Shown here: one piece after another, positions 1 to 53,794 of the stretch
Layout: each line of letters begins with the position of its first letter
Position numbering within the stretch: position 1 is the first letter of the stretch
Assembly: GCA_019359075.1 (NCBI GenBank)
Contig: JAHHIB010000061.1
Span: 1-53,794, forward strand
Length of the DNA: 53,794 nt
Reading direction: 5' to 3'
From: Kalymmatonema hyalinum WJT4-NPBG1
Lineage (GTDB): Bacteria > Cyanobacteriota > Cyanobacteriia > Cyanobacteriales > Nostocaceae
The notes under the pieces: model-generated
What the model saw: only the letters and a program-made list of their open reading frames with translations
Database searches by the model: none
What the model was told of the DNA's origin: nothing
Position numbers and translations under genes: made by a program

Positions 1-316
1 TTTGACCCTGGCGACTGTTCGAGTTCTGTCTAGGAGATTGTTGTGGTGACCCATGCTACAAAGCGGTCTTTAATGACCTAGGGTGCGACGGTCTACCACT
101 TCTTCTAAGATACAAGGGTGCGTTAGGATGAAATCCGTAACGCACCGAATCCCTGGTAATGGTGCCGTACTCTCGCATGCTAACGCAACGGCAATAAAGC
201 GGGAGGAACATCCACACCGCTTTTTGCCTCCCCTACGTATCTTTTCAAAAATCAAACCGGATTCCTATATCATGTCCGGTTATCATTGCAGATGATTGAG
301 GACGGGGAAAAGTCGT
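1..316. other. No gene recognised
   Basis: The two short overlapping open frames here (about 60 and 70 codons on opposite strands) look like chance reading of one another. I see no ribosome binding site, family motif or RNA gene. The stretch lies directly downstream of the frameshifted tail of the PIN-like gene and may be the edge of an accessory region cut by the window. Confidence 0.4.
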
Positions 317-460
317 TTAATCATCTAATTTCAACTCTAATTGTGTAACTGTAGTTTTGGATTTACGCGGCTGGCTAGATTTAATTTTAGGTTGACGTTT
401 TGATTTTTTCTCAGCTTCGCGTTTAGCTTTCTCCGCTTTGAGTATTATTCTTTAGTATCT
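317..460 (-). pseudogene. Out-of-frame C-terminal tail of the PIN-like toxin
   Basis: On the minus strand a second frame starts near the 3' end of the PIN-like gene and runs on for about 40 codons to a TAA at 317-319. It encodes a basic, Lys-rich tail (KAEKAKREAEKKSKRQ, then a Ser/Lys stretch, ending QLELKLDD). It has no start of its own and overlaps the last codons of the upstream frame, where both frames read Lys/Leu-rich sequence. The simplest reading is a one-base indel around 430-460 that cut the tail off the toxin. This is inferred from frame continuity and composition. A chance open frame is the alternative. Confidence 0.4.
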
Positions 461-872
461 TGAGAAGCTTATTGTGATTTTTCCAAACCCGAACCTTGCC
501 AAACTTGTAAACTTTAGCAATAAATGGTGCTTGATTACTTTGGGCAAAGTTCTCCATTTGCTCCAATGCTTGGGCAAAGATAGTTGCCATCTCTTCTCCA
601 GTCACATTCCCCAAAGATAATACAAAAACTTTCGCATCCGAGCGAGCGATCGCCACTTGCTCCAAAATATTTCGACCAATTGCATCATCTTTGGTGAGAA
701 TTAACCAACCTCTTTGACTAACTTCAGGAAGCCATTCAGTATCGGGTGAATCCGGTGAAAAGTGGTCTTCATGAACTTCCACCTTTGCACCTGCATTACG
801 TAGTGCATCTGCTACATATTTTCTTCCCAAGGCTCGATCAATAAAAAAAGTCGGCTTCTCTGCTTTAATCAC
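423..872 (-). CDS. PIN-like (DUF5615-type) toxin of a toxin-antitoxin pair
   Basis: A 149-residue protein starting FFIDRALGRKYVADALRNAG and continuing with DTEWLPEVSQRGW and ILTKDDAIGRN. Early Asp residues plus a LTKD strand are the pattern of compact PIN-like/DUF5615 proteins, usually metal-dependent RNases in type II toxin-antitoxin pairs. The start is GTG at 870-872 and overlaps the stop of the upstream DUF433 gene by four bases (GTGA), so translation of the two is probably coupled. The C-terminus may be frameshifted, since a Lys-rich tail continues in another frame to 317. RNase activity is inferred from the family and the pairing. Confidence 0.65.
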   Translation of the reverse strand: MIKAEKPTFFIDRALGRKYVADALRNAGAKVEVHEDHFSPDSPDTEWLPEVSQRGWLILTKDDAIGRNILEQVAIARSDAKVFVLSLGNVTGEEMATIFAQALEQMENFAQSNQAPFIAKVYKFGKVRVWKNHNKLLKILKNNTQSGES

Positions 873-1588
873 GCTGCTTGGGACAAAGATAATTCACATC
901 GAATAGCTTCTTCAACCTGGAGGCGATCGCAGCCGTAATCATCTGCTAAATTATCAATCGACTCTCCTGCTTTATACCGTTCTGCCAAAAGAGCCGTCGG
1001 AATTCCCGTACCCACCAAGACTGGACGACCAAATGATATTCTGGGGTCAATAACCAAAGTCTTGGGAGATTCTTGTTCCATCAGATTTTCATTGAGTCTA
1101 GTAAACGGGAAAAGCTTGTTCGCTACACCAGTTTCATCTAGTTCAATTCGCTTTAGTAAATGCTTTAGAACTTCACGCATTGCCAGTTGACCGTCCTGTG
1201 AAGCACTGATTAACTTTCCCACCGATTCAACAAACAAATCAACTCCATCTGTTTGGAACTCAATCCGAGCGAGAGGATGAGGTACATTGAATTGACGGTC
1301 AACATAATCTAAGGCTGTACGAACTTTGTCTAAGCGAATTTGATGATTCTTACGAATAACTCGTAGTATATGAGCCTCTACCAAATTAGTAAATGAAAGC
1401 TGTGGTATCTCTGGATTTGGAAGCTCAATGAGTGGTTGAAAAAAGCGCTTACCTTCTGCTGTAGGGTAAAACCGACCATGAAGCCACGAACGCAACGTCC
1501 CCACCGGAATCAGCAAATAACGTGCTGCTTCAGCAATGGAGTAAGTGGGGATATTCCGTAAATCTAGTTTTTCGTAAGCTGTGGTCAT
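869..1588 (-). CDS. DUF433-type antitoxin with N-terminal helix-turn-helix
   Basis: This gives 239 residues from ATG 1586-1588 (MTTAYEKLDLRN); a longer frame from 1639 adds 17 unlikely residues. The N-terminal part (PTYSIAEAARYLLIPVGTLR) looks like a MerR/excisionase-type DNA-binding helix-turn-helix. The C-terminal part (ISFGRPVLVGTGIPTALLAE, then a DNLADDYGCD segment) is a typical DUF433 domain. Such proteins are usually antitoxins encoded just before a PIN-like toxin, as here with a four-base overlap. The likely role is to neutralise the toxin and repress its own promoter. The family call is firm; the exact mechanism is inferred. Confidence 0.7.
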   Translation of the reverse strand: MTTAYEKLDLRNIPTYSIAEAARYLLIPVGTLRSWLHGRFYPTAEGKRFFQPLIELPNPEIPQLSFTNLVEAHILRVIRKNHQIRLDKVRTALDYVDRQFNVPHPLARIEFQTDGVDLFVESVGKLISASQDGQLAMREVLKHLLKRIELDETGVANKLFPFTRLNENLMEQESPKTLVIDPRISFGRPVLVGTGIPTALLAERYKAGESIDNLADDYGCDRLQVEEAIRCELSLSQAA

Positions 1589-1652
1589 TTTGCAAACGCT
1601 AATGATATCCCATGATTGATCATAACCAACAGCGCACATCTATGATCCGTGT

Positions 1653-1756
1653 CTGGCGCTCCGAGCGATCCAAAATGTAGTGTCGTGGTGCGATCGCCTC
1701 CGGCACTGCGCTCCGCGCAATCGCCTTTATGCGGGCACGCTACGCGATCGCGCCAG
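1653..1756. repeat. REP-like palindromic repeat with HIP1 sites
   Basis: A GC-rich stretch between the antitoxin and the RAYT remnant. It is bounded by CTGGCGC (1653-1659) and its inverse GCGCCAG (1750-1756), with inner GCGATCGC octamers and GCGCTCCG/CGCGCAATCGCC half-palindromes. RAYT transposases are known to sit beside REP palindromes, so this may be its cognate repeat. Similar wording (GTGGTGCGAT) recurs at the broken end of the integrase near 6390. Confidence 0.45.
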
Positions 1757-2025
1757 TTGTCTTTCATCCCAAAAACAAATCTCTTATGCCCCGTCAGCCT
1801 CGTCAAATCAAACCCGATTACTGCTACCATATCACCACGCGTTGCAACAACAGAGAATTCCGCTTGACACGCTTGGAATGTCGTCAAGTCTTTCTTTATG
1901 CCATCAAAAAAGCACAGGAAAAGTATGGGTTTAAGCTCTATGCATTGTGCATTATGTCGAATCACGTACATTATTTGTTAGAACCCAAGCAGCCAGAAGA
2001 CCTTCCCAAAATTATGCACTGGCAA

Positions 2026-2083
2026 CCCCTTTGGGGAAGTCAAAAGTTAAAAGTCAAAAGTCAAAAGTTAAAAGTCAAAAATA
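2026..2083. repeat. Left inverted end: mini-palindrome plus six AAGTCAA-type heptads
   Basis: CCCCTTTGGGG followed by tandem seven-base units (AAGTCAA or AAGTTAA) ending in AAAAATAAG. Its reverse complement matches the right end at 2503-2550 in unit, spacing and terminal palindrome. Confidence 0.7.
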
Positions 2084-2135
2084 AGTATTTTAAGACTATG
2101 GTGTGTTAATATTTTAACATTAGCTTTTTTTGAGA

Positions 2136-2501
2136 ATGAGTAATTACATACCAATTTCTGATAGAACATTTGAGTTTGCTATTAGAATAACCAAGCTTTG
2201 TTCTTACCTAGATAAACAACCAGGAACACCAAGATTGCTAGCTGCTCAGTTATTTAGATCTGGTACATCAATCGGTGCAAATATTGAAGAATCTCGTTCG
2301 GCTGAAAGTGATAAAGATTTTATCAGCAAGCAATCGATAGCCCTAAAAGAGGCAAAAGAGACAAGATATTGGCTAAAGCTATTAATTAAGTCGGAAATAA
2401 TATCTGAGTCACAAATAGACAATCTTTTAGATGAATGCGAACAATTGATTAAAATTATTGCTAAATCAATAGTAACAACTAAAGAAAAGTTGAATAAATA
2501 A
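2136..2501 (+). CDS. Four-helix-bundle protein (S23/IVP family)
   Basis: 121 residues from ATG 2136; a TTG two codons earlier is also possible. The sequence has the hallmarks of the family first found inside 23S rRNA intervening sequences and related to Avd of diversity-generating retroelements: an FEFAIRITKL helix, QLFRSGTSIGANIEES, an ALKEAKETRYWLKLL helix and a final LLDECEQLIKIIAKSI helix. Family members form pentameric barrels and some bind nucleic acid, but no cellular function is established. Here it is the sole gene between inverted heptad repeats within a broken transposase, so it may be the cargo of a mobile cassette. Its AT-rich composition differs from the flanking transposase. 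Confidence 0.8.
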   Translation: MSNYIPISDRTFEFAIRITKLCSYLDKQPGTPRLLAAQLFRSGTSIGANIEESRSAESDKDFISKQSIALKEAKETRYWLKLLIKSEIISESQIDNLLDECEQLIKIIAKSIVTTKEKLNK

Positions 2502-2502
2502 A

Positions 2503-2550
2503 TTTTTGACTTTTGACTTTTGACTTTTGACTTTTGACTTCCCGATAGGG
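2503..2550. repeat. Right inverted end: five TTTTGAC heptads plus mini-palindrome
   Basis: Five tandem TTTTGAC units followed by TTCCCGATAGGG, immediately next to the resumed transposase sequence (GAG TGG CAT). It is the mirror of the left end. Confidence 0.7.
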
Positions 2551-2907
2551 AGTGGCATCCAGCGTTTTTGCAACTGGGGAAAACTTTGGAAGAGTGCGCT
2601 GCCAAATATCGGGGATTTTGTAAAAAATATCGACCACAGGCAAAGCCAGAAAAACGAAATCATTGGGGTAGCAGCTTTTTGCCATCGGTAACAAAGGGCG
2701 GTAAGTCGAAGAAATCTTCACCGGGACAGATGAGCCTACCTTGGAACAAGCAGAGGGTGACGGAGAGTACGGAGGTGCATGAGGTAGCAGAAAAATTTAT
2801 CAACGCAAACTGCTATATTCCCCCGGTGCCAGGTATCGGATTTATGAAATGCTGATTATTGCGTGGGAAAGGAGGCTTTTATAAATATTTACAAACTTCT
2901 GAAAGCC

Positions 2908-5900
2908 TTAAATGTTACACTTTACAAGTCGCAGCGCGAGAAAAGAATTCGTCCCCAGAAGGTATGAGTAGTAAATGGTAGGTAGGCTTCCCCGAAAAGG
3001 GTTTTCTTTTATACGCTTGTACAGTTCTGAGTTCCTCACAAAACCCGTTTCATTGTCCCTTGTTTTTTTGTCATCATACCATCCAACTGCCGTGGCAAAG
3101 CGAAGATAATTTTCAAGATCTTTGCTAGTCCAGTCTTCTGGTTTTATACCCAGCCGATTCCCGGTGCTAGTCCATATTTCCTTTTGCACACTAAAACCAA
3201 AACGTTTGTCGGAATTGGCAACCCAAAGTTGGTCTATTTTTCGCAGGTCAGGACAAGAAAAATTATTAATGTCGTCATCATCTAAATATCGTTGTTCTTC
3301 TCTTTGAGCAACATTAAGCATGAGTTGGTCTGTTTGTCCGTCAGCAGCTTCCCAATCTTTAGCCTTCAAATAATATTCAAGTTGAGCATATAAATGTTTA
3401 GTGAGAGATGCTTCAACCTGTTTTCTCAAGTCTGGTTCTGTATTATTTGTAGAGAGTAGCTCAATTAAACCTCGATGAACAGATTCAATATTTTCACCTG
3501 TAAGCAACTGAGTGCTTTTAGTAAAATCAGTTTCTTGTGGATGAGTTTTTAAAATTTTAAAGGCTGTAGTGTAAGATTTTATAGCTGCTGACTGAGTTTC
3601 TTTATTTTGAGCTAATAAACTTCCTTGATATTTCTGGAATAATACTTTAATTTGTAAGCCCTGGCTGGAATCTAAATCTTTCTTATTAGCTTTAGCTAAA
3701 AATTCCTTACTTTGCTTAATTTCTTGTTCTGCCTCTTTTAATTTTTTTAGCTGTTGATGTGCTTGTGAACTAGCGGCAAATACTAATGCTTGTTTGAGTT
3801 GGTGATTATTAATGTTAAAAGATAAGGCAGACAGCCTTAAAGCCTCGTTTGAATCAAAAGTAAACCTCTCAAAGCGAGAGTTAGTATTTTTTTGTAATTC
3901 GCCAGCTAATTGATTTAATTGTTGAACAGCTTTAACTTCTTCTTCCGTTTCTTGATTTTTTCTATTTACTTTTTTCAAACTGTCTTCTATATTTTGGATC
4001 TGTGTTTGAAGAAATGATTTCTGCGTTTTAGCTGTATTTAAATTTTGTCTAGCTCTTGCAGCATCTTGCTCAAATTTTGATGCGCTTTCTTTGGAAATTT
4101 TTGCTTGCTGTTGTGCTGCTTTAGCAGTTTTAGTAGCCTCTATTACTTTTTGTTCTGCTGATTTTTCACTTTCTTTAGCTTGCCATTCTTGATTTTTTGC
4201 TTGTGCAGCGCTATCTTGAGCCTTTTTTTCATTTTTCTGAGCTTCTGTCAAACTTTTTTGGGCTTTATCAACTTGTGAATTGGCGGACTTAACCTGTTCA
4301 TTTGCTGCCTCAACCTGCTTTCTAGATAATAGCCCTACAGCTGCTGCTCCCAGAACTGCCAAAACCAAAACAACAATTCCAATACTAATTCGTCGTTGAT
4401 CTGTCTTATTAGCCTCACTTAATACCTGATTCCTTTTCTCTGCTGCTTCCCTATCTTTTTTTCTCTCTCCAATGCTGCTTCTTTTTTTTTTCGCAGCAAT
4501 TTCCTCCTGAATTTCTTTCTCTTTACTAGCTGCTAAAAACTGCCTATCCTGATAACTTAAACTCTTATCTATTGCCCATAATTCAGCTTCTTGTAACGCC
4601 TTTCCCCGCAACAATCGTGACTCATCAGTTCCTCCAGAAGCCACCCAAAAGCGGAAATTCTCAGAATATGGACGCAGGTTTCTTAATTGATTTTCTACCC
4701 AATTCTGGTCAAAAATCTCTTGATATATAGGATTGTAAACTCGTAACTTGTTCTGCTGTCTAACAACCAATCCTGAAAGTTGTAACTCACTTTGCTCTAA
4801 AGTATCATCTGCTGTAATCTCAAATTCCTCCTCCCTCAATCGAATTTGCTGATACAATTCCAGCAAATATCCAGCCCGTTGTTCATCCCGCAAAATTCTC
4901 GCTTGAATCGTTCGCAACGGTGAGCGATTCGTGTCTAAGGTAGGATAACTTTCAGTAGAATAAACCACCACTAACTTAAGTTTTTTCCAAATTTTACCCA
5001 TCCTGTCCCCTTGTTTGGCAGTTTCATACCAACTCCGCAGCAGTGGGGCAAAATCGGAGAAAATATTTTCACATTTAAACAGCCGCTCAAAATTATCTAT
5101 GGCAAAAACAACAGGACTATCAATTCCTGATAATAAATATTTTTGAAAGTAACGAGTACAGCTTATATTCAGCCCGGTACTATCTTGCCAGTAGTCATCC
5201 AACTTAGCTTCCAGTTCCAAACTGTCAGAAACATTGATGCACAACCACTGCAAGAATGTCTTCAAGTCTGCTAGGGCAGAACTATCAGCTAGCTTCAAAT
5301 CTAATTTTGCTGTTTGATAACCTTGCTGTCTTGCATAGTCGAGTAATTTCTCTAACAGCAATGTTTTACCCATCTTTTGCGGAGCTTTGATACGAATCAG
5401 CGCACCAGGTTGCAAAATAGCTTTATAGCATTTTTCTTCAATGGGTGGGCGTTGAATATATATGTTTGTTGATATTGCTGACGAGTTTGCAGATGATTCC
5501 TCTGAGGAAAACTGAAGCGGTAAATTACTTTTAGGGATGAGTTGAGGTATTAACTCTTGTGCTATCCCTGCCATGCGAATGACACTACAACCAAGTTTAT
5601 AAGCAAACTCATAATTTTGACCTGCTCCTAGAGCATCATAAAAACCCACAGCAAATTCAATTGCTGCCTTATCTTGAATTGCCTGACTCATACCCACCAC
5701 ATAATTAATGTGCCGGGCTATTTCTTGTGCCTGATATTTTGAGTAGCAAGCATTGAGAACAACACACTCTATTTTGTTAGCGAATAATTGAAATAATCCA
5801 GCTAAAGCTTCTGCATCAACTAACTTGGTTTGACCCGTTTCATCTTCAAAAACCAAGCCTTCTTCTCCAGAACCATGCCCAGAAAAGTGGATTATGTGTG

Positions 5901-6099
5901 GTTCGTATTCCAAAATAGCTCTGTGGATGTCCCTGTAGCGTACCGCTTCTGCTGTATCTATTGAATAATCATCACGCTTCTTTGCTCGTTTTAATCCCTC
6001 TTTAATTTCGCGCATCTCCTCATCCAGACGAAGTCGGCTGGTTCCTTTAGGATTTGCTGATAACAGCAGGATTTTTCGAGTTCGATTATTACTACTCAT
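2908..6099 (-). CDS. CHAT peptidase-AAA ATPase-membrane-coiled coil-GUN4 protein
   Basis: 1063 residues from ATG 6097-6099; a GTG 11 codons upstream (6132) is also open and is used for numbering here. Domains: CHAT caspase-like peptidase about 18-200, with His86 in HFSGHG and Cys129 in LNACYS; an AAA_35-like ATPase about 228-480, with P-loop APQKMGKT (250-257) and Asp/Asn-rich strand VVFAIDNFERL; a basic coiled coil; one membrane helix about 582-602; a long Ala/Lys/Gln coiled coil about 605-745; a helical region; and a GUN4 domain from about 915 (DWEAADGQTDQLML, DLRKIDQLWV, RFGFSVQ). GUN4 domains bind Mg-porphyrins. This resembles an NLR-like switch with a protease effector and a tetrapyrrole-binding end. 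Both catalytic residues are present. Substrate and trigger are unknown. Confidence 0.75.
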   Translation of the reverse strand: MSSNNRTRKILLLSANPKGTSRLRLDEEMREIKEGLKRAKKRDDYSIDTAEAVRYRDIHRAILEYEPHIIHFSGHGSGEEGLVFEDETGQTKLVDAEALAGLFQLFANKIECVVLNACYSKYQAQEIARHINYVVGMSQAIQDKAAIEFAVGFYDALGAGQNYEFAYKLGCSVIRMAGIAQELIPQLIPKSNLPLQFSSEESSANSSAISTNIYIQRPPIEEKCYKAILQPGALIRIKAPQKMGKTLLLEKLLDYARQQGYQTAKLDLKLADSSALADLKTFLQWLCINVSDSLELEAKLDDYWQDSTGLNISCTRYFQKYLLSGIDSPVVFAIDNFERLFKCENIFSDFAPLLRSWYETAKQGDRMGKIWKKLKLVVVYSTESYPTLDTNRSPLRTIQARILRDEQRAGYLLELYQQIRLREEEFEITADDTLEQSELQLSGLVVRQQNKLRVYNPIYQEIFDQNWVENQLRNLRPYSENFRFWVASGGTDESRLLRGKALQEAELWAIDKSLSYQDRQFLAASKEKEIQEEIAAKKKRSSIGERKKDREAAEKRNQVLSEANKTDQRRISIGIVVLVLAVLGAAAVGLLSRKQVEAANEQVKSANSQVDKAQKSLTEAQKNEKKAQDSAAQAKNQEWQAKESEKSAEQKVIEATKTAKAAQQQAKISKESASKFEQDAARARQNLNTAKTQKSFLQTQIQNIEDSLKKVNRKNQETEEEVKAVQQLNQLAGELQKNTNSRFERFTFDSNEALRLSALSFNINNHQLKQALVFAASSQAHQQLKKLKEAEQEIKQSKEFLAKANKKDLDSSQGLQIKVLFQKYQGSLLAQNKETQSAAIKSYTTAFKILKTHPQETDFTKSTQLLTGENIESVHRGLIELLSTNNTEPDLRKQVEASLTKHLYAQLEYYLKAKDWEAADGQTDQLMLNVAQREEQRYLDDDDINNFSCPDLRKIDQLWVANSDKRFGFSVQKEIWTSTGNRLGIKPEDWTSKDLENYLRFATAVGWYDDKKTRDNETGFVRNSELYKRIKENPFRGSLPTIYYSYLLGTNSFLALRLVKCNI

Positions 6100-6379
6100 T
6101 AAAAGCGATCGCTTCCTAGAAACCTGATTCACTCATCAGGGTGACATTATCTTCGATAGCACCGCAAGGACGACAAAACAATTTGTTACTCAACAACTGC
6201 TGGCACACAAAGACGTGCCAGTTCCAAATTGCCAAATGAAGCGATCAGAAGCTTGTGCTGCCGTTGTTGCTGGATAGTTTACAAGCGAGCCAGCGCCTCC
6301 TTCATCGTACGTACTATGTGACACTCATGCCAATGAGTGCAATTCGATTTGTAGCAAAATAGTTTGCGATCGCCGCAAA

Positions 6380-7366
6380 TTAAATTATGCCAGTAGTGGT
6401 GCGATGGGCTACACGGTTAGAAAAGTTGTGATGGTCGATAAATTTTCCTTCTGGGCTGATAAATATCAGTGATTCAGGATTAACGTCCTCTGGTCGAATC
6501 TCGTCTAGAATCTCCTGTAGCTGTGAATTAATCGGAAAATCCCGTTTCTTTTGAGTTTTCAGCCCTTCTTTGGAGACTAAACCATCTTCGGAAACGACTA
6601 CAGATTCCCGAAACTGAATCACATTACTGGTGATGTGCTTCCATTTCAATCCAATAGCCTCAGACGGTCTACAGCCAGTAAAGAAAAGGAAGCGCACGTA
6701 GTGGGTGTAATAACTGTAGTGGCGATCGCACTCAAAAGTACTGATGATTAAATCTCTCTCTTGTTTACTAAAGGGACTGATATCCTGTTCCTCCATTGCA
6801 CCCTTTGGTACTTGGATCTTCATCGCAGCAAACGGATTGTTGTCAATTAATCCCTCGGACAATGCCCAGTTACAGCAAGCTTTGATTTGGATTAAACAAC
6901 GCTTGGCAGCATCAGGAGTTAAATTCGATAGAAGATAATCACGAATAGCCGATGCTTCATCAAGCGATCGCGTTGGTAACTTAGCAATGTGATTTCGATG
7001 CTTGGTAAAGTCTTTGGCGTAGGTACTAGGACTAATTTGGGGTTTCTTAAACTCGCTATACTTATCCCAAAGTTCGTCTAATTTAGGTTGAGGCTTCTTT
7101 ATGGGTGTAATGGGTGTAATCGTACTCAAAGCAGAGTGAGGTTGGTACTTCTCTAGAGTTGCGTCGAATCGCTCGTATAGTATATCTTTCTCAATCTCAG
7201 ATGCTTTAAGCTCAGCCAGTTTCCGGTTATTGGGAGTATCAGCTAAACCCGTAGATATGTAATAACGTTTGCCTCTATATCTAAACCGCAACTGCAACCG
7301 CTGATTAGAGCTAAGGATAGATACAGAACCCTTAGATGCCCGTCCTGTAGGAGTTTTAGAGAACAT
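6380..7366 (-). pseudogene. Tyrosine recombinase/integrase lacking the C-terminal catalytic end
   Basis: 328 residues. The N-terminus has an AP2-like DNA-binding fold (RLQLRFRYRGKRYYISTG), followed by a SAM-like core-binding domain (about 95-180) and the start of the catalytic domain with Arg233 in FFTGCRPSEAIGLKW and Lys270 in GLKTQKKRDFPI. The usual His-x-x-Arg box and the Tyr nucleophile are absent: the frame ends NRVAHRTTTGII and no continuation is visible downstream. Family members are normally some 50-80 residues longer, so this copy is probably inactive. It lies about 190 bp from tRNA-Phe, the usual place for an integrase of an island inserted in a tRNA gene. Confidence 0.7.
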
Positions 7367-7515
7367 AAGGTAGAAGGTGTAATTACTCCTCTAGTCTAGT
7401 TTGTTTACACCCGTTTTACACCCATTTTGTGTCTAAAGGTATCCAAAAATATCCAATATTTACCTTAAAGCTAGAACATTTGTCCTCTCTCAGCCAGTAC
7501 CTAAAAAAGAACAAA

Positions 7516-7549
7516 ACCCTTGAAACTGTTGCGTTTCAAGGGTTTTTTT
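7516..7549. terminator. Stem-loop terminator downstream of tRNA-Phe
   Basis: ACCCTTGAAAC, a six-base loop, and GTTTCAAGGGT followed by T7 on the plus strand. Read on the minus strand, the stem is followed by TTTTGTTCTTTTTT, so it can end the tRNA-Phe transcript and may act in both directions. Confidence 0.7.
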
Positions 7550-7553
7550 GTTA

Positions 7554-7626
<73 letters not shown>

Positions 7627-7703
7627 GTGGTTTTTTTTGTTTGCCACGATTACTTAATGTAGCAAAGTCATAATCATTTGGCAAGTCCTAACAGAAAAAA
7701 ATT

Positions 7704-8573
7704 TTATGCGGCTTTTGTCCTCAACTTGACCCACCCGAAAACTGTCAAAAATACCACAAACTGAACAAGAACAATACTAGGACCAGAGGCAAAGTTGAAA
7801 AGACCCGATACGATTATGCCAGCAAAGCTACTTATGGAACCGACAATCACCGACAGCAGCAGGAAGCGGTTAAAGTGGTGACTCATCAGTTTGGCACAAG
7901 AGGCGGGAATAACTAAAAAGGCGTTGACGAGTAAAACGCCAACAGCTTTAATTGCCACAGCAACAGCTAATGACAGCAGTACGACAAAGCCATATCGGTA
8001 CAACTGAACTGGAATGCCTTGAACCTTTGCCACAGCAGGGTTAAGTGTTAACAAAATTTGCTGCCTGAGGGTTGATAATAAGAATAGGCTGCCTCCAACA
8101 AGCACAAGCAGGGTCAAAATCAAATCTGTCATGTCAATAGCGAGAATATCGCCAAATAGCACGCCCATCAGGTTGCCGCGATATCCTTTAATTAAGCTGG
8201 TAAGAATCACGCCCACGGCTAAGGCACCTGACAAGACAATGCTTAGAACGCTATCGCTCCCTAAATCAGTTTTCTCTATAAAGTAGAGGACAACCAACCC
8301 AAAAATGAGTGTGAATGGTAGCAGCATCCAGGTGGGATTTAACTGTAGCAGCACACCTAACGCCACACCTACTAAAGCAGCATGACCAACAGCATGGCTA
8401 AAAAAAGACAACTGGCGCAAAGTGACAAAAGTGCCTAGTAAACCACCAAGTGTTCCCATCAAAACAGCACCTGCAATAGCACGTTGCATGAAGGGAAACT
8501 GTAGCAATGTCACCAAGTCATTGACATTGGTGACAGCAAGCCAAGCTATTTGGCAATGATCAAATAAAAACAT
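7704..8573 (-). CDS. znuB: Zinc ABC transporter permease
   Basis: A 289-residue ABC-3 family membrane protein with about eight hydrophobic helices. Typical motifs are GGLLGTFVTLRQLSFFSHAV, GHAALVGVALG and LLVNAFLVIPASCAKL. It should form the inner-membrane channel of a ZnuABC importer with the ATPase at 9130-9936 and the binding protein at 10074-11093. Unusually, an SmtB-type regulator on the plus strand lies between it and znuC, so znuB probably has its own promoter in the 94-bp gap shared with that regulator. The metal is inferred from the His-rich binding protein and the zinc-type regulator; manganese is the alternative for this family. Confidence 0.85.
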   Translation of the reverse strand: MFLFDHCQIAWLAVTNVNDLVTLLQFPFMQRAIAGAVLMGTLGGLLGTFVTLRQLSFFSHAVGHAALVGVALGVLLQLNPTWMLLPFTLIFGLVVLYFIEKTDLGSDSVLSIVLSGALAVGVILTSLIKGYRGNLMGVLFGDILAIDMTDLILTLLVLVGGSLFLLSTLRQQILLTLNPAVAKVQGIPVQLYRYGFVVLLSLAVAVAIKAVGVLLVNAFLVIPASCAKLMSHHFNRFLLLSVIVGSISSFAGIIVSGLFNFASGPSIVLVQFVVFLTVFGWVKLRTKAA

Positions 8574-8667
8574 ATGTTATTTTTTTTGACAAAATTTTGA
8601 AAGTATTTTGAGTGTATAAGATTTGTTTTTTACTAACAAATAACAATAAGGTAGCTACAGTAATACT

Positions 8668-9054
8668 ATGTCAGTTCATGTCACCAATTCTCTTCCCCAA
8701 AAAGAAATTACTAAGTACAATCAAATACGCGATATAGAGAACGATAATCTTGAACCTCTGTCACATGACATTCTCAGCAGTGAGAAAGCCCAGCGCATGG
8801 CAGAATTTTTCAGCTTTTTAGGAGATGCTAATCGTCTACGAATTCTCTCACTGTTAGCGCAACAAGAACTTTGTGTTAGTGATTTGGCAGCAGTACTGAA
8901 TATGACTGAATCTGCCGTCTCTCACCAACTGAGAAACTTACGGGCGATGCGTTTGGTAAGTTATCGCAAGCAAGGTCGTAATGTCTTCTATCGCCTCCAC
9001 GACAGCCATGTTTTGCATCTTTATCAGGCTGTTGCGGAACACCTAGATGAATAA
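8668..9054 (+). CDS. ArsR/SmtB-family zinc-sensing repressor
   Basis: 128 residues with a winged-helix domain: [11 protein letters not shown], then recognition helix [13 protein letters not shown], then wing [10 protein letters not shown]. The last helix, [17 protein letters not shown], has Asp, His, His and Glu at spacings 0, 2, 13 and 16, exactly the alpha-5 zinc site of SmtB. The alpha-3 Cys (ELCV) is kept, but the N-terminus lacks Cys. Proteins of this type leave DNA when zinc is bound and so derepress efflux or sequestration genes. Here it is divergent from znuB and convergent with znuC, so it may tie uptake to zinc excess. It is a relative of ZiaR/AzuR. The target operator was not identified. 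Confidence 0.85.
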
Positions 9055-9129
9055 AAGTGAAGAATGAAAAATTAAGAGTAAGAATGAAGAAATTGTTCTT
9101 TCTTCTTTCTTTCTTTCTCACAACGCGCG

Positions 9130-9936
9130 TTAATGATTATGTTGATAGCGACTAAAGGCAGGACCGTAAGTCGCTAAAAGATTTTGCGGCGAAAGGGCAA
9201 CTTCTGGAATCCCAGTGCAAACGATGGTTTGATTGAAGCAAATGACGCGATCGCAGTAGTGGCTCACCATATCAATATCATGGCAAACCTGTAACACTGT
9301 CCATCCTTCTTCCTGCTTCAGTTCATTCAACAGGGTATAAAAATCTGCTGCACCTTGCACATCTACTCCAGCAAACGCCTCATCTAGCACCAAAAGTTTC
9401 CGAGGCATGACCAAACAGTATGCTAGCAACACCCGCTTAAGTTGACCACCACTAAGAGTTCCAATTGCCTGATTTCGTAGATGGTAAGCATCGGTTCGCC
9501 GCAAAGCTTCAGCGACTGCTGCTGATTTTTCCCGACTCGATCCCCTCAAACCTCCAAAAGAAAACTTTTTTCTTGTCTCACCCCCACTTGTCACAGAATT
9601 GGAGGGGGATGAACAAACCCATCCCAACCCTACCAATTCACTCACACAAATGGGAAAGCTGCGGTCAAAGATAAAATTTTGTGGCATATAGCCCAACTGG
9701 TGACGTAAATTCTCCAGACGTGTTATTGGGCGACCTAATATTTCAATTTTGCCAGCACTTCGTGGAATCAAATCCAAAACTGCTTGCACCAGAGTACTTT
9801 TACCCGCACCATTAGGGCCAACTATGGCTGTATTCGTTCCTGAAAATAATTCAAACGAAACATCCCGAACAGCTAGGTAGCTGCCTTGATAGACAGTCAA
9901 TCCCTCTACTTTTAACGTAGGAAAGTTATTAATCAT
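9130..9936 (-). CDS. znuC: Zinc ABC transporter ATP-binding protein
   Basis: 268 residues with Walker A GPNGAGKST, Q-loop region GYMPQNFIFDRSFP, signature LSGGQLKRVLLAY, Walker B LLVLDEAFAGVD and the switch His in VCHDID. It powers the ZnuB permease. Between the Q-loop region and the helical domain there is an extra Ser/Gly-rich piece (CSSPSNSVTSGGETRKK onwards). It is encoded by DNA that resembles an intergenic repeat (9525-9620) and is not usual in ZnuC. It sits about 140 bp downstream of znuA on the same strand; the gap contains palindromic repeat sequence. Confidence 0.88.
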   Translation of the reverse strand: MINNFPTLKVEGLTVYQGSYLAVRDVSFELFSGTNTAIVGPNGAGKSTLVQAVLDLIPRSAGKIEILGRPITRLENLRHQLGYMPQNFIFDRSFPICVSELVGLGWVCSSPSNSVTSGGETRKKFSFGGLRGSSREKSAAVAEALRRTDAYHLRNQAIGTLSGGQLKRVLLAYCLVMPRKLLVLDEAFAGVDVQGAADFYTLLNELKQEEGWTVLQVCHDIDMVSHYCDRVICFNQTIVCTGIPEVALSPQNLLATYGPAFSRYQHNH

Positions 9937-10073
9937 TCTTCATCGGTCATTGGTCATGAGTCATTATTCACCAGTCATTTGTGAGCCAGCGCAGCCAAGT
10001 TGGTTTCCTTCTGTAGGCGACTGGAGAACCCGAAGGGTCCTTTATAGAAACTGCAAATGACAAATTAAAAAAA

Positions 10074-11093
10074 TTATTTGCAGGCTGATTCTAAGGTTTG
10101 CAAATTATCTCGCATAGCCTTGAAATAATGCTGCGGATCTCTCTCGCCAGTTTCTAAAGAATCCAGGGAACGCAAAGTTAAATTCAAGTCCTTAGAAAGG
10201 CTTGTTAACAATTTGTTATCTACTCCTGGTTCACTAAACAAAGCTTTTACTTTATATTTTTTCACTGCATTAACAGCATTTTGCACATCAGTTGGGGCAA
10301 GTTGGTCTTCTGGAATTTCCACAACGGCAACTTGCTTGAGGTTATATTGTTTAGCTAAGTATGGAAAGGCATCATGAAAGGTGATAAAAGTACAATTGGG
10401 ATTTTTTTGTAAAGTTTGCTTAAAATCGCTATCTAAACTTTCCAGTTGCTTGATGTAAGCTCCTGCATTTGATTCATAAGTTGCTTTATTCCCAGGGTCA
10501 GCAGCAATTAAACCATCTCTAATATTAGCAACTTGTTGTTTTGCTAACACTGGATCTAACCAAATATGCGGGTTTCCCTCAGCGTGTTCGTGGTCGTGTT
10601 CTTCCTCTTTTTTACTGGTTTTCTCAACAGGTGAAATTTCATTTAATGGTTGAATACCTTTACTAGCATCAATTTCAGATAATTTAGAATTTTGGGCATT
10701 TTTAACCGTGTTTTCTAAAAATCCTTCCAAACCCAAGCCATTTTTTACCAATACATTTGCCGTGGCGATCGCCTTAACATTCTCTGGTGTAGATTGGTAC
10801 TCATGTACCTCTGTTCCCGGTGGCACTAAAATTTCCACATCCGCTGCATTCCCAGCCACAGCCTTGGTAAACAAATACATTGGTAAAAATGTCGTCACCA
10901 CTTTGATTTTTCCTGACTGCGGTGATGGAGTCGCAGCAGCTTCTCGTACCTGCGGTGACTGTTCAGGAGCTGTTGCCTGATTGGTGTTAGATTGAGTACA
11001 GCCAGCACTCAGTGATAACATAAGCAGAGCAATCAGAGGTATGATACCGCTTCTGTGTCTTTTTGTTCTACGTCCTTCATAAGTCCAGAACAC
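10074..11093 (-). CDS. znuA: Zinc-binding lipoprotein of the ZnuABC importer
   Basis: 339 residues. A lipoprotein signal is seen: basic start, hydrophobic stretch LIALLMLSLSAGC with the lipobox Cys at about 32. It has the cluster A-I fold motifs VVTTFLPMYLFTKAVAG, PPGTEVHEYQSTPENV, GNPHIWLDPVLAKQQ and FITFHDAFPYLAKQY. The metal-ligand His residues are in the VHEYQ, NPHIW and FHDAF segments. A short acidic-His loop (EEEHDHEHAEGNPH) precedes the second one, as in zinc-specific ZnuA. A Fur/Zur-like box lies about 85 bp upstream (11179-11198), so repression by zinc is likely. Confidence 0.88.
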   Translation of the reverse strand: MFWTYEGRRTKRHRSGIIPLIALLMLSLSAGCTQSNTNQATAPEQSPQVREAAATPSPQSGKIKVVTTFLPMYLFTKAVAGNAADVEILVPPGTEVHEYQSTPENVKAIATANVLVKNGLGLEGFLENTVKNAQNSKLSEIDASKGIQPLNEISPVEKTSKKEEEHDHEHAEGNPHIWLDPVLAKQQVANIRDGLIAADPGNKATYESNAGAYIKQLESLDSDFKQTLQKNPNCTFITFHDAFPYLAKQYNLKQVAVVEIPEDQLAPTDVQNAVNAVKKYKVKALFSEPGVDNKLLTSLSKDLNLTLRSLDSLETGERDPQHYFKAMRDNLQTLESACK

Positions 11094-11178
11094 TGTTTTC
11101 TCTCCTTGCTGGAAGCTGTTTGCTTTCCCTTGATTGAAATTTCTGTTGACAATGAGACTTAATTTTACATCTTAATAG

Positions 11179-11198
11179 TATAATAATTCTCATTATCA
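11179..11198. promoter_or_regulatory. Fur/Zur-type operator between znuA and the porin
   Basis: On the minus strand the sequence reads TGATAATGAGAATTATTATA. This matches most positions of the 19-bp GATAATGATAATCATTATC Fur-family consensus. It lies about 85 bp before znuA and about 300 bp before the divergent porin. Given znuA, Zur is the likelier regulator than Fur. It may control both genes, but the porin is far for a simple operator. Confidence 0.6.
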
Positions 11199-11493
11199 GG
11201 TAAAAGATCTGCGATGGAGTGTTAGTAGTAGCAACAAAATTTTTTCAGCAAGCAAAAGCCCTGCTGTCTGCATACTTGCTTGGCTGAATGAATAGATTTA
11301 TCTGCGCTCAACTCTTAGGGTTTATCCTCTAAGGGTGCTACCTTAATTGCCACATAAATTTATTGATAATTTTTCAAATTTATGATTAAACAATTTGCTG
11401 ATTACTGATAAATTAATGAGACTACTTTCTAATAACAATAAGCTCTAACAAAGCGCAGTGTGGGCGTTCACTGAGAATGAGTGTGAGGAAAAA

Positions 11494-13125
11494 ATGACAA
11501 AATTCTGGAAATCTCTGCTGGTGAGTCCAGCGGTTTTCGGCACAATGTTAGTGATGAGTGCCAGCGCAATTGCAGGGGAAACACCTGGCAATTTGGACAA
11601 AGAAGCTGAGAAAATCCCTCAAAACAAAACAATGGCACAAGTCACTTCGGTGTCTCAGCTATCGGATGTACAACCCACAGATTGGGCATTTCAAGCACTG
11701 CAATCCCTGGTAGAGCGGTACGGTTGTATTGCAGGATACCCGAATGCGACTTATCGGGGTAATCGGGCGATGACACGGTATGAGTTTGCTGCTGGTTTAA
11801 ATGCTTGTCTCAACCGGGTTAACGAACTTATTGCCACCGCTACAGCAGATTTGGTCAGGAAAGAAGATTTAGCTACATTACAAAGACTGCAAGAGGAATT
11901 TACAGCAGAATTGGCGACACTACGAGGTCGTGTGGATGTTCTGGAAGCAAAATCAGCAGAACTAGAGGCAAATCAATTTTCGACTACGACCAAACTACAA
12001 GGGCAAATTGTTGCTGCAATCACCGATGTTTTAGGAGGTGATAGAGTCAACGATGTAGATGTCAAGGACAACAATACAACATTTGGGGTTCGGGCGCGTG
12101 TGGAGTTTGTGACCAGCTTCACAGGAGAAGATGAACTTTTCACCAGAATCCAGGCTAATAATATTCTCAGCCCTGACATTGGTACATCCGAGGGCAACTT
12201 GTTCTTTGCCGATGAAGACGGTACCACAGATGCTATTATCGATGCACTGTACTACAGATTCCCCCTTACAGAAAGTACAGAGGTGATCGCTGTTGCGAAT
12301 GCGGGTGCAGCAGACGACGTTACCGATACAGTAAATATCTTTGATGGGGACGGCGCGTTTGGTGCTTTGTCCAGCTTTGGCACGCGCAACCCAATTTATT
12401 ACAACATGGATGGTGCGGGGTTGGGAGTCACTCAACAGTTTGGTGATGCAGTTTCACTCAGTCTGGCGTATTTGGCGAATTCACCCAATGATCCTTCTGA
12501 GGATAATGGTTTGTTCAATGGTCCATACGGTGCGCTGGCACAGTTAACATTTAAACCTAGCGATCGCTTTACTATTGGCTTGACCTACATCAACGCCTAT
12601 AATCAGGAATTAGGCACTGGTAGCCTGCGGGCAAATCCTATATCCTTCCTGCAGGAGGAACTTGCCCCTCCCCCTGAAGTGACTGGAGAACCTGACGTAG
12701 TGACTGTACCATTTGCTAGCAATTCCTACGGTGTACAAGCATCCCTTGGCTTAAGTGAGAAGTTTATTTTAGGCGGTTGGGTTGGATACACCAACGCTCG
12801 TAACTTATCCACCGAAGGAGGGAGAGTTGACCGTGGAGAGCTTGATATTTGGAACTGGGCTGTCACTCTCGGATTTCCTGACCTTGGTAAAAAAGGAAAC
12901 TTAGCAGGAATTATCTTCGGTATGGAGCCTAAGGTGACAGGTTCGAGCATTAATGAAATTTCCAAAGATAGAGACACTTCCTATCACGTTGAGGCGTTCT
13001 ACCAATACAAAGTAACCGACAACATCACCATTACTCCGGGAGTGATCTGGCTGACAGCGCCGGATCATAACAATGACAACGATGATGTTGTGATTGGTGC
13101 GGTCAGAACTACACTTAGTTTCTAA
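11494..13125 (+). CDS. SLH-domain OprB-type porin (iron uptake porin family)
   Basis: 543 residues from ATG 11494 (MTKFWKSLLV), preceded by GTGAGGAA; a GTG at 11458 would add 12 residues before the signal peptide. A cleavable signal (VMSASAIAG) is followed by one SLH domain (SDVQPTDWAFQALQSLVERY, then YEFAAGLNACLNRV), a short coiled coil (about 110-160) and a carbohydrate-selective OprB-type beta-barrel ending in VRTTLSF, an aromatic C-terminus typical of outer membrane barrels. SLH anchors such porins to peptidoglycan. Divergence from znuA with a Zur-like box between suggests a role in zinc passage across the outer membrane, but the family is also used for iron and general solutes. Confidence 0.82.
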   Translation: MTKFWKSLLVSPAVFGTMLVMSASAIAGETPGNLDKEAEKIPQNKTMAQVTSVSQLSDVQPTDWAFQALQSLVERYGCIAGYPNATYRGNRAMTRYEFAAGLNACLNRVNELIATATADLVRKEDLATLQRLQEEFTAELATLRGRVDVLEAKSAELEANQFSTTTKLQGQIVAAITDVLGGDRVNDVDVKDNNTTFGVRARVEFVTSFTGEDELFTRIQANNILSPDIGTSEGNLFFADEDGTTDAIIDALYYRFPLTESTEVIAVANAGAADDVTDTVNIFDGDGAFGALSSFGTRNPIYYNMDGAGLGVTQQFGDAVSLSLAYLANSPNDPSEDNGLFNGPYGALAQLTFKPSDRFTIGLTYINAYNQELGTGSLRANPISFLQEELAPPPEVTGEPDVVTVPFASNSYGVQASLGLSEKFILGGWVGYTNARNLSTEGGRVDRGELDIWNWAVTLGFPDLGKKGNLAGIIFGMEPKVTGSSINEISKDRDTSYHVEAFYQYKVTDNITITPGVIWLTAPDHNNDNDDVVIGAVRTTLSF

Positions 13126-13149
13126 ACTCAGTTTCTAATCAGTACAAAA

Positions 13150-13186
13150 AGACCAGCCTACCACAGCTGGTCTATTAAAATTTTTC
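13150..13186 (+). terminator. Rho-independent terminator of the porin gene
   Basis: Stem AGACCAGC / GCTGGTCT with loop CTACCACA, followed by ATTAAAATTTTT, about 25 bp after the porin stop. Confidence 0.75.
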
Positions 13187-13365
13187 TTTGCGTTGTCTTC
13201 TCAAGAGGGTCAAACCCAAGTAGCAGGTACTCAAAACGTAACGGGAAACTTTTCTTAACAATATTGTAACAGCCAACACAGACTTTTTATTGGCATTTAT
13301 CAAAAAAAGATATTGAGGAAGGAAAATAGCCTCTATCTTTAAGAAGAATTGAAGCATATGGCAAG

Positions 13366-13396
13366 AAAAACTAAAAATAATTTATTTTTAGTTTTT
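13366..13396. terminator. AT-rich hairpin at the end of rqcH
   Basis: A perfect 15-bp inverted repeat (AAAAACTAAAAATAA and its complement) around one base, touching the rqcH stop codon. It has A and T runs on both sides and could end transcripts from either direction. Confidence 0.55.
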
Positions 13397-15128
13397 ACTT
13401 TTTAGTTATTTCAACTAACTGCGGTTGTCCCCAAATAATACGCTCCTGCTTGTAAATAGCAATTCCTGGTTTGGCTCCCTTGGGTTTGTAGACGTGTTTT
13501 GGCTGAGTGTAAACCACTGGCACTTGGTCACTCTGACGACCGCGACTATAGTATGCTGCTAAGTTAGCAGTATATTGCAAATCGGCTTCCTCTGGAGGAG
13601 TTCCCGGTTCTAGACGAAGCAGCACATGGCTTCCAGGAATCTCTTGAGCGTGGAACCATAAATCGTAATCGTTGGCTACACGAAAGCTTAATTGGTCATT
13701 CTGGCGGTTGTTGCGACCAATTAAGACTTCAAAACCGCTAGGGGTGCTGTAACGATAGAAGTTAGTGCTGGCGGCTTCCGTTGAACTGCGACGGCGGTAC
13801 CCTGAGTCTTCTAAATAGCGTTGCTGGATCAGTTCCTCGCGGATTTCTTCTAGAGCTTGTAAATCTTCTGCTGTTGTGTAATTCTCGATCTGAGAAATCG
13901 CCGCTTCCACTTGCTCCAAATACTCAATTTCAGCCTTGACTTCAGCCAATAGAGGTTCTACAGCAGTACGAGCGCGTTTGAGTTTTTGATGCTGTTTATA
14001 GAGACTTTGGGCATTTTGTACGGCATTTTTATCTGGCTGTAAAGCGATTTTTGTCGGTTTGCCAGTTTCAAAATCAGCCAGGATAATTTCGTTCATTCCT
14101 ATCTGCCACTCATGTAGATGCGCCATCAACAAATCAGCCTTTTGTCGATAGTCATCTGCGTGTTCCGACTGCTGCAAGCGTTGCTCAAAATTAGCAGCTT
14201 TCAGTCGTAATTTTTCCAGAATATTATTCAGTTTCTGGCTCAACTGATGCCGCAGTTGGGAAAATGTTTGTTGATTACTCTGGTCGGTGTAGTAACGGTT
14301 GAGTAACTCTTGGATATTGTTCGCGCTCTTGATCGCACCCCAACCAAGTAGAGTGTATCCTTCTTTTGTCCAAGCAGGTTCAAACTTCTGGCTTTCCAAC
14401 ATCAGCAGCCATTCTTGCCAATGGTGAAACAGCCGTTGCCAATCATCAGATTTTAAAGTATCTGTTGAACTTTCTGGATCTATGTCTGATACCAGCAGCA
14501 TCGATTGTATCACTGAAGGCGAGACGCCGCGATATGTTTTGAGCAACTGACGCTTGAGAGCTCCTGGTACTAAGCTGACTCGTTCTTGCCAGCGTTCTTG
14601 AGATTCACTCAAACTAGGTATAGCAGCAGTTAGACTCGGTGGTGTTTCATAAGGCTGTCCTGTAAGAATGGGGCGGACGCTAGATTTCTGTTGGCTGACT
14701 TGATGGGCAACGGTGATAATGATGTTATTCGCATCGGTGAGAATAACGTTGCTGTACTTGCCCATGATTTCAATGTACAGGTGATACAGGGCGCTTTCTC
14801 CCGGACGACCGGCAAATTGCAAATCAACCACACGTTCCCAAGGAGCTATTGTCTCCAGCCCCACCAACGCCAAACCACCCAACTGGTGCAGTAGTTGTTG
14901 GCTGAAAGTAAAAGTATCTGGTGTTCTTGGTGGTGGTTCGCCGATATGAAGGCGAGCTGTTTGGGGATGCCAAGAAATTTCCAGCCAACCCCGTGGTTTC
15001 AGAGTGCGCAGTGCGATGGCAATGGTGTAGCTGTTACGTTGGTAAACTTGTTCTATGCGTGATGGTAGCCAGTGAGCGCGGATGTCGCTACAAACAGCGC
15101 TAAGCGTTGTGAAGTCAAATGTTTGCAC
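13395..15128 (-). CDS. rqcH: Rqc2/RqcH homologue (NFACT family)
   Basis: 577 residues, the usual bacterial length. An NFACT-N domain comes first (FDFTTLSAVCSDIRAHWLP, then the HIGEPPP and TFSQQLLHQL segments), then HhH-type and long coiled-coil regions (about 280-430). The C-terminal NFACT-R domain carries SGYRRRSSTEAAS, a GFEVLIGRNNRQNDQLSF motif and LWFHAQEIPGSHVLLR. RqcH binds split 50S subunits with a stalled peptidyl-tRNA and adds alanine tails that mark the chain for degradation. It was formerly annotated as a fibronectin-binding protein. It is transcribed alone here, convergent with the porin. Confidence 0.9.
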   Translation of the reverse strand: MQTFDFTTLSAVCSDIRAHWLPSRIEQVYQRNSYTIAIALRTLKPRGWLEISWHPQTARLHIGEPPPRTPDTFTFSQQLLHQLGGLALVGLETIAPWERVVDLQFAGRPGESALYHLYIEIMGKYSNVILTDANNIIITVAHQVSQQKSSVRPILTGQPYETPPSLTAAIPSLSESQERWQERVSLVPGALKRQLLKTYRGVSPSVIQSMLLVSDIDPESSTDTLKSDDWQRLFHHWQEWLLMLESQKFEPAWTKEGYTLLGWGAIKSANNIQELLNRYYTDQSNQQTFSQLRHQLSQKLNNILEKLRLKAANFEQRLQQSEHADDYRQKADLLMAHLHEWQIGMNEIILADFETGKPTKIALQPDKNAVQNAQSLYKQHQKLKRARTAVEPLLAEVKAEIEYLEQVEAAISQIENYTTAEDLQALEEIREELIQQRYLEDSGYRRRSSTEAASTNFYRYSTPSGFEVLIGRNNRQNDQLSFRVANDYDLWFHAQEIPGSHVLLRLEPGTPPEEADLQYTANLAAYYSRGRQSDQVPVVYTQPKHVYKPKGAKPGIAIYKQERIIWGQPQLVEITKK

Positions 15129-15212
15129 GACGATTGGCCGTTGTTGTTTGAGTGTCGATTGTCAGTATAATTCCATTTTCTCTAATTCAGCATAAAGTGG
15201 GGCAAGCAAAAA

Positions 15213-15256
15213 AGCGGTCAGCTGTACTGATTTTTTCAAAGATCATGCTGACCGCT
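15213..15256 (-). terminator. Terminator downstream of the PEP-CTERM gene
   Basis: Stem AGCGGTCAGC (15213-15222) pairs with GCTGACCGCT (15247-15256). On the minus strand it is followed by a T6 run, which fits the end of the PEP-CTERM transcript. A T-run on the plus side makes it possibly bidirectional. Confidence 0.65.
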
Positions 15257-15327
15257 GCTTTTTTGACTAGTTTTTGAGCCTATTAGCTAGTAGTTTATGT
15301 CATTAATTTTGACATGTCCTAGGGGTC

Positions 15328-15360
15328 AGATCCCCGACTTCTTTAAGAAGTCGGGGATCT
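15328..15360. repeat. Dispersed palindrome (GATCCCCGACTTCT type), copy 1
   Basis: An almost perfect palindrome with arms AGATCCCCGACTTCTT and AAGAAGTCGGGGATCT sharing their central bases. A diverged copy lies at 18961-18991. It is located just after the PEP-CTERM stop codon. Confidence 0.75.
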
Positions 15361-15375
15361 TGTAACTCATTAGAA

Positions 15376-16137
15376 TTAATGAAACAGACCACTAGCTACT
15401 TTGACTTTTTTTCTTCTGCCATAACCTATACCTGCCACTGTCGCCAAGAAGATTGCACCAACTGTTCCTGGTTCAGGTACGCTTGTGCTTGAGGAACTGC
15501 CGCCAACCTTAATTTGGTATGCCAATTGAGAATTCCTGGGTGGGTTTGCAGCCCAGAACAACGATGTTTTACCAGTGATCACGAATGGATCGCTAATTTG
15601 ACTAATTTGGAGATAATCTACGTCTGAGGCAATACCTAGAGAAGAAGAGCTCAAATTTCCAATTCCTTCAGTGTTAAACGCCAAGTTTGTCAGAGATACA
15701 GCACTGTTATTTGAGGCAAACGTACGGATGAAAATGTCATTCACCGGACCATTAAAAGCGTTGCTGCTGAGGAGTTTGCCATCAACTGTATAGTTAACGG
15801 TACTTCCTGTGTATTCCAGGCTGAAGTCTACTGGCTTATTATTCTCCCAAGCATACTGCTGTTGTTGTACGGGATTAGCACCTTTCTCAACATCCTCATT
15901 TATACTGAGTTCATAAGTTGCAGTACCACCCAAATCGCCAATGCGACCTTCGGCAACAAACAATTCGTTAAATTGACCCTGATTTATCAGGTTTTCAAAG
16001 TCTGTGTCAGTAAAACCTGTTTGATTGACGAGTGTCAAGGCTTTCGCAGAATGAGGTGCTACAAATAAACCCAGCGTAGCTAATCCCAAAACAATCAGTG
16101 ACTTGCTGTAATTGATAGACTTGCGTACACGAAGCAT
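15376..16137 (-). CDS. Secreted PEP-CTERM sorting-domain protein
   Basis: 253 residues from ATG 16135-16137, preceded by AAAGGAAA; an upstream in-frame ATG at 16230 comes from repeat sequence. It begins with a basic region and hydrophobic signal (LIVLGLATLGLFVAPHSAKA). A beta-rich domain follows, starting LTLVNQTGFTDTDFENLI, perhaps of the choice-of-anchor W type. The end is the sorting signal VPEPGTVGAIFLATVAG followed by GRRKK. The signal implies processing and transfer by an exosortase and display or release at the surface. Ligand or function is not recognised. A strong terminator and a palindrome follow it. Confidence 0.75.
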   Translation of the reverse strand: MLRVRKSINYSKSLIVLGLATLGLFVAPHSAKALTLVNQTGFTDTDFENLINQGQFNELFVAEGRIGDLGGTATYELSINEDVEKGANPVQQQQYAWENNKPVDFSLEYTGSTVNYTVDGKLLSSNAFNGPVNDIFIRTFASNNSAVSLTNLAFNTEGIGNLSSSSLGIASDVDYLQISQISDPFVITGKTSLFWAANPPRNSQLAYQIKVGGSSSSTSVPEPGTVGAIFLATVAGIGYGRRKKVKVASGLFH

Positions 16138-16237
16138 AGTATTTCCTTTGAATGGCTGATTTATTAACGTCTCTCTGTTGCTTTCGGGCGCAGCGAAGCT
16201 GCTCGCCTGGGGGCGCGCGCTCCGCGCCATCGCCCAC

Positions 16238-16860
16238 CCAAATTGCTACTAAATTAAATAGATTGCACCTAATAAATCAAAAATTTTACTCCAACACATA
16301 CAACAGTTTGCATCTTTATTGAGGTACACCTTTTCAACTCAACAGCCAGATATCGAGCAAATTTTACTTCTGACGACTGACGCCAATATTGCTGCTGTAT
16401 GAAATAAACAAGTGTAGATTCATCAAACTACTGATTCCTGTTTCGGTTGGCTTTGTTTGTAACTTAAGTGGTGAAGCAAGCAATCACTTCTATACTTTAG
16501 AGGTTAAGACATGACTTCGCACAATGGCGAGAAAAAGCATTCTATTTTACAGAAAATTTGACTAAATATAAAATTTCCTTGTTTTTTGGGCAAATTCTCG
16601 AAAACAGACACAGACAATCTGTTTTAAGTTGTAAAACATAAATTTTTCTCAAATAAAAATTCTCAACAAACAAAAAGACTTCTTTACGAAGTCTTGTATG
16701 AAATCCTTTATGTTAAGATTTTCAACGGTATTGAGTGAGTTGTTTGTCGGTCATGGATAATGGACAATCGGGATATAGTCAAAACTTATAATCAATCAGA
16801 GTCAGGTTTAGCCTCTAGAGTGTTGACTATTGACGACCTATATCCTTTGACTCGGTACTG
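16238..16860. other. AT-rich intergenic region
   Basis: No gene recognised in about 620 bp. It holds the presumed promoter of the PEP-CTERM gene on its left and the 3' region of the glycosyltransferase gene, with a terminator hairpin at 16675-16695, on its right. Confidence 0.5.
16675..16695 (-). terminator. Terminator for the glycosyltransferase transcript
   Basis: Stem AAGACTTC / GAAGTCTT with a five-base loop. On the minus strand it is followed by TTTTTG. It lies about 165 bp past the glycosyltransferase stop. Confidence 0.6.
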
Positions 16861-18147
16861 TTAACTCGCCAATACTGGTTCTTTGTGCGTTTCTTCTGGT
16901 ATTTCTTCAGCTTTCTCTTGTAACAATTGGGTATAAAGTTGAGCTAGCTCAGATGCGACTCCTTCCCAACTGAACTTGTTTTCAACCCGCTTTCTAGCAG
17001 CTTGACCTAACTCGTTTCGCCATTGGGGATTAGCAAGAATTCGGTCGATCGCAGCACTGAAAGCCGCAACATCTTGTGGTGGTGCCAATAAACCAGTTTC
17101 TTCAGGGACGACTGTAAACTGAAGTCCACCGACATCACTTGCTACGACTGGTGTGTGACTTGCCATCGCTTCGATTGCTACCAGTCCAAAAGGTTCGTAA
17201 TGACTGGGAACAACACAAACATCAGCAGCTGCGTAGTAATATGGCAGGATTTCCTGACTCAAACGACCAGGGAAGGTCGTAAAGTCGCTCATCCCTAATT
17301 CGGCGACAATATTTTCAATGCGATCGCGTTCGATTCCGTCGCTGTGACCTGGACGGCTACCACCCCCAATAATTAACTGGAGTTTTCCAGATCGCAATTT
17401 CGACTCTGCCACAGCACGCACCAGTGTTTCTATACCTTTGCGTGGATCAAAACGTCCTACATACAAGACGAGTTTTGCTTCCGGGTCGATGCCCAACTCC
17501 GCTCTTGCTGCTTGTCTGTCTACGCAACCAAACTGCCCAATATCAGTACCGCAGGGAATAATGTCGATACTTCCTTTTGTGGAAACAAGCGATCGCATAT
17601 GTTCTTCTTCCTGCGGACTTGTCGCCACAATTCGTTGAGCTGTCTCCAACACCTGTTTTTCAACTGCTAGCCGGGTAGTAGCAATCAGAGGAATCGTATT
17701 AATCGTGTTGTACTTAACTGCTCCTAGGGAGTGGTACGTATGAACCTGCTTGCTTGCTTGGATTTCCTTCAACTGCATTCCTACCCAGCTAGATAGCCAG
17801 TAATTTGTATGAACCAAAGGATATACAAAGCCATTTTCTTGCTGGAATTTGAGGAAATTATCCAAAAATTCTGGCAAGTATCCAAACAAATTGTCTCGTG
17901 GCACAAATTCAACCGCACCAGCTTCTAACCGGATGGTTCGACAGTTTGGGCTGTGTTGAACTATTGTTTCTTGTTCCGCACTCACTTTGCGGGTAAACAT
18001 TTCAACTTGCCATCCAAGTTTAGCTAGTGCTTCTCCAACTTGGCGCACGTATACATTTTGTCCTCCAGCTTCTTCTTTCCCGATTTCAACCGCCGGATCG
18101 CCGTGTACTGAAATTAAGGCGATGCGTTGTTCAGTTCTAGAGTTCAT
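16861..18147 (-). CDS. GT4 glycosyltransferase, probable one-domain sucrose-phosphate synthase
   Basis: 428 residues from ATG 18145-18147 (MNSRTEQRIALISVHGDP); a TTG eight codons upstream is less likely. GT-B fold: the N-terminal domain has GKEEAGGQNVYVRQVGEAL, the acceptor/donor loop typical of sucrose-phosphate synthase and MshA-like enzymes. The C-terminal domain has VLYVGRFDPRKGIETL, VVPSHYEPFGLVAIEAMA (the EX7E motif) and VASDVGGLQFTV. There is no phosphatase domain, as in Nostoc-type SpsA proteins. Sucrose synthesis from UDP- or ADP-glucose and fructose-6-phosphate would fit osmoprotection and heterocyst feeding. An inositol-phosphate or other sugar transferase is not excluded. Confidence 0.65.
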   Translation of the reverse strand: MNSRTEQRIALISVHGDPAVEIGKEEAGGQNVYVRQVGEALAKLGWQVEMFTRKVSAEQETIVQHSPNCRTIRLEAGAVEFVPRDNLFGYLPEFLDNFLKFQQENGFVYPLVHTNYWLSSWVGMQLKEIQASKQVHTYHSLGAVKYNTINTIPLIATTRLAVEKQVLETAQRIVATSPQEEEHMRSLVSTKGSIDIIPCGTDIGQFGCVDRQAARAELGIDPEAKLVLYVGRFDPRKGIETLVRAVAESKLRSGKLQLIIGGGSRPGHSDGIERDRIENIVAELGMSDFTTFPGRLSQEILPYYYAAADVCVVPSHYEPFGLVAIEAMASHTPVVASDVGGLQFTVVPEETGLLAPPQDVAAFSAAIDRILANPQWRNELGQAARKRVENKFSWEGVASELAQLYTQLLQEKAEEIPEETHKEPVLAS

Positions 18148-18870
18148 AGTTTGTTGGTGTTTTCGCTTCAAGAGGTTTTAGGCAGATTCAGTTGCTGATT
18201 AGCCGTATATCTCTATATATGCAGAAAGTTTAATTAATCTTTATTTTAATTTAATATGGCAAATATTTTTATACATCTGCTGCCAGAAGTAAGATTTTTA
18301 TATACGTATTTATATTTAATTTCTTTATACCTAAGGTAATATATTTTTGGCTAATATCATTCATAAGTAAATCTAAACTTTGTAATTCTGATTACACCTA
18401 TAGATTTTTCTCTATATTGATGTCTTCGCTGTAGATTGTTGTAAAAAAATAGTAAATAAATTAAGTATGTTCAAATACTTAAAGACAATATTTATAATCT
18501 GCGTTCTATCCTCAAAATATATACTTGCTTACTACCATAATTTCTAAGCAAAACTTCTGGAAGTAGATCTGTATGAAACAAGGATGACTCAAAAATAGTT
18601 AGTTGAGATTAAAAGTCGAAACTTATACTGCGGTTTTGAACAAGAATCTACTTTTTGTCGGTTGATTATAAGTAATAATTAATACTATACATTATGTGTT
18701 CAAAGTACATTTAATCACATATTAAGAGAATTTTCAGGTTACACTCACTGAATGCCTACATATGAAACTATTCCTACTAGAAGAGGATGAACATACGAGC
18801 TATAACCTTCTATATAGCAATCCTATTTGATTTGTGTGAAAGTGCCTGCGCGTAAGCGCAAAGCGCCCCC

Positions 18871-18908
18871 GCTAGCTCCTGCTGAGTGCTGGCTCCGCAG
18901 GAGCTAGC
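18871..18908. repeat. GC-rich hairpin repeat
   Basis: A perfect 12-bp stem GCTAGCTCCTGC / GCAGGAGCTAGC around a 14-base loop, inside a larger GC-rich block (about 18840-18935) unlike its AT-rich surroundings. The word GCTGGCTCCGCA recurs in the psaF-psaJ spacer and a related form occurs near 40700. Confidence 0.65.
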
Positions 18909-18960
18909 ACTCAGCCGTGCCGCACGATGAGGGACAAGAGCGCATAAATCCATTGGCTCA

Positions 18961-18991
18961 GATTCCCGATTTCTCACAGAAGTCGGGAATC
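18961..18991. repeat. Dispersed palindrome, copy 2
   Basis: GATTCCCGATTTCT and AGAAGTCGGGAATC around CAC. It is a diverged form of the element at 15328-15360, sharing AGAAGTCGGG. Confidence 0.7.
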
Positions 18992-19072
18992 TTTTGTTCA
19001 ATAATGATTTACGATTGCTACAGATATCACAATCGCTTCACCACCTTGTAGGAGAGAGGTTTTCCAGATGCC

Positions 19073-19198
19073 GTGAAAAGTCAGGTGGATTTACAGATTC
19101 ATACAGGTGTCACCGCAGAAGTTTATCGCAGGGGCGCGTGCCTGGCAGATCTGTCGGGAAGATGCCAGCAAGGGTTTCTGGGGACGGGTGGGGACTAA
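19073..19198 (+). CDS. Possible 41-residue small protein
   Basis: A GTG-started frame (MKSQVDLQIHTGVTAEVYRR, then a GACLADLSGRCQQGFLGTGGD end) finishes at TAA 19196-19198, two bases before the next gene's ATG. The composition looks coding-like and the tight spacing suggests translational coupling with 19201-19398. A GGAGAG lies about 17 bases before the GTG, which is too far for a good site, so the true start may differ. The open frame begins only at 19052. I do not recognise the family. Confidence 0.3.
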   Translation: MKSQVDLQIHTGVTAEVYRRGACLADLSGRCQQGFLGTGGD

Positions 19199-19200
19199 CG

Positions 19201-19398
19201 ATGACGCAATATGCAGATCTCACAGATGACGACATCACGCTACTAGACACAGCTGCTGCACTTGCCATCACTGACAACATTGAAGAGAGCAGAATGCTGT
19301 ACGAAGCTTGTGATCGCAGAAGTGTTCCTGCTGTGTTTCACCATTTTGATTACATTCTCAATCAGTGGCAAAACGTGGAATGGCAAAAACAAGCTTAA
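19201..19398 (+). CDS. Small conserved-looking hypothetical protein
   Basis: 65 residues from ATG 19201 (MTQYADLTDDDITLLDTAAA). A longer frame back to 18994 has non-coding-like Arg/Ser/His-rich sequence and overlaps another frame. It is acidic and helical with no signal peptide or membrane segment; it ends FHHFDYILNQWQNVEWQKQA. No family was recognised. The start touches the end of the small frame at 19073-19198, so the two may form a little operon. Confidence 0.5.
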   Translation: MTQYADLTDDDITLLDTAAALAITDNIEESRMLYEACDRRSVPAVFHHFDYILNQWQNVEWQKQA

Positions 19399-19522
19399 TC
19401 CTGGCTAACATCTTATTTCTAAAAAGAAATATCTCGGCTGATGATAAGTTAATTGACAACGACGAGAGCTTTGACAAAATGACTTAAGGCACTCGTCTCT
19501 GGCAACCTCTCACAGATATCCT

Positions 19523-19912
19523 ATGCAATTAGAATTTATTCCGGTTGAAGATTTTTACTTTGCCCTAACTTTAGGGCTTCGGACTCTCGAAGATTTGGAA
19601 AAACCAGGTCTTGTCGAACAAGTGCGATCGCGACTTTTAGTAGAATGCGGTCAACCTTCTACCGTCGCTCCTGGTAAACAGAATACATTTAACTATGTCT
19701 TCCGTATACAAGGTGTAGATAACAGCCCTGCATCTGGGCTGATCGTTTCCATTTCAGACTGGCAGGACAGGCTGCGCCTGAGTAGCGATTACGGTTGGAC
19801 ACTAGATCAAGAACGCAAGCCTATTCGCTCAGAAAAATATAGCCAGCGATCGCTTTTCACCCAACAGTTGCGATCGCACTTACAACAATGGTTACAAATT
19901 CCCTTTAGCTAG
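19523..19912 (+). CDS. Conserved cyanobacterial hypothetical protein
   Basis: 129 residues, soluble, starting MQLEFIPVEDFYFALTLGLR and ending LRSHLQQWLQIPFS. The middle is beta-rich (NYVFRIQGVDNSPASGLIVS, then a GWTLDQERKP segment). There is no signal peptide, membrane helix or recognised motif. It is preceded by about 120 bp and followed by a strong 18-bp hairpin, so it is probably a single-gene transcript. It contains two HIP1 octamers within coding sequence. Confidence 0.65.
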   Translation: MQLEFIPVEDFYFALTLGLRTLEDLEKPGLVEQVRSRLLVECGQPSTVAPGKQNTFNYVFRIQGVDNSPASGLIVSISDWQDRLRLSSDYGWTLDQERKPIRSEKYSQRSLFTQQLRSHLQQWLQIPFS

Positions 19913-19939
19913 ATAGCTCAGGCATTTTTGGGATAACAA

Positions 19940-19981
19940 TTAAAAATTAAAAATCAAGTTTTTTTGATTTTTAATTTTTAA
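19940..19981. terminator. Bidirectional AT-rich terminator
   Basis: A perfect 18-bp inverted repeat (TTAAAAATTAAAAATCAA and complement) with loop GTTTTT lies between two convergent genes, 28 bp after one stop and 14 bp after the other. Confidence 0.75.
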
Positions 19982-19994
19982 TCTTTCTTGCGCA

Positions 19995-20507
19995 TTAGCT
20001 TGTGGTTTGTGCCGCAAGCATTTGCTTGAGTTTTTCCAACTCATTAGCCCACCGGGGATCTGGACGAATAGCGTCATCCGTACCAGATGCTACTGGTGTG
20101 TTTTCCCTAGGACTGCCACCACGACGAGACTTCTTGTTGTTGTTGGAGCTTTTTTCCCTACGATTGCTTTCTCTTACTGGAGTAGGAGTAGGGGTGCTAC
20201 TTACAGGGTTAGGAGTAGGTTTACTAGGTGGTTCCTCATTGTTTTCCTCTCCTTTTGTACGAGGTAATGCCTTCTCGAGTTTTATAGGAGAGTCTTTGAA
20301 CACTTGACCATTGTATTTTTCAATAATTTGGTCTGCTTGTTCGTCATTGTTTACTGTCAAAAAACCGAATCCACGGCATTTGCCTGTTTTTCGATCTTTA
20401 ATCAGTTTAGTGGTAACTGCATCGCCTTCTTCTGCAAAAACTGCTTGCAGTTCTTGACGATCTATTTCTTCTTTAGGCAAATTGCCTATGTATAGGCGAA
20501 TGGACAT
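19995..20507 (-). CDS. RRM RNA-binding protein (Rbp family)
   Basis: 170 residues from ATG 20505-20507 behind GGAGGTGTAGTC; the longer frame to 20636 is upstream leader. One RRM is seen (about 2-82): RNP2 LYIGNL and RNP1 KCRGFGFLTV. A Pro/Ser/Thr spacer, a basic stretch (REKSSNNNKKSRRGG) and a conserved-looking end DPRWANELEKLKQMLAAQ follow. Cyanobacterial Rbp proteins bind single-stranded RNA and are often cold-induced; the longer, charged tail sets this one apart from the short Gly-rich type. The gene has a long non-coding upstream region (20508-20900), where RNA-level control is possible. Confidence 0.85.
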   Translation of the reverse strand: MSIRLYIGNLPKEEIDRQELQAVFAEEGDAVTTKLIKDRKTGKCRGFGFLTVNNDEQADQIIEKYNGQVFKDSPIKLEKALPRTKGEENNEEPPSKPTPNPVSSTPTPTPVRESNRREKSSNNNKKSRRGGSPRENTPVASGTDDAIRPDPRWANELEKLKQMLAAQTTS

Positions 20508-20902
20508 GACTACACCTCCAGGAGTTGAGTGAAAACGGCCGGGCAAAAAACAGTAGCTTGGGTTTGGCTTTCGATAGATACCATGGACTAACGCTGCCAC
20601 AAACCAATTTTTTTTCCAAACTGTTAACCAATACAATACAGTTTTTTACCAGGATAAAGCTTGCATAATACAAAAGCGCAAAACGCCAATAACACCTTTA
20701 TTCTAAGAATTTTAAATTTTACAGCCTACTGCTTGCCACTGGAAACTTCTTCTACACTTATGTTCCGAACAATCAAACATTATTCCTTAGATTATCACGC
20801 TATTTTACACCTAGCTAGTTCATATTAGACATTTCCAGCGATCTCATAATCGCATAGTAACATAAAGTACACTTTTTCTTAAAGTTTGGTTTTTGGGAAA
20901 CA
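20508..20902. other. Leader/promoter region of the RRM gene
   Basis: About 395 bp without a gene. It carries GGAGGTGTAG just before the RRM start and AT-rich promoter-like sequence further up. No clear hairpin was identified in the proximal part. Confidence 0.4.
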
Positions 20903-20904
20903 AA

Positions 20905-20920
20905 AACCAGCCTGTGGCTG
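20905..20920 (-). terminator. Terminator of the M48-like gene
   Basis: Minus strand CCAGCC-ACA-GGCTGG followed by TTTTTG, about 165 bp past the M48-like stop codon. Confidence 0.65.
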
Positions 20921-21083
20921 GCTGATGAACTGCTGTGTTGGGGAGAAAAAGGGGATATATTGGCGCAAACAGCCGCACAGATAATTAACTAATGGTCTTC
21001 TTGTTATATCGGTTGCAACTGTTAATATTACTAAACGTAACATTTTATTTCGATTTGTGCAACTTTTATTTACATACCGCTGA

Positions 21084-23306
21084 CTAACCTCTTAAAAGGA
21101 TGTATGCTCCCCAAGCTTCTGCCGCAACAGCCAAAACTGTAGACCAAATGGGATGAGGACTGTAGATGGTTGTACCGCTTTGAGTTTGCAAAGTTTGGAT
21201 GTCAATCCAAGGCGTTGCTCCTCGCCGTAACCAACCTGTGACTGTAATCTGCCGACCAATCAAATCCTGAGGATTGACCTGTTGCCCTATCCACCAAATG
21301 TGGTGTAATTTCACTAAAGCTGTGTTGGATTGCAGGATTAAATCTTGTCCCAAGCAGTTACTTGCACCTGGACGACCTAAGAGCTTACCGACGAAACGCA
21401 CGGCTATGCTGTCAGATGGGAGAACCGCTGGGTTGGATAAGAGGTTAGCCAATCGGTCATCAGTTTGGGTAGTGGTAAGTTTAATATCAGGAAAAAAAGA
21501 ATTGATCCGGAATAATGTACCGATACTAAATCCAATCAGTACGCAACCTGTCACAAAAGACCAATCATCGTATATCCACTTTAAGTTCAAAAACTTAAGT
21601 GCGTATGCCGTTTGCCAAACGAGCCAAATCAGAATGGCAAACACAACACCTATGGGAATTCCTAAAAAGGGAGCGATTTGAAATAAAAAAGATTGAGGCT
21701 TCACCCTCAAAGGCTGTTGGCTTTCCAAATTCAATTCTGTTTCTAAATGCCAACGGCGGGCTATTGATAGCAAACGTTGCAGGCGATCGCCGATTAAAGG
21801 ATGAGTATTATTGATCACAAACCACCAACGGTAGGGATTAAGATAGTCCCACATTAAAAACGATTCAAACGTCGTGTGAGGAGCAATACTACCCAAAGAA
21901 ATACTTTGCTGGTGGCCCACAGGCGCTAGTATATTTAAGCTTTCTAACTGCCAACTGGTGTGTTCTTGTTTTTGGATATCATCAGCAATACCAATCGCAA
22001 TTTTGAGTAAGGCACGGACAAGACCATTAGGGTTACCAGTGATTTCAACAGCAAAGCGATCGCTATAGTAAAGCCGTAACTGTGACAACCATATGCTCGT
22101 TCCAGTCAGCAAACACCAGACTCCGTAAGTGAAGCTTGCCATAATAGCCACTGCTTGACGCCAAATTCGCGCTGTTGTTCTGTCTCCCCATTGAGAAAAA
22201 TACTGATATGCTTTATATATTGGGATTGTTAGGAGTAGCAGCACAGACATCACGACAAAATCCCAATGGACAATATGCCCTAACTGGCTGGCATAAATTG
22301 TGGCTATCTCATCATCTGCCAGTTGCTCTAACAGCCCCTGACTCACCACAATTCGGGCTGTGCGCGGTAAATTCCCATAAGTCAGCGCCAAGGGTGCTGC
22401 CAATGGTAAAACACCAAGTTTTGGTAACTGCCAGCCTCTCTGCTGACAACAGCCTTGCAGCACCCGAACAGCTTCTTGACTGTATCTATTTAAGGTGTCT
22501 CTCTCTAATTTTCTCTGACTGTAAAAATTTATAAGTATTCGGTCTAGTAACCAGGGAGAAAAGCCTATTAAAATGAGCAGTAGCAATAGCAAGAATAAAG
22601 TAGGATTAGCGGATAAAAGCTGTATTGGCTGCAAATATGGTAGTTTACTAAGGATATCGTTGATAAATCGCATCACCAACACGAGCAATTCCCGTATCAC
22701 CCAAAGCAAAGCGATGAATGTTCCTACGATCAGCAGCCGAAAGGGTATTAAGTTGAGCTTTTGCAGCGGTTGCCAAGACTGTGCTCTTCTTGCTTGTCGC
22801 CAATGAATTGTCAGTGGTTTAGCTTTTTCGCGGTTCCCAGGAGGAGGGGGTATGGCGAGATAGGGAGATGAGGGAGATGAGGAGAGAAAATTTCCCCGTG
22901 TTTCGGTTTCCTCGTGTCTGGCTGTCAGGGAAGCTTCCCCTGCTCCTTTGCTCCCCTGCTCCCCCTGTCGCGTTGTTTCCTGCGGTTCAATCGGGACAGA
23001 ACGTGTGACATCAGTTGTTGATGTTTCACTACTTTGATAAGGTAGTGTCAATTGCTCTAAGGTACGATTTGCCCACTGTTGTACTTGGAGATTTTGACTT
23101 TGAGTGAGAGTTTCGCACAAGGCGATCGCCTTTGGGATATTACCGCTCTTTGCATAAACTACGACTAACCCTATCTGCGCTTGCAAAACAGTGTTGCTGT
23201 TGCCAGTTGCAGCTACTGCTTCTAGAGTCGCGATCGCGCTTTGGAAATCACCCTGCTTAATTGCGGATAATCCTGCCTCCAAAGATGGTTCAGGATGTGA
23301 AGGCAT
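21084..23306 (-). CDS. M48-like membrane protein lacking the zinc site (pseudopeptidase)
   Basis: 740 residues from ATG 23304-23306 (MPSHPEPSLEAGLSAIKQGD); 58 extra upstream codons are unlikely. TPR-like repeats come first (about 1-100), then a low-complexity linker, two membrane helices, an M48 peptidase-like region with further helices, and a C-terminal soluble domain. The HExxH motif expected after DDEIATIYA reads SQLGH (22275-22289), so the first His and catalytic Glu are gone. The usual Glu in the later ExxxDR motif is also absent (LYYSDRFAVEITG). Proteolysis is therefore unlikely; a scaffold or chaperone role is possible. The linker is encoded by DNA resembling an intergenic repeat. Confidence 0.75.
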   Translation of the reverse strand: MPSHPEPSLEAGLSAIKQGDFQSAIATLEAVAATGNSNTVLQAQIGLVVVYAKSGNIPKAIALCETLTQSQNLQVQQWANRTLEQLTLPYQSSETSTTDVTRSVPIEPQETTRQGEQGSKGAGEASLTARHEETETRGNFLSSSPSSPYLAIPPPPGNREKAKPLTIHWRQARRAQSWQPLQKLNLIPFRLLIVGTFIALLWVIRELLVLVMRFINDILSKLPYLQPIQLLSANPTLFLLLLLLILIGFSPWLLDRILINFYSQRKLERDTLNRYSQEAVRVLQGCCQQRGWQLPKLGVLPLAAPLALTYGNLPRTARIVVSQGLLEQLADDEIATIYASQLGHIVHWDFVVMSVLLLLTIPIYKAYQYFSQWGDRTTARIWRQAVAIMASFTYGVWCLLTGTSIWLSQLRLYYSDRFAVEITGNPNGLVRALLKIAIGIADDIQKQEHTSWQLESLNILAPVGHQQSISLGSIAPHTTFESFLMWDYLNPYRWWFVINNTHPLIGDRLQRLLSIARRWHLETELNLESQQPLRVKPQSFLFQIAPFLGIPIGVVFAILIWLVWQTAYALKFLNLKWIYDDWSFVTGCVLIGFSIGTLFRINSFFPDIKLTTTQTDDRLANLLSNPAVLPSDSIAVRFVGKLLGRPGASNCLGQDLILQSNTALVKLHHIWWIGQQVNPQDLIGRQITVTGWLRRGATPWIDIQTLQTQSGTTIYSPHPIWSTVLAVAAEAWGAYILLRG

Positions 23307-23551
23307 AAAAATTTTCTCACTCCGGTCTTTTTCAAAATACCCATTTATGAGCTTTTTCAAGCACCTTCGCTCGTAAATAGTTCGTGGGCGTTGCAGAATC
23401 ACTGTATGAATCGCGCATAGACAAAGGAGCTGCTTCTCGTAGAGAAGGCGTAAAGGCACAAAGAATAATTCATACTCCAATTAAGCAACGCTAGTGAGTG
23501 ATTGGTTGGTAGTTGTTGACTAAGCTGTCGCGCATTTAATTTGTATTAACT

Positions 23552-23572
23552 GGGCGGGCAGGATGCCCACCC
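23552..23572. repeat. GGGCGGGCA palindromic repeat
   Basis: GGGCGGGCA-GGA-TGCCCACCC, a short GC hairpin between the M48-like gene and prfC. This wording is common between genes in cyanobacteria. It could end or stabilise the prfC transcript. Confidence 0.6.
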
Positions 23573-23637
23573 TACAAGAATTGTCGCTAATTTGGGTATA
23601 CAGATTACATAACTTTTAGCTTACTAACCACTAACAA

Positions 23638-25275
23638 CTAACTATTTGAATCATTTATCGGTTGTTGTCCAGAAACGACTGGGGCAATAGCGCTCAATTT
23701 CAACTCTGGATGGTCTTCCTGCAATTGATGGCAATTCCATTCATTGCGGAATAGTAACACTGGACGTCCCATGCTATCTTTTACTGTTGTGCTATTGAAT
23801 AAGCGTCCTATTTTGTTCAACACTTCCCATCCGCCCTCAACCCAACGGGCGACAGAGTAAGGCAACAATTCGAGCAGAGTTTCGACTCCATACTCGTTTT
23901 GCAACCGGAACTGTACCACTTCAAATTGCAATTGACCAACGGCTGCCAAAATTGGATCGCGTTTCGCTTCATCCACTGAGTACATAATTTGCACGGCTCC
24001 TTCTTCTCGCAACTCGGAAACACCTTTTTGGAATTGCTTGAATTTAGAAGGGTTGGGGTTACGGAGAACTGCAAACAACTCGGGCGAGAAATAAGGAATT
24101 CCCTCATATTCCAGCTTTTGACCAGTATAAATAGTATCGCCTATGGCAAAAACACCAGGATTGTTCAAACCGATGACATCACCGGCATAAGCGACATCTA
24201 TTGATTCGCGTTCTTGAGCAAATAATTTTTGTGGGCGGGACAGGCGGATACTTTTGCCTGTGCGGGCGTGATTCACTGTCATATCTTTTTCAAATCTACC
24301 CGTACAGACGCGGACAAAAGCGACGCGATCGCGGTGCTTCGGATCCATGTTTGCTTGGAGTTTGAAGACAAATCCAGAAAAGTCCGGGTTAGTGGGGGGA
24401 ATTTCACCAACAGTGCTGTTGTGGGGACCAGGTCTGAGGGCGTAGCCAAGGAAGTATTTGAGGAATAACTCTACCCCGAAGTTGGTCATCGCACTACCAA
24501 AGAAAACGGGTGTCATTTTGCCTTGATGGACCAATTCCAAATCTAATTCTGGTCCCACCCCTTCTAGGAGTTCTATATCGTTTTTCAGTTGGTAGTAGAG
24601 GTCTTGTTCTAAAAGTTCTTCTATTCTCGCATCGCCCAAATCAACCACTGTGTCCAGAGCTTCACGACTACCGTGGGCGCTTCTTTCAAACAGGTGAATT
24701 TGTTGTTCTTGGCGGTCATAGATCCCTTTGAAGCGATCGCCCATACCAATGGGCCAATTCACAGCATAGGTTTGCAACCCTAATTCTTGCTCAATCTCGT
24801 CCAACAGTTCCAAAGGTTCCCTTCCAGGACGGTCAAGTTTGTTCACAAATGTGAAGATGGGTATACCGCGCATCTTACACACTTCAAACAACTTCCGCGT
24901 CTGCGGTTCCAAACCTTTTGCCGCATCAATCAGCATCACGGCATTGTCTGCTGCTGCCAAGGTACGATAGGTATCTTCGCTAAAATCCTGGTGTCCAGGC
25001 GTATCTAACAAATTTATCTGACACTCCTGATATTCAAACTGCAACACTGTAGAGGTAATCGAAATACCTCGTTGTTGTTCCATTGCCATCCAGTCAGAGG
25101 TGGCTTTGCGCTGCGCCCGTCTTGCCTTCACTGCGCCAGCTTCATGAATTGCTCCTCCGTACAGCAGAAGCTTTTCTGTCAGTGTTGTTTTCCCAGCATC
25201 TGGGTGAGAAATAATCGCAAAGTTGCGACGATGATCAACTGCTTTATGCAATTCCGACTGTATTTCAGTAGACAT
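23638..25275 (-). CDS. prfC: Peptide chain release factor 3
   Basis: A 545-residue translational GTPase. P-loop [11 protein letters not shown], switch I region with the RGIS motif ([15 protein letters not shown]), [14 protein letters not shown] and [10 protein letters not shown], then domain II/III with RF3-specific segments ([19 protein letters not shown]). RF3 removes RF1/RF2 from the ribosome after termination and helps quality control. The length is slightly above the E. coli protein (529). It is flanked by a short repeat on the 3' side and a divergent DUF4870 gene on the other. Together with rqcH, prmC, tsaC and tsaD it adds to a translation-quality theme in the window. Confidence 0.93.
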
Positions 25276-25412
25276 ACTGTGATTTGCTTGCTTGTAACTT
25301 AACTTAACTTAACTTTTTCCAACTTTAGCGAGTCTTTTAATCTTAAGATAACAATGCTCGTGATAGGGTCGTTATATAATAACCACGCTAAACTGAAGGA
25401 GAAAAAAAAAGA

Positions 25413-25754
25413 ATGTACGATCCAGACAAACGGAAGATTCTATCAGCACTCAGTCATGGTGCAATCTTCTTGAGCGCTACTTTAGTGTCTGTAGGTCTAC
25501 CCATAGCCATATTTTTTCTGTCTGAAGACACAGTTGTTAGGGAAAATGCTAAAGAGTCTATCAACTTCCACTTTAATGTATGGCTTTATGGAGCGATAGT
25601 GACAGCATTAAGTTGGATAACCTTAGGTTTGCTGTTACCGCTAGCAGGTCTATGGTTTCTAGTCCATTGGGGATTGACAATTTGGGCGATTTTCCATGTT
25701 CTTAACGATCCAGATAAACCCTTCCGCTATCCCTTCATTTTCCGGGTTTTTTAG
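25413..25754 (+). CDS. DUF4870 membrane protein
   Basis: 113 residues behind a GAAGGAGAAAA ribosome binding site. Three hydrophobic segments (AIFLSATLVSVGLPIAIFFL, then VWLYGAIVTALSWITLGLLL, then WFLVHWGLTIWAIFHVL) and the DUF4870 signature: N-terminal LSALSHGAIF, a central NAKESINFHFNVWLYG, and a C-terminal PFRYPFIFRVF. Family members are small inner-membrane proteins of unknown function. Confidence 0.85.
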   Translation: MYDPDKRKILSALSHGAIFLSATLVSVGLPIAIFFLSEDTVVRENAKESINFHFNVWLYGAIVTALSWITLGLLLPLAGLWFLVHWGLTIWAIFHVLNDPDKPFRYPFIFRVF

Positions 25755-25964
25755 TCATAAGTCACGCTTCATTAGCCTTTAGTCATTCATCAAAAAACTA
25801 TCGGTTGATGAACTATTCATTCTGGACTAATTGCGCGCACATCACCATTAATTTTTAATGACGTCCAGATGTAGAATTTGAGGGAACTTTTAATATTTTT
25901 GCTTGGCAATATAGCTGTAAAATACAAAATTGCCCCACAGCGTCATAAGCATTAGGGCAGAAGA

Positions 25965-26004
25965 GCCACTTGCGTGTTCGTTTCCCGCGAGTCTCGCAAG
26001 TGGC
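25965..26004 (+). promoter_or_regulatory. Hairpin upstream of hemB
   Basis: A perfect 10-bp stem GCCACTTGCG / CGCAAGTGGC around a 20-base loop, about 105 bp before the hemB start. No T-run follows, so it is not a classic terminator. It might be part of the hemB leader or simply a dispersed repeat. Confidence 0.4.
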
Positions 26005-26110
26005 GTGATAGTTAAGCGCTTTTTGTAGTGTGTCTAACTACATAGCGTTTTTATTCTGCGTTTGTGGCGCTTTGTTTTGTGTCCATTGTTTATTAAATTT
26101 ACAAAAATTT

Positions 26111-27091
26111 ATGTTTCCGACTCATCGCCCCCGCCGTTTGCGTACCCATCCACAACTGCGCCGAATGGTACGCGAAACTGTTTTAACCACAAATGATTTA
26201 ATTTACCCTCTATTTGCTGTACCAGGTGAGGGAATTGCCAACGAAGTCAGATCTATGCCTGGTGTCTTCCAACTTTCAATAGACAAAATAGTGGAAGAGG
26301 CAAAAGAGGTGTACGACCTGGGAATTCCTGCCATTATTTTATTTGGCATTCCTGCAGATAAAGATGTGGATGCGACTGGCGCATGGCATGATTGCGGTAT
26401 TGTCCAAAAAGCGGCGACCGCTGTTAAACAAGCAGTTCCTGATTTAATTGTGATTGCTGATACTTGTTTGTGCGAGTACACCAGTCATGGACACTGCGGT
26501 TATCTGCAAGTGGGTGACTTAAGCGGACGGGTTTTGAATGACCCAACCCTAGAATTACTGGGCAAAACAGCGGTTTCCCAGGCAAAAGCCGGGGCAGATA
26601 TCATTGCGCCTTCCGGAATGATGGATGGATTTGTGCAAGCTATTCGCAGCGCTTTAGATGAAGCTGGATTCCAAGATACCCCGATTTTGTCGTATGCTGC
26701 GAAATATGCTTCGGCTTACTACGGTCCATTCCGCGATGCAGCAGACTCAGCCCCACAGTTTGGCGATCGCCGAACATACCAAATGGATCCTGGTAACGCC
26801 AAGGAAGCCCTTAAAGAAATTGCACTGGATATCACCGAAGGTGCTGATATGCTGATGGTGAAGCCAGCTTTGGCATACATGGATATTATCTGGCGCGTCA
26901 AGGAAGCGACCAACTTGCCTGTTGCTGCTTATAACGTTTCTGGTGAATATTCTATGGTTAAAGCCGCAGCTTTGAACGGCTGGATTGATGAACAGCGTGT
27001 GGTGATGGAAACTCTCATCGGCTTTAAACGCGCCGGCGCAGACTTGATTTTAACGTATCATGCTAAAGATGCGGCGCGCTGGTTGCAGTAG
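26111..27091 (+). CDS. hemB: Delta-aminolevulinic acid dehydratase (porphobilinogen synthase)
   Basis: 326 residues from ATG 26111 ([18 protein letters not shown]); the longer frame from 26030 adds a non-conserved hydrophobic leader. It condenses two 5-aminolevulinate molecules to porphobilinogen, the common step to chlorophyll, haem and bilins. The cysteine triad Cys119/121/129 in [14 protein letters not shown] is the zinc-dependent type, unlike the Asp-rich plant enzyme. The Schiff-base lysines lie in [15 protein letters not shown] and [12 protein letters not shown]. It is a lone gene with about 350 bp of upstream sequence including a hairpin. It would be a zinc consumer alongside the nearby zinc-uptake genes, though that link is only suggestive. 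Confidence 0.95.
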
Positions 27092-27138
27092 ACGCTGATT
27101 GCTTCAAGTGCCAAATAATTAATTTTGGTAAGTTTGTT

Positions 27139-27209
27139 GATAATCTCACACCAAGCTGCAAAGGCGCAGAGCCAATCTAGGTGTCTTTGTGTCTGGGTAT
27201 GAGATTATC
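27139..27209. repeat. Inverted repeat downstream of hemB
   Basis: Arms GATAATCTCA (27139-27148) and TGAGATTATC (27200-27209) enclose about 50 bp with ACACC/GGTGT and the words AAGGCGCAGAG and GTGTCTTTGTGTCT, typical of cyanobacterial intergenic repeats. It could be a small non-autonomous element or a transcript end. Confidence 0.5.
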
Positions 27210-27459
27210 CTCTACTTAAGAGATAAATTTGAGCGCCAAGACTTTTTGGCTGACACATAAAATTACACTATAAGACAGAGCCTGCTTCCCAAACGCTTGA
27301 AAAACACTAACTATTGGGGGTGAGGGCTATCGCCCGTTTGCCAGATACGTAAGTAATAGATTATAAAATAATATAGTTAAGAAATAATCCTCAGTTGGCT
27401 TTTTTACGTCAATTGATTTAATAAATAAGTACTATAGTTTTAGAAAGGGAGCATTGGGT

Positions 27460-27804
27460 ATGGATATGCAAGTCCTGAGAGAGCGTGCGGGACTTAGCCG
27501 TGCAGAGGTTGCCTTCAGGCTTGCAATTAGTGAAACTAGTGTTCGCAACTGGGAAGCAGGGCGTACAGAGCCTACCATGACACCTAAAAAATATTTAGAT
27601 GCATTGCGGCTGTTTAAATGTACACCAGAAGAACTGGCTGCTGCAAGCGAAAAATCTATAAATCAACGACATAAGCGTAAACCAGGAAGACCTAGAAGAT
27701 TTCCGGAAAATCAGGCCAATCAACCTCCTCAAATGAATCAGGTGCCTCAGGTCAATCAAGTCAGCGATTCGCCAAGTTTGCACTTGAAAGAAGCTGGATA
27801 TTAA
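27460..27804 (+). CDS. XRE-type helix-turn-helix regulator with Pro/Gln/Asn tail
   Basis: 114 residues from ATG 27460, behind AAAGGGAG. The first 65 residues are a Cro/CI-type DNA-binding domain (LRERAGLSRAEVAFRLAISE, then TSVRNWEAGRTEPTM). A basic hinge (QRHKRKPGRPRRFPE) with an AT-hook-like KPGRPRR core follows, then a low-complexity tail repeating NQ-PPQ-MNQ-VPQ-VNQ. The combination of a helix-turn-helix with an AT-hook-like hinge suggests tight DNA binding. Targets are unknown. Confidence 0.75.
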   Translation: MDMQVLRERAGLSRAEVAFRLAISETSVRNWEAGRTEPTMTPKKYLDALRLFKCTPEELAAASEKSINQRHKRKPGRPRRFPENQANQPPQMNQVPQVNQVSDSPSLHLKEAGY

Positions 27805-27829
27805 GTTCAATTTATAGCCTGTTGCTAGC

Positions 27830-27883
27830 CCTCAGTTTTTCAGTTCCAAAGGACGAGTGACTTGGATAACTTGAGCCTGAAAA
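27830..27883. repeat. Hairpin between convergent genes
   Basis: AGTTTTTCAG and CTGAAAAACT form a 10-bp stem with a loop of about 33 bases between the XRE gene and the convergent membrane-protein gene; possibly a shared transcript end. Confidence 0.4.
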
Positions 27884-27966
27884 ACTCGACCGCATCCCCC
27901 TACCTACTCGCTGAGTGATCTGCTTTCAAACAGTGGAGAAAAAGGGGGAAATTCCGGAGTGAAACA

Positions 27967-29154
27967 CTATTGTGAAGGCGGCTGATCCTTAGTATACGAC
28001 TCAGGCTTTGGACCAGCATTACGCACATTGATAACTTTATTAAGAACATCAAACCAAAAAGGCGCACCCATAGCAATAGCTAAACCACTCAAAAGCCAAC
28101 CGCATAACATAGCGATAACCTTCCAAATTTTGCGCAAGACAGCGTTAGCAGTATTGCCTTGACTAGTACGCAATGGTTCAAGATCAAGTTGTTGACTGAT
28201 GTTTTGCCATCCAATGGGTACAGAAGCATCCCCTAAAAGTTTCTGAATTTGCATTCTGGCATTTGGGTCATTAATATAATTAATTTGCTGACTGCTTGCA
28301 CTTTGAGTAATGGCAGAGCGGATAGCCGAATCCTGCGATAGTCTCTTGAGAAGGTGAAATGTATCAGTGTTGGTTAATATAGCAATTGATATCCCAATTA
28401 AGATAGCAACTCCTTTAGCATTGCGCTTATAAACACCACTAGCCCGATCCATTGAACGGTCAAACCACGTTTCAACCTCTTTTTTAAACTGATTCATTTC
28501 TTCTTTGAGGCCGTCAATTTTTATCCTACTCCTGTCAGCAATCACACTAAGACTATTGATTAACTTATCAGGTACGTGATCAGGTAAACTTTTAACAAGA
28601 TTTTGAAAATTTTGGTTTTGGTCAATTTCTCCATATATTGATTGAATTTTTTGGTAGCTTTCACTATTTTTATCATTAATACCTGTTTTCAATTCTTTGT
28701 AAGATGCTAATATCATGTGCAAGTTAGTTTGAGTCGTAGGATTTTTCACATACTCAATTAACTGGGGAATTTTTAAAGTTTCTAATAAAGTGATTGCAAA
28801 TGTTTCGGAAGGGATATAGGAAGGAGCACTTTGTTTTTCTTTTGATACTTTTGAGTTAATGGTTTTAGTAACGTCTCGGAATCCCTTTTCTATTCCATCC
28901 TTTGCTTGTTGATTTAAGGTATTAATTATGGGATCTCCATAAAGTTCCTTTACCAACTCCACTGCCTTTTCGATTTCTTGTGACCCAGTTTGGCTACCAC
29001 CTGCCATGAGCAATTCAATTGATTGTTTTAAATGTTTAGCTCTCCATTGTAGGACGGTAGAAATTAACTCCTGAATTTCAGAAGCTATCAAGCTCAAAGT
29101 TAAGTAAATAAAAACTAAGCCAAGAGCAATATCGAAAACAACAGGTAGATTCAT
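27967..29154 (-). CDS. Unrecognised membrane protein with long cytosolic or periplasmic middle
   Basis: 395 residues. The N-terminal hydrophobic helix (about 5-27, IALGLVFIYLTLSLIASEI) runs into an amphipathic SEIQELISTVLQWRAKHLKQ segment. A charged helical middle follows (about 30-240), with coiled-coil-like stretches near 205-235. Two C-terminal membrane helices (about 246-264 and 346-371) and a Pro-rich tail end the protein. I do not recognise a family. The layout, a long helical domain held between membrane anchors, could suit a membrane-shaping or scaffold protein, but that is speculation. The upstream gene on the other strand is pdhB. Confidence 0.6.
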   Translation of the reverse strand: MNLPVVFDIALGLVFIYLTLSLIASEIQELISTVLQWRAKHLKQSIELLMAGGSQTGSQEIEKAVELVKELYGDPIINTLNQQAKDGIEKGFRDVTKTINSKVSKEKQSAPSYIPSETFAITLLETLKIPQLIEYVKNPTTQTNLHMILASYKELKTGINDKNSESYQKIQSIYGEIDQNQNFQNLVKSLPDHVPDKLINSLSVIADRSRIKIDGLKEEMNQFKKEVETWFDRSMDRASGVYKRNAKGVAILIGISIAILTNTDTFHLLKRLSQDSAIRSAITQSASSQQINYINDPNARMQIQKLLGDASVPIGWQNISQQLDLEPLRTSQGNTANAVLRKIWKVIAMLCGWLLSGLAIAMGAPFWFDVLNKVINVRNAGPKPESYTKDQPPSQ

Positions 29155-29647
29155 GGATATACTCCAATCATTTTTTAAATGTTAGCTGTGTGACACTGAA
29201 TTTTCCTGGTATTGTATAAGACATCTATTTCCAGAAGAATATTCCTTAATTAAAGTTTAAACACCGCAATTAACAAACGCTAATTTTAGGAATTTTTATG
29301 AAAAATTTTCCCGAACAAAATTATGTCATTGAAACGTGTTCTAGCTTATCACTTAGAACATTCCGGATTGAAAACAATTTGTCCTGGAGAAAGTCGATAC
29401 ACGCGTTGCGTTTCCACAATAAGGTCTGCTTTATACAAAGGACGTGATATCAGTCACTGCTTCATATACTAGGTAAAGTGCCAGTAGGAAAAGGCGAAAA
29501 ACTACCAGAACCTGTGATCAGGGTGCCTCTGTTGTCCTCTGCACTTTTTACGGTTTATGACTATAGATGCAACTCGTGCAATTGCTCACCGTCTTGGAGA
29601 GCAGATGCGCGTTAAGATTCAAGAACAATAATCGCAATAAAGGTCAA
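29155..29647. other. Intergenic/leader region before pdhB with two small open frames
   Basis: About 490 bp. A 49-codon frame (29323-29472, MSLKRVLAYHLEHSGLKTIC onwards) and a 24-codon frame (29557-29631, [16 protein letters not shown] onwards) both start with ATG and read as plausible peptides; the second ends 16 bases before the pdhB ATG. Neither was recognised. They may be decayed coding sequence, small proteins or upstream frames that affect pdhB translation. Confidence 0.35.
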
Positions 29648-30631
29648 ATGGCAGAAACACTGTTCTTCAACGCTTTGCGGGAAGCCATTGATGAAGAAAT
29701 GGCGCGTGACGCAACTGTATTCGTTCTTGGTGAAGACGTAGGGCACTACGGCGGTTCCTACAAAGTGACTAAAGACTTATACAAAAAATATGGCGAACTC
29801 CGACTTCTAGACACTCCTATTGCGGAAAACAGCTTTACAGGTTTAGCTGTTGGGGCAGCAATGACCGGGTTGCGACCAATCGTTGAAGGCATGAACATGG
29901 GCTTCTTGCTTCTTGCCTTTAACCAAATAGCGAACAACGCGGGTATGCTGCGCTATACTTCCGGCGGTAACTTTAAAATTCCAATGGTCATTCGCGGTCC
30001 TGGAGGTGTGGGAAGACAGCTGGGCGCAGAACACTCCCAGCGCCTAGAAGCATACTTCCAAGCTGTACCAGGGTTGAAAATTGTCGCCTGCTCTACTCCT
30101 TACAACGCCAAAGGATTGCTGAAATCCGCTATCCGTAATGATAACCCGGTGTTGTTTTTTGAACACGTTCTGCTTTACAACTTGAAAGAAGACCTACCAG
30201 AAGAAGAATACCTACTGCCTTTGGATAAAGCAGAAGTTGTGCGACGTGGAAAAGATGTCACAATATTGACATACTCCCGGATGAGGCATCATGTGATGCA
30301 AGCAGTAAAAACATTGGAAAAACAAGGTTATGACCCAGAAGTCATTGACCTGATATCACTCAAACCACTAGATTTTGATACAATAGGTGCATCCGTAAGA
30401 AAAACACATCAAGTGATTATCGTGGAAGAGGGCATGAGAACAGGAGGCATTGGAGCAGAATTGATTGCCTCTATCAATGAACGCTTGTTTGATGAATTGG
30501 ATGCACCTGTACTGCGGCTTTCTTCCCAAGATATTCCCACGCCTTACAACGGTAATATGGAGAGATTGACGATTGTTCAACCAGAGCAAATTGTTGAAGC
30601 TGTGGAAAAAATGGTAGGTTTGCGCGTCTAG
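29648..30631 (+). CDS. pdhB: Pyruvate dehydrogenase E1 component, beta subunit
   Basis: 327 residues from ATG 29648 ([20 protein letters not shown]); the longer frame from 29567 reads leader sequence. Typical E1-beta segments are [29 protein letters not shown], the [13 protein letters not shown] domain opening and [16 protein letters not shown]. With PdhA (not in the window) it decarboxylates pyruvate using thiamine diphosphate, feeding acetyl-CoA to fatty acid synthesis. secD and secF follow on the same strand after 210 bp that contain a repeat element, so co-transcription is possible. Confidence 0.95.
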
Positions 30632-30698
30632 GACTGCAAAGTCGATAGTGGGTAGTCGTTAGTAGTTAGTCGTAAAGAATAACTAGCAACTAACAAAT

Positions 30699-30771
30699 GT
30701 ACAGACGCGACGCCAGTCGCCTGCGGAGGGAGACCCTCCTGCAGTGCTGGCTCGCCATGGCGCGTCTGTAC
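30699..30771. repeat. Repeat element in the pdhB-secD spacer
   Basis: Terminal 11-bp inverted repeats GTACAGACGCG (30699-30709) and CGCGTCTGTAC (30761-30771) enclose a GC-rich core. Of its first 40 bases (30711-30750), 39 match 43861-43900 in the psaF-psaJ spacer. It has the shape of a small MITE-like unit. Confidence 0.7.
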
Positions 30772-30841
30772 AACTAACAACTCATCACTCAAAAGTCTTC
30801 CAAAGAGCGCTATCATAGCCTTTGTCGCAGCGAGTAAGGGT

Positions 30842-32254
30842 ATGCAAAGACAGCGATCGCTATTAGCTTTGATTTTCATCTTGGTAATCGCCGCCATTAC
30901 GGTGATTGCCACAATTCCTATACCTCTAGGGTTAGACTTGCGCGGAGGTTCACAGCTTACCATTCAGGTGAAAACCACACCAGAAATTCAACAAATTACC
31001 GAACGAGAATTGGATGCTGTCAAAAGCGTCGTCGAAGGTCGGATCAACGGTTTAGGCGTTTCTGAACCAGTCATCCAAACGGTAGGCACTGACAAAATTT
31101 TAGTACAGCTGCCCGGAGTTAATGACCCAGAGCAAGCAGAACGAGTCCTGGGAGGTACGGCAGAATTAGAGTTTCGCAAGCAAAAGCCAAATACAGAAAC
31201 TCAAGTGTTTGCTCTTCAAGCATCCAGAGCAGAACTGAAGGCAAAGCAGGAACAATTGAGGAAGAGCAACGATAAAGCTGCTATAGAGAAAAATCAACAA
31301 GAATTGCAAAACAATACTAAAGCAATTGCGGAATTGTTTGAAAGCACAAACCCAGCACTTACAGGTAAATACCTCAAAGATGCCTACGGCGAACCAACAT
31401 CAGGAAGTGACTGGCAAGTTGCTATTCGCTTCAATGATAAGGGCGGTGAAGTGTTTGCTGAACTGACGAAACAACTCGCCGGTACTGGACGTAGTATAGG
31501 TATTTTTCTGGACAACGAACTCATTAGTGCTCCCACCGTAGGACCACAATTTGCTACCACTGGTATTACTGGTGGTTCTGCTGTGATTACAGGTCTATTT
31601 ACTGCACAACAAGCCAACGACTTAGGCGTGCAACTACGTGGTGGCGCGTTACCCGTACCAGTAGAAATTGGAGAAATCCGGACTGTTGGGGCGACATTGG
31701 GTAAAGATAGTATACAAAGCAGTATCTATGCCGGCATCGGTGGTCTGACTTTAGTATTAATATTTATGGTGGTGTACTATCGATTACCGGGACTGATTGC
31801 GGATATAGCTCTTGTGATTTACTCTCTCCTAACTTGGGCGAGCTTTGCTTTGTTAGGTGTTACCCTCACACTCCCAGGTATTGCTGGTTTCATCCTCAGT
31901 ATTGGTATGGCGGTTGATGCTAACGTGCTCATTTTTGAGCGTACACGGGAAGAATTACGAGCAGGCAAATCTCTGTATCGTTCTGTAGAATCCGGTTTTT
32001 ACCGAGCGTTTTCTAGTATTTTAGATAGCAACGTCACAACATGGATTGCCTGTGCGGCACTCTTCTGGCTCGGATCTGGGTTGGTGAAAGGCTTTGCTCT
32101 CACCTTAGCTTTGGGTGTGGCTGTCAGTATGTTTTCAGCAATCACCTGTAGTCGCACACTTATGTTTTTCGCAATTTCATTCCCTTCACTGCGCAAAACC
32201 GAACTTTTCTGTCCGAACCTGCCAGTAACGAATAAGGCAGAGGTGGCTCGATGA
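30842..32254 (+). CDS. secD: Protein translocase subunit SecD
   Basis: 470 residues. The N-terminal membrane helix ([19 protein letters not shown]) is followed by the D1 motif [14 protein letters not shown], a large periplasmic/lumenal domain with a Lys/Gln-rich stretch (about 125-165), and the RND-type membrane part with helices after [20 protein letters not shown], and the D4/D5 motifs [18 protein letters not shown] and [15 protein letters not shown]. SecD works with SecF and SecYEG, using the proton gradient to pull proteins across the membrane. secF overlaps its stop by four bases (ATGA), which indicates translational coupling. Confidence 0.94.
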
Positions 32255-33231
32255 GACTTAGTATCAACAAATCAAGAGGACTTTGGTGGATTGTTTCCTC
32301 CGCGATTATCCTTGCCGGTATCATCTCAATGGTGATTTCTTGGCAACAAATTGGTGCTCCCCTGCGTCCCGGTTTGGATTTTATCGGTGGTACGCGCCTG
32401 CAGTTTGAACGAGATTGTACTAAACCAGGTAACTGCGACAAAGCGATTGATGTCAACGTCGTCCGGGAAGTAGCCAGAGCACAAGGGCTGGGTGATAGCA
32501 GTATCCAAGTTGTTGCCGATAAGGAGACAAGGAAAGAAAACGGTGTATTAATTCGGACAAAAACTTTAACTCCCCAACAGCGTACCCAATTGCAAAACGC
32601 TATCAGTGAGAAAATTGGCGCTTTTGACCCTCAGAAAAACCAAATTGACACGGTGGGTCCTAGCGTCGGGCAAGATCTGTTTAGGTCTGGTATCATCGCT
32701 TTGATCGTTTCCTTCATTGGCATTGTTGTCTACATGGCTTTTCGCTTCCAGTTAGACTATGCCCTTTTTGCGATTGTTGCTCTATTCCACGATATTTTCA
32801 TCACGGTCGGGATTTTTTCGATTTTGGGTTTGACACTAGGGACAGAAGTAGATAGCCTCTTTATCGTCGCTCTGCTGACGATTACAGGTTTTTCGGTTAA
32901 CGATACTGTGGTCATTTATGACCGCATTCGCGAAACTATCAAAACTAATCCTGAACGCCGCTTTGCCGATGTTGTAGATGATGCGGTAAACCAAACCCTA
33001 ACACGGTCAATAAACACAACCTTAACCGTGTTGCTGACATTACTTGCGCTCTTCCTATTTGGAGGAGAAACACTGAAAAATTTTGCTTTAGCATTGATTA
33101 TTGGCTTTGCAGCTGGGGCTTATTCCAGTATTTTTATCGCCAGCACTCTCCTTTCTTTGTGGCGAGAGCGCAATGGCGACTCGGTACTACCCAATCGCGC
33201 CGAATCAATAGATGCTTCAGTTGATAGTTAG
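32251..33231 (+). CDS. secF: Protein translocase subunit SecF
   Basis: 326 residues. It opens with an N-terminal helix and the F1 motif [14 protein letters not shown]. The RND core includes [35 protein letters not shown] (motif F4) and a [20 protein letters not shown] segment (motif F5). It starts inside the last codon of secD (ATGA overlap), so the two are made together and form the SecDF complex at the plasma and thylakoid membranes. Confidence 0.94.
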
Positions 33232-33377
33232 TTATGAGTGATCACTTAGGAGTTAGGAGTTAAGAATAATAAATACTTCATTTTTTCCCCAATACTCGCG
33301 CCCGTCGCAAAGCGTCTCGTGAGGGATACGCTCTTTATCCCATTACCCCATCTCCCCCCTCCATCTCCTACCCACTT

Positions 33378-33791
33378 ATGGCTCAACCAGAACAACCATC
33401 ACCAAATAGCTGGTATCCTGACGAGAGCGATCCGTCTTTTGCTAAACAAGTACAAAAGCTGCACCACCTACAGGTATATAGCAGGTGGTTGTTTGTCGGT
33501 TTTTTGTGGCTAACTGTTGTGCCTGTTTGTGTGTGGGATTTACGTTCTGAAATTGCACTGTGGCGACAATACTTTACCTGGGTAGCTGTGCGATACGGGC
33601 TATACTATCATCCCTTGGCTACTCTTGGTCTATATTTTTGTCTGGGTATCACCCTTGCTGTTCTTATTTGGCAAAGTCGCAACACTTTACTAGGACTACC
33701 ACAGCAGGAAAAGCAACGCCTAGAACAACAGATTTGTCGGATACGCCAGCAAGGACCAAGTCATCCTTTATGGAGATGGATTTGCAGTTAA
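33378..33791 (+). CDS. Conserved cyanobacterial membrane protein
   Basis: 137 residues from ATG 33378. A soluble N-terminus (MAQPEQPSPNSWYPDES) is followed by two membrane helices (WLFVGFLWLTVVPVCVWDL and LATLGLYFCLGITLAVLIW) and a basic helical tail that may sit on the membrane surface (QEKQRLEQQICRIRQQ). No family function is known to me. It follows secF by about 145 bp on the same strand and precedes the GNAT gene by about 105 bp. Confidence 0.65.
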   Translation: MAQPEQPSPNSWYPDESDPSFAKQVQKLHHLQVYSRWLFVGFLWLTVVPVCVWDLRSEIALWRQYFTWVAVRYGLYYHPLATLGLYFCLGITLAVLIWQSRNTLLGLPQQEKQRLEQQICRIRQQGPSHPLWRWICS

Positions 33792-33897
33792 ATTAAAGTA
33801 TTAATTTTTTTAAAGTTTGTCATTGAGACAATTGAGCCGCTATCTTGCAAAATCAGATTAAGGATAGGAAATATACTCCCGCATTTCGGTAAAATTC

Positions 33898-34371
33898 ATG
33901 GATGATAGTCATACTCAGATTCGATTTAGCGATCGCAAGTCTGAAATCGATCTTTATCAGATCCAGCAGCTATTAAACGTTTCTGCTTTCTGGGCAAAAG
34001 GTCGCAGCATCGAAGATTTGGGCATAGCCATTGCCAACAGCGATCCTGTGATTACCGTTTGGGATGGAGAACGGCTGATTGGCTTTGCCAGAGCAACTTC
34101 AGATGGCATCTACCGCGCTAGTATTTGGGATGTTGCCATCGATCCAGAGTTCCGTGGTGTTGGATTGGGAAGCAAGTTGGTGGAAACCGTTTTGAGCCAT
34201 CCCCGTATGAACCGCGTTGAGCGTGTCTACTTGATGACGACACACAAGCAGCGGTTCTACGAAAGGATTGGTTTCCAGGCTAATTCGACCAGCACAATGG
34301 TGCTATATAATCAACCTAACTTTAGTTCTCTTCCAACGGAAATTCAGCTTCAGGAATCACTCGGGGGATAG
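33898..34371 (+). CDS. GNAT N-acetyltransferase, plastid NSI/SNAT-like
   Basis: 157 residues. The acetyl-CoA binding core is WDVAIDPEFRGVGLGSKLVE, with [19 protein letters not shown] before it and a C-terminal YERIGFQAN. It is clearly related to the second acetyltransferase of this window (39767-40318), sharing [10 protein letters not shown] and IWDV, and to chloroplast acetyltransferases of the NSI/SNAT group. The substrate (protein lysine or an arylalkylamine) cannot be told from sequence. Its last 50 bases overlap the 3' end of the convergent kinase-like gene. Confidence 0.8.
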   Translation: MDDSHTQIRFSDRKSEIDLYQIQQLLNVSAFWAKGRSIEDLGIAIANSDPVITVWDGERLIGFARATSDGIYRASIWDVAIDPEFRGVGLGSKLVETVLSHPRMNRVERVYLMTTHKQRFYERIGFQANSTSTMVLYNQPNFSSLPTEIQLQESLGG

Positions 34372-35254
34372 ATATTTGTAGCCTCCTCACATCGTCGGCT
34401 TGTCCCTCAGTGGTGGGAAAGGGAACAATTTCCAACTTTCCCGCCATCACTTCCAAAAGAGTTTGATTGAGTAATAGCTTCATTCCAGGCATGAAAATGT
34501 CTTTTTTCCCATCAGCCTCAGGCATATTTTCTTGTGATGTGATAAAATCTATCGGCTCACTTTGGGGAGCCGCATCAGTTGGCACATCCAACCAAATGTG
34601 AACGCAATCACTTGTTTGGGAAACTTTGGCAGAAATACAGATACTACCTTCCTCCATCAGACCAATGCAACTTTCCACCAAATTTACTAAGACTTGTCGT
34701 AGCCAAAAAGGGTCTGCAAAGATATAAATTTCTGGGTCTGGTGGTATCACTTTGAAGGGAAAATTGCGGTTTTCCGCCAACATATAAGTTAAGTTGTGAA
34801 CTTCCTGCAACAGTTCCGCTAGTTTTAAAGGCTGAATATTTAATTTGTTCGTACCATGTTCGATTCTGGCAACGCTAAGAATTTCATCAATCAGTTTTAG
34901 CAGCTTCAGCGCTCGCTCGTGAGCTTGAGCGATAAATTCTCGTTCTTCTTCTGGATTTTCACATAAGTTAGACAAAATTAACTGATGCAAGCCAATCAAA
35001 CCATTCAAGGGCGATCGCAATACGTGAGTCGTCCGCGCCAAAAACCCTGCCTTGAACTGGCTGATTTCCCTTGCCATAAAATACGCTAGCTGCGTTTGCT
35101 TGATCTGTTGCAGGAGTGCCGATGTAGCCTCTTGTTCATTCACTGATGAGACTGTGGATGAGCTAGAAGACGCCTCCCGCCGCGCAAATAACCCACTCAC
35201 ACTCACCCCTAATGCTAGTCCTACTCCTAAATATACCCACTGACTCCAATTCAT
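34322..35254 (-). CDS. Histidine kinase-like protein with degenerate ATPase domain
   Basis: 310 residues. A short N-terminal membrane helix (WVYLGVGLALGVSVSGLFA) is followed by a HisKA dimerisation domain with the H-box THVLRSPLNGLIGL, so the phospho-acceptor His is present. The HATPase region keeps part of the N-box (RQVLVNLVES) and a MKLLLNQTLLEVMAGKLEIV segment matching the end of the G-boxes. It lacks the DxGxG box: after VHIWLDVP comes a non-conserved acidic stretch. ATP binding looks impaired. It could be a phosphotransfer or scaffold partner. The 3' end overlaps the convergent acetyltransferase gene by 50 bp. Confidence 0.75.
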   Translation of the reverse strand: MNWSQWVYLGVGLALGVSVSGLFARREASSSSSTVSSVNEQEATSALLQQIKQTQLAYFMAREISQFKAGFLARTTHVLRSPLNGLIGLHQLILSNLCENPEEEREFIAQAHERALKLLKLIDEILSVARIEHGTNKLNIQPLKLAELLQEVHNLTYMLAENRNFPFKVIPPDPEIYIFADPFWLRQVLVNLVESCIGLMEEGSICISAKVSQTSDCVHIWLDVPTDAAPQSEPIDFITSQENMPEADGKKDIFMPGMKLLLNQTLLEVMAGKLEIVPFPTTEGQADDVRRLQISIPRVIPEAEFPLEEN

Positions 35255-36020
35255 AATCTGGCAACAATCACGTTTTTAATAAACCATAGAGGCAGAAAAC
35301 AAAGTTCCAGAGTTCCCATTTCACTCCTTTCTAACAGAGTCCTCCAATCCTGAATTTCTAGCTACAGGTAAAAATTCTTCTATTTCTGACCCAGTTTTAA
35401 GGTTGAAGAGAAAACTTTGGAATTGTTTACACACAGCACTTAGCCGGAACACAGCGATGTTCCTGACTCTTAGTACTCTTGATGATTCAGGAGCATCCAT
35501 CTAATAAACCAAGCCTACTTAAGCAGGTTTAGTCTGGTGAACTCAGATTTGCCTGCCTCCAGATGCACCCTTTTATATGTTGATAAGCTCTTGCACATCT
35601 TGTTTGCACATTTGGTTAAGGGATAAAAAGTATAGGTTTAGATAAATTCACTACATCCTACACCCTTATCACAACCAAAAATACGCAATCTAAATGTGTT
35701 TTAGCTTAACAGTAAAGCGGTAAGCCTAACAAGCTTCTACTGAAGCTAAAGGATGTAGGACAAAACGGGAACTTTCATTCCCATCTAATGTCCATAATAT
35801 GTATAAACAAACGTAGTTAAGTTGGGTTGGATGCCCTGCAGCGTTACCGAAGTATTGCTCAAAGTAGGGCAAAGATGGACAAGCGCCTCATCCACCTTAA
35901 AAATAGTGCCATTCAAGTAGACAACTCAAGTAGACAACAGACCTGTTTCGGCAAAGAGCATAGTTGCCCTAGGCAGTCGCCCCATACAGAAAATACTCTT
36001 TTATCTACTGAACCCAAGGC
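35255..36020. other. Intergenic region with several hairpins, possible structured RNA
   Basis: About 765 bp without a credible protein gene; a 65-codon frame near 35827 shows no coding signs. Hairpins seen: GGAACA/TGTTCC (35446-35463); GCAGG/CCTGC with inner TCTG/CAGA (35523-35556); and a nested structure in which CTACATCCT (35651) pairs with AGGATGTAG (35758), enclosing TTTAGCTT/AAGCTAAA and AGTA/TACT (35700-35750). No known RNA family was recognised. Confidence 0.35.
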
Positions 36021-36647
36021 TTAAAGCTCTACCTTTATAGCACCTTGCCGTAAAATTTGCCAATTCTTTCCAGTCCATTTAACAACAGTGGAAGGGACAC
36101 CAATTCCTCGTATCTCATCTTTAAGTTCCGTTGCCGCCAGAGTCAAAACATCCGGAAACTGTGCCGAAATTTCTGCCATCGTTTGTAAGGGGGGTTGACC
36201 TGATAAATTGGCACTGGTGGTTGCTAGAGGACCTGTTTGTGTCAAAATAGTTTGAGCAATCCTACAATCAGGCACTCGAATCCCTATTGTCATGGGGTGA
36301 GTCGGCTGACCCTTTTGGGTGTCTAAATCTCCATCAGGAATAGAAATTATCGCTTTTGGTACACTTGGTGAAGCAGGCAACACCAAAGTTAGCGCTCCTG
36401 GCCAATATTTCTTGACTAATCTGTGCCAAATTTCATACTCATTGTCATCGCCCGTGACAAAAGACCAGACTTCTTCCGCACTGGCTGCCATTAATATTAA
36501 GGGTTTATCGCGGCTCCGCTGCTTCGCTGCATAAATTAAGCCTCCTTGTTCTGGTAAAGCTGCCAGTGCGGGAACAGTATCTGTGGGAAAACTTATTAAT
36601 TGACCAGCACGTACACCAGCCACAAGGGCGTCTAGGGAAACTTGCAT
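36021..36647 (-). CDS. tsaC: L-threonylcarbamoyladenylate synthase (Sua5/YrdC family)
   Basis: 208 residues. YrdC core motifs: ISFPTDTVPALAALPEQGG, KQRSRDKPLILMAA, WPGALTLVLPAS, GIRVPDCRIAQTIL and PLATTSANLSGQPPL. It makes threonylcarbamoyl-AMP from threonine, bicarbonate and ATP, the first step of t6A37 on ANN-decoding tRNAs. The partner TsaD is also in this window (41809-42852), on the same strand but 5 kb away. It lacks the C-terminal Sua5 domain. prmC lies about 150 bp upstream on the same strand. Confidence 0.9.
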   Translation of the reverse strand: MQVSLDALVAGVRAGQLISFPTDTVPALAALPEQGGLIYAAKQRSRDKPLILMAASAEEVWSFVTGDDNEYEIWHRLVKKYWPGALTLVLPASPSVPKAIISIPDGDLDTQKGQPTHPMTIGIRVPDCRIAQTILTQTGPLATTSANLSGQPPLQTMAEISAQFPDVLTLAATELKDEIRGIGVPSTVVKWTGKNWQILRQGAIKVEL

Positions 36648-36653
36648 GAAGAG

Positions 36654-36767
36654 AACTCAGAATTCAGAATATCTAATTATGAGTGGACAAAGGAATAAAA
36701 TTTTCCCTCAGAATTTAGAATCGAGAACAAAAATTCCGCATTTCCCTAATCTTCTGAATTCTGAGTT
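36654..36767. repeat. Inverted repeat in the prmC-tsaC spacer
   Basis: Perfect 16-bp arms AACTCAGAATTCAGAA (36654-36669) and TTCTGAATTCTGAGTT (36752-36767) around about 80 bp, filling the gap between the two genes. It is a MITE-like or transcript-folding element. Confidence 0.6.
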
Positions 36768-36795
36768 TTGAGTTTTGAGTTCTTTGGTGGTTATA

Positions 36796-37707
36796 TTACC
36801 TGTTTTTATATGCCAGGGCAAAGCGCTCAATACCAGCGAAATCTTGGTGAATCTCAATGTTGCAATAACTACCTTGATTTTGCAACATTTCTTGCACGGT
36901 ATCTGCTTGTCCTGCCATCATCTCAATCAGCCACACCCCACCTGGTCGTAAATACGTGGGGGAAACTTCTACCAAATGGCGGATGCAATCCAAACCATCA
37001 GCACCCCCGTCTAAAGCGAGATGTGGTTCATGGTTAACGACTTCAAGTTGTAGGGTAGGTATGATGTTGGTGGGGATATAAGGCGGGTTAGACACCATTC
37101 CACTGAACTGACCCTTGAGCGATTCCAGAGGTTGCCACCAAGAACCTTGATAAAATCGAATGCGTTCGCCAAAACCTAGATTTTGGGCGTTTGCCATTGC
37201 AACCAGAAGCGCCTGGTGACTGTAATCAACAGCGTGAATGATTGCTTTCGTGAAAACATCTGCCAGTCCAATCGCGATCGCGCCACTACCAGTTCCCAAG
37301 TCAGCCCAGTGTCCTTGTTTTAAAGACGGATCTGTCCCACTTTCACTAGCAGCAACAGCTAAATCTATCAAGGACTCTGTTTCTGGTCTGGGAATCAAAA
37401 CCGCGTTTGACACAGCAATTTTATAGTTTCGCCAGGGAGTCGCTCCCGCAACATATTGTACTGGCAAATGTTCATTTAATCGCCGCTGCCAGAGTTTGTC
37501 TAAATCTTCTAAAGATAACTCCAAAGCAAGCTGACCGCGGTGTTTAAATGATTCCAAACGCAATGCCAATCGGTCTAACCCAGCGACTTCTTGTAGTAAC
37601 CAATCAACTTCAGCAGCTGAAATTCCAGTGGCGATCGCAGATTGAATTGCCGCGTTCCGCCACTGCCAAAGTTGCAAACCAGTTACTAACGACTGCTTAT
37701 CCCTCAT
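36796..37707 (-). CDS. prmC: Peptide chain release factor glutamine methyltransferase
   Basis: 303 residues. A helical N-terminal domain is followed by a class I methyltransferase fold: VLIPRPETESLIDLA, ADLGTGSGAIAIGLA (AdoMet loop) and the catalytic GMVSNPPYIPTNI motif. It methylates the Gln of the GGQ motif in RF1 and RF2, which is needed for efficient termination. It lies between tsaC and the Tic22 gene on the same strand. Confidence 0.92.
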   Translation of the reverse strand: MRDKQSLVTGLQLWQWRNAAIQSAIATGISAAEVDWLLQEVAGLDRLALRLESFKHRGQLALELSLEDLDKLWQRRLNEHLPVQYVAGATPWRNYKIAVSNAVLIPRPETESLIDLAVAASESGTDPSLKQGHWADLGTGSGAIAIGLADVFTKAIIHAVDYSHQALLVAMANAQNLGFGERIRFYQGSWWQPLESLKGQFSGMVSNPPYIPTNIIPTLQLEVVNHEPHLALDGGADGLDCIRHLVEVSPTYLRPGGVWLIEMMAGQADTVQEMLQNQGSYCNIEIHQDFAGIERFALAYKNR

Positions 37708-37732
37708 ACCTCTACCCTAAGGGATAAAATTA

Positions 37733-38581
37733 TTATTTTTTAGGAGCAGGTGCGGAAGGTTTGGCAGAGGGGGTTTGATTCGGAGCAGAGCTACCAGGCT
37801 TTGCATTATTTCGCTTGCTAATGACATACTCCATACTTTCGGTAGATGGCACTATGGATACTTGGCTTAGCCACGGATCATTTTTATCCCGCATAGTTTT
37901 AATAACTCCATCTATGTCCACAACCTGGATTTCAGCCTTGGGAACTTGTGCCTTGACTTGGTTCAACAAACCTTGAGCGTCTTTTTGGCTTAAAAACAGA
38001 GGAATAACTTCCTTATTGTCAGTTTTCCGTTTAACTGATACATACCCCTTGTCTGGCGACCTAACGATAAAAACAGGCACACTGGGGAACTGCTTAACTT
38101 CTTTACCACTTTGGCGCAGCAATGTCACCGCCCCGTCTAGATCCTGCTTTCCAGGGTTAAAAGCAAACACGAGGTTGTCTGGTTTCTTAGCATTTTCTCG
38201 AAGTCTTTGATAAATCATCCCCAAGGGTACAGGTGTCACTTGCAGGCTTTTTAACATTTCTGCCATTTTCGGGTCTTTGCCTTGCACATTCTGCAGTTGG
38301 GTGATAAAAGCCTGAGCGTCCTGCCCACTCATGAAAACATCTGTCACTGTGGCTTGCTTCTTTTGCGCGTTTTGTCCGTTTTGTCCATTTTGCCCATTGA
38401 CAGTACGAGTTAGAGGTACACCTTGGTTGTTAGTAATCAAAAACACTGGTACTGGGTCTAATTTTTCTTTAATTTGTTGTTCTGTCAATGCGAGCACTGG
38501 AGCATTTAAGCTAAAAACCGTTGCCAGCAGAGTACTCCCAACTAAACTCAATGTTGTGCCCCAGCGAACTAATAAATTCAT
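37733..38581 (-). CDS. Tic22-family protein
   Basis: 282 residues from ATG 38579-38581, behind GAGGAGAAATC. It has a signal peptide (TTLSLVGSTLLATVF, cleaved near VLALTE) and the Tic22 domain (PVPVFLITNNQGVPLTRTVN, VTDVFMSGQDAQAFITQLQN, FPSVPVFIVRSPDKGYVSVK, IPLFLSQKDAQGLLNQVKAQ). The tail is Pro/Ser/Ala/Lys-rich. Cyanobacterial Tic22 is a periplasmic/thylakoid chaperone needed for outer membrane biogenesis. A short tandem NGQ repeat interrupts the first half, from GTTTTGTCC-type DNA repeats, and may be a repeat expansion in this strain. Confidence 0.85.
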   Translation of the reverse strand: MNLLVRWGTTLSLVGSTLLATVFSLNAPVLALTEQQIKEKLDPVPVFLITNNQGVPLTRTVNGQNGQNGQNAQKKQATVTDVFMSGQDAQAFITQLQNVQGKDPKMAEMLKSLQVTPVPLGMIYQRLRENAKKPDNLVFAFNPGKQDLDGAVTLLRQSGKEVKQFPSVPVFIVRSPDKGYVSVKRKTDNKEVIPLFLSQKDAQGLLNQVKAQVPKAEIQVVDIDGVIKTMRDKNDPWLSQVSIVPSTESMEYVISKRNNAKPGSSAPNQTPSAKPSAPAPKK

Positions 38582-39320
38582 GATTTCTCCTCGCATCAAT
38601 ACATCTAAAATCAAGTCTGACAAATAGTTGGATTTGCACAGCACCAACTAGTCTTAGTTATAGTACCTTCTTTACCAATTGACTGTGCTGTTTTTGGTGT
38701 TTCAATTTCGCCTTACTAAAAATTGCACTCAGAGTGTAGATGCCTGCTGTATCTTAACAAGATCGGCGAGAAATCTTCTCTTTATCTAAGGCATCATCTG
38801 CCATTTTATTGGCTTTCTCAGCTATAGTTGACGACAAGAAATATGAAATTGTTCCTTCTACGGCTGCTGCAAAATGTCTCAAGATTTACAGATTTTTGCA
38901 CTTTTGCGGTAACTCACTGCTTAAAAATCACTTTGGCTAATAGAGAATTATAAAAGTACAATGCAGCATCATTACAGCTTCCGGGAAAATATGCAATTCA
39001 TGTGTCGATACACTTACAAATCAAACTAACAGTCCAAAAACAGCCAAATATTGACTTGTTTATTTGATTTTTTGATAACATTTCCAAAAAAAACTATATT
39101 CCTTTATGTGTCTATTCTTTAGTAATTTACATTACCAAATTGAGATGACAGTATTTGTAGACGCCCGACAGAGGCGACTGCGTGCTTCCTATACCCTGCA
39201 GGTACGCTTTGCGCTCAGCGAGATCCAAACTCATATTCAGAAGTCCTGTGCATCTGCCCTCTAGGTGTCTAGTGTCTGGGACAGGAGAAGGGCTTGTTGG
39301 AACTTACCAGCTATATTATG
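38582..39320. other. Long intergenic region, no gene seen
   Basis: About 740 bp, mostly AT-rich upstream sequence of the Tic22 gene. Its right end holds repeat-like GC-rich words (GACGCCCGACAGAGGCGACT near 39160). No protein or RNA gene recognised. Confidence 0.45.
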
Positions 39321-39325
39321 TAAAA

Positions 39326-39356
39326 AATCCTAGACCAGTAAATCGGTCTAGGATTT
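39326..39356 (-). terminator. Terminator downstream of tRNA-Pro
   Basis: Stem AATCCTAGACC / GGTCTAGGATT with an eight-base loop. On the minus strand it is followed by TTTTTTAC, about 20 bp after the tRNA. Confidence 0.75.
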
Positions 39357-39375
39357 ATTCATTAATATTTCTATA

Positions 39376-39449
39376 TCGGGATGACAGGATTTGAACCTGC
39401 GGCATCCTGCTCCCAAAGCAGGCGCGCTACCAAGCTGCGCTACATCCCG
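39376..39449 (-). tRNA. tRNA-Pro (TGG)
   Basis: A 74-nt cloverleaf on the minus strand: acceptor CGGGATG / CATCCCG with discriminator A, D arm GCGCAGCTTGGTAGCGC, anticodon arm CTGCTTTGGGAGCAG with TGG, T loop GTTCAAATC. CCA is not encoded. Confidence 0.95.
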
Positions 39450-39766
39450 ATGACAGAAGCATTTACAACTAACCTTTACTTCTTTCTTACACTAATGGTC
39501 CTTGACTTGACTCACTTTTGTAAGTTTTTGGATTAGCTTTCTAATGGTACCACGCTTTTTACTTTTTGCCAACACCCTGCTTTGTCAAGCTTTGTGTAGC
39601 ATATTCTCACCTACTGCAAGCAAGTAACAACCACTTGCCTATTTCAATTGGGAGTGATGGAAATAAAGGATTACCGCTTTTCGCTCTATGGCAAACAGCG
39701 TCTTAATAGTGAAACCTTAAAATCCTAGCTGAGTTTGTGGTAAAAGCTACTGTGTTTATTTAAAAA

Positions 39767-40318
39767 TTAATGAGGATACCAAAACATACCTTTGATGCCT
39801 TCTGGGTCGGACATAAAACCCAAAGTCCGGTAAAAGTCTACAACATGGGGGTCAGCAAAAAGAGTAACATTGCTAATTTCTTCACTCCTAAGCTTTTTGA
39901 GTACATATTTCATGAGAGCCTTACCCAGTCCTTTACTTTGAAATTCCGGATGAATTACCACGTCCCAAATTGTGGCATTAAAGGCATGATCTGACGTCGC
40001 ACGGGCAAAACCAATAAGTCGCCTTTTATTTCCTCGCACTTGCCACATAGAGGCTACGAGAAAACTATGCTCAATAGCTTTTTTCACTTTTCGCAGAGGA
40101 CGACGCGACCAACCGACTGAATCACATAGTTCCTCTAGTTCATACAGATCGATATCTCGCTCCGTACTAAAAACTATGCGAGTTTCCTGCTGTTGAACTT
40201 CGCCAACACTATTAGAGCTTGAGTTACCCACAGTTTCCACTGCATACTCTTCTAAGGGTGTTGTTCTGGTTGTTGAGGTCGCTTCTGATGTACTAAACCA
40301 AGTTTTCCAAAAACCCAT
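39767..40318 (-). CDS. GNAT N-acetyltransferase, plastid NSI/SNAT-like
   Basis: 183 residues. The first 50 are low-complexity Ser/Thr-rich. The acetyltransferase core has [57 protein letters not shown] and the ending [10 protein letters not shown], which matches chloroplast NSI and rice SNAT. Those plant enzymes acetylate proteins and arylalkylamines, and the cyanobacterial proteins are their likely ancestors. It is paralogous to 33898-34371. Confidence 0.82.
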
Positions 40319-40593
40319 GCCAACGCGGTTCGGGTACTATAACTGAATTGGTTACTACTGACAAGAGTGCTGATTCACGGATCACCGAACTACTTACTTT
40401 TTATCCCCCTTACACAGACAGCTTTTTGTGTGTTTGCGGGATTCTGAATGACAGTAGTCAGCAAGAGTGTGTCTTACTCTAATCTCTTTCAACTTTAGCA
40501 TTTTGTTGTAGAGCCAAGGAGAAATTAACTAAAACAGAAGTATTTGAAAGTGAATTGTGTATCACACTGTGATTTGCGACATAGGTTGTTGGG

Positions 40594-40790
40594 AAGATGA
40601 GGCGGGGATGAGGGAGATGAGGGAGAGTGGGAGAGCCAAGAGAAAATTTCTCCATTCGGGTATGCCTCCGGCACACCTATGGCTGACGCCACGGCTGAGT
40701 GCTAGCTCCGCCTGCGCAGGGAAACCCTCCAAAGGGGGCGGTCTCACCGTGTCTGGGTCTGAGCCAAGCTTCCCCTGCTTCCCCTACTGC
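40594..40790. repeat. Composite intergenic repeat (GGGAGATGA units plus GC-rich core)
   Basis: Tandem GGGAGATGA-type units, then AGAGAAAATTTCTCC, a GC-rich block (CTGCGCAGGGAAACCCTCC), then CCGTGTCTGGGTC and AAGCTTCCCCTGCTTCCCCT. Several of these words appear in the same order inside the M48-like gene (about 22860-22970). Confidence 0.6.
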
Positions 40791-40816
40791 CTGCCTGAAC
40801 GGGGTACGATAAAAGT

Positions 40817-41788
40817 ATGGCAACCATCGAAATCTTGGGCGTTCCACACGCATACGAGCTAACGGCTCCCACGGACTATCCCCACACCTTAGTTTTTATC
40901 CACGGATGGCTCAATAGCTGTGGATACTGGCAACCTGTGATTTCCCGGTTGTCAGATGATTTTCAGTGTCTTTCCTATGATTTGAGAGGTTTTGGAGAGT
41001 CCCAGTCGAAGCTAAAAACTGATTTTAGTCGAGAACAAAGTTATTTCAGCTTAAGTGATAAATCTAGTCGTGCGGTTGTTAATCCCTTTGATTCTCCTTA
41101 TACTCCCGCTGCCTATGCTCACGATTTGGCAGATCTCCTGCAACAATTAAACGTTAAGAGTGCTTGGCTGGTTGGTCACTCTTTAGGAGGTACGATCGCT
41201 CTTTGGGCAGCAGCCCAAATGCCTGAATCTGTCAAAGGAGTGATTTGTATTAACTCTGGTGGTGGAATTTATCTTAAAGAAGCCTTTGAGCAGTTTCGCT
41301 CGGCGGGTCAGCGGTTTTTGCAACTTCGCCCGAAATGGCTTAGCCAAGTGCCTCTGATTGATTTACTGTTTACCAGAGCGAGTGTAGCACGCCCCTTGGA
41401 GCGCAATTGGGCGCGTCAGCGGGTGATTGATTTTGTTGTTGCAGATCCAGAAGCAGCTTTGGGAGCACTGCTAGATTCTACAACAGAAGAAGAAATTAAC
41501 CGCTTGCCCCAACTCGTTTCTCAACTTAAGCAACCGATTTATTTCCTTGCAGGTGCGGAAGACAAGGTTATGGAACCCAAGTATGTGCGGCATTTAGCTA
41601 GCTTTCACCCTCTTTTTGGCTACTGTGGTGACAATTTTATCGAAATTCCTGATTGCGGACACCTAGCCATGTTAGAACAGCCGGATGCGGTTGCGACTCA
41701 CATCCGCTCTCTGATTCTCCAGTACTACAAAGCAGAGGAGATGGGGGAGATGGGGGAGATGAGGGAGATGAGGGAGATGAGGGAGTAA
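40817..41788 (+). CDS. Alpha/beta hydrolase
   Basis: 323 residues. The fold is clear: HTLVFIHGWLNSCGYWQPVI (oxyanion-hole HGW), CLSYDLRGFGESQS, nucleophile elbow VGHSLGG, acid region FLAGAEDKVMEPKYV and catalytic His in IPDCGHLAMLEQPD. All three catalytic positions are present. The substrate is unknown; esterase, lipase or dehalogenase-like activities are possible. The last 17 residues (EEMGEMGEMREMREMRE) are encoded by the GGGAGATGA repeat found between genes nearby, so the natural end was probably near QYYKA. Confidence 0.8.
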   Translation: MATIEILGVPHAYELTAPTDYPHTLVFIHGWLNSCGYWQPVISRLSDDFQCLSYDLRGFGESQSKLKTDFSREQSYFSLSDKSSRAVVNPFDSPYTPAAYAHDLADLLQQLNVKSAWLVGHSLGGTIALWAAAQMPESVKGVICINSGGGIYLKEAFEQFRSAGQRFLQLRPKWLSQVPLIDLLFTRASVARPLERNWARQRVIDFVVADPEAALGALLDSTTEEEINRLPQLVSQLKQPIYFLAGAEDKVMEPKYVRHLASFHPLFGYCGDNFIEIPDCGHLAMLEQPDAVATHIRSLILQYYKAEEMGEMGEMREMREMRE

Positions 41789-41808
41789 TATTCTCCTCAT
41801 TCCTGTGC

Positions 41809-42852
41809 TCACCCTTGATACAACTGCATAACTTGGGTTAACGCTAGCCTAGACTGAACGCTGAGGGTGAGAGGGGAGGTATGACCTCTGTTGAGATGGT
41901 CAGCAGCAGCAGCGCCAATCATCGCGGCATTATCGGTGCAAAATTTTAGGGGGGGGAATAACACGCGTAGGTTGTGAGTTTCTGCTGTACGTTGTAACTG
42001 TTGTCTTAAACCACTGTTAGCTGCTACACCCCCACCAACAGCAATAGTGGAAAGACCGTAGTCTTGGGCACAAGCAATTGCCCTTTTAGTGAGCGAGCGT
42101 GCTACAGTTTCCTGAAAACTAGCCGCGACATCTGCCGTTGGCAAAGACTGCCCATCTTTTTCAAACTGCTGCACTAACCGCAGTACTGCCGTCTTTAACC
42201 CACTAAAACTGGCATCATATCGATGATATCCGCCACCTGGTAGGGAAATTTTCCCTTCTGGTAAGGTAAAGGCTTGGGGATTTCCCTCTTTTGCTAGCCT
42301 GTCAATCGCTGGTCCGCCGGGATAACCCAAATGCAATAAACGTGCCACTTTATCAAAGGCTTCACCAGCAGCATCATCACGAGTTTGACCTAGCGTTTCA
42401 TAATTACCACAATCTTTAACGTAAATCAAGCTTGTGTGCCCACCGGAAACCAGTAAGCTAAGGAAAGGAGCCTCTAAGGTAGGCTCGCTCAAATAAGTTG
42501 CGTAAATGTGACCTTCAAGGTGATGAACTCCCAAAAATGGCTTGTTGTGTACCATTGCTAAGGTTTTGGCGGCAGTTAACCCAACCAACAGCGCCCCAAC
42601 CAGTCCTGGAGCACAAGTAGCCGCAATACCATCAATGTTGCTCCAGTCTACCTGTGCTTGTTCCAAGGCTTGGGCGATCGCCTCATTTATGATTTCTAGA
42701 TGCTGCCGGGATGCGACTTCCGGCACCACTCCACCATACTGCTGATGGACTGGAATTTGCGAGGCAATAATACTAGAACAAACTTGACGATTGTTAACAA
42801 TTGCCACGGCGGTTTCATCACAGCTAGTTTCAATTGCCAAAACGGTTGTCAT
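41809..42852 (-). CDS. tsaD: tRNA N6-adenosine threonylcarbamoyltransferase
   Basis: 347 residues. Kae1/TsaD motifs: [32 protein letters not shown], the metal-binding [51 protein letters not shown] and [13 protein letters not shown]. It transfers the threonylcarbamoyl group to A37 of tRNAs, using the product of TsaC (36021-36647). TsaB and TsaE are not in the window. It is convergent with the hydrolase, with only 20 bp between stops. Confidence 0.94.
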
Positions 42853-43173
42853 TGCTAAAAAAATGCTAATTTCTGAGTTTTGATAGAGTGAGTGTTGAGT
42901 GAGCGGTGCTAAGTTCTGAGTCAGAAGAATCTGGAATTGGTTTTGAACCGAAAAAGTACGTGAAAAACAGAAAAATTTTTACTCAAGATTCAGCACTGAT
43001 GGTTCAGTACCCCCAAAGAGATGTTTGAGAAGCTTTAACTTTTATTTACTTCAACTTTACTCGGTTCACGGGCAAGAGATATGATGACTTGCTAGTTATG
43101 CAAATCAGAATTGTACAACCCGCCTCGTTTTGTACAAAAAACTTTTTGTTTCGTAATAAAAGGAAACAATTCC
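42853..43173. other. Divergent promoter region of tsaD and psaF
   Basis: About 320 bp between divergent genes, AT-rich, with two TTGTACAA-type words (near 43113 and 43133) before psaF. No gene seen. Confidence 0.45.
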
Positions 43174-43677
43174 ATGCGACGCTTGTTTGCTTTGATTTTA
43201 ACGATTTGTCTTTGGTTCAACTTTGCCCCGCCTGCTCAAGCGCAGACTCCAGGGACAGGTCTTGTGCCTTGCAGCGAATCTCCTGCCTTCCAAGAACGGG
43301 TACAAGCTGCCCGTGCTACTAACTTTGACCCCGCTTCCGGGGAAAAACGATTTGAGCGTTATTCTCAGCAGCTGTGCGGTCCCGAAGGTCTACCTCATTT
43401 GATAGTGGATGGTCGTCTCAGCCATTTTGGTGACTTCACGATTCCTGGTATTCTCTTCCTCTATATCGCTGGTTGGATTGGTTGGTCAGGTCGCGCTTAC
43501 CTGCAAAAAAATAAGCAAGAAGGCGGTGACGTAGAATGGAGGGAAGTTAAGATTGACGTGCCAAGAGCAGTGCAAATTGTGCTTTCAGGCGCAACTTGGC
43601 CTGTAGCCTCCCTGAGAGAATTGCTCTCGGGCGAATTAACAGCCAAGGATGAAGAAATTCCCATTTCCCCACGCTAG
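43174..43677 (+). CDS. psaF: Photosystem I subunit III
   Basis: 167 residues from ATG 43174 ([15 protein letters not shown]), behind AAAAGGAAACAA. The longer frame from 43111 is leader. The lumen-targeting signal ends at AQAQTPG. The mature protein has two paired Cys (VPCSESPAF and [18 protein letters not shown]) and membrane helix [20 protein letters not shown]. It helps dock plastocyanin or cytochrome c6 and is anchored at the photosystem edge with PsaJ. psaJ and psaL follow, the order found in heterocystous cyanobacteria. Confidence 0.95.
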
Positions 43678-43760
43678 TGACGATTTTACATTGATAGATT
43701 TTAGATTGGAAGTAAGTGGTTAGTGGTTATTAGTTAGTGGTACTTTTTGACAAGCAACAA

Positions 43761-43945
43761 CCCTTCGGGTATCTCCTGCGGAGACGCTGCGCGAACGCCA
43801 GTTTGCACACTCGGGGGAACCCCAACGCCAGTTACTTACGGAGGGAAACCCCTTCGGGTTCGCCAGTCGCCTGCGGAGGGAGACCCTCCTGCAGCGCTGG
43901 TCTCACCTCCTGCAGCACTGGCTCCGCAACGCACTGGCTCACTAA
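43761..43945. repeat. Palindrome-rich repeat block in the psaF-psaJ spacer
   Basis: A GC-rich mosaic of modules (CCTTCGGGT, CTCCTGCGGAGACGCTGCGC, GGGGGAACCCC, GGAGGGAAACCCC, CTGCAGCACTGGCTC). Bases 43861-43900 match 30711-30750 in the pdhB-secD spacer at 39 of 40 positions. It enlarges the psaF-psaJ gap to 343 bp. Short open frames here come from the repeat and are not genes. Confidence 0.75.
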
Positions 43946-44020
43946 CAACCTGCAGCTACTAACTAACAATCCCCAATCCAAAATCCGCTCATTCAATTGA
44001 CTTATTTAGGAGAATGATCC

Positions 44021-44155
44021 ATGCAGCAAAAGTTTTTCCTTCAATATCTTTCCCTCGCACCGGTTCTTGCTGTTGTTTCGGTGTCGGTTGCCTTCACAAC
44101 CTGGGCTGTGTTTAACTACTTTTTACCCGACCTACTTTTTCATCCGATGCCATAA
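44021..44155 (+). CDS. psaJ: Photosystem I subunit IX
   Basis: 44 residues (MQQKFFLQYLSLAPVLAVVS onwards, ending FNYFLPDLLFHPMP). A single membrane helix with the PsaJ pattern: FLSTAP-like N-terminus (YLSLAPVL), central Trp (FTTWAVF) and Pro-rich lumenal end. A good site, TTTAGGAGAATGATCC, lies just before the ATG. PsaJ stabilises PsaF at the edge of the reaction centre. It lies 343 bp from psaF because of an inserted repeat block. Confidence 0.95.
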   Translation: MQQKFFLQYLSLAPVLAVVSVSVAFTTWAVFNYFLPDLLFHPMP

Positions 44156-44191
44156 ATTACGGGTAAAAGTTAAAAGTTAGGAATGTAGAAT

Positions 44192-44249
44192 TATGAATTA
44201 TGCATTAGGAATGATAAAAAATTTCATAATTCCTAATGCATAATTCATA
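44192..44249. repeat. Perfect 21-bp inverted repeat between psaJ and psaL
   Basis: Bases 44192-44212 are the exact reverse complement of 44229-44249 (arms contain TTATGCATTAGGAAT) with a 16-base AT loop. It lies 37 bp after the psaJ stop and about 215 bp before psaL. No T-run follows, so it may act in RNA processing or stability rather than termination. Confidence 0.75.
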
Positions 44250-44464
44250 CTTTAAAACTCATAACTCATAACTCTACTTAAAATAGGTGGAAAAAATAGT
44301 AGTTTGAAAATTGTGATGCTGGGAACAGCGGGAAAATTTGATTTTTAAAAAAGCTAAATTAAATTTTATAAACTTCAAGATAAAAAATGAAATTTAGCTA
44401 CGATTAACAATTATTATTAGTTTGAAAATAATGCCACGATTCTATCTAGAGGCAAACATAAAAT

Positions 44465-44992
44465 ATGGCAGATATAGCAACAGCAGTAGATGCATCAAAA
44501 AATCGCCCCAGTGACGCTAGAAATCGCGAAGTTGTCTTTCCAGAAGGGCGTGATCCGCAAGGCAGCAACCTGGAAACACCGATTAATGCTTCTCCCCTAG
44601 TCAAGTGGTACATTAATGCCTTGCCTGCCTATCGCCCAGGACACACACCTTTCAGACGAGGGCTAGAAGTTGGTATGGCTCATGGTTACTGGCTTTTTGG
44701 TCCATTCGCCAAATTGGGTCCCCTGCGCGATACGGCTAATGCCAACTTAGCTGGATTACTGGCAACCTTGAGCTTTGTTGTCATTCTGACAGGTTGCCTA
44801 TCTCTATATGGCAATAGCAATCCCCCTCAACCACACGTTACTGTCACCACACCCAACCCTCCAGATGCTTTTAGATCCAAAGAAGGTTGGAACGGCTATG
44901 GCAGTGCTTTCTTAATTGGTGGTGTTGGTGGTGCAATCGTTGCTTACTTATTAACTAGCAATTGGCCTCTCATTCAAAATCTGTTTGGTTAA
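44465..44992 (+). CDS. psaL: Photosystem I subunit XI
   Basis: 175 residues. PsaL motifs: NLETPINASPLVKWYINALP, YRPGHTPFRRGLEVGMAHGY and FGPFAKLGPLRDT, then membrane helices LAGLLATLSFVVILTGCLSL and GSAFLIGGVGGAIVAYLLTS. PsaL holds photosystem I monomers together. Location next to psaFJ rather than psaI is typical of strains with tetrameric photosystem I. No strong ribosome binding site is visible before the ATG. Confidence 0.95.
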   Translation: MADIATAVDASKNRPSDARNREVVFPEGRDPQGSNLETPINASPLVKWYINALPAYRPGHTPFRRGLEVGMAHGYWLFGPFAKLGPLRDTANANLAGLLATLSFVVILTGCLSLYGNSNPPQPHVTVTTPNPPDAFRSKEGWNGYGSAFLIGGVGGAIVAYLLTSNWPLIQNLFG

Positions 44993-45003
44993 TAAAGCCG
45001 CCG

Positions 45004-45026
45004 GAAAGCCCCAAGGAGGCTTTTCG
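45004..45026 (+). terminator. Terminator after psaL
   Basis: GAAAGCC-CCAAGGA-GGCTTTTC hairpin 12 bp after the psaL stop; the T-run is short and part of the stem. Confidence 0.6.
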
Positions 45027-45494
45027 CATCATAAAGTAGTGAATGAAGTCATGAGTGAGTATTTCAGCCTCGCTCCTTCACCCTTGAAACTTTCTTTGGT
45101 CATGACTGCAAAGTCTATGAGTTATTAGACCAAAGACAGATGATACAAAATAAAGGACGCAAAGAAAAGGTTGACATAGCTTTTTCTTGGCGTCCTTTAC
45201 TTGTTCCTTGACCTCTAACAGGAGAATAACGAGCGAGTTTTACCTCTGTCAGATGGTAGAATGAACGTAGTACCTGGACACGGACTAAACTTTGCCTGAG
45301 CGTGAAAATCAAAGGATTTAGCTAACAACAGCAAGTTGCAGGCAAAAGAAACTAGCCTCGATAGTGGCTTGACCTACACACTAAAGGCAATTTGTATCGT
45401 CTAGGGAGTTAGAAACTGACCTAGTACGAACATAGCTACTAAAATAGCGAGTGCCTTCTCAAAGAATAATCATGGCTGTCTTCCTTTAGAAGTG
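45027..45494. other. Region between convergent psaL and gmk with hairpins
   Basis: About 470 bp without a credible gene; a 65-codon minus-strand frame is probably chance. A long hairpin lies at 45152-45198: AAAGGACGC pairs with GCGTCCTTT, and inside it AAGAAAA with TTTTCTT. A second one near 45400 has CTAGG/CCTAG around AGT/ACT. Both are flanked by unique-looking sequence. A small RNA gene is possible but no family was recognised. Confidence 0.4.
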
Positions 45495-46091
45495 TCAACC
45501 AAAGATAGCCGCTTCGATTGTATTTAGAGCAGTTTCAAAATCGTCATTCACGATTTTCAGATCAAATTCATCAGCGGCACTTATTTCTTCTTCAGCGCGG
45601 TGTAGGCGACGGGCGATCGCCTCTTGAGAATCTTGGGCGCGACCACGTATCCGTTTCTCTAATTCACTCATAGAAGGCGGCAAAATGAAAATGCTGAAGG
45701 CGCTAGGATAAGAAGCACGAATTTGTCGTGCCCCTTTTAGCTCAATTTCCAGCACAACGCACTTGCCAGAGCGAACTTGGTTAATGACGGCTTCCCGAGG
45801 AGTTCCGTAATAGTTACCAGCAAATTCTGCCCACTCCAGTAATTCGCCAGCAGCCACCAATTGTTCAAACTCTCTACGGCTTACGAAGTAATAATCTTTG
45901 CCGTCAATTTCCCCTGGGCGAGGAGAACGAGTCGTCACGGATACAGAATAATGCAATTCTGGATGACGCTGCACAAGCGATCGCATTAAAGTGCCTTTGC
46001 CAACTCCACTCGGGCCTGTCAAGATAATCAGCTTGCCCACAGGTGGGCATTCTTTAGTAGTAGCAGCACTTTTGGTAGATATAACTTGCAT
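45495..46091 (-). CDS. gmk: Guanylate kinase
   Basis: 198 residues. P-loop [13 protein letters not shown], then [54 protein letters not shown] and the lid [15 protein letters not shown]. It makes GDP from GMP and ATP. remA lies 167 bp upstream on the same strand, an arrangement shared with Bacillus and many cyanobacteria. Confidence 0.94.
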
Positions 46092-46258
46092 TATCCGCTT
46101 TTCGGAGTGAATTAATCAGTAGATACTATTTATTAGCCATGAGCCGAATGACTCCTGACTAAAAAAGTTTTGTAGTCTGGGTGACATAAAACCAGTTTAA
46201 TTCACATCGTACTGCTGGTATAGTGCAAACAAAAGTGGGGGTATCAACCTACCTTTAG

Positions 46259-46528
46259 TCAATTATCCACAGCTTGATGATGATCGCGCGTAATGACAAA
46301 GCGATTCGCTACCGTTTCTGGCTGAATCGCCGAAAGAATAACGTGACTGGAATCAGTGATAATGACAGCCCTAGTGCGGCGACCGTAAGTTGCGTCGATC
46401 AGCTGACCGCGATCGCGTGCATCGGTAATGATCCGCTTAATTGGGGCAGACTCTGGACTGACAATGGCAACGACTCGGTTGGCAGACACGATGTTGCCAA
46501 AACCGATGTTGATTAACTGAATGTCCAT
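46259..46528 (-). CDS. remA: RemA-family DNA-binding regulator (DUF370)
   Basis: 89 residues, the standard length. [40 protein letters not shown] and [20 protein letters not shown] are the RemA core. In Bacillus subtilis RemA is a ring-forming DNA-binding activator of biofilm genes; in cyanobacteria the role is not established. It is placed before gmk, as usual. Confidence 0.9.
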
Positions 46529-46975
46529 AAAAAACTGACGCTAAACGCGGTGTGAGAAGCTTTCAAAGAATTATTTTCCATGTTATCCACAAAAAATAGG
46601 AGTTACAACGCTTATATTCACGCCTGTCCTCGTTTTTAACTAACAAATGCTTTTTTTAGCAATTTATTAGCCAACTTTCTTGAAAATCTACCCAAAGGTA
46701 TAAGTAAAGCAAAGGTTAGTCAAGCAAAAAACTTGACATTAAATATTGGGAAGATACTCAATAGTCCAATAACTCAACTGTCGCGTTTGACTTGTAAGGA
46801 TTGTCCTTTGTCATGAGTCATTTCTAAAAACACGCGTACAAAGGACTCATGATTCATGATGGTCTTAACGAAAAAATATCAATCTATAGCCATTCTTACT
46901 AGCATAAAATAGACGCAGCCCCTACAAACAATTTGTATTACACTCAATTGAGAACTGCTATAGAAGCGCATTGGC
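46529..46975. other. Intergenic region, no gene seen
   Basis: About 450 bp holding the presumed remA promoter and the 3' region of the TgpA-like gene. An inverted pair GTCCTTTGT (46803-46811) / ACAAAGGAC (46838-46846) overlaps repeated CATGAGTCAT/TCATGATTCATG words. Confidence 0.45.
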
Positions 46976-48241
46976 TTATTGACTGTTTCTCACCTGTTGC
47001 CATCTTTGTCGCAGTCGGTTCAAATCAGGAGCATGATTGCCATATCGCCAGCCAACATAAGCCTGACAAATTTCATCTATGACTTCAGCAGTTGCAAAGG
47101 AATAATGCTGATACGATACTTGAGCGTACTTTAGGGGGGTTTGTGCGGGATGTTTACCCAAACCTTTCTGATCCGTCCATTTCAGCATTTGTTGATAAAG
47201 TCTTTCCATTGGTGGTAATTTACTGAGTGCAAAGCTTGAGCGCCACTCTCGCCACTGTTCCCAGCCTATCCAACTTAAGAAAGCGAGTGCCGTCGCCAAA
47301 ATCACACCAACCAATATACCTAGCCAGCCTTGAGAGAATAAAGAGAAAAACCAAGACAGGGCTGTTGCTATCCAACTAAATATTGCTCTAAACACATTAT
47401 TCAGCAAACCTGTCACAGGAGAAGGCAACCACCCAGCTATCCAGTTCCAAAACTGGTGCAAAACGCCAAAAGTTTCAGTATCCTCAATTGAAGGAGGTAT
47501 CAGGGGATGATTGGGAATGGGGTCAAAAGCAAACCAGCCGTATTTAGGGAAATAGACCTCTGTCATTGCATAAGCATCAGTGTTGCGGACAACGTACATT
47601 CCTGTAAATGGATTAAATTCTCCTGAACTAAACCCCGCTACCAACCGCGCTGGTATACCAATGGAGCGTAGCATCATTGTCAACGCTGTGGAGAAATGGT
47701 CTCGATAGCCTCCTTTGTACTTGAACAAGAAAGCTTCTACCAAATCTTCTTTGTCACCTAAATATCGCAAATCTGAAGGATTTTTGGGAATACTGTAGTG
47801 TTGCTTCAGGTACTGAGCTAAATAAAGAGCTTTTTCATACGCTGAATCAAGAGCTTTTTGTGAGTTGCCAACCCTTTCAGTGTTGTAGTTGGCTAAGATT
47901 TTTTCGGTGTGTTGCCTGAGTTTCTGAGCAATTTCAGGCGGTATTGGTAAATAATATTTTTCTATATTCTGTGGATACTTAGTTGAGGCTTTTCCCAACA
48001 AAGTACGATCGCGATACGGTACTTGTGAAATGACCGTATATGTTAGACCTTCAGATAATTCCACAGGCGATCGCAAAGAGCCTTCTGTATCCACAGCGAT
48101 CATCGGTGTCGGGAAGTAAATTTCCTTGGGATAAGCCAAAGCTGGAACCAAGTTTGGCAAATTCGACACCACATTGTATGTTTGTACTATTTCTTGACTC
48201 TTCCCAAAGATAGGTGCTAAACTAAGGAAAATTTGGTATAA
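46976..48241 (-). pseudogene. C-terminal part of a TgpA-like transglutaminase-domain membrane protein
   Basis: The frame is the direct in-phase continuation of 48242-49303 after a TGA; the 23 codons from 48241 to a GTG at 48172 are open. If translation restarts at that GTG the product has 398 residues. A transglutaminase-like core (about 170-215 of that product) is followed by two membrane stretches and a C-terminal DUF4129-like helical domain. The expected catalytic Cys is Arg (GYRDHFSTAL, codon 47702-47704) and the His is Tyr (NTDAYAMTEV, codon 47570-47572), while Asp of FDP remains. It is thus probably non-catalytic even when intact. Confidence 0.7.
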
Positions 48242-48244
48242 TCA
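48242..48244 (-). other. In-frame TGA splitting the TgpA-like gene
   Basis: The upstream frame ends TLNPSP-TGA and the same frame continues LYQIFLSLAPIFGKSQ without a frameshift. A one-base change from TGG (Trp) would restore a single protein of about 775 residues. Confidence 0.7.
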
Positions 48245-49303
48245 AGGCGAAGGGTTGAGGGTTTGCACCTGCTCGTTACGCGAAATTTCCCATCCTTGAC
48301 CCGTATAGCGGTCAAATGCCAGTACTCGCCAGAAACCTGCGGCTTGCGATCGCACTCGCATGACGACTTTGGGTTTCATGACACCTCGCAGGTTTTGGTT
48401 CATGCGGCTATTGAAACCGTAATAAAAATTATCATTCAATAGCCCTGGTTCACCAGTTTGGTTTCCTTCTCCTCCATTAGTGTTACCACTGCCTTGATTT
48501 TTGCCATGACCTTGACGGGTATAACCGGGATTGATGATTCTGCTTCCTGTAAAATCTCTTTGAATGTTTATCGGAGAACTTACTGGAAACATTCGCACCT
48601 GATAGGCAGGAAACCGGGGCAAAACAGCAAAAATCCCCAGTCCCAATACTACAATCAGGGTAAAAAGTAAAAAGTAATAAGTAAAAAATTTTGAAGGGAA
48701 ATTTTGATTTTTATCTTGTTCCCAGGCAAAGCCTGAGAACAATTTTAATGGCTGCAAGCCGAGGCGTGAACGGTACTCTAGAACGAGGGTTGGTAGGGCG
48801 ATCGCTAAGAATAATAGCAGCAATGGGGCAAATGCTAAAGTTTGCGAGAGCGTAGCGGCAACACCCAGCAGAATCAACCCGATGACAATTGAGTATCCCA
48901 AGTCTTTGCGGCGAGGCATATCAAAACTGTGAAATACTTGGAGTTGAATTAATAACTCCGCTAAAGCCAGCCGCGTATCATTTAACTCGCCAAACAATCG
49001 CCCAAAAAAAGCCCCCAGTGCTGCTAACATTCCTATGGCGATACAGAACTTAACCGAGACATTGTGATTGTGGCGATGGTAGTAACTCCAAATCGCGCCC
49101 ACCATTGATAGCGGTACTGACCAAAGACTGAATTGAGTCTCAGCAGCAGTATCCGTCGCCACAATTCCGACAATTACCAACGCTAGCACGAGCACCCGCA
49201 AGGCAATTGAATTTTCCACTTCCATTAACGGCGAATCCTGCATATTTTGCCGCCAGAAAACACTTGCAGGTAGACGCCAACCTATCCTGGATCTGTTAAA
49301 CAT
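48242..49303 (-). pseudogene. N-terminal part of the TgpA-like membrane protein
   Basis: 353 residues up to the TGA. It has a block of about seven membrane helices (from ALRVLVLALVIVGIVA to FFTYYFLLFTLIVVLGLGIF) and then a soluble part with a Gly/Asn-rich linker (QGHGKNQGSGNTNGGEG), ending in the beta-rich segment VVMRVRSQAAGFWRVLAFDR. This is the N-terminal architecture of TgpA/DUF3488 proteins, which normally continue into the transglutaminase domain. Alone it would be a membrane stump. The two parts should be seen as one gene (46976-49303). Confidence 0.7.
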
Positions 49304-49531
49304 TGCAAAGGAGAAAGCAGTCTATGGGTATTTTAGTCAAGCGATGATATGGACGCCACAGACACAAAGCGAGTCGGTGAAACCGAACTCGCAAGTGTCT
49401 CCCTCATAGCAGCTTTCTGTAGACGCCCTAATGACCGCTTGTTTAAAAATGGGTTATTTTTCCAAACCAGGATATTCATTTTATATCAATGGCATTTATC
49501 AACGTGGATTGCTAGCGATGGCTTGTTTTAA

Positions 49532-50506
49532 TTACATTGTGGGAACAATCACAAACAAAAGCGGTCTTTGGTCTATTTCTTTTAACTCAACTTCCAGGGT
49601 ATAAGTTTGGTTGGGTTGCGTGTCGTGTAATTCTACACTTAAGCATCCCGGACTCGACGAATCAGCGATCGCTTGCGAGGCATCTCCCTGGAGCTTCACA
49701 ATCGCTTTAGAGGGCAACTCACTTTGAACTTTTAGCTTCGTCACTTGACCTTGAGTTTGGTATTCTACCTTGAGAGTAAGAACACCTGCACTCGTTAGCC
49801 ATTGCCTTTCTACCACTGGATTGGTAGCTGAAATAGGCAGAGTCAGATTTTCTAGCAGCTGTTTTGCCGCTAGCAACGACAGCGCCATCTGTTGAGGGGG
49901 CTGTAAATCTGGGTACTCACTCTCTAGATTCGGCATTGTTTCTACATCCACAGAACGAGAGGGAGTTCTTAGCACCAATCCGGCTAAGTCGTTCAGTGTT
50001 TGAGAATCCTCAGGGAATAAGCTCTCCACGGCAGCAACGAGTTTTGCCCCTAACGGCAGTGAAGAGGCAACGATCGCTTGACACTTTTCCAGTAATTGCT
50101 GGAAAACTCTTTCCGGTAGTGGAATCGGCAGATTCAGCTTGGATTGCTGTGCCCCCCAGCCCCAAACCGGAACTAATTCAATCGATGGCTTGTCTAGACA
50201 CTCGGGATACTCTATAAGTTGTGCTTCCCAAGGGAATAGCGGTGGATGGTTTTGAATTTGACTTTGTAACCGACGTTTAAGGACGGCTTGAAAACGTTCT
50301 TGCACAGTTGGAATTTCTCCCAGTCGAAAGGTTTGGGGTATAGATGCTAACTCAAAAGCGCCACCGTTTAGGGCGGCGACGATTTCATTAAGATTTTCTA
50401 CCCCTTCATTTTCCTCACACTGAACCAAGTTTGGCTCATCTGTTTGGGCGTGCGCCAACAACCAAGCGAGTAACTGGTATTGTAAGGATTCTGAGTCACT
50501 ATTCAT
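49532..50506 (-). CDS. patU: PatU-like protein encoded behind hetZ
   Basis: 324 residues from ATG 50504-50506, overlapping the hetZ stop by eight bases (ATGAATAG); a GTG four codons earlier is also open. Soluble, with LQYQLLAWLLAHAQ near the start, a PLFPWEAQLIEYPECLDKPS segment, WGWGAQQSKLNLPIPLP and a beta-rich end TYTLEVELKEIDQRPLLFVI. No enzyme motif. In Anabaena PCC 7120 hetZ is followed by patU5 and patU3, which together correspond to one PatU in other species. Here a single frame follows. The name rests mainly on position and size, so it is tentative. The role would be in heterocyst pattern. Confidence 0.6.
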   Translation of the reverse strand: MNSDSESLQYQLLAWLLAHAQTDEPNLVQCEENEGVENLNEIVAALNGGAFELASIPQTFRLGEIPTVQERFQAVLKRRLQSQIQNHPPLFPWEAQLIEYPECLDKPSIELVPVWGWGAQQSKLNLPIPLPERVFQQLLEKCQAIVASSLPLGAKLVAAVESLFPEDSQTLNDLAGLVLRTPSRSVDVETMPNLESEYPDLQPPQQMALSLLAAKQLLENLTLPISATNPVVERQWLTSAGVLTLKVEYQTQGQVTKLKVQSELPSKAIVKLQGDASQAIADSSSPGCLSVELHDTQPNQTYTLEVELKEIDQRPLLFVIVPTM

Positions 50507-51689
50507 GAGTAGATGCACCCGATCCGGACACTAAGGAGTTACGAATTTCCCAAGCTTGTTCCAGAATTTTAAACCACCGTTTTTGTAATTGTGCCATTGA
50601 TAACCCTAAAGTTTTGGCAATTTTTTCATCCGGATGACCTTGTTGTTTCAACTGTAATAGAGACCGTTGTTTCTCGTCCAGCCCAGCTGCATACACTTCC
50701 CATTGTTGAGGAGTCAAGCCCAAATTTGTGTGTAAATCTGCTTCCAACCACTCGTGAACCAACTCCCAGCGATGTAATAAGGCAAAGCGGATGAGATGGT
50801 ATTTAAAGCGCTGCTGCAAATAATCTCGCTGGCGAGGAGTTAACCCCAAAATCGACTCAATTTCCTGCGCTGATAAATCTTGGAGACGGAGGGCGAAGTA
50901 ATCAGCACAGTCTGATTGTTGCCGCTCTTCCAGATAATTCATCAGTTCAGTAACGACGACAGAGCGTAAGGTATCTTCTTGGGGTTCTGGCTCTGGTTGT
51001 GTTGCCATTGCACTTCGCAATTGCTGCACCGCTGGATCTTCCCAAGAGCCATCGGCTTCGTTACCACTACCTTCTGCCGCCTGTTCTATGTCTACGCAAG
51101 TTTCCGGCGGTTGTTGTTGGGAGAATGTTTGCGCTCGGAGAATAATGAGCTGTTGTTGACGCCCTGGTAAGGGAATTCGGCGCTTGGCATAACGTTCTGT
51201 AAATGCCATGTATTCTGCTAATTCTAAAAGAGTTTTGGGACTATAGGTAGGGCCCAGTTGGTTCTCGCGTCGGCAGGCGTTTAATGCCTCTAGGTAAAAA
51301 CTTTGCAGAAAATCTTCAATGACGACGAGCCGTCCTTGATAGCTCAATTGTCTTTGAGGAGGATTGATGTAGCGATAGATAATCGCACTCAAAGTACTGT
51401 GTAATTCTATTCTGCCTCGATTGGAACCCAACTCGTAATACCTGAGACATTGTTGCAACCGATGTCGGGCTAGGCTGATTGCAGAACTTTCGACTGCACC
51501 GGTCGCTTGGATGCGCTTGCTTTCATTGCAAATTCTATAAACTTCGGCAGCAATTCGTGTTGCCACATCGCGGCAATTTTGCTCCGAAGCTTTGGTTGAT
51601 TGCTGAAGCTCCTTGAAAAGGAGTTGAAATATCGCCTCTACGCCGATAGAACTTACTCCCTGAATTGTTGTGGTTGCGGCTGAATTCAT
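50499..51689 (-). CDS. hetZ: Heterocyst differentiation regulator HetZ
   Basis: 396 residues, close to the 401 of the Anabaena protein. Conserved-looking stretches are IFQLLFKELQQSTKASEQNC, RDVATRIAAEVYRICNESKR, LHSTLSAIIYRYINPPQRQL and a C-terminal helix-turn-helix around HPDEKIAKTLGLSMAQLQKR. HetZ is activated by HetR early in heterocyst commitment and binds DNA to promote differentiation genes. The following gene overlaps it by eight bases, suggesting coupled translation. A clear HetR or NtcA site was not identified upstream. Confidence 0.82.
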   Translation of the reverse strand: MNSAATTTIQGVSSIGVEAIFQLLFKELQQSTKASEQNCRDVATRIAAEVYRICNESKRIQATGAVESSAISLARHRLQQCLRYYELGSNRGRIELHSTLSAIIYRYINPPQRQLSYQGRLVVIEDFLQSFYLEALNACRRENQLGPTYSPKTLLELAEYMAFTERYAKRRIPLPGRQQQLIILRAQTFSQQQPPETCVDIEQAAEGSGNEADGSWEDPAVQQLRSAMATQPEPEPQEDTLRSVVVTELMNYLEERQQSDCADYFALRLQDLSAQEIESILGLTPRQRDYLQQRFKYHLIRFALLHRWELVHEWLEADLHTNLGLTPQQWEVYAAGLDEKQRSLLQLKQQGHPDEKIAKTLGLSMAQLQKRWFKILEQAWEIRNSLVSGSGASTHE

Positions 51690-51893
51690 AGTCCAGTGTT
51701 TAGAAAGACCCTAACATACTTAAGTAGCACCTGATAACACTGTGGGTATTGGGTCAAGATTTTGCCTACAAGTCAAACGCGCCTAAATTGTGTGTTTAAG
51801 ATTAGGCTGAATTTATTATTCCTAAATTTCGTTTGATTGTTTGCTCTTGATGGATGTTATTGCCTCTACCCAGTCATTAGTTTACAGGTCATT

Positions 51894-52367
51894 ATGGATT
51901 TACAAGCACAAATTCAATTGCTGATCGACAATGCACCCCAAGATGGTGTTATACCGCAACTTGTGACAGCAATCGCTCCCGTCCTTAGCGCGATCGCTCA
52001 GAAATTACGCCATTCCCAGTACTATATTCTCCAAAATATGGAACAAAGCTGGGTTTTGACTACATTGAGCAATCGCGCGAATCCACAGTTGGAAAAGCGC
52101 GTAATTTATGCTTTTCCTACAATACAGGATGTCCCACTCAGATCATCTGCTGGGCTTGACCCTCAATTGGTAGCTGCACCCATCCCTGTGATTCATATTT
52201 TGTTCCAATTGGTAGCAATGGAACCCGTAGATAGTATAGTTTTTTTTGAAACTCCTCGCACTAATACTGACTCAATCGAAGTCCGACGAGCCGACCTGCA
52301 ACACTTAATTCAACAACAGTTGCAGCAAAACCGACCAAAAAGAGAAATTCCTCCGGATATTGCATGA
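51894..52367 (+). CDS. Conserved cyanobacterial hypothetical protein
   Basis: 157 residues from ATG 51894 (MDLQAQIQLLIDNAPQDGVI); 19 extra codons from 51837 are unlikely. A soluble alpha/beta protein with AIAPVLSAIAQKLRHSQYYI, ENMEQSW-like NMEQSWVLTTLSNR, and IEVRRADLQHLIQQQLQQ near the end. It has no signal, membrane helix or catalytic motif that I recognise. It is divergent from hetZ (about 200 bp between starts) and convergent with sds. Confidence 0.65.
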   Translation: MDLQAQIQLLIDNAPQDGVIPQLVTAIAPVLSAIAQKLRHSQYYILQNMEQSWVLTTLSNRANPQLEKRVIYAFPTIQDVPLRSSAGLDPQLVAAPIPVIHILFQLVAMEPVDSIVFFETPRTNTDSIEVRRADLQHLIQQQLQQNRPKREIPPDIA

Positions 52368-52397
52368 AGTGATCAGCTATGAGGGATTGGTGATGGG

Positions 52398-52421
52398 GGA
52401 TTAAGAATTATTACTTAATCC
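52398..52421. terminator. Hairpin between convergent genes
   Basis: GGATTAAG-AATTATTA-CTTAATCC between the stop codons of the hypothetical gene and sds. Confidence 0.55.
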
Positions 52422-52442
52422 TTCATCGCGGGTTCTTGTACC

Positions 52443-53414
52443 CTAAAAAAGCCTACTGAGGACGTAATCACCCATCTTAATCAAGCAAGCGCGAGATTCA
52501 GAGGGTGGGAGATCCGCAATATGCTCCACCGCTAGCTTCGCATGGTGAGCGGCTAACTCTTTTGCCCGCTCAATACTTTGACTGTCATGTATCAAGGATA
52601 TGGCTTGCTCTAGGTCTCCTTCCTGGGCAAACTCTCTTTCTATCAGTACTTCTAAGTAAGTTTTTTCTTCTAGTGCAAATAAAACTGGCGCGGTCAGATT
52701 ACCACTTTTTAAATCCGACCCTGCTGGCTTACCTAAAATTTCTACCGAACCTGTGAAATCTAAAATATCATCTATAATTTGGTATGCTAAACCAAGATGA
52801 CGCCCGTAGCTATACAAATGTTCGGCTGTTTCTGGAGAAACTTCGCTCAGTAACCCGGCTGCTTTAGAGCTATTGGCAATTAAAGAGGCAGTTTTGTAAT
52901 AACTCTTATTGAGGTAAGTCTCAATCGAGATGCTCGCATCGAAGCGGTTCAGTCCCTGCTGTATCTCCCCAGACGCCAAATCCATAATTACCTCCGACAG
53001 CAGTTTCACCACTTGCAAATTGTCCAAATTGGCTAAATACCAAGAAGATTGAGCAAAGAGAAAATCTCCTGCCAATATCGCTATTCTGTTGCCAAACAAA
53101 CTGTGAACTGTGGGAACGCCGCGCCGCATCTCGGATTCATCCACCACATCGTCATGCACTAAGCTTGCCGTGTGAATCATTTCCGTAATCTCAGCTAAGC
53201 GTCGATGACGGGGCGTAATTTCTTGTTCGAGCATTGTCGCCCGCGAGATCAGGAGGACGATCGCCGGTCTTATGCGTTTTCCCCCAGATCCAAATAGGTG
53301 TTCGGCTGCTGCACAAAGAATAGGGTGACCATTTCCTACTAGCTGTGTCAAGTTGTCTGCTAGTATTTGCAGGTCGGCTTCCACTGGGGAAAAAAGGGAG
53401 GTGGCTGGGGTCAT
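52443..53414 (-). CDS. sds: Solanesyl (all-trans polyprenyl) diphosphate synthase
   Basis: 323 residues. A long-chain prenyl transferase with GSGGKRIRPAIVLL, first Asp-rich motif DDVVDESEMRRG, then GNRIAILAGDFLFAQ and second Asp-rich motif IIDDILDFTG followed by KPAGSDLKSGNLTAPVLFAL. It extends allylic diphosphates with isopentenyl diphosphate to make the plastoquinone side chain (C45). Short residues before the first Asp-rich motif (LVHD, small side chains) fit a long-chain product. Confidence 0.9.
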   Translation of the reverse strand: MTPATSLFSPVEADLQILADNLTQLVGNGHPILCAAAEHLFGSGGKRIRPAIVLLISRATMLEQEITPRHRRLAEITEMIHTASLVHDDVVDESEMRRGVPTVHSLFGNRIAILAGDFLFAQSSWYLANLDNLQVVKLLSEVIMDLASGEIQQGLNRFDASISIETYLNKSYYKTASLIANSSKAAGLLSEVSPETAEHLYSYGRHLGLAYQIIDDILDFTGSVEILGKPAGSDLKSGNLTAPVLFALEEKTYLEVLIEREFAQEGDLEQAISLIHDSQSIERAKELAAHHAKLAVEHIADLPPSESRACLIKMGDYVLSRLF

Positions 53415-53794
53415 GGATGGGCAGACTCTGGCTTTATTTACGAAATTTTACATATCCTATACCCATTTTAAGATAACCCTGTGCCAGCGCAAAGTTTTCA
53501 TGAGTCATTGATCATTAGTTTTCTTTCTTGATCACCCCTAACCAAATGCGTTACCGCAAAAACTGTCCAAAACCTAAAATTTTAGGTTTTGCGTGAAGAT
53601 AGACAGGCATTGGATAATCTTCCCCACGAGTCATCGTCGAATCGGCTTTTTAGCAACTTTAGTAGTCTTTAGGACTTACGCATTGACAAAAAACATCATC
53701 CATGTGTACTAGGCAGCACAAGTCTTGGTGAGATTGTCCACAATGTACTCACGCACAACGAAAGTGAATAAATTTCTTTGCAATTCATACCAAT
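53415..53794. other. Upstream region of sds to window end, no gene seen
   Basis: About 380 bp. The only notable item is a perfect 24-bp palindrome at 53568-53591. Confidence 0.45.
53568..53591. repeat. Perfect 24-bp palindrome
   Basis: CAAAACCTAAAA followed by its exact reverse complement TTTTAGGTTTTG, without a spacer. It could be a protein-binding site or the centre of a hairpin terminator; it has a short T-run on each strand. Confidence 0.6.

Follow-up and report, generated by a model that had tools for sequence, protein, structure and literature searches.

Background

Intervening sequences (IVSs) of 23S rRNA are excised by RNase III without re-joining. The IVSs of Coxiella and Leptospira share with the unit described here the S23 protein family name, a stem with the open reading frame (ORF) in its loop and a sporadic distribution (PMC4990558). 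In Coxiella, tandem heptamers stand ahead of the S23 ORF, as they do in our unit, and RNase III is reported to cut the Coxiella IVS at the first repeat; the Coxiella ORF is reported to be decaying, whereas the ORF studied here is under purifying selection (PMC4990558). Older work proposed that S23-coding IVS elements are mobile and that the ORF serves this mobility, and the paper that recounts it describes both role and mobility as unclear (PMC4990558). Our unit lies in positions 1 to 53,794 of contig JAHHIB010000061.1 of Kalymmatonema hyalinum WJT4-NPBG1, a stretch called the window below. It resembles inserts that had been described mostly in ribosomal RNA genes, but differs from the 23S rRNA IVSs in that such units lie in or between protein genes, that both arms are heptad arrays and that mini-hairpins stand at the ends.

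Small dispersed hairpin repeats of Nostoc, treated by Elhai in 2008, reportedly often lie inside heptad arrays, and we know of no S23 gene or mirrored element described for them. REPs, the repeats of REPIN-RAYT elements, have a GTAG or CGTC tag at the base of the hairpin. REPIN-RAYT elements resemble the window copy in their inverted hairpins and in its RAYT context; in contrast, the tag motif was not seen here and no Y1 transposase was found among the searched neighbours of distant units. Tandem heptads like those of our unit are known from Xanthomonas, Nostoc and Beggiatoaceae, with inverted pairs reported in Xanthomonas, but the accessible parts of these papers describe no tie to S23 genes (PMC4692102, PMC4679880). 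A search of open-licence papers found no general link of S23 genes to inverted heptads. The likeness of PF05635 to Avd, the accessory protein of diversity-generating retroelements (DGRs), is already in print (PMC10053308).

Structure of the unit in the window

The window unit is an S23 ORF between inverted arrays of tandem heptads, additionally capped by mini-hairpins (Table 1). The initial annotation, read from the sequence, had described a lone S23/Avd-like gene between mirrored ends of palindrome plus heptads, and this is confirmed: the ORF matches TIGR02436 (E 1.5e-29, 102.4 bits, cut-off 24) and PF05635 (E 1.6e-23, 83.4 bits, cut-off 33.8). Its location inside a RAYT gene is also borne out, on the left by Y1_Tnp/REP-Tyr profile matches and on the right by DNA identity to RAYT copies, the right flank by itself giving no family-model match in profile searches. 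The alignment of the left flank to the paralogue L114 stops at position 2023. The RAYT middle that had been reported missing is indeed absent, by ~230 bp, in comparison with two insert-free copies: L114, in the same genome, has 232 nt at the insert position, and L113, from a congener, has 228 nt. L114 carries its own frameshift and the L113 alignment is without the N-terminal part, so neither copy is a fully intact gene. When up to 3 mismatches are allowed, the motif of the RAYT right end is matched 13 times across 3 congeneric genomes, the control giving 0.

Table 1. Features of the unit and of the interrupted RAYT element, in window coordinates
Feature	Position	Strand	Evidence
RAYT / Y1 transposase, N-terminal part, gene interrupted	1786..2025	+	PF01797 E 6.4e-13, NF047646 E 9.8e-13 (searched 1786-2109)
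Left terminal mini-hairpin CCCC-TTT-GGGG, CCCCTTTGGGG	2026..2036		Read in sequence; same place in related copies, stem and loop vary
Left arm, AAGTCAA tandem heptads, 6.3 copies	2037..2080	+	Pairs with right arm in predicted RNA fold
S23 / four-helix-bundle ORF, 121 aa, ATG at 2136	2136..2501	+	TIGR02436, PF05635
Right arm, TTTTGAC tandem heptads, 5.3 copies, inverted relative to left arm	2504..2540	+	100% matches; predicted fold
Right terminal mini-hairpin CCC-GATA-GGG, CCCGATAGGG	2541..2550		Sequence; comparison of ends among copies
RAYT C-terminal part, gene interrupted	2551..2855	+	77-78% DNA identity to insert-free RAYT loci L113, L114
RAYT-element conserved right end with hairpin	2914..2941	+	Overlaps GUN4 gene 3' end, antisense

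The complementary ends are predicted to close a long stem around the ORF, as in 23S rRNA IVSs, although the unit is located in a RAYT gene and not within a 23S rRNA gene. The fold has a z score of -8.5 and none of 100 shuffles is equally stable, so the stem is not due to chance. The region 1500-3200 has no Rfam match at E<=1. Lone AAGTCAA arrays are frequent in the window genome (a 19-mer with at most one mismatch has 35 matches at 17 places, the window included; control 0), and the distinctive feature is the mirrored heptad pair around the S23 gene, not a single array.

Other features of the window were noted. The RAYT-element right end (2914-2990) is antisense to the 3' end of an AAA/GUN4-kind gene (2908-6132, minus strand; PF14516, PF05419), an overlap also present at L111, L113, L173, L176, L180 and L188-L200. 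In most tails of the GUN4-kind genes, GHLP is followed by a tract that precedes SRVETCK or ASRLVNCN-like ends; the 16 tracts measure 36-157 nt and differ between loci in length, sequence and frame. Pooled (n=16), they contain A 0.31, C 0.30, G 0.17 and T 0.22; some are nearly all A and C on the RAYT strand, with a strong A/C bias only in some. At 423-1639 (minus strand), a PIN-like gene (PF18478) adjoins HTH/DUF433 genes (PF21321, PF04255), possibly a toxin-antitoxin pair.

Mirrored arms around S23 genes of many phyla

The layout is a general feature around S23 genes in many phyla, of which the window is one case. One genome per species was scanned with peptide patterns of one S23 subfamily and the best 80 of at least 497 S23 loci were taken, so that the family-wide rate of arms may differ from the rates given here. 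These 80 loci span Cyanobacteria, Verrucomicrobia, Bacteroidota, Planctomycetes, Acidobacteria, Chloroflexi, Patescibacteria, a spirochete, Gammaproteobacteria and others. Arms were scored by local alignment of the 250 nt upstream against the reverse complement of the 250 nt downstream, and 61 of the 63 distant loci among the 80 were scored, two having too little flank. Inverted arms reach a score of 12 at 51/61 distant S23 loci compared with 18/374 ORFs elsewhere in the same loci, and a score of 15 at 35/61 compared with 10/374; in direct orientation, a score of 12 is reached at 16/61 and 24/374, respectively. Arms match within their own unit in these 51 of 61 cases, and with the arms of foreign units in 16% of 3660 pairings.

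Most of the distant arms consist of tandem heptads, whose sequences are diverse (AATTACG, AATTAAG, AGTGAAG, GAATGAT, AATACCC and others). Of all units scoring at least 14, 58 of 64 have a left arm that is more than half purine. A strict test for period 7 is passed by 25/63 upstream flanks, 23/63 downstream flanks and 15/63 loci on both sides, the figures for 475 control ORFs being 20, 17 and 3. No distant S23 flank passes at periods 3-6 or 8-13, 14 being the only other period found; among 30 Nostocaceae loci, three flanks also pass at periods 10, 11 and 13.

In the Nostocaceae, inverted arms are present at 33/46 S23 loci and 2/55 DUF433/HEPN loci (Fisher 9e-14), and a period-7 array on at least one side at 38/46 and 2/55. 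The S23 set consists of 26 loci scored of the best 30 listed (14 with inverted arms) and 20 lower-ranked loci chosen before their sequence was seen (19 with inverted arms); the controls are 29 of 30 DUF433 and 26 of 30 HEPN loci, the remainder having flanks that are too short. Outside this set are L119-L138 (n=20), many of them near-identical copies in G018, G126 and G088; four of the 20 score at least 12, none of them from the near-identical groups of G018 and G126, whose multicopy S23 genes (L127-L132 and L134 in G018, L119-L125 in G126) are without mirrored arms. An ISL3 transposase gene (PF01610) lies upstream of the S23 genes of L129 and L064, both of which score 8 for inverted arms. The possibility that S23 genes entered arrays already present was considered and is disfavoured, because direct rather than inverted flanks would result and a direct score of at least 12 is found at 9 of the 46 Nostocaceae loci against the 33 for inverted arms.

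Heptad arrays also exist without S23 units. An inverted partner within 700 nt, a measure that differs from the arm score, was found for 12 of 109 arrays in sampled Nostocaceae DNA. Across 10 sampled genomes heptad load shows no relation to S23 copy number, and the candidate explanation that this load is a product of S23 genes was therefore rejected: regions L441-L445 of G031 have 44 period-7 arrays per 100 kb and this genome has no TIGR02436 match among the matches listed, while a genome with 15 S23 matches has zero arrays in 80 kb. Hairpin-plus-heptad ends are not diagnostic alone, since they also occur solitarily and in unrelated mini-transposons (repeat families of G058 and G005). In the 10 copies sampled of the G058 family (L231-L240), which have CTAGTAC..GTACTAG-like ends and are too short for an S23 gene, just one of the two ends bears a hairpin and AAGTCAA heptads.

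Close copies and their junctions

Among the protein matches listed for 217 family genomes are 22 further S23 copies whose identity is 77-97% and another with 65%. Several of them are truncated, and together with the window's copy they fall in 12 genera. The comparison set (n=24) holds the window, three congeneric copies and 20 others, the window genome being placed in one genus with G005 and G058. Several close copies occur per genome at different places, many of the 24 in or beside RAYT-element DNA. Inverted arms score at least 12 in 16/24; truncation affects most of the other eight but not G129. Of the ends found, 21 of 22 on the right and 14 of 17 on the left have a stem immediately beyond the arm, compared with 0.10 for random 16-mers of the same loci, one left-end miss (G071) being cut by the search window. 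Repeated boundaries at the palindromes, named by the initial annotation as support for its reading, are present. The terminal stems differ by compensatory change (CCCC/GGGG, CCC/GGG, CCGC/GCGG).

The DNA that adjoins these hairpins differs by copy. Left junctions vary, some falling within the RAYT gene and others beyond it, with loss and not duplication of target DNA. On the right, the junction precedes the RAYT C-terminus, directly follows the ORF or coincides with the conserved right end of the RAYT element. The leaders of the two G005 copies are 100% identical over 101 nt, while the neighbouring RAYT pieces have identities of 69% and 75%, a pattern consistent with separate insertion or with gene conversion. 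The S23 ORFs of close copies appear mosaic by eye. The window copy and one G005 copy may descend from one event, since their GUN4 neighbours are homologous; their left junctions differ.

Unit-free sites

Comparison of filled and empty sites, also suggested at the outset, succeeded in part: unit-free relatives exist at two other sites, and for the window site no clean empty allele was found in 3 congeneric genomes, one of which has a related unit beside a homologous GUN4 gene. The first of these sites carries a unit at two places of G088 and in G121. This unit, which belongs to another S23 subfamily, is located at the 3' end of the upstream gene, whose last codons it removes. It begins and finishes with its own inverted arms, and ~10-20 nt of target seem lost, by eye. 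The same two genes are contiguous at 19 places in 17 genomes among the matches listed, and none of the 14 of these sites tested has a period-7 array; compared with its unit-free relatives here, the arms are the borders of the insert. Also in G121, at L334 (~1216-1347), a non-coding insert of ~130 nt with inverted heptads is nested in an S23 gene that starts at 967.

The second site lies between two genes that we take, from reading their sequence and without a family search, to be cysS and tldD. The window's own genome has a degraded S23 gene there, with one in-frame stop and heptad arms. Among the matches listed, an S23 gene is present at this site in 6 further genomes, and the two genes are contiguous in 9, including both congeners. 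By eye, some contiguous sites retain short stretches that resemble arms, and a scar of similar appearance is present in Scytonema NIES-4073; none of five contiguous sites passes the strict period-7 test. Because arm-like stretches are kept at some unit-free sites, loss of the unit has probably occurred and would explain part of the pattern.

Genomic setting of distant units

An ORF lies within 300 nt of 52 of the 63 distant units on the left and 50 on the right. These neighbours are co-directional with the unit in 49/52 cases on the left, 43/50 on the right and 33/39 on both sides. Other genes in the same loci are also mostly co-directional (61/75, 63/76 and 38/55), and the difference is not significant (p 0.06, 0.80 and 0.10), so that the argument from co-orientation is limited to the point that an insert landing freely in either orientation would be co-directional in about half of the cases. 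The neighbour pairs include mraY|murD (two Flavobacterium species), serC|serA-like, fba|accD, GAPDH|arsJ, nuoD|oxidoreductase-like and histidine-kinase-like|response-regulator-like, some of these matches falling under curated cut-offs, and three Verrucomicrobia loci have an alcohol-dehydrogenase-like left neighbour. No Y1 transposase family was found among the searched flanking ORFs of distant loci (10 left, 10 right and further neighbours).

The S23 protein

The S23 protein is under purifying selection, with a median dN/dS of 0.107 (range 0.035-0.206; 66 pairs of 12 close copies), and its identity between phyla reaches 57%. The AlphaFold model of the window protein has a pLDDT of 95. Its nearest solved structure in Foldseek is BT_0352 (2RLD; E 3.7e-7, 42% identity), which is also the sole sequence match among solved structures, followed by Xcc0516 (2GSC). 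DGR Avd (4DWL) has the four-helix-bundle fold in common but ranks after these two and an unrelated inhibitor fold, with E 0.42 and 14% identity, and the model also resembles the DGR ribonucleoprotein 8UBE in fold. The protein has no PADLOC or PHROGs match at E<=0.01, the collections searched for anti-phage defence and phage families, and no relative was confirmed on viral contigs.

Nature and origin of the unit

The unit is best explained, with a probability of roughly two in three, as an intervening-sequence-like insert: an S23 ORF within inverted tandem heptads that can pair into a long stem whose loop contains the ORF. The computed support is that arms accompany S23 genes in many phyla, with period 7 and with matching within units above that across units, and that arms are the insert borders when unit-free relatives are compared at one other site. 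The 23S rRNA IVSs would, on the best reading, be the already described case of such hairpin inserts. Four exact 23S rRNA motifs found no match in any of the 80 loci, so this link to the IVSs rests on protein family, fold and literature. The mobile cassette of the initial annotation survives as a discrete insert with shared ends, and not as a single new mini-element confined to RAYT genes or cyanobacteria.

That the units are resident regulatory cistrons of vertical descent, with hairpin arms acting as structured UTRs that control a useful host protein, seems unlikely. The strong purifying selection would suit such a role, as would recurrent sites such as cysS-tldD in 7 genomes (among the matches listed), mraY-murD in two Flavobacterium species and the alcohol-dehydrogenase-like neighbour of the three Verrucomicrobia loci. 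However, orthologous sites are contiguous in congeners, the unit truncates a gene in G088 and G121, several close copies occur at different places of one genome and the protein identity between phyla is as high as stated above.

A REPIN-like passenger, in which RAYT transposases cut and paste two inverted hairpins in single-stranded form and the S23 gene travels as their cargo, is a quite doubtful alternative. It would account for the many close copies in or near RAYT-element DNA and for terminal hairpins that vary by compensatory change, as in CCCC/GGGG and CCGC/GCGG. Against it stand the searched flanking ORFs of distant loci, with no Y1 transposase family among them, the hairpins of the close copies, at which the GTAG or CGTC tag of REPs was not seen by eye, and the variable left junctions with loss rather than duplication of target DNA.

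An explanation of the arms as the simple-sequence repeats usual in repeat-rich genomes, adjacent to S23 genes by chance and paired by chance or local inversion, is improbable. Arrays are abundant in some Nostocaceae regardless of S23 number, and one study describes heptads of Xanthomonas and Nostoc as generally not associated with mobile elements (PMC4692102). Yet an inverted partner stands within 700 nt of just 12 of the 109 arrays sampled, inverted arms distinguish S23 loci from DUF433/HEPN loci in a pattern that holds across phyla, and the 14 unit-free sites tested at one locus are without arrays. Finally, a stray Avd-like accessory of a DGR acting on the adjacent GUN4 gene, suggested by the fold similarity to 4DWL and 8UBE, by the published resemblance of PF05635 to Avd (PMC10053308) and by the GUN4 tail that differs among loci, is very improbable, as the window protein is far closer to 2RLD and 2GSC than to Avd and the differences among tails concern length and reading frame, in contrast to the adenine-directed variation of DGRs.

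An intervening-sequence-like insert would have spread by insertion and would also have been lost from some sites. It would be co-transcribed within the host transcript, and its stem may then be cut by RNase III or a similar enzyme, as reported for the S23-coding IVSs of 23S rRNA. The S23 protein, a fold relative of Avd, might bind the RNA or DNA of its own unit, and it might help the unit to spread, perhaps with a reverse transcriptase of the host or a nick-making transposase; no recombinase was tied to the unit. A wider proposal is tentative and, as a whole, rather unlikely. S23 genes would define a bacterial class of hairpin-bounded, heptad-armed elements that spread into mRNAs and rRNAs, probably via an RNA stage, with the S23 protein binding the heptad stem and recruiting a reverse transcriptase as Avd does; solitary arrays would in part be relics of such elements, and the rRNA IVSs their rRNA-resident members.

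With the signature of mirrored heptads, positions between co-directional genes and unit-free relatives, mobility, RNA processing and protein binding become testable in common laboratory bacteria and at sites other than rRNA. Excision of the units from mRNAs, if it takes place, would split operon transcripts, and the units may offer a partial origin for the heptad repeats.
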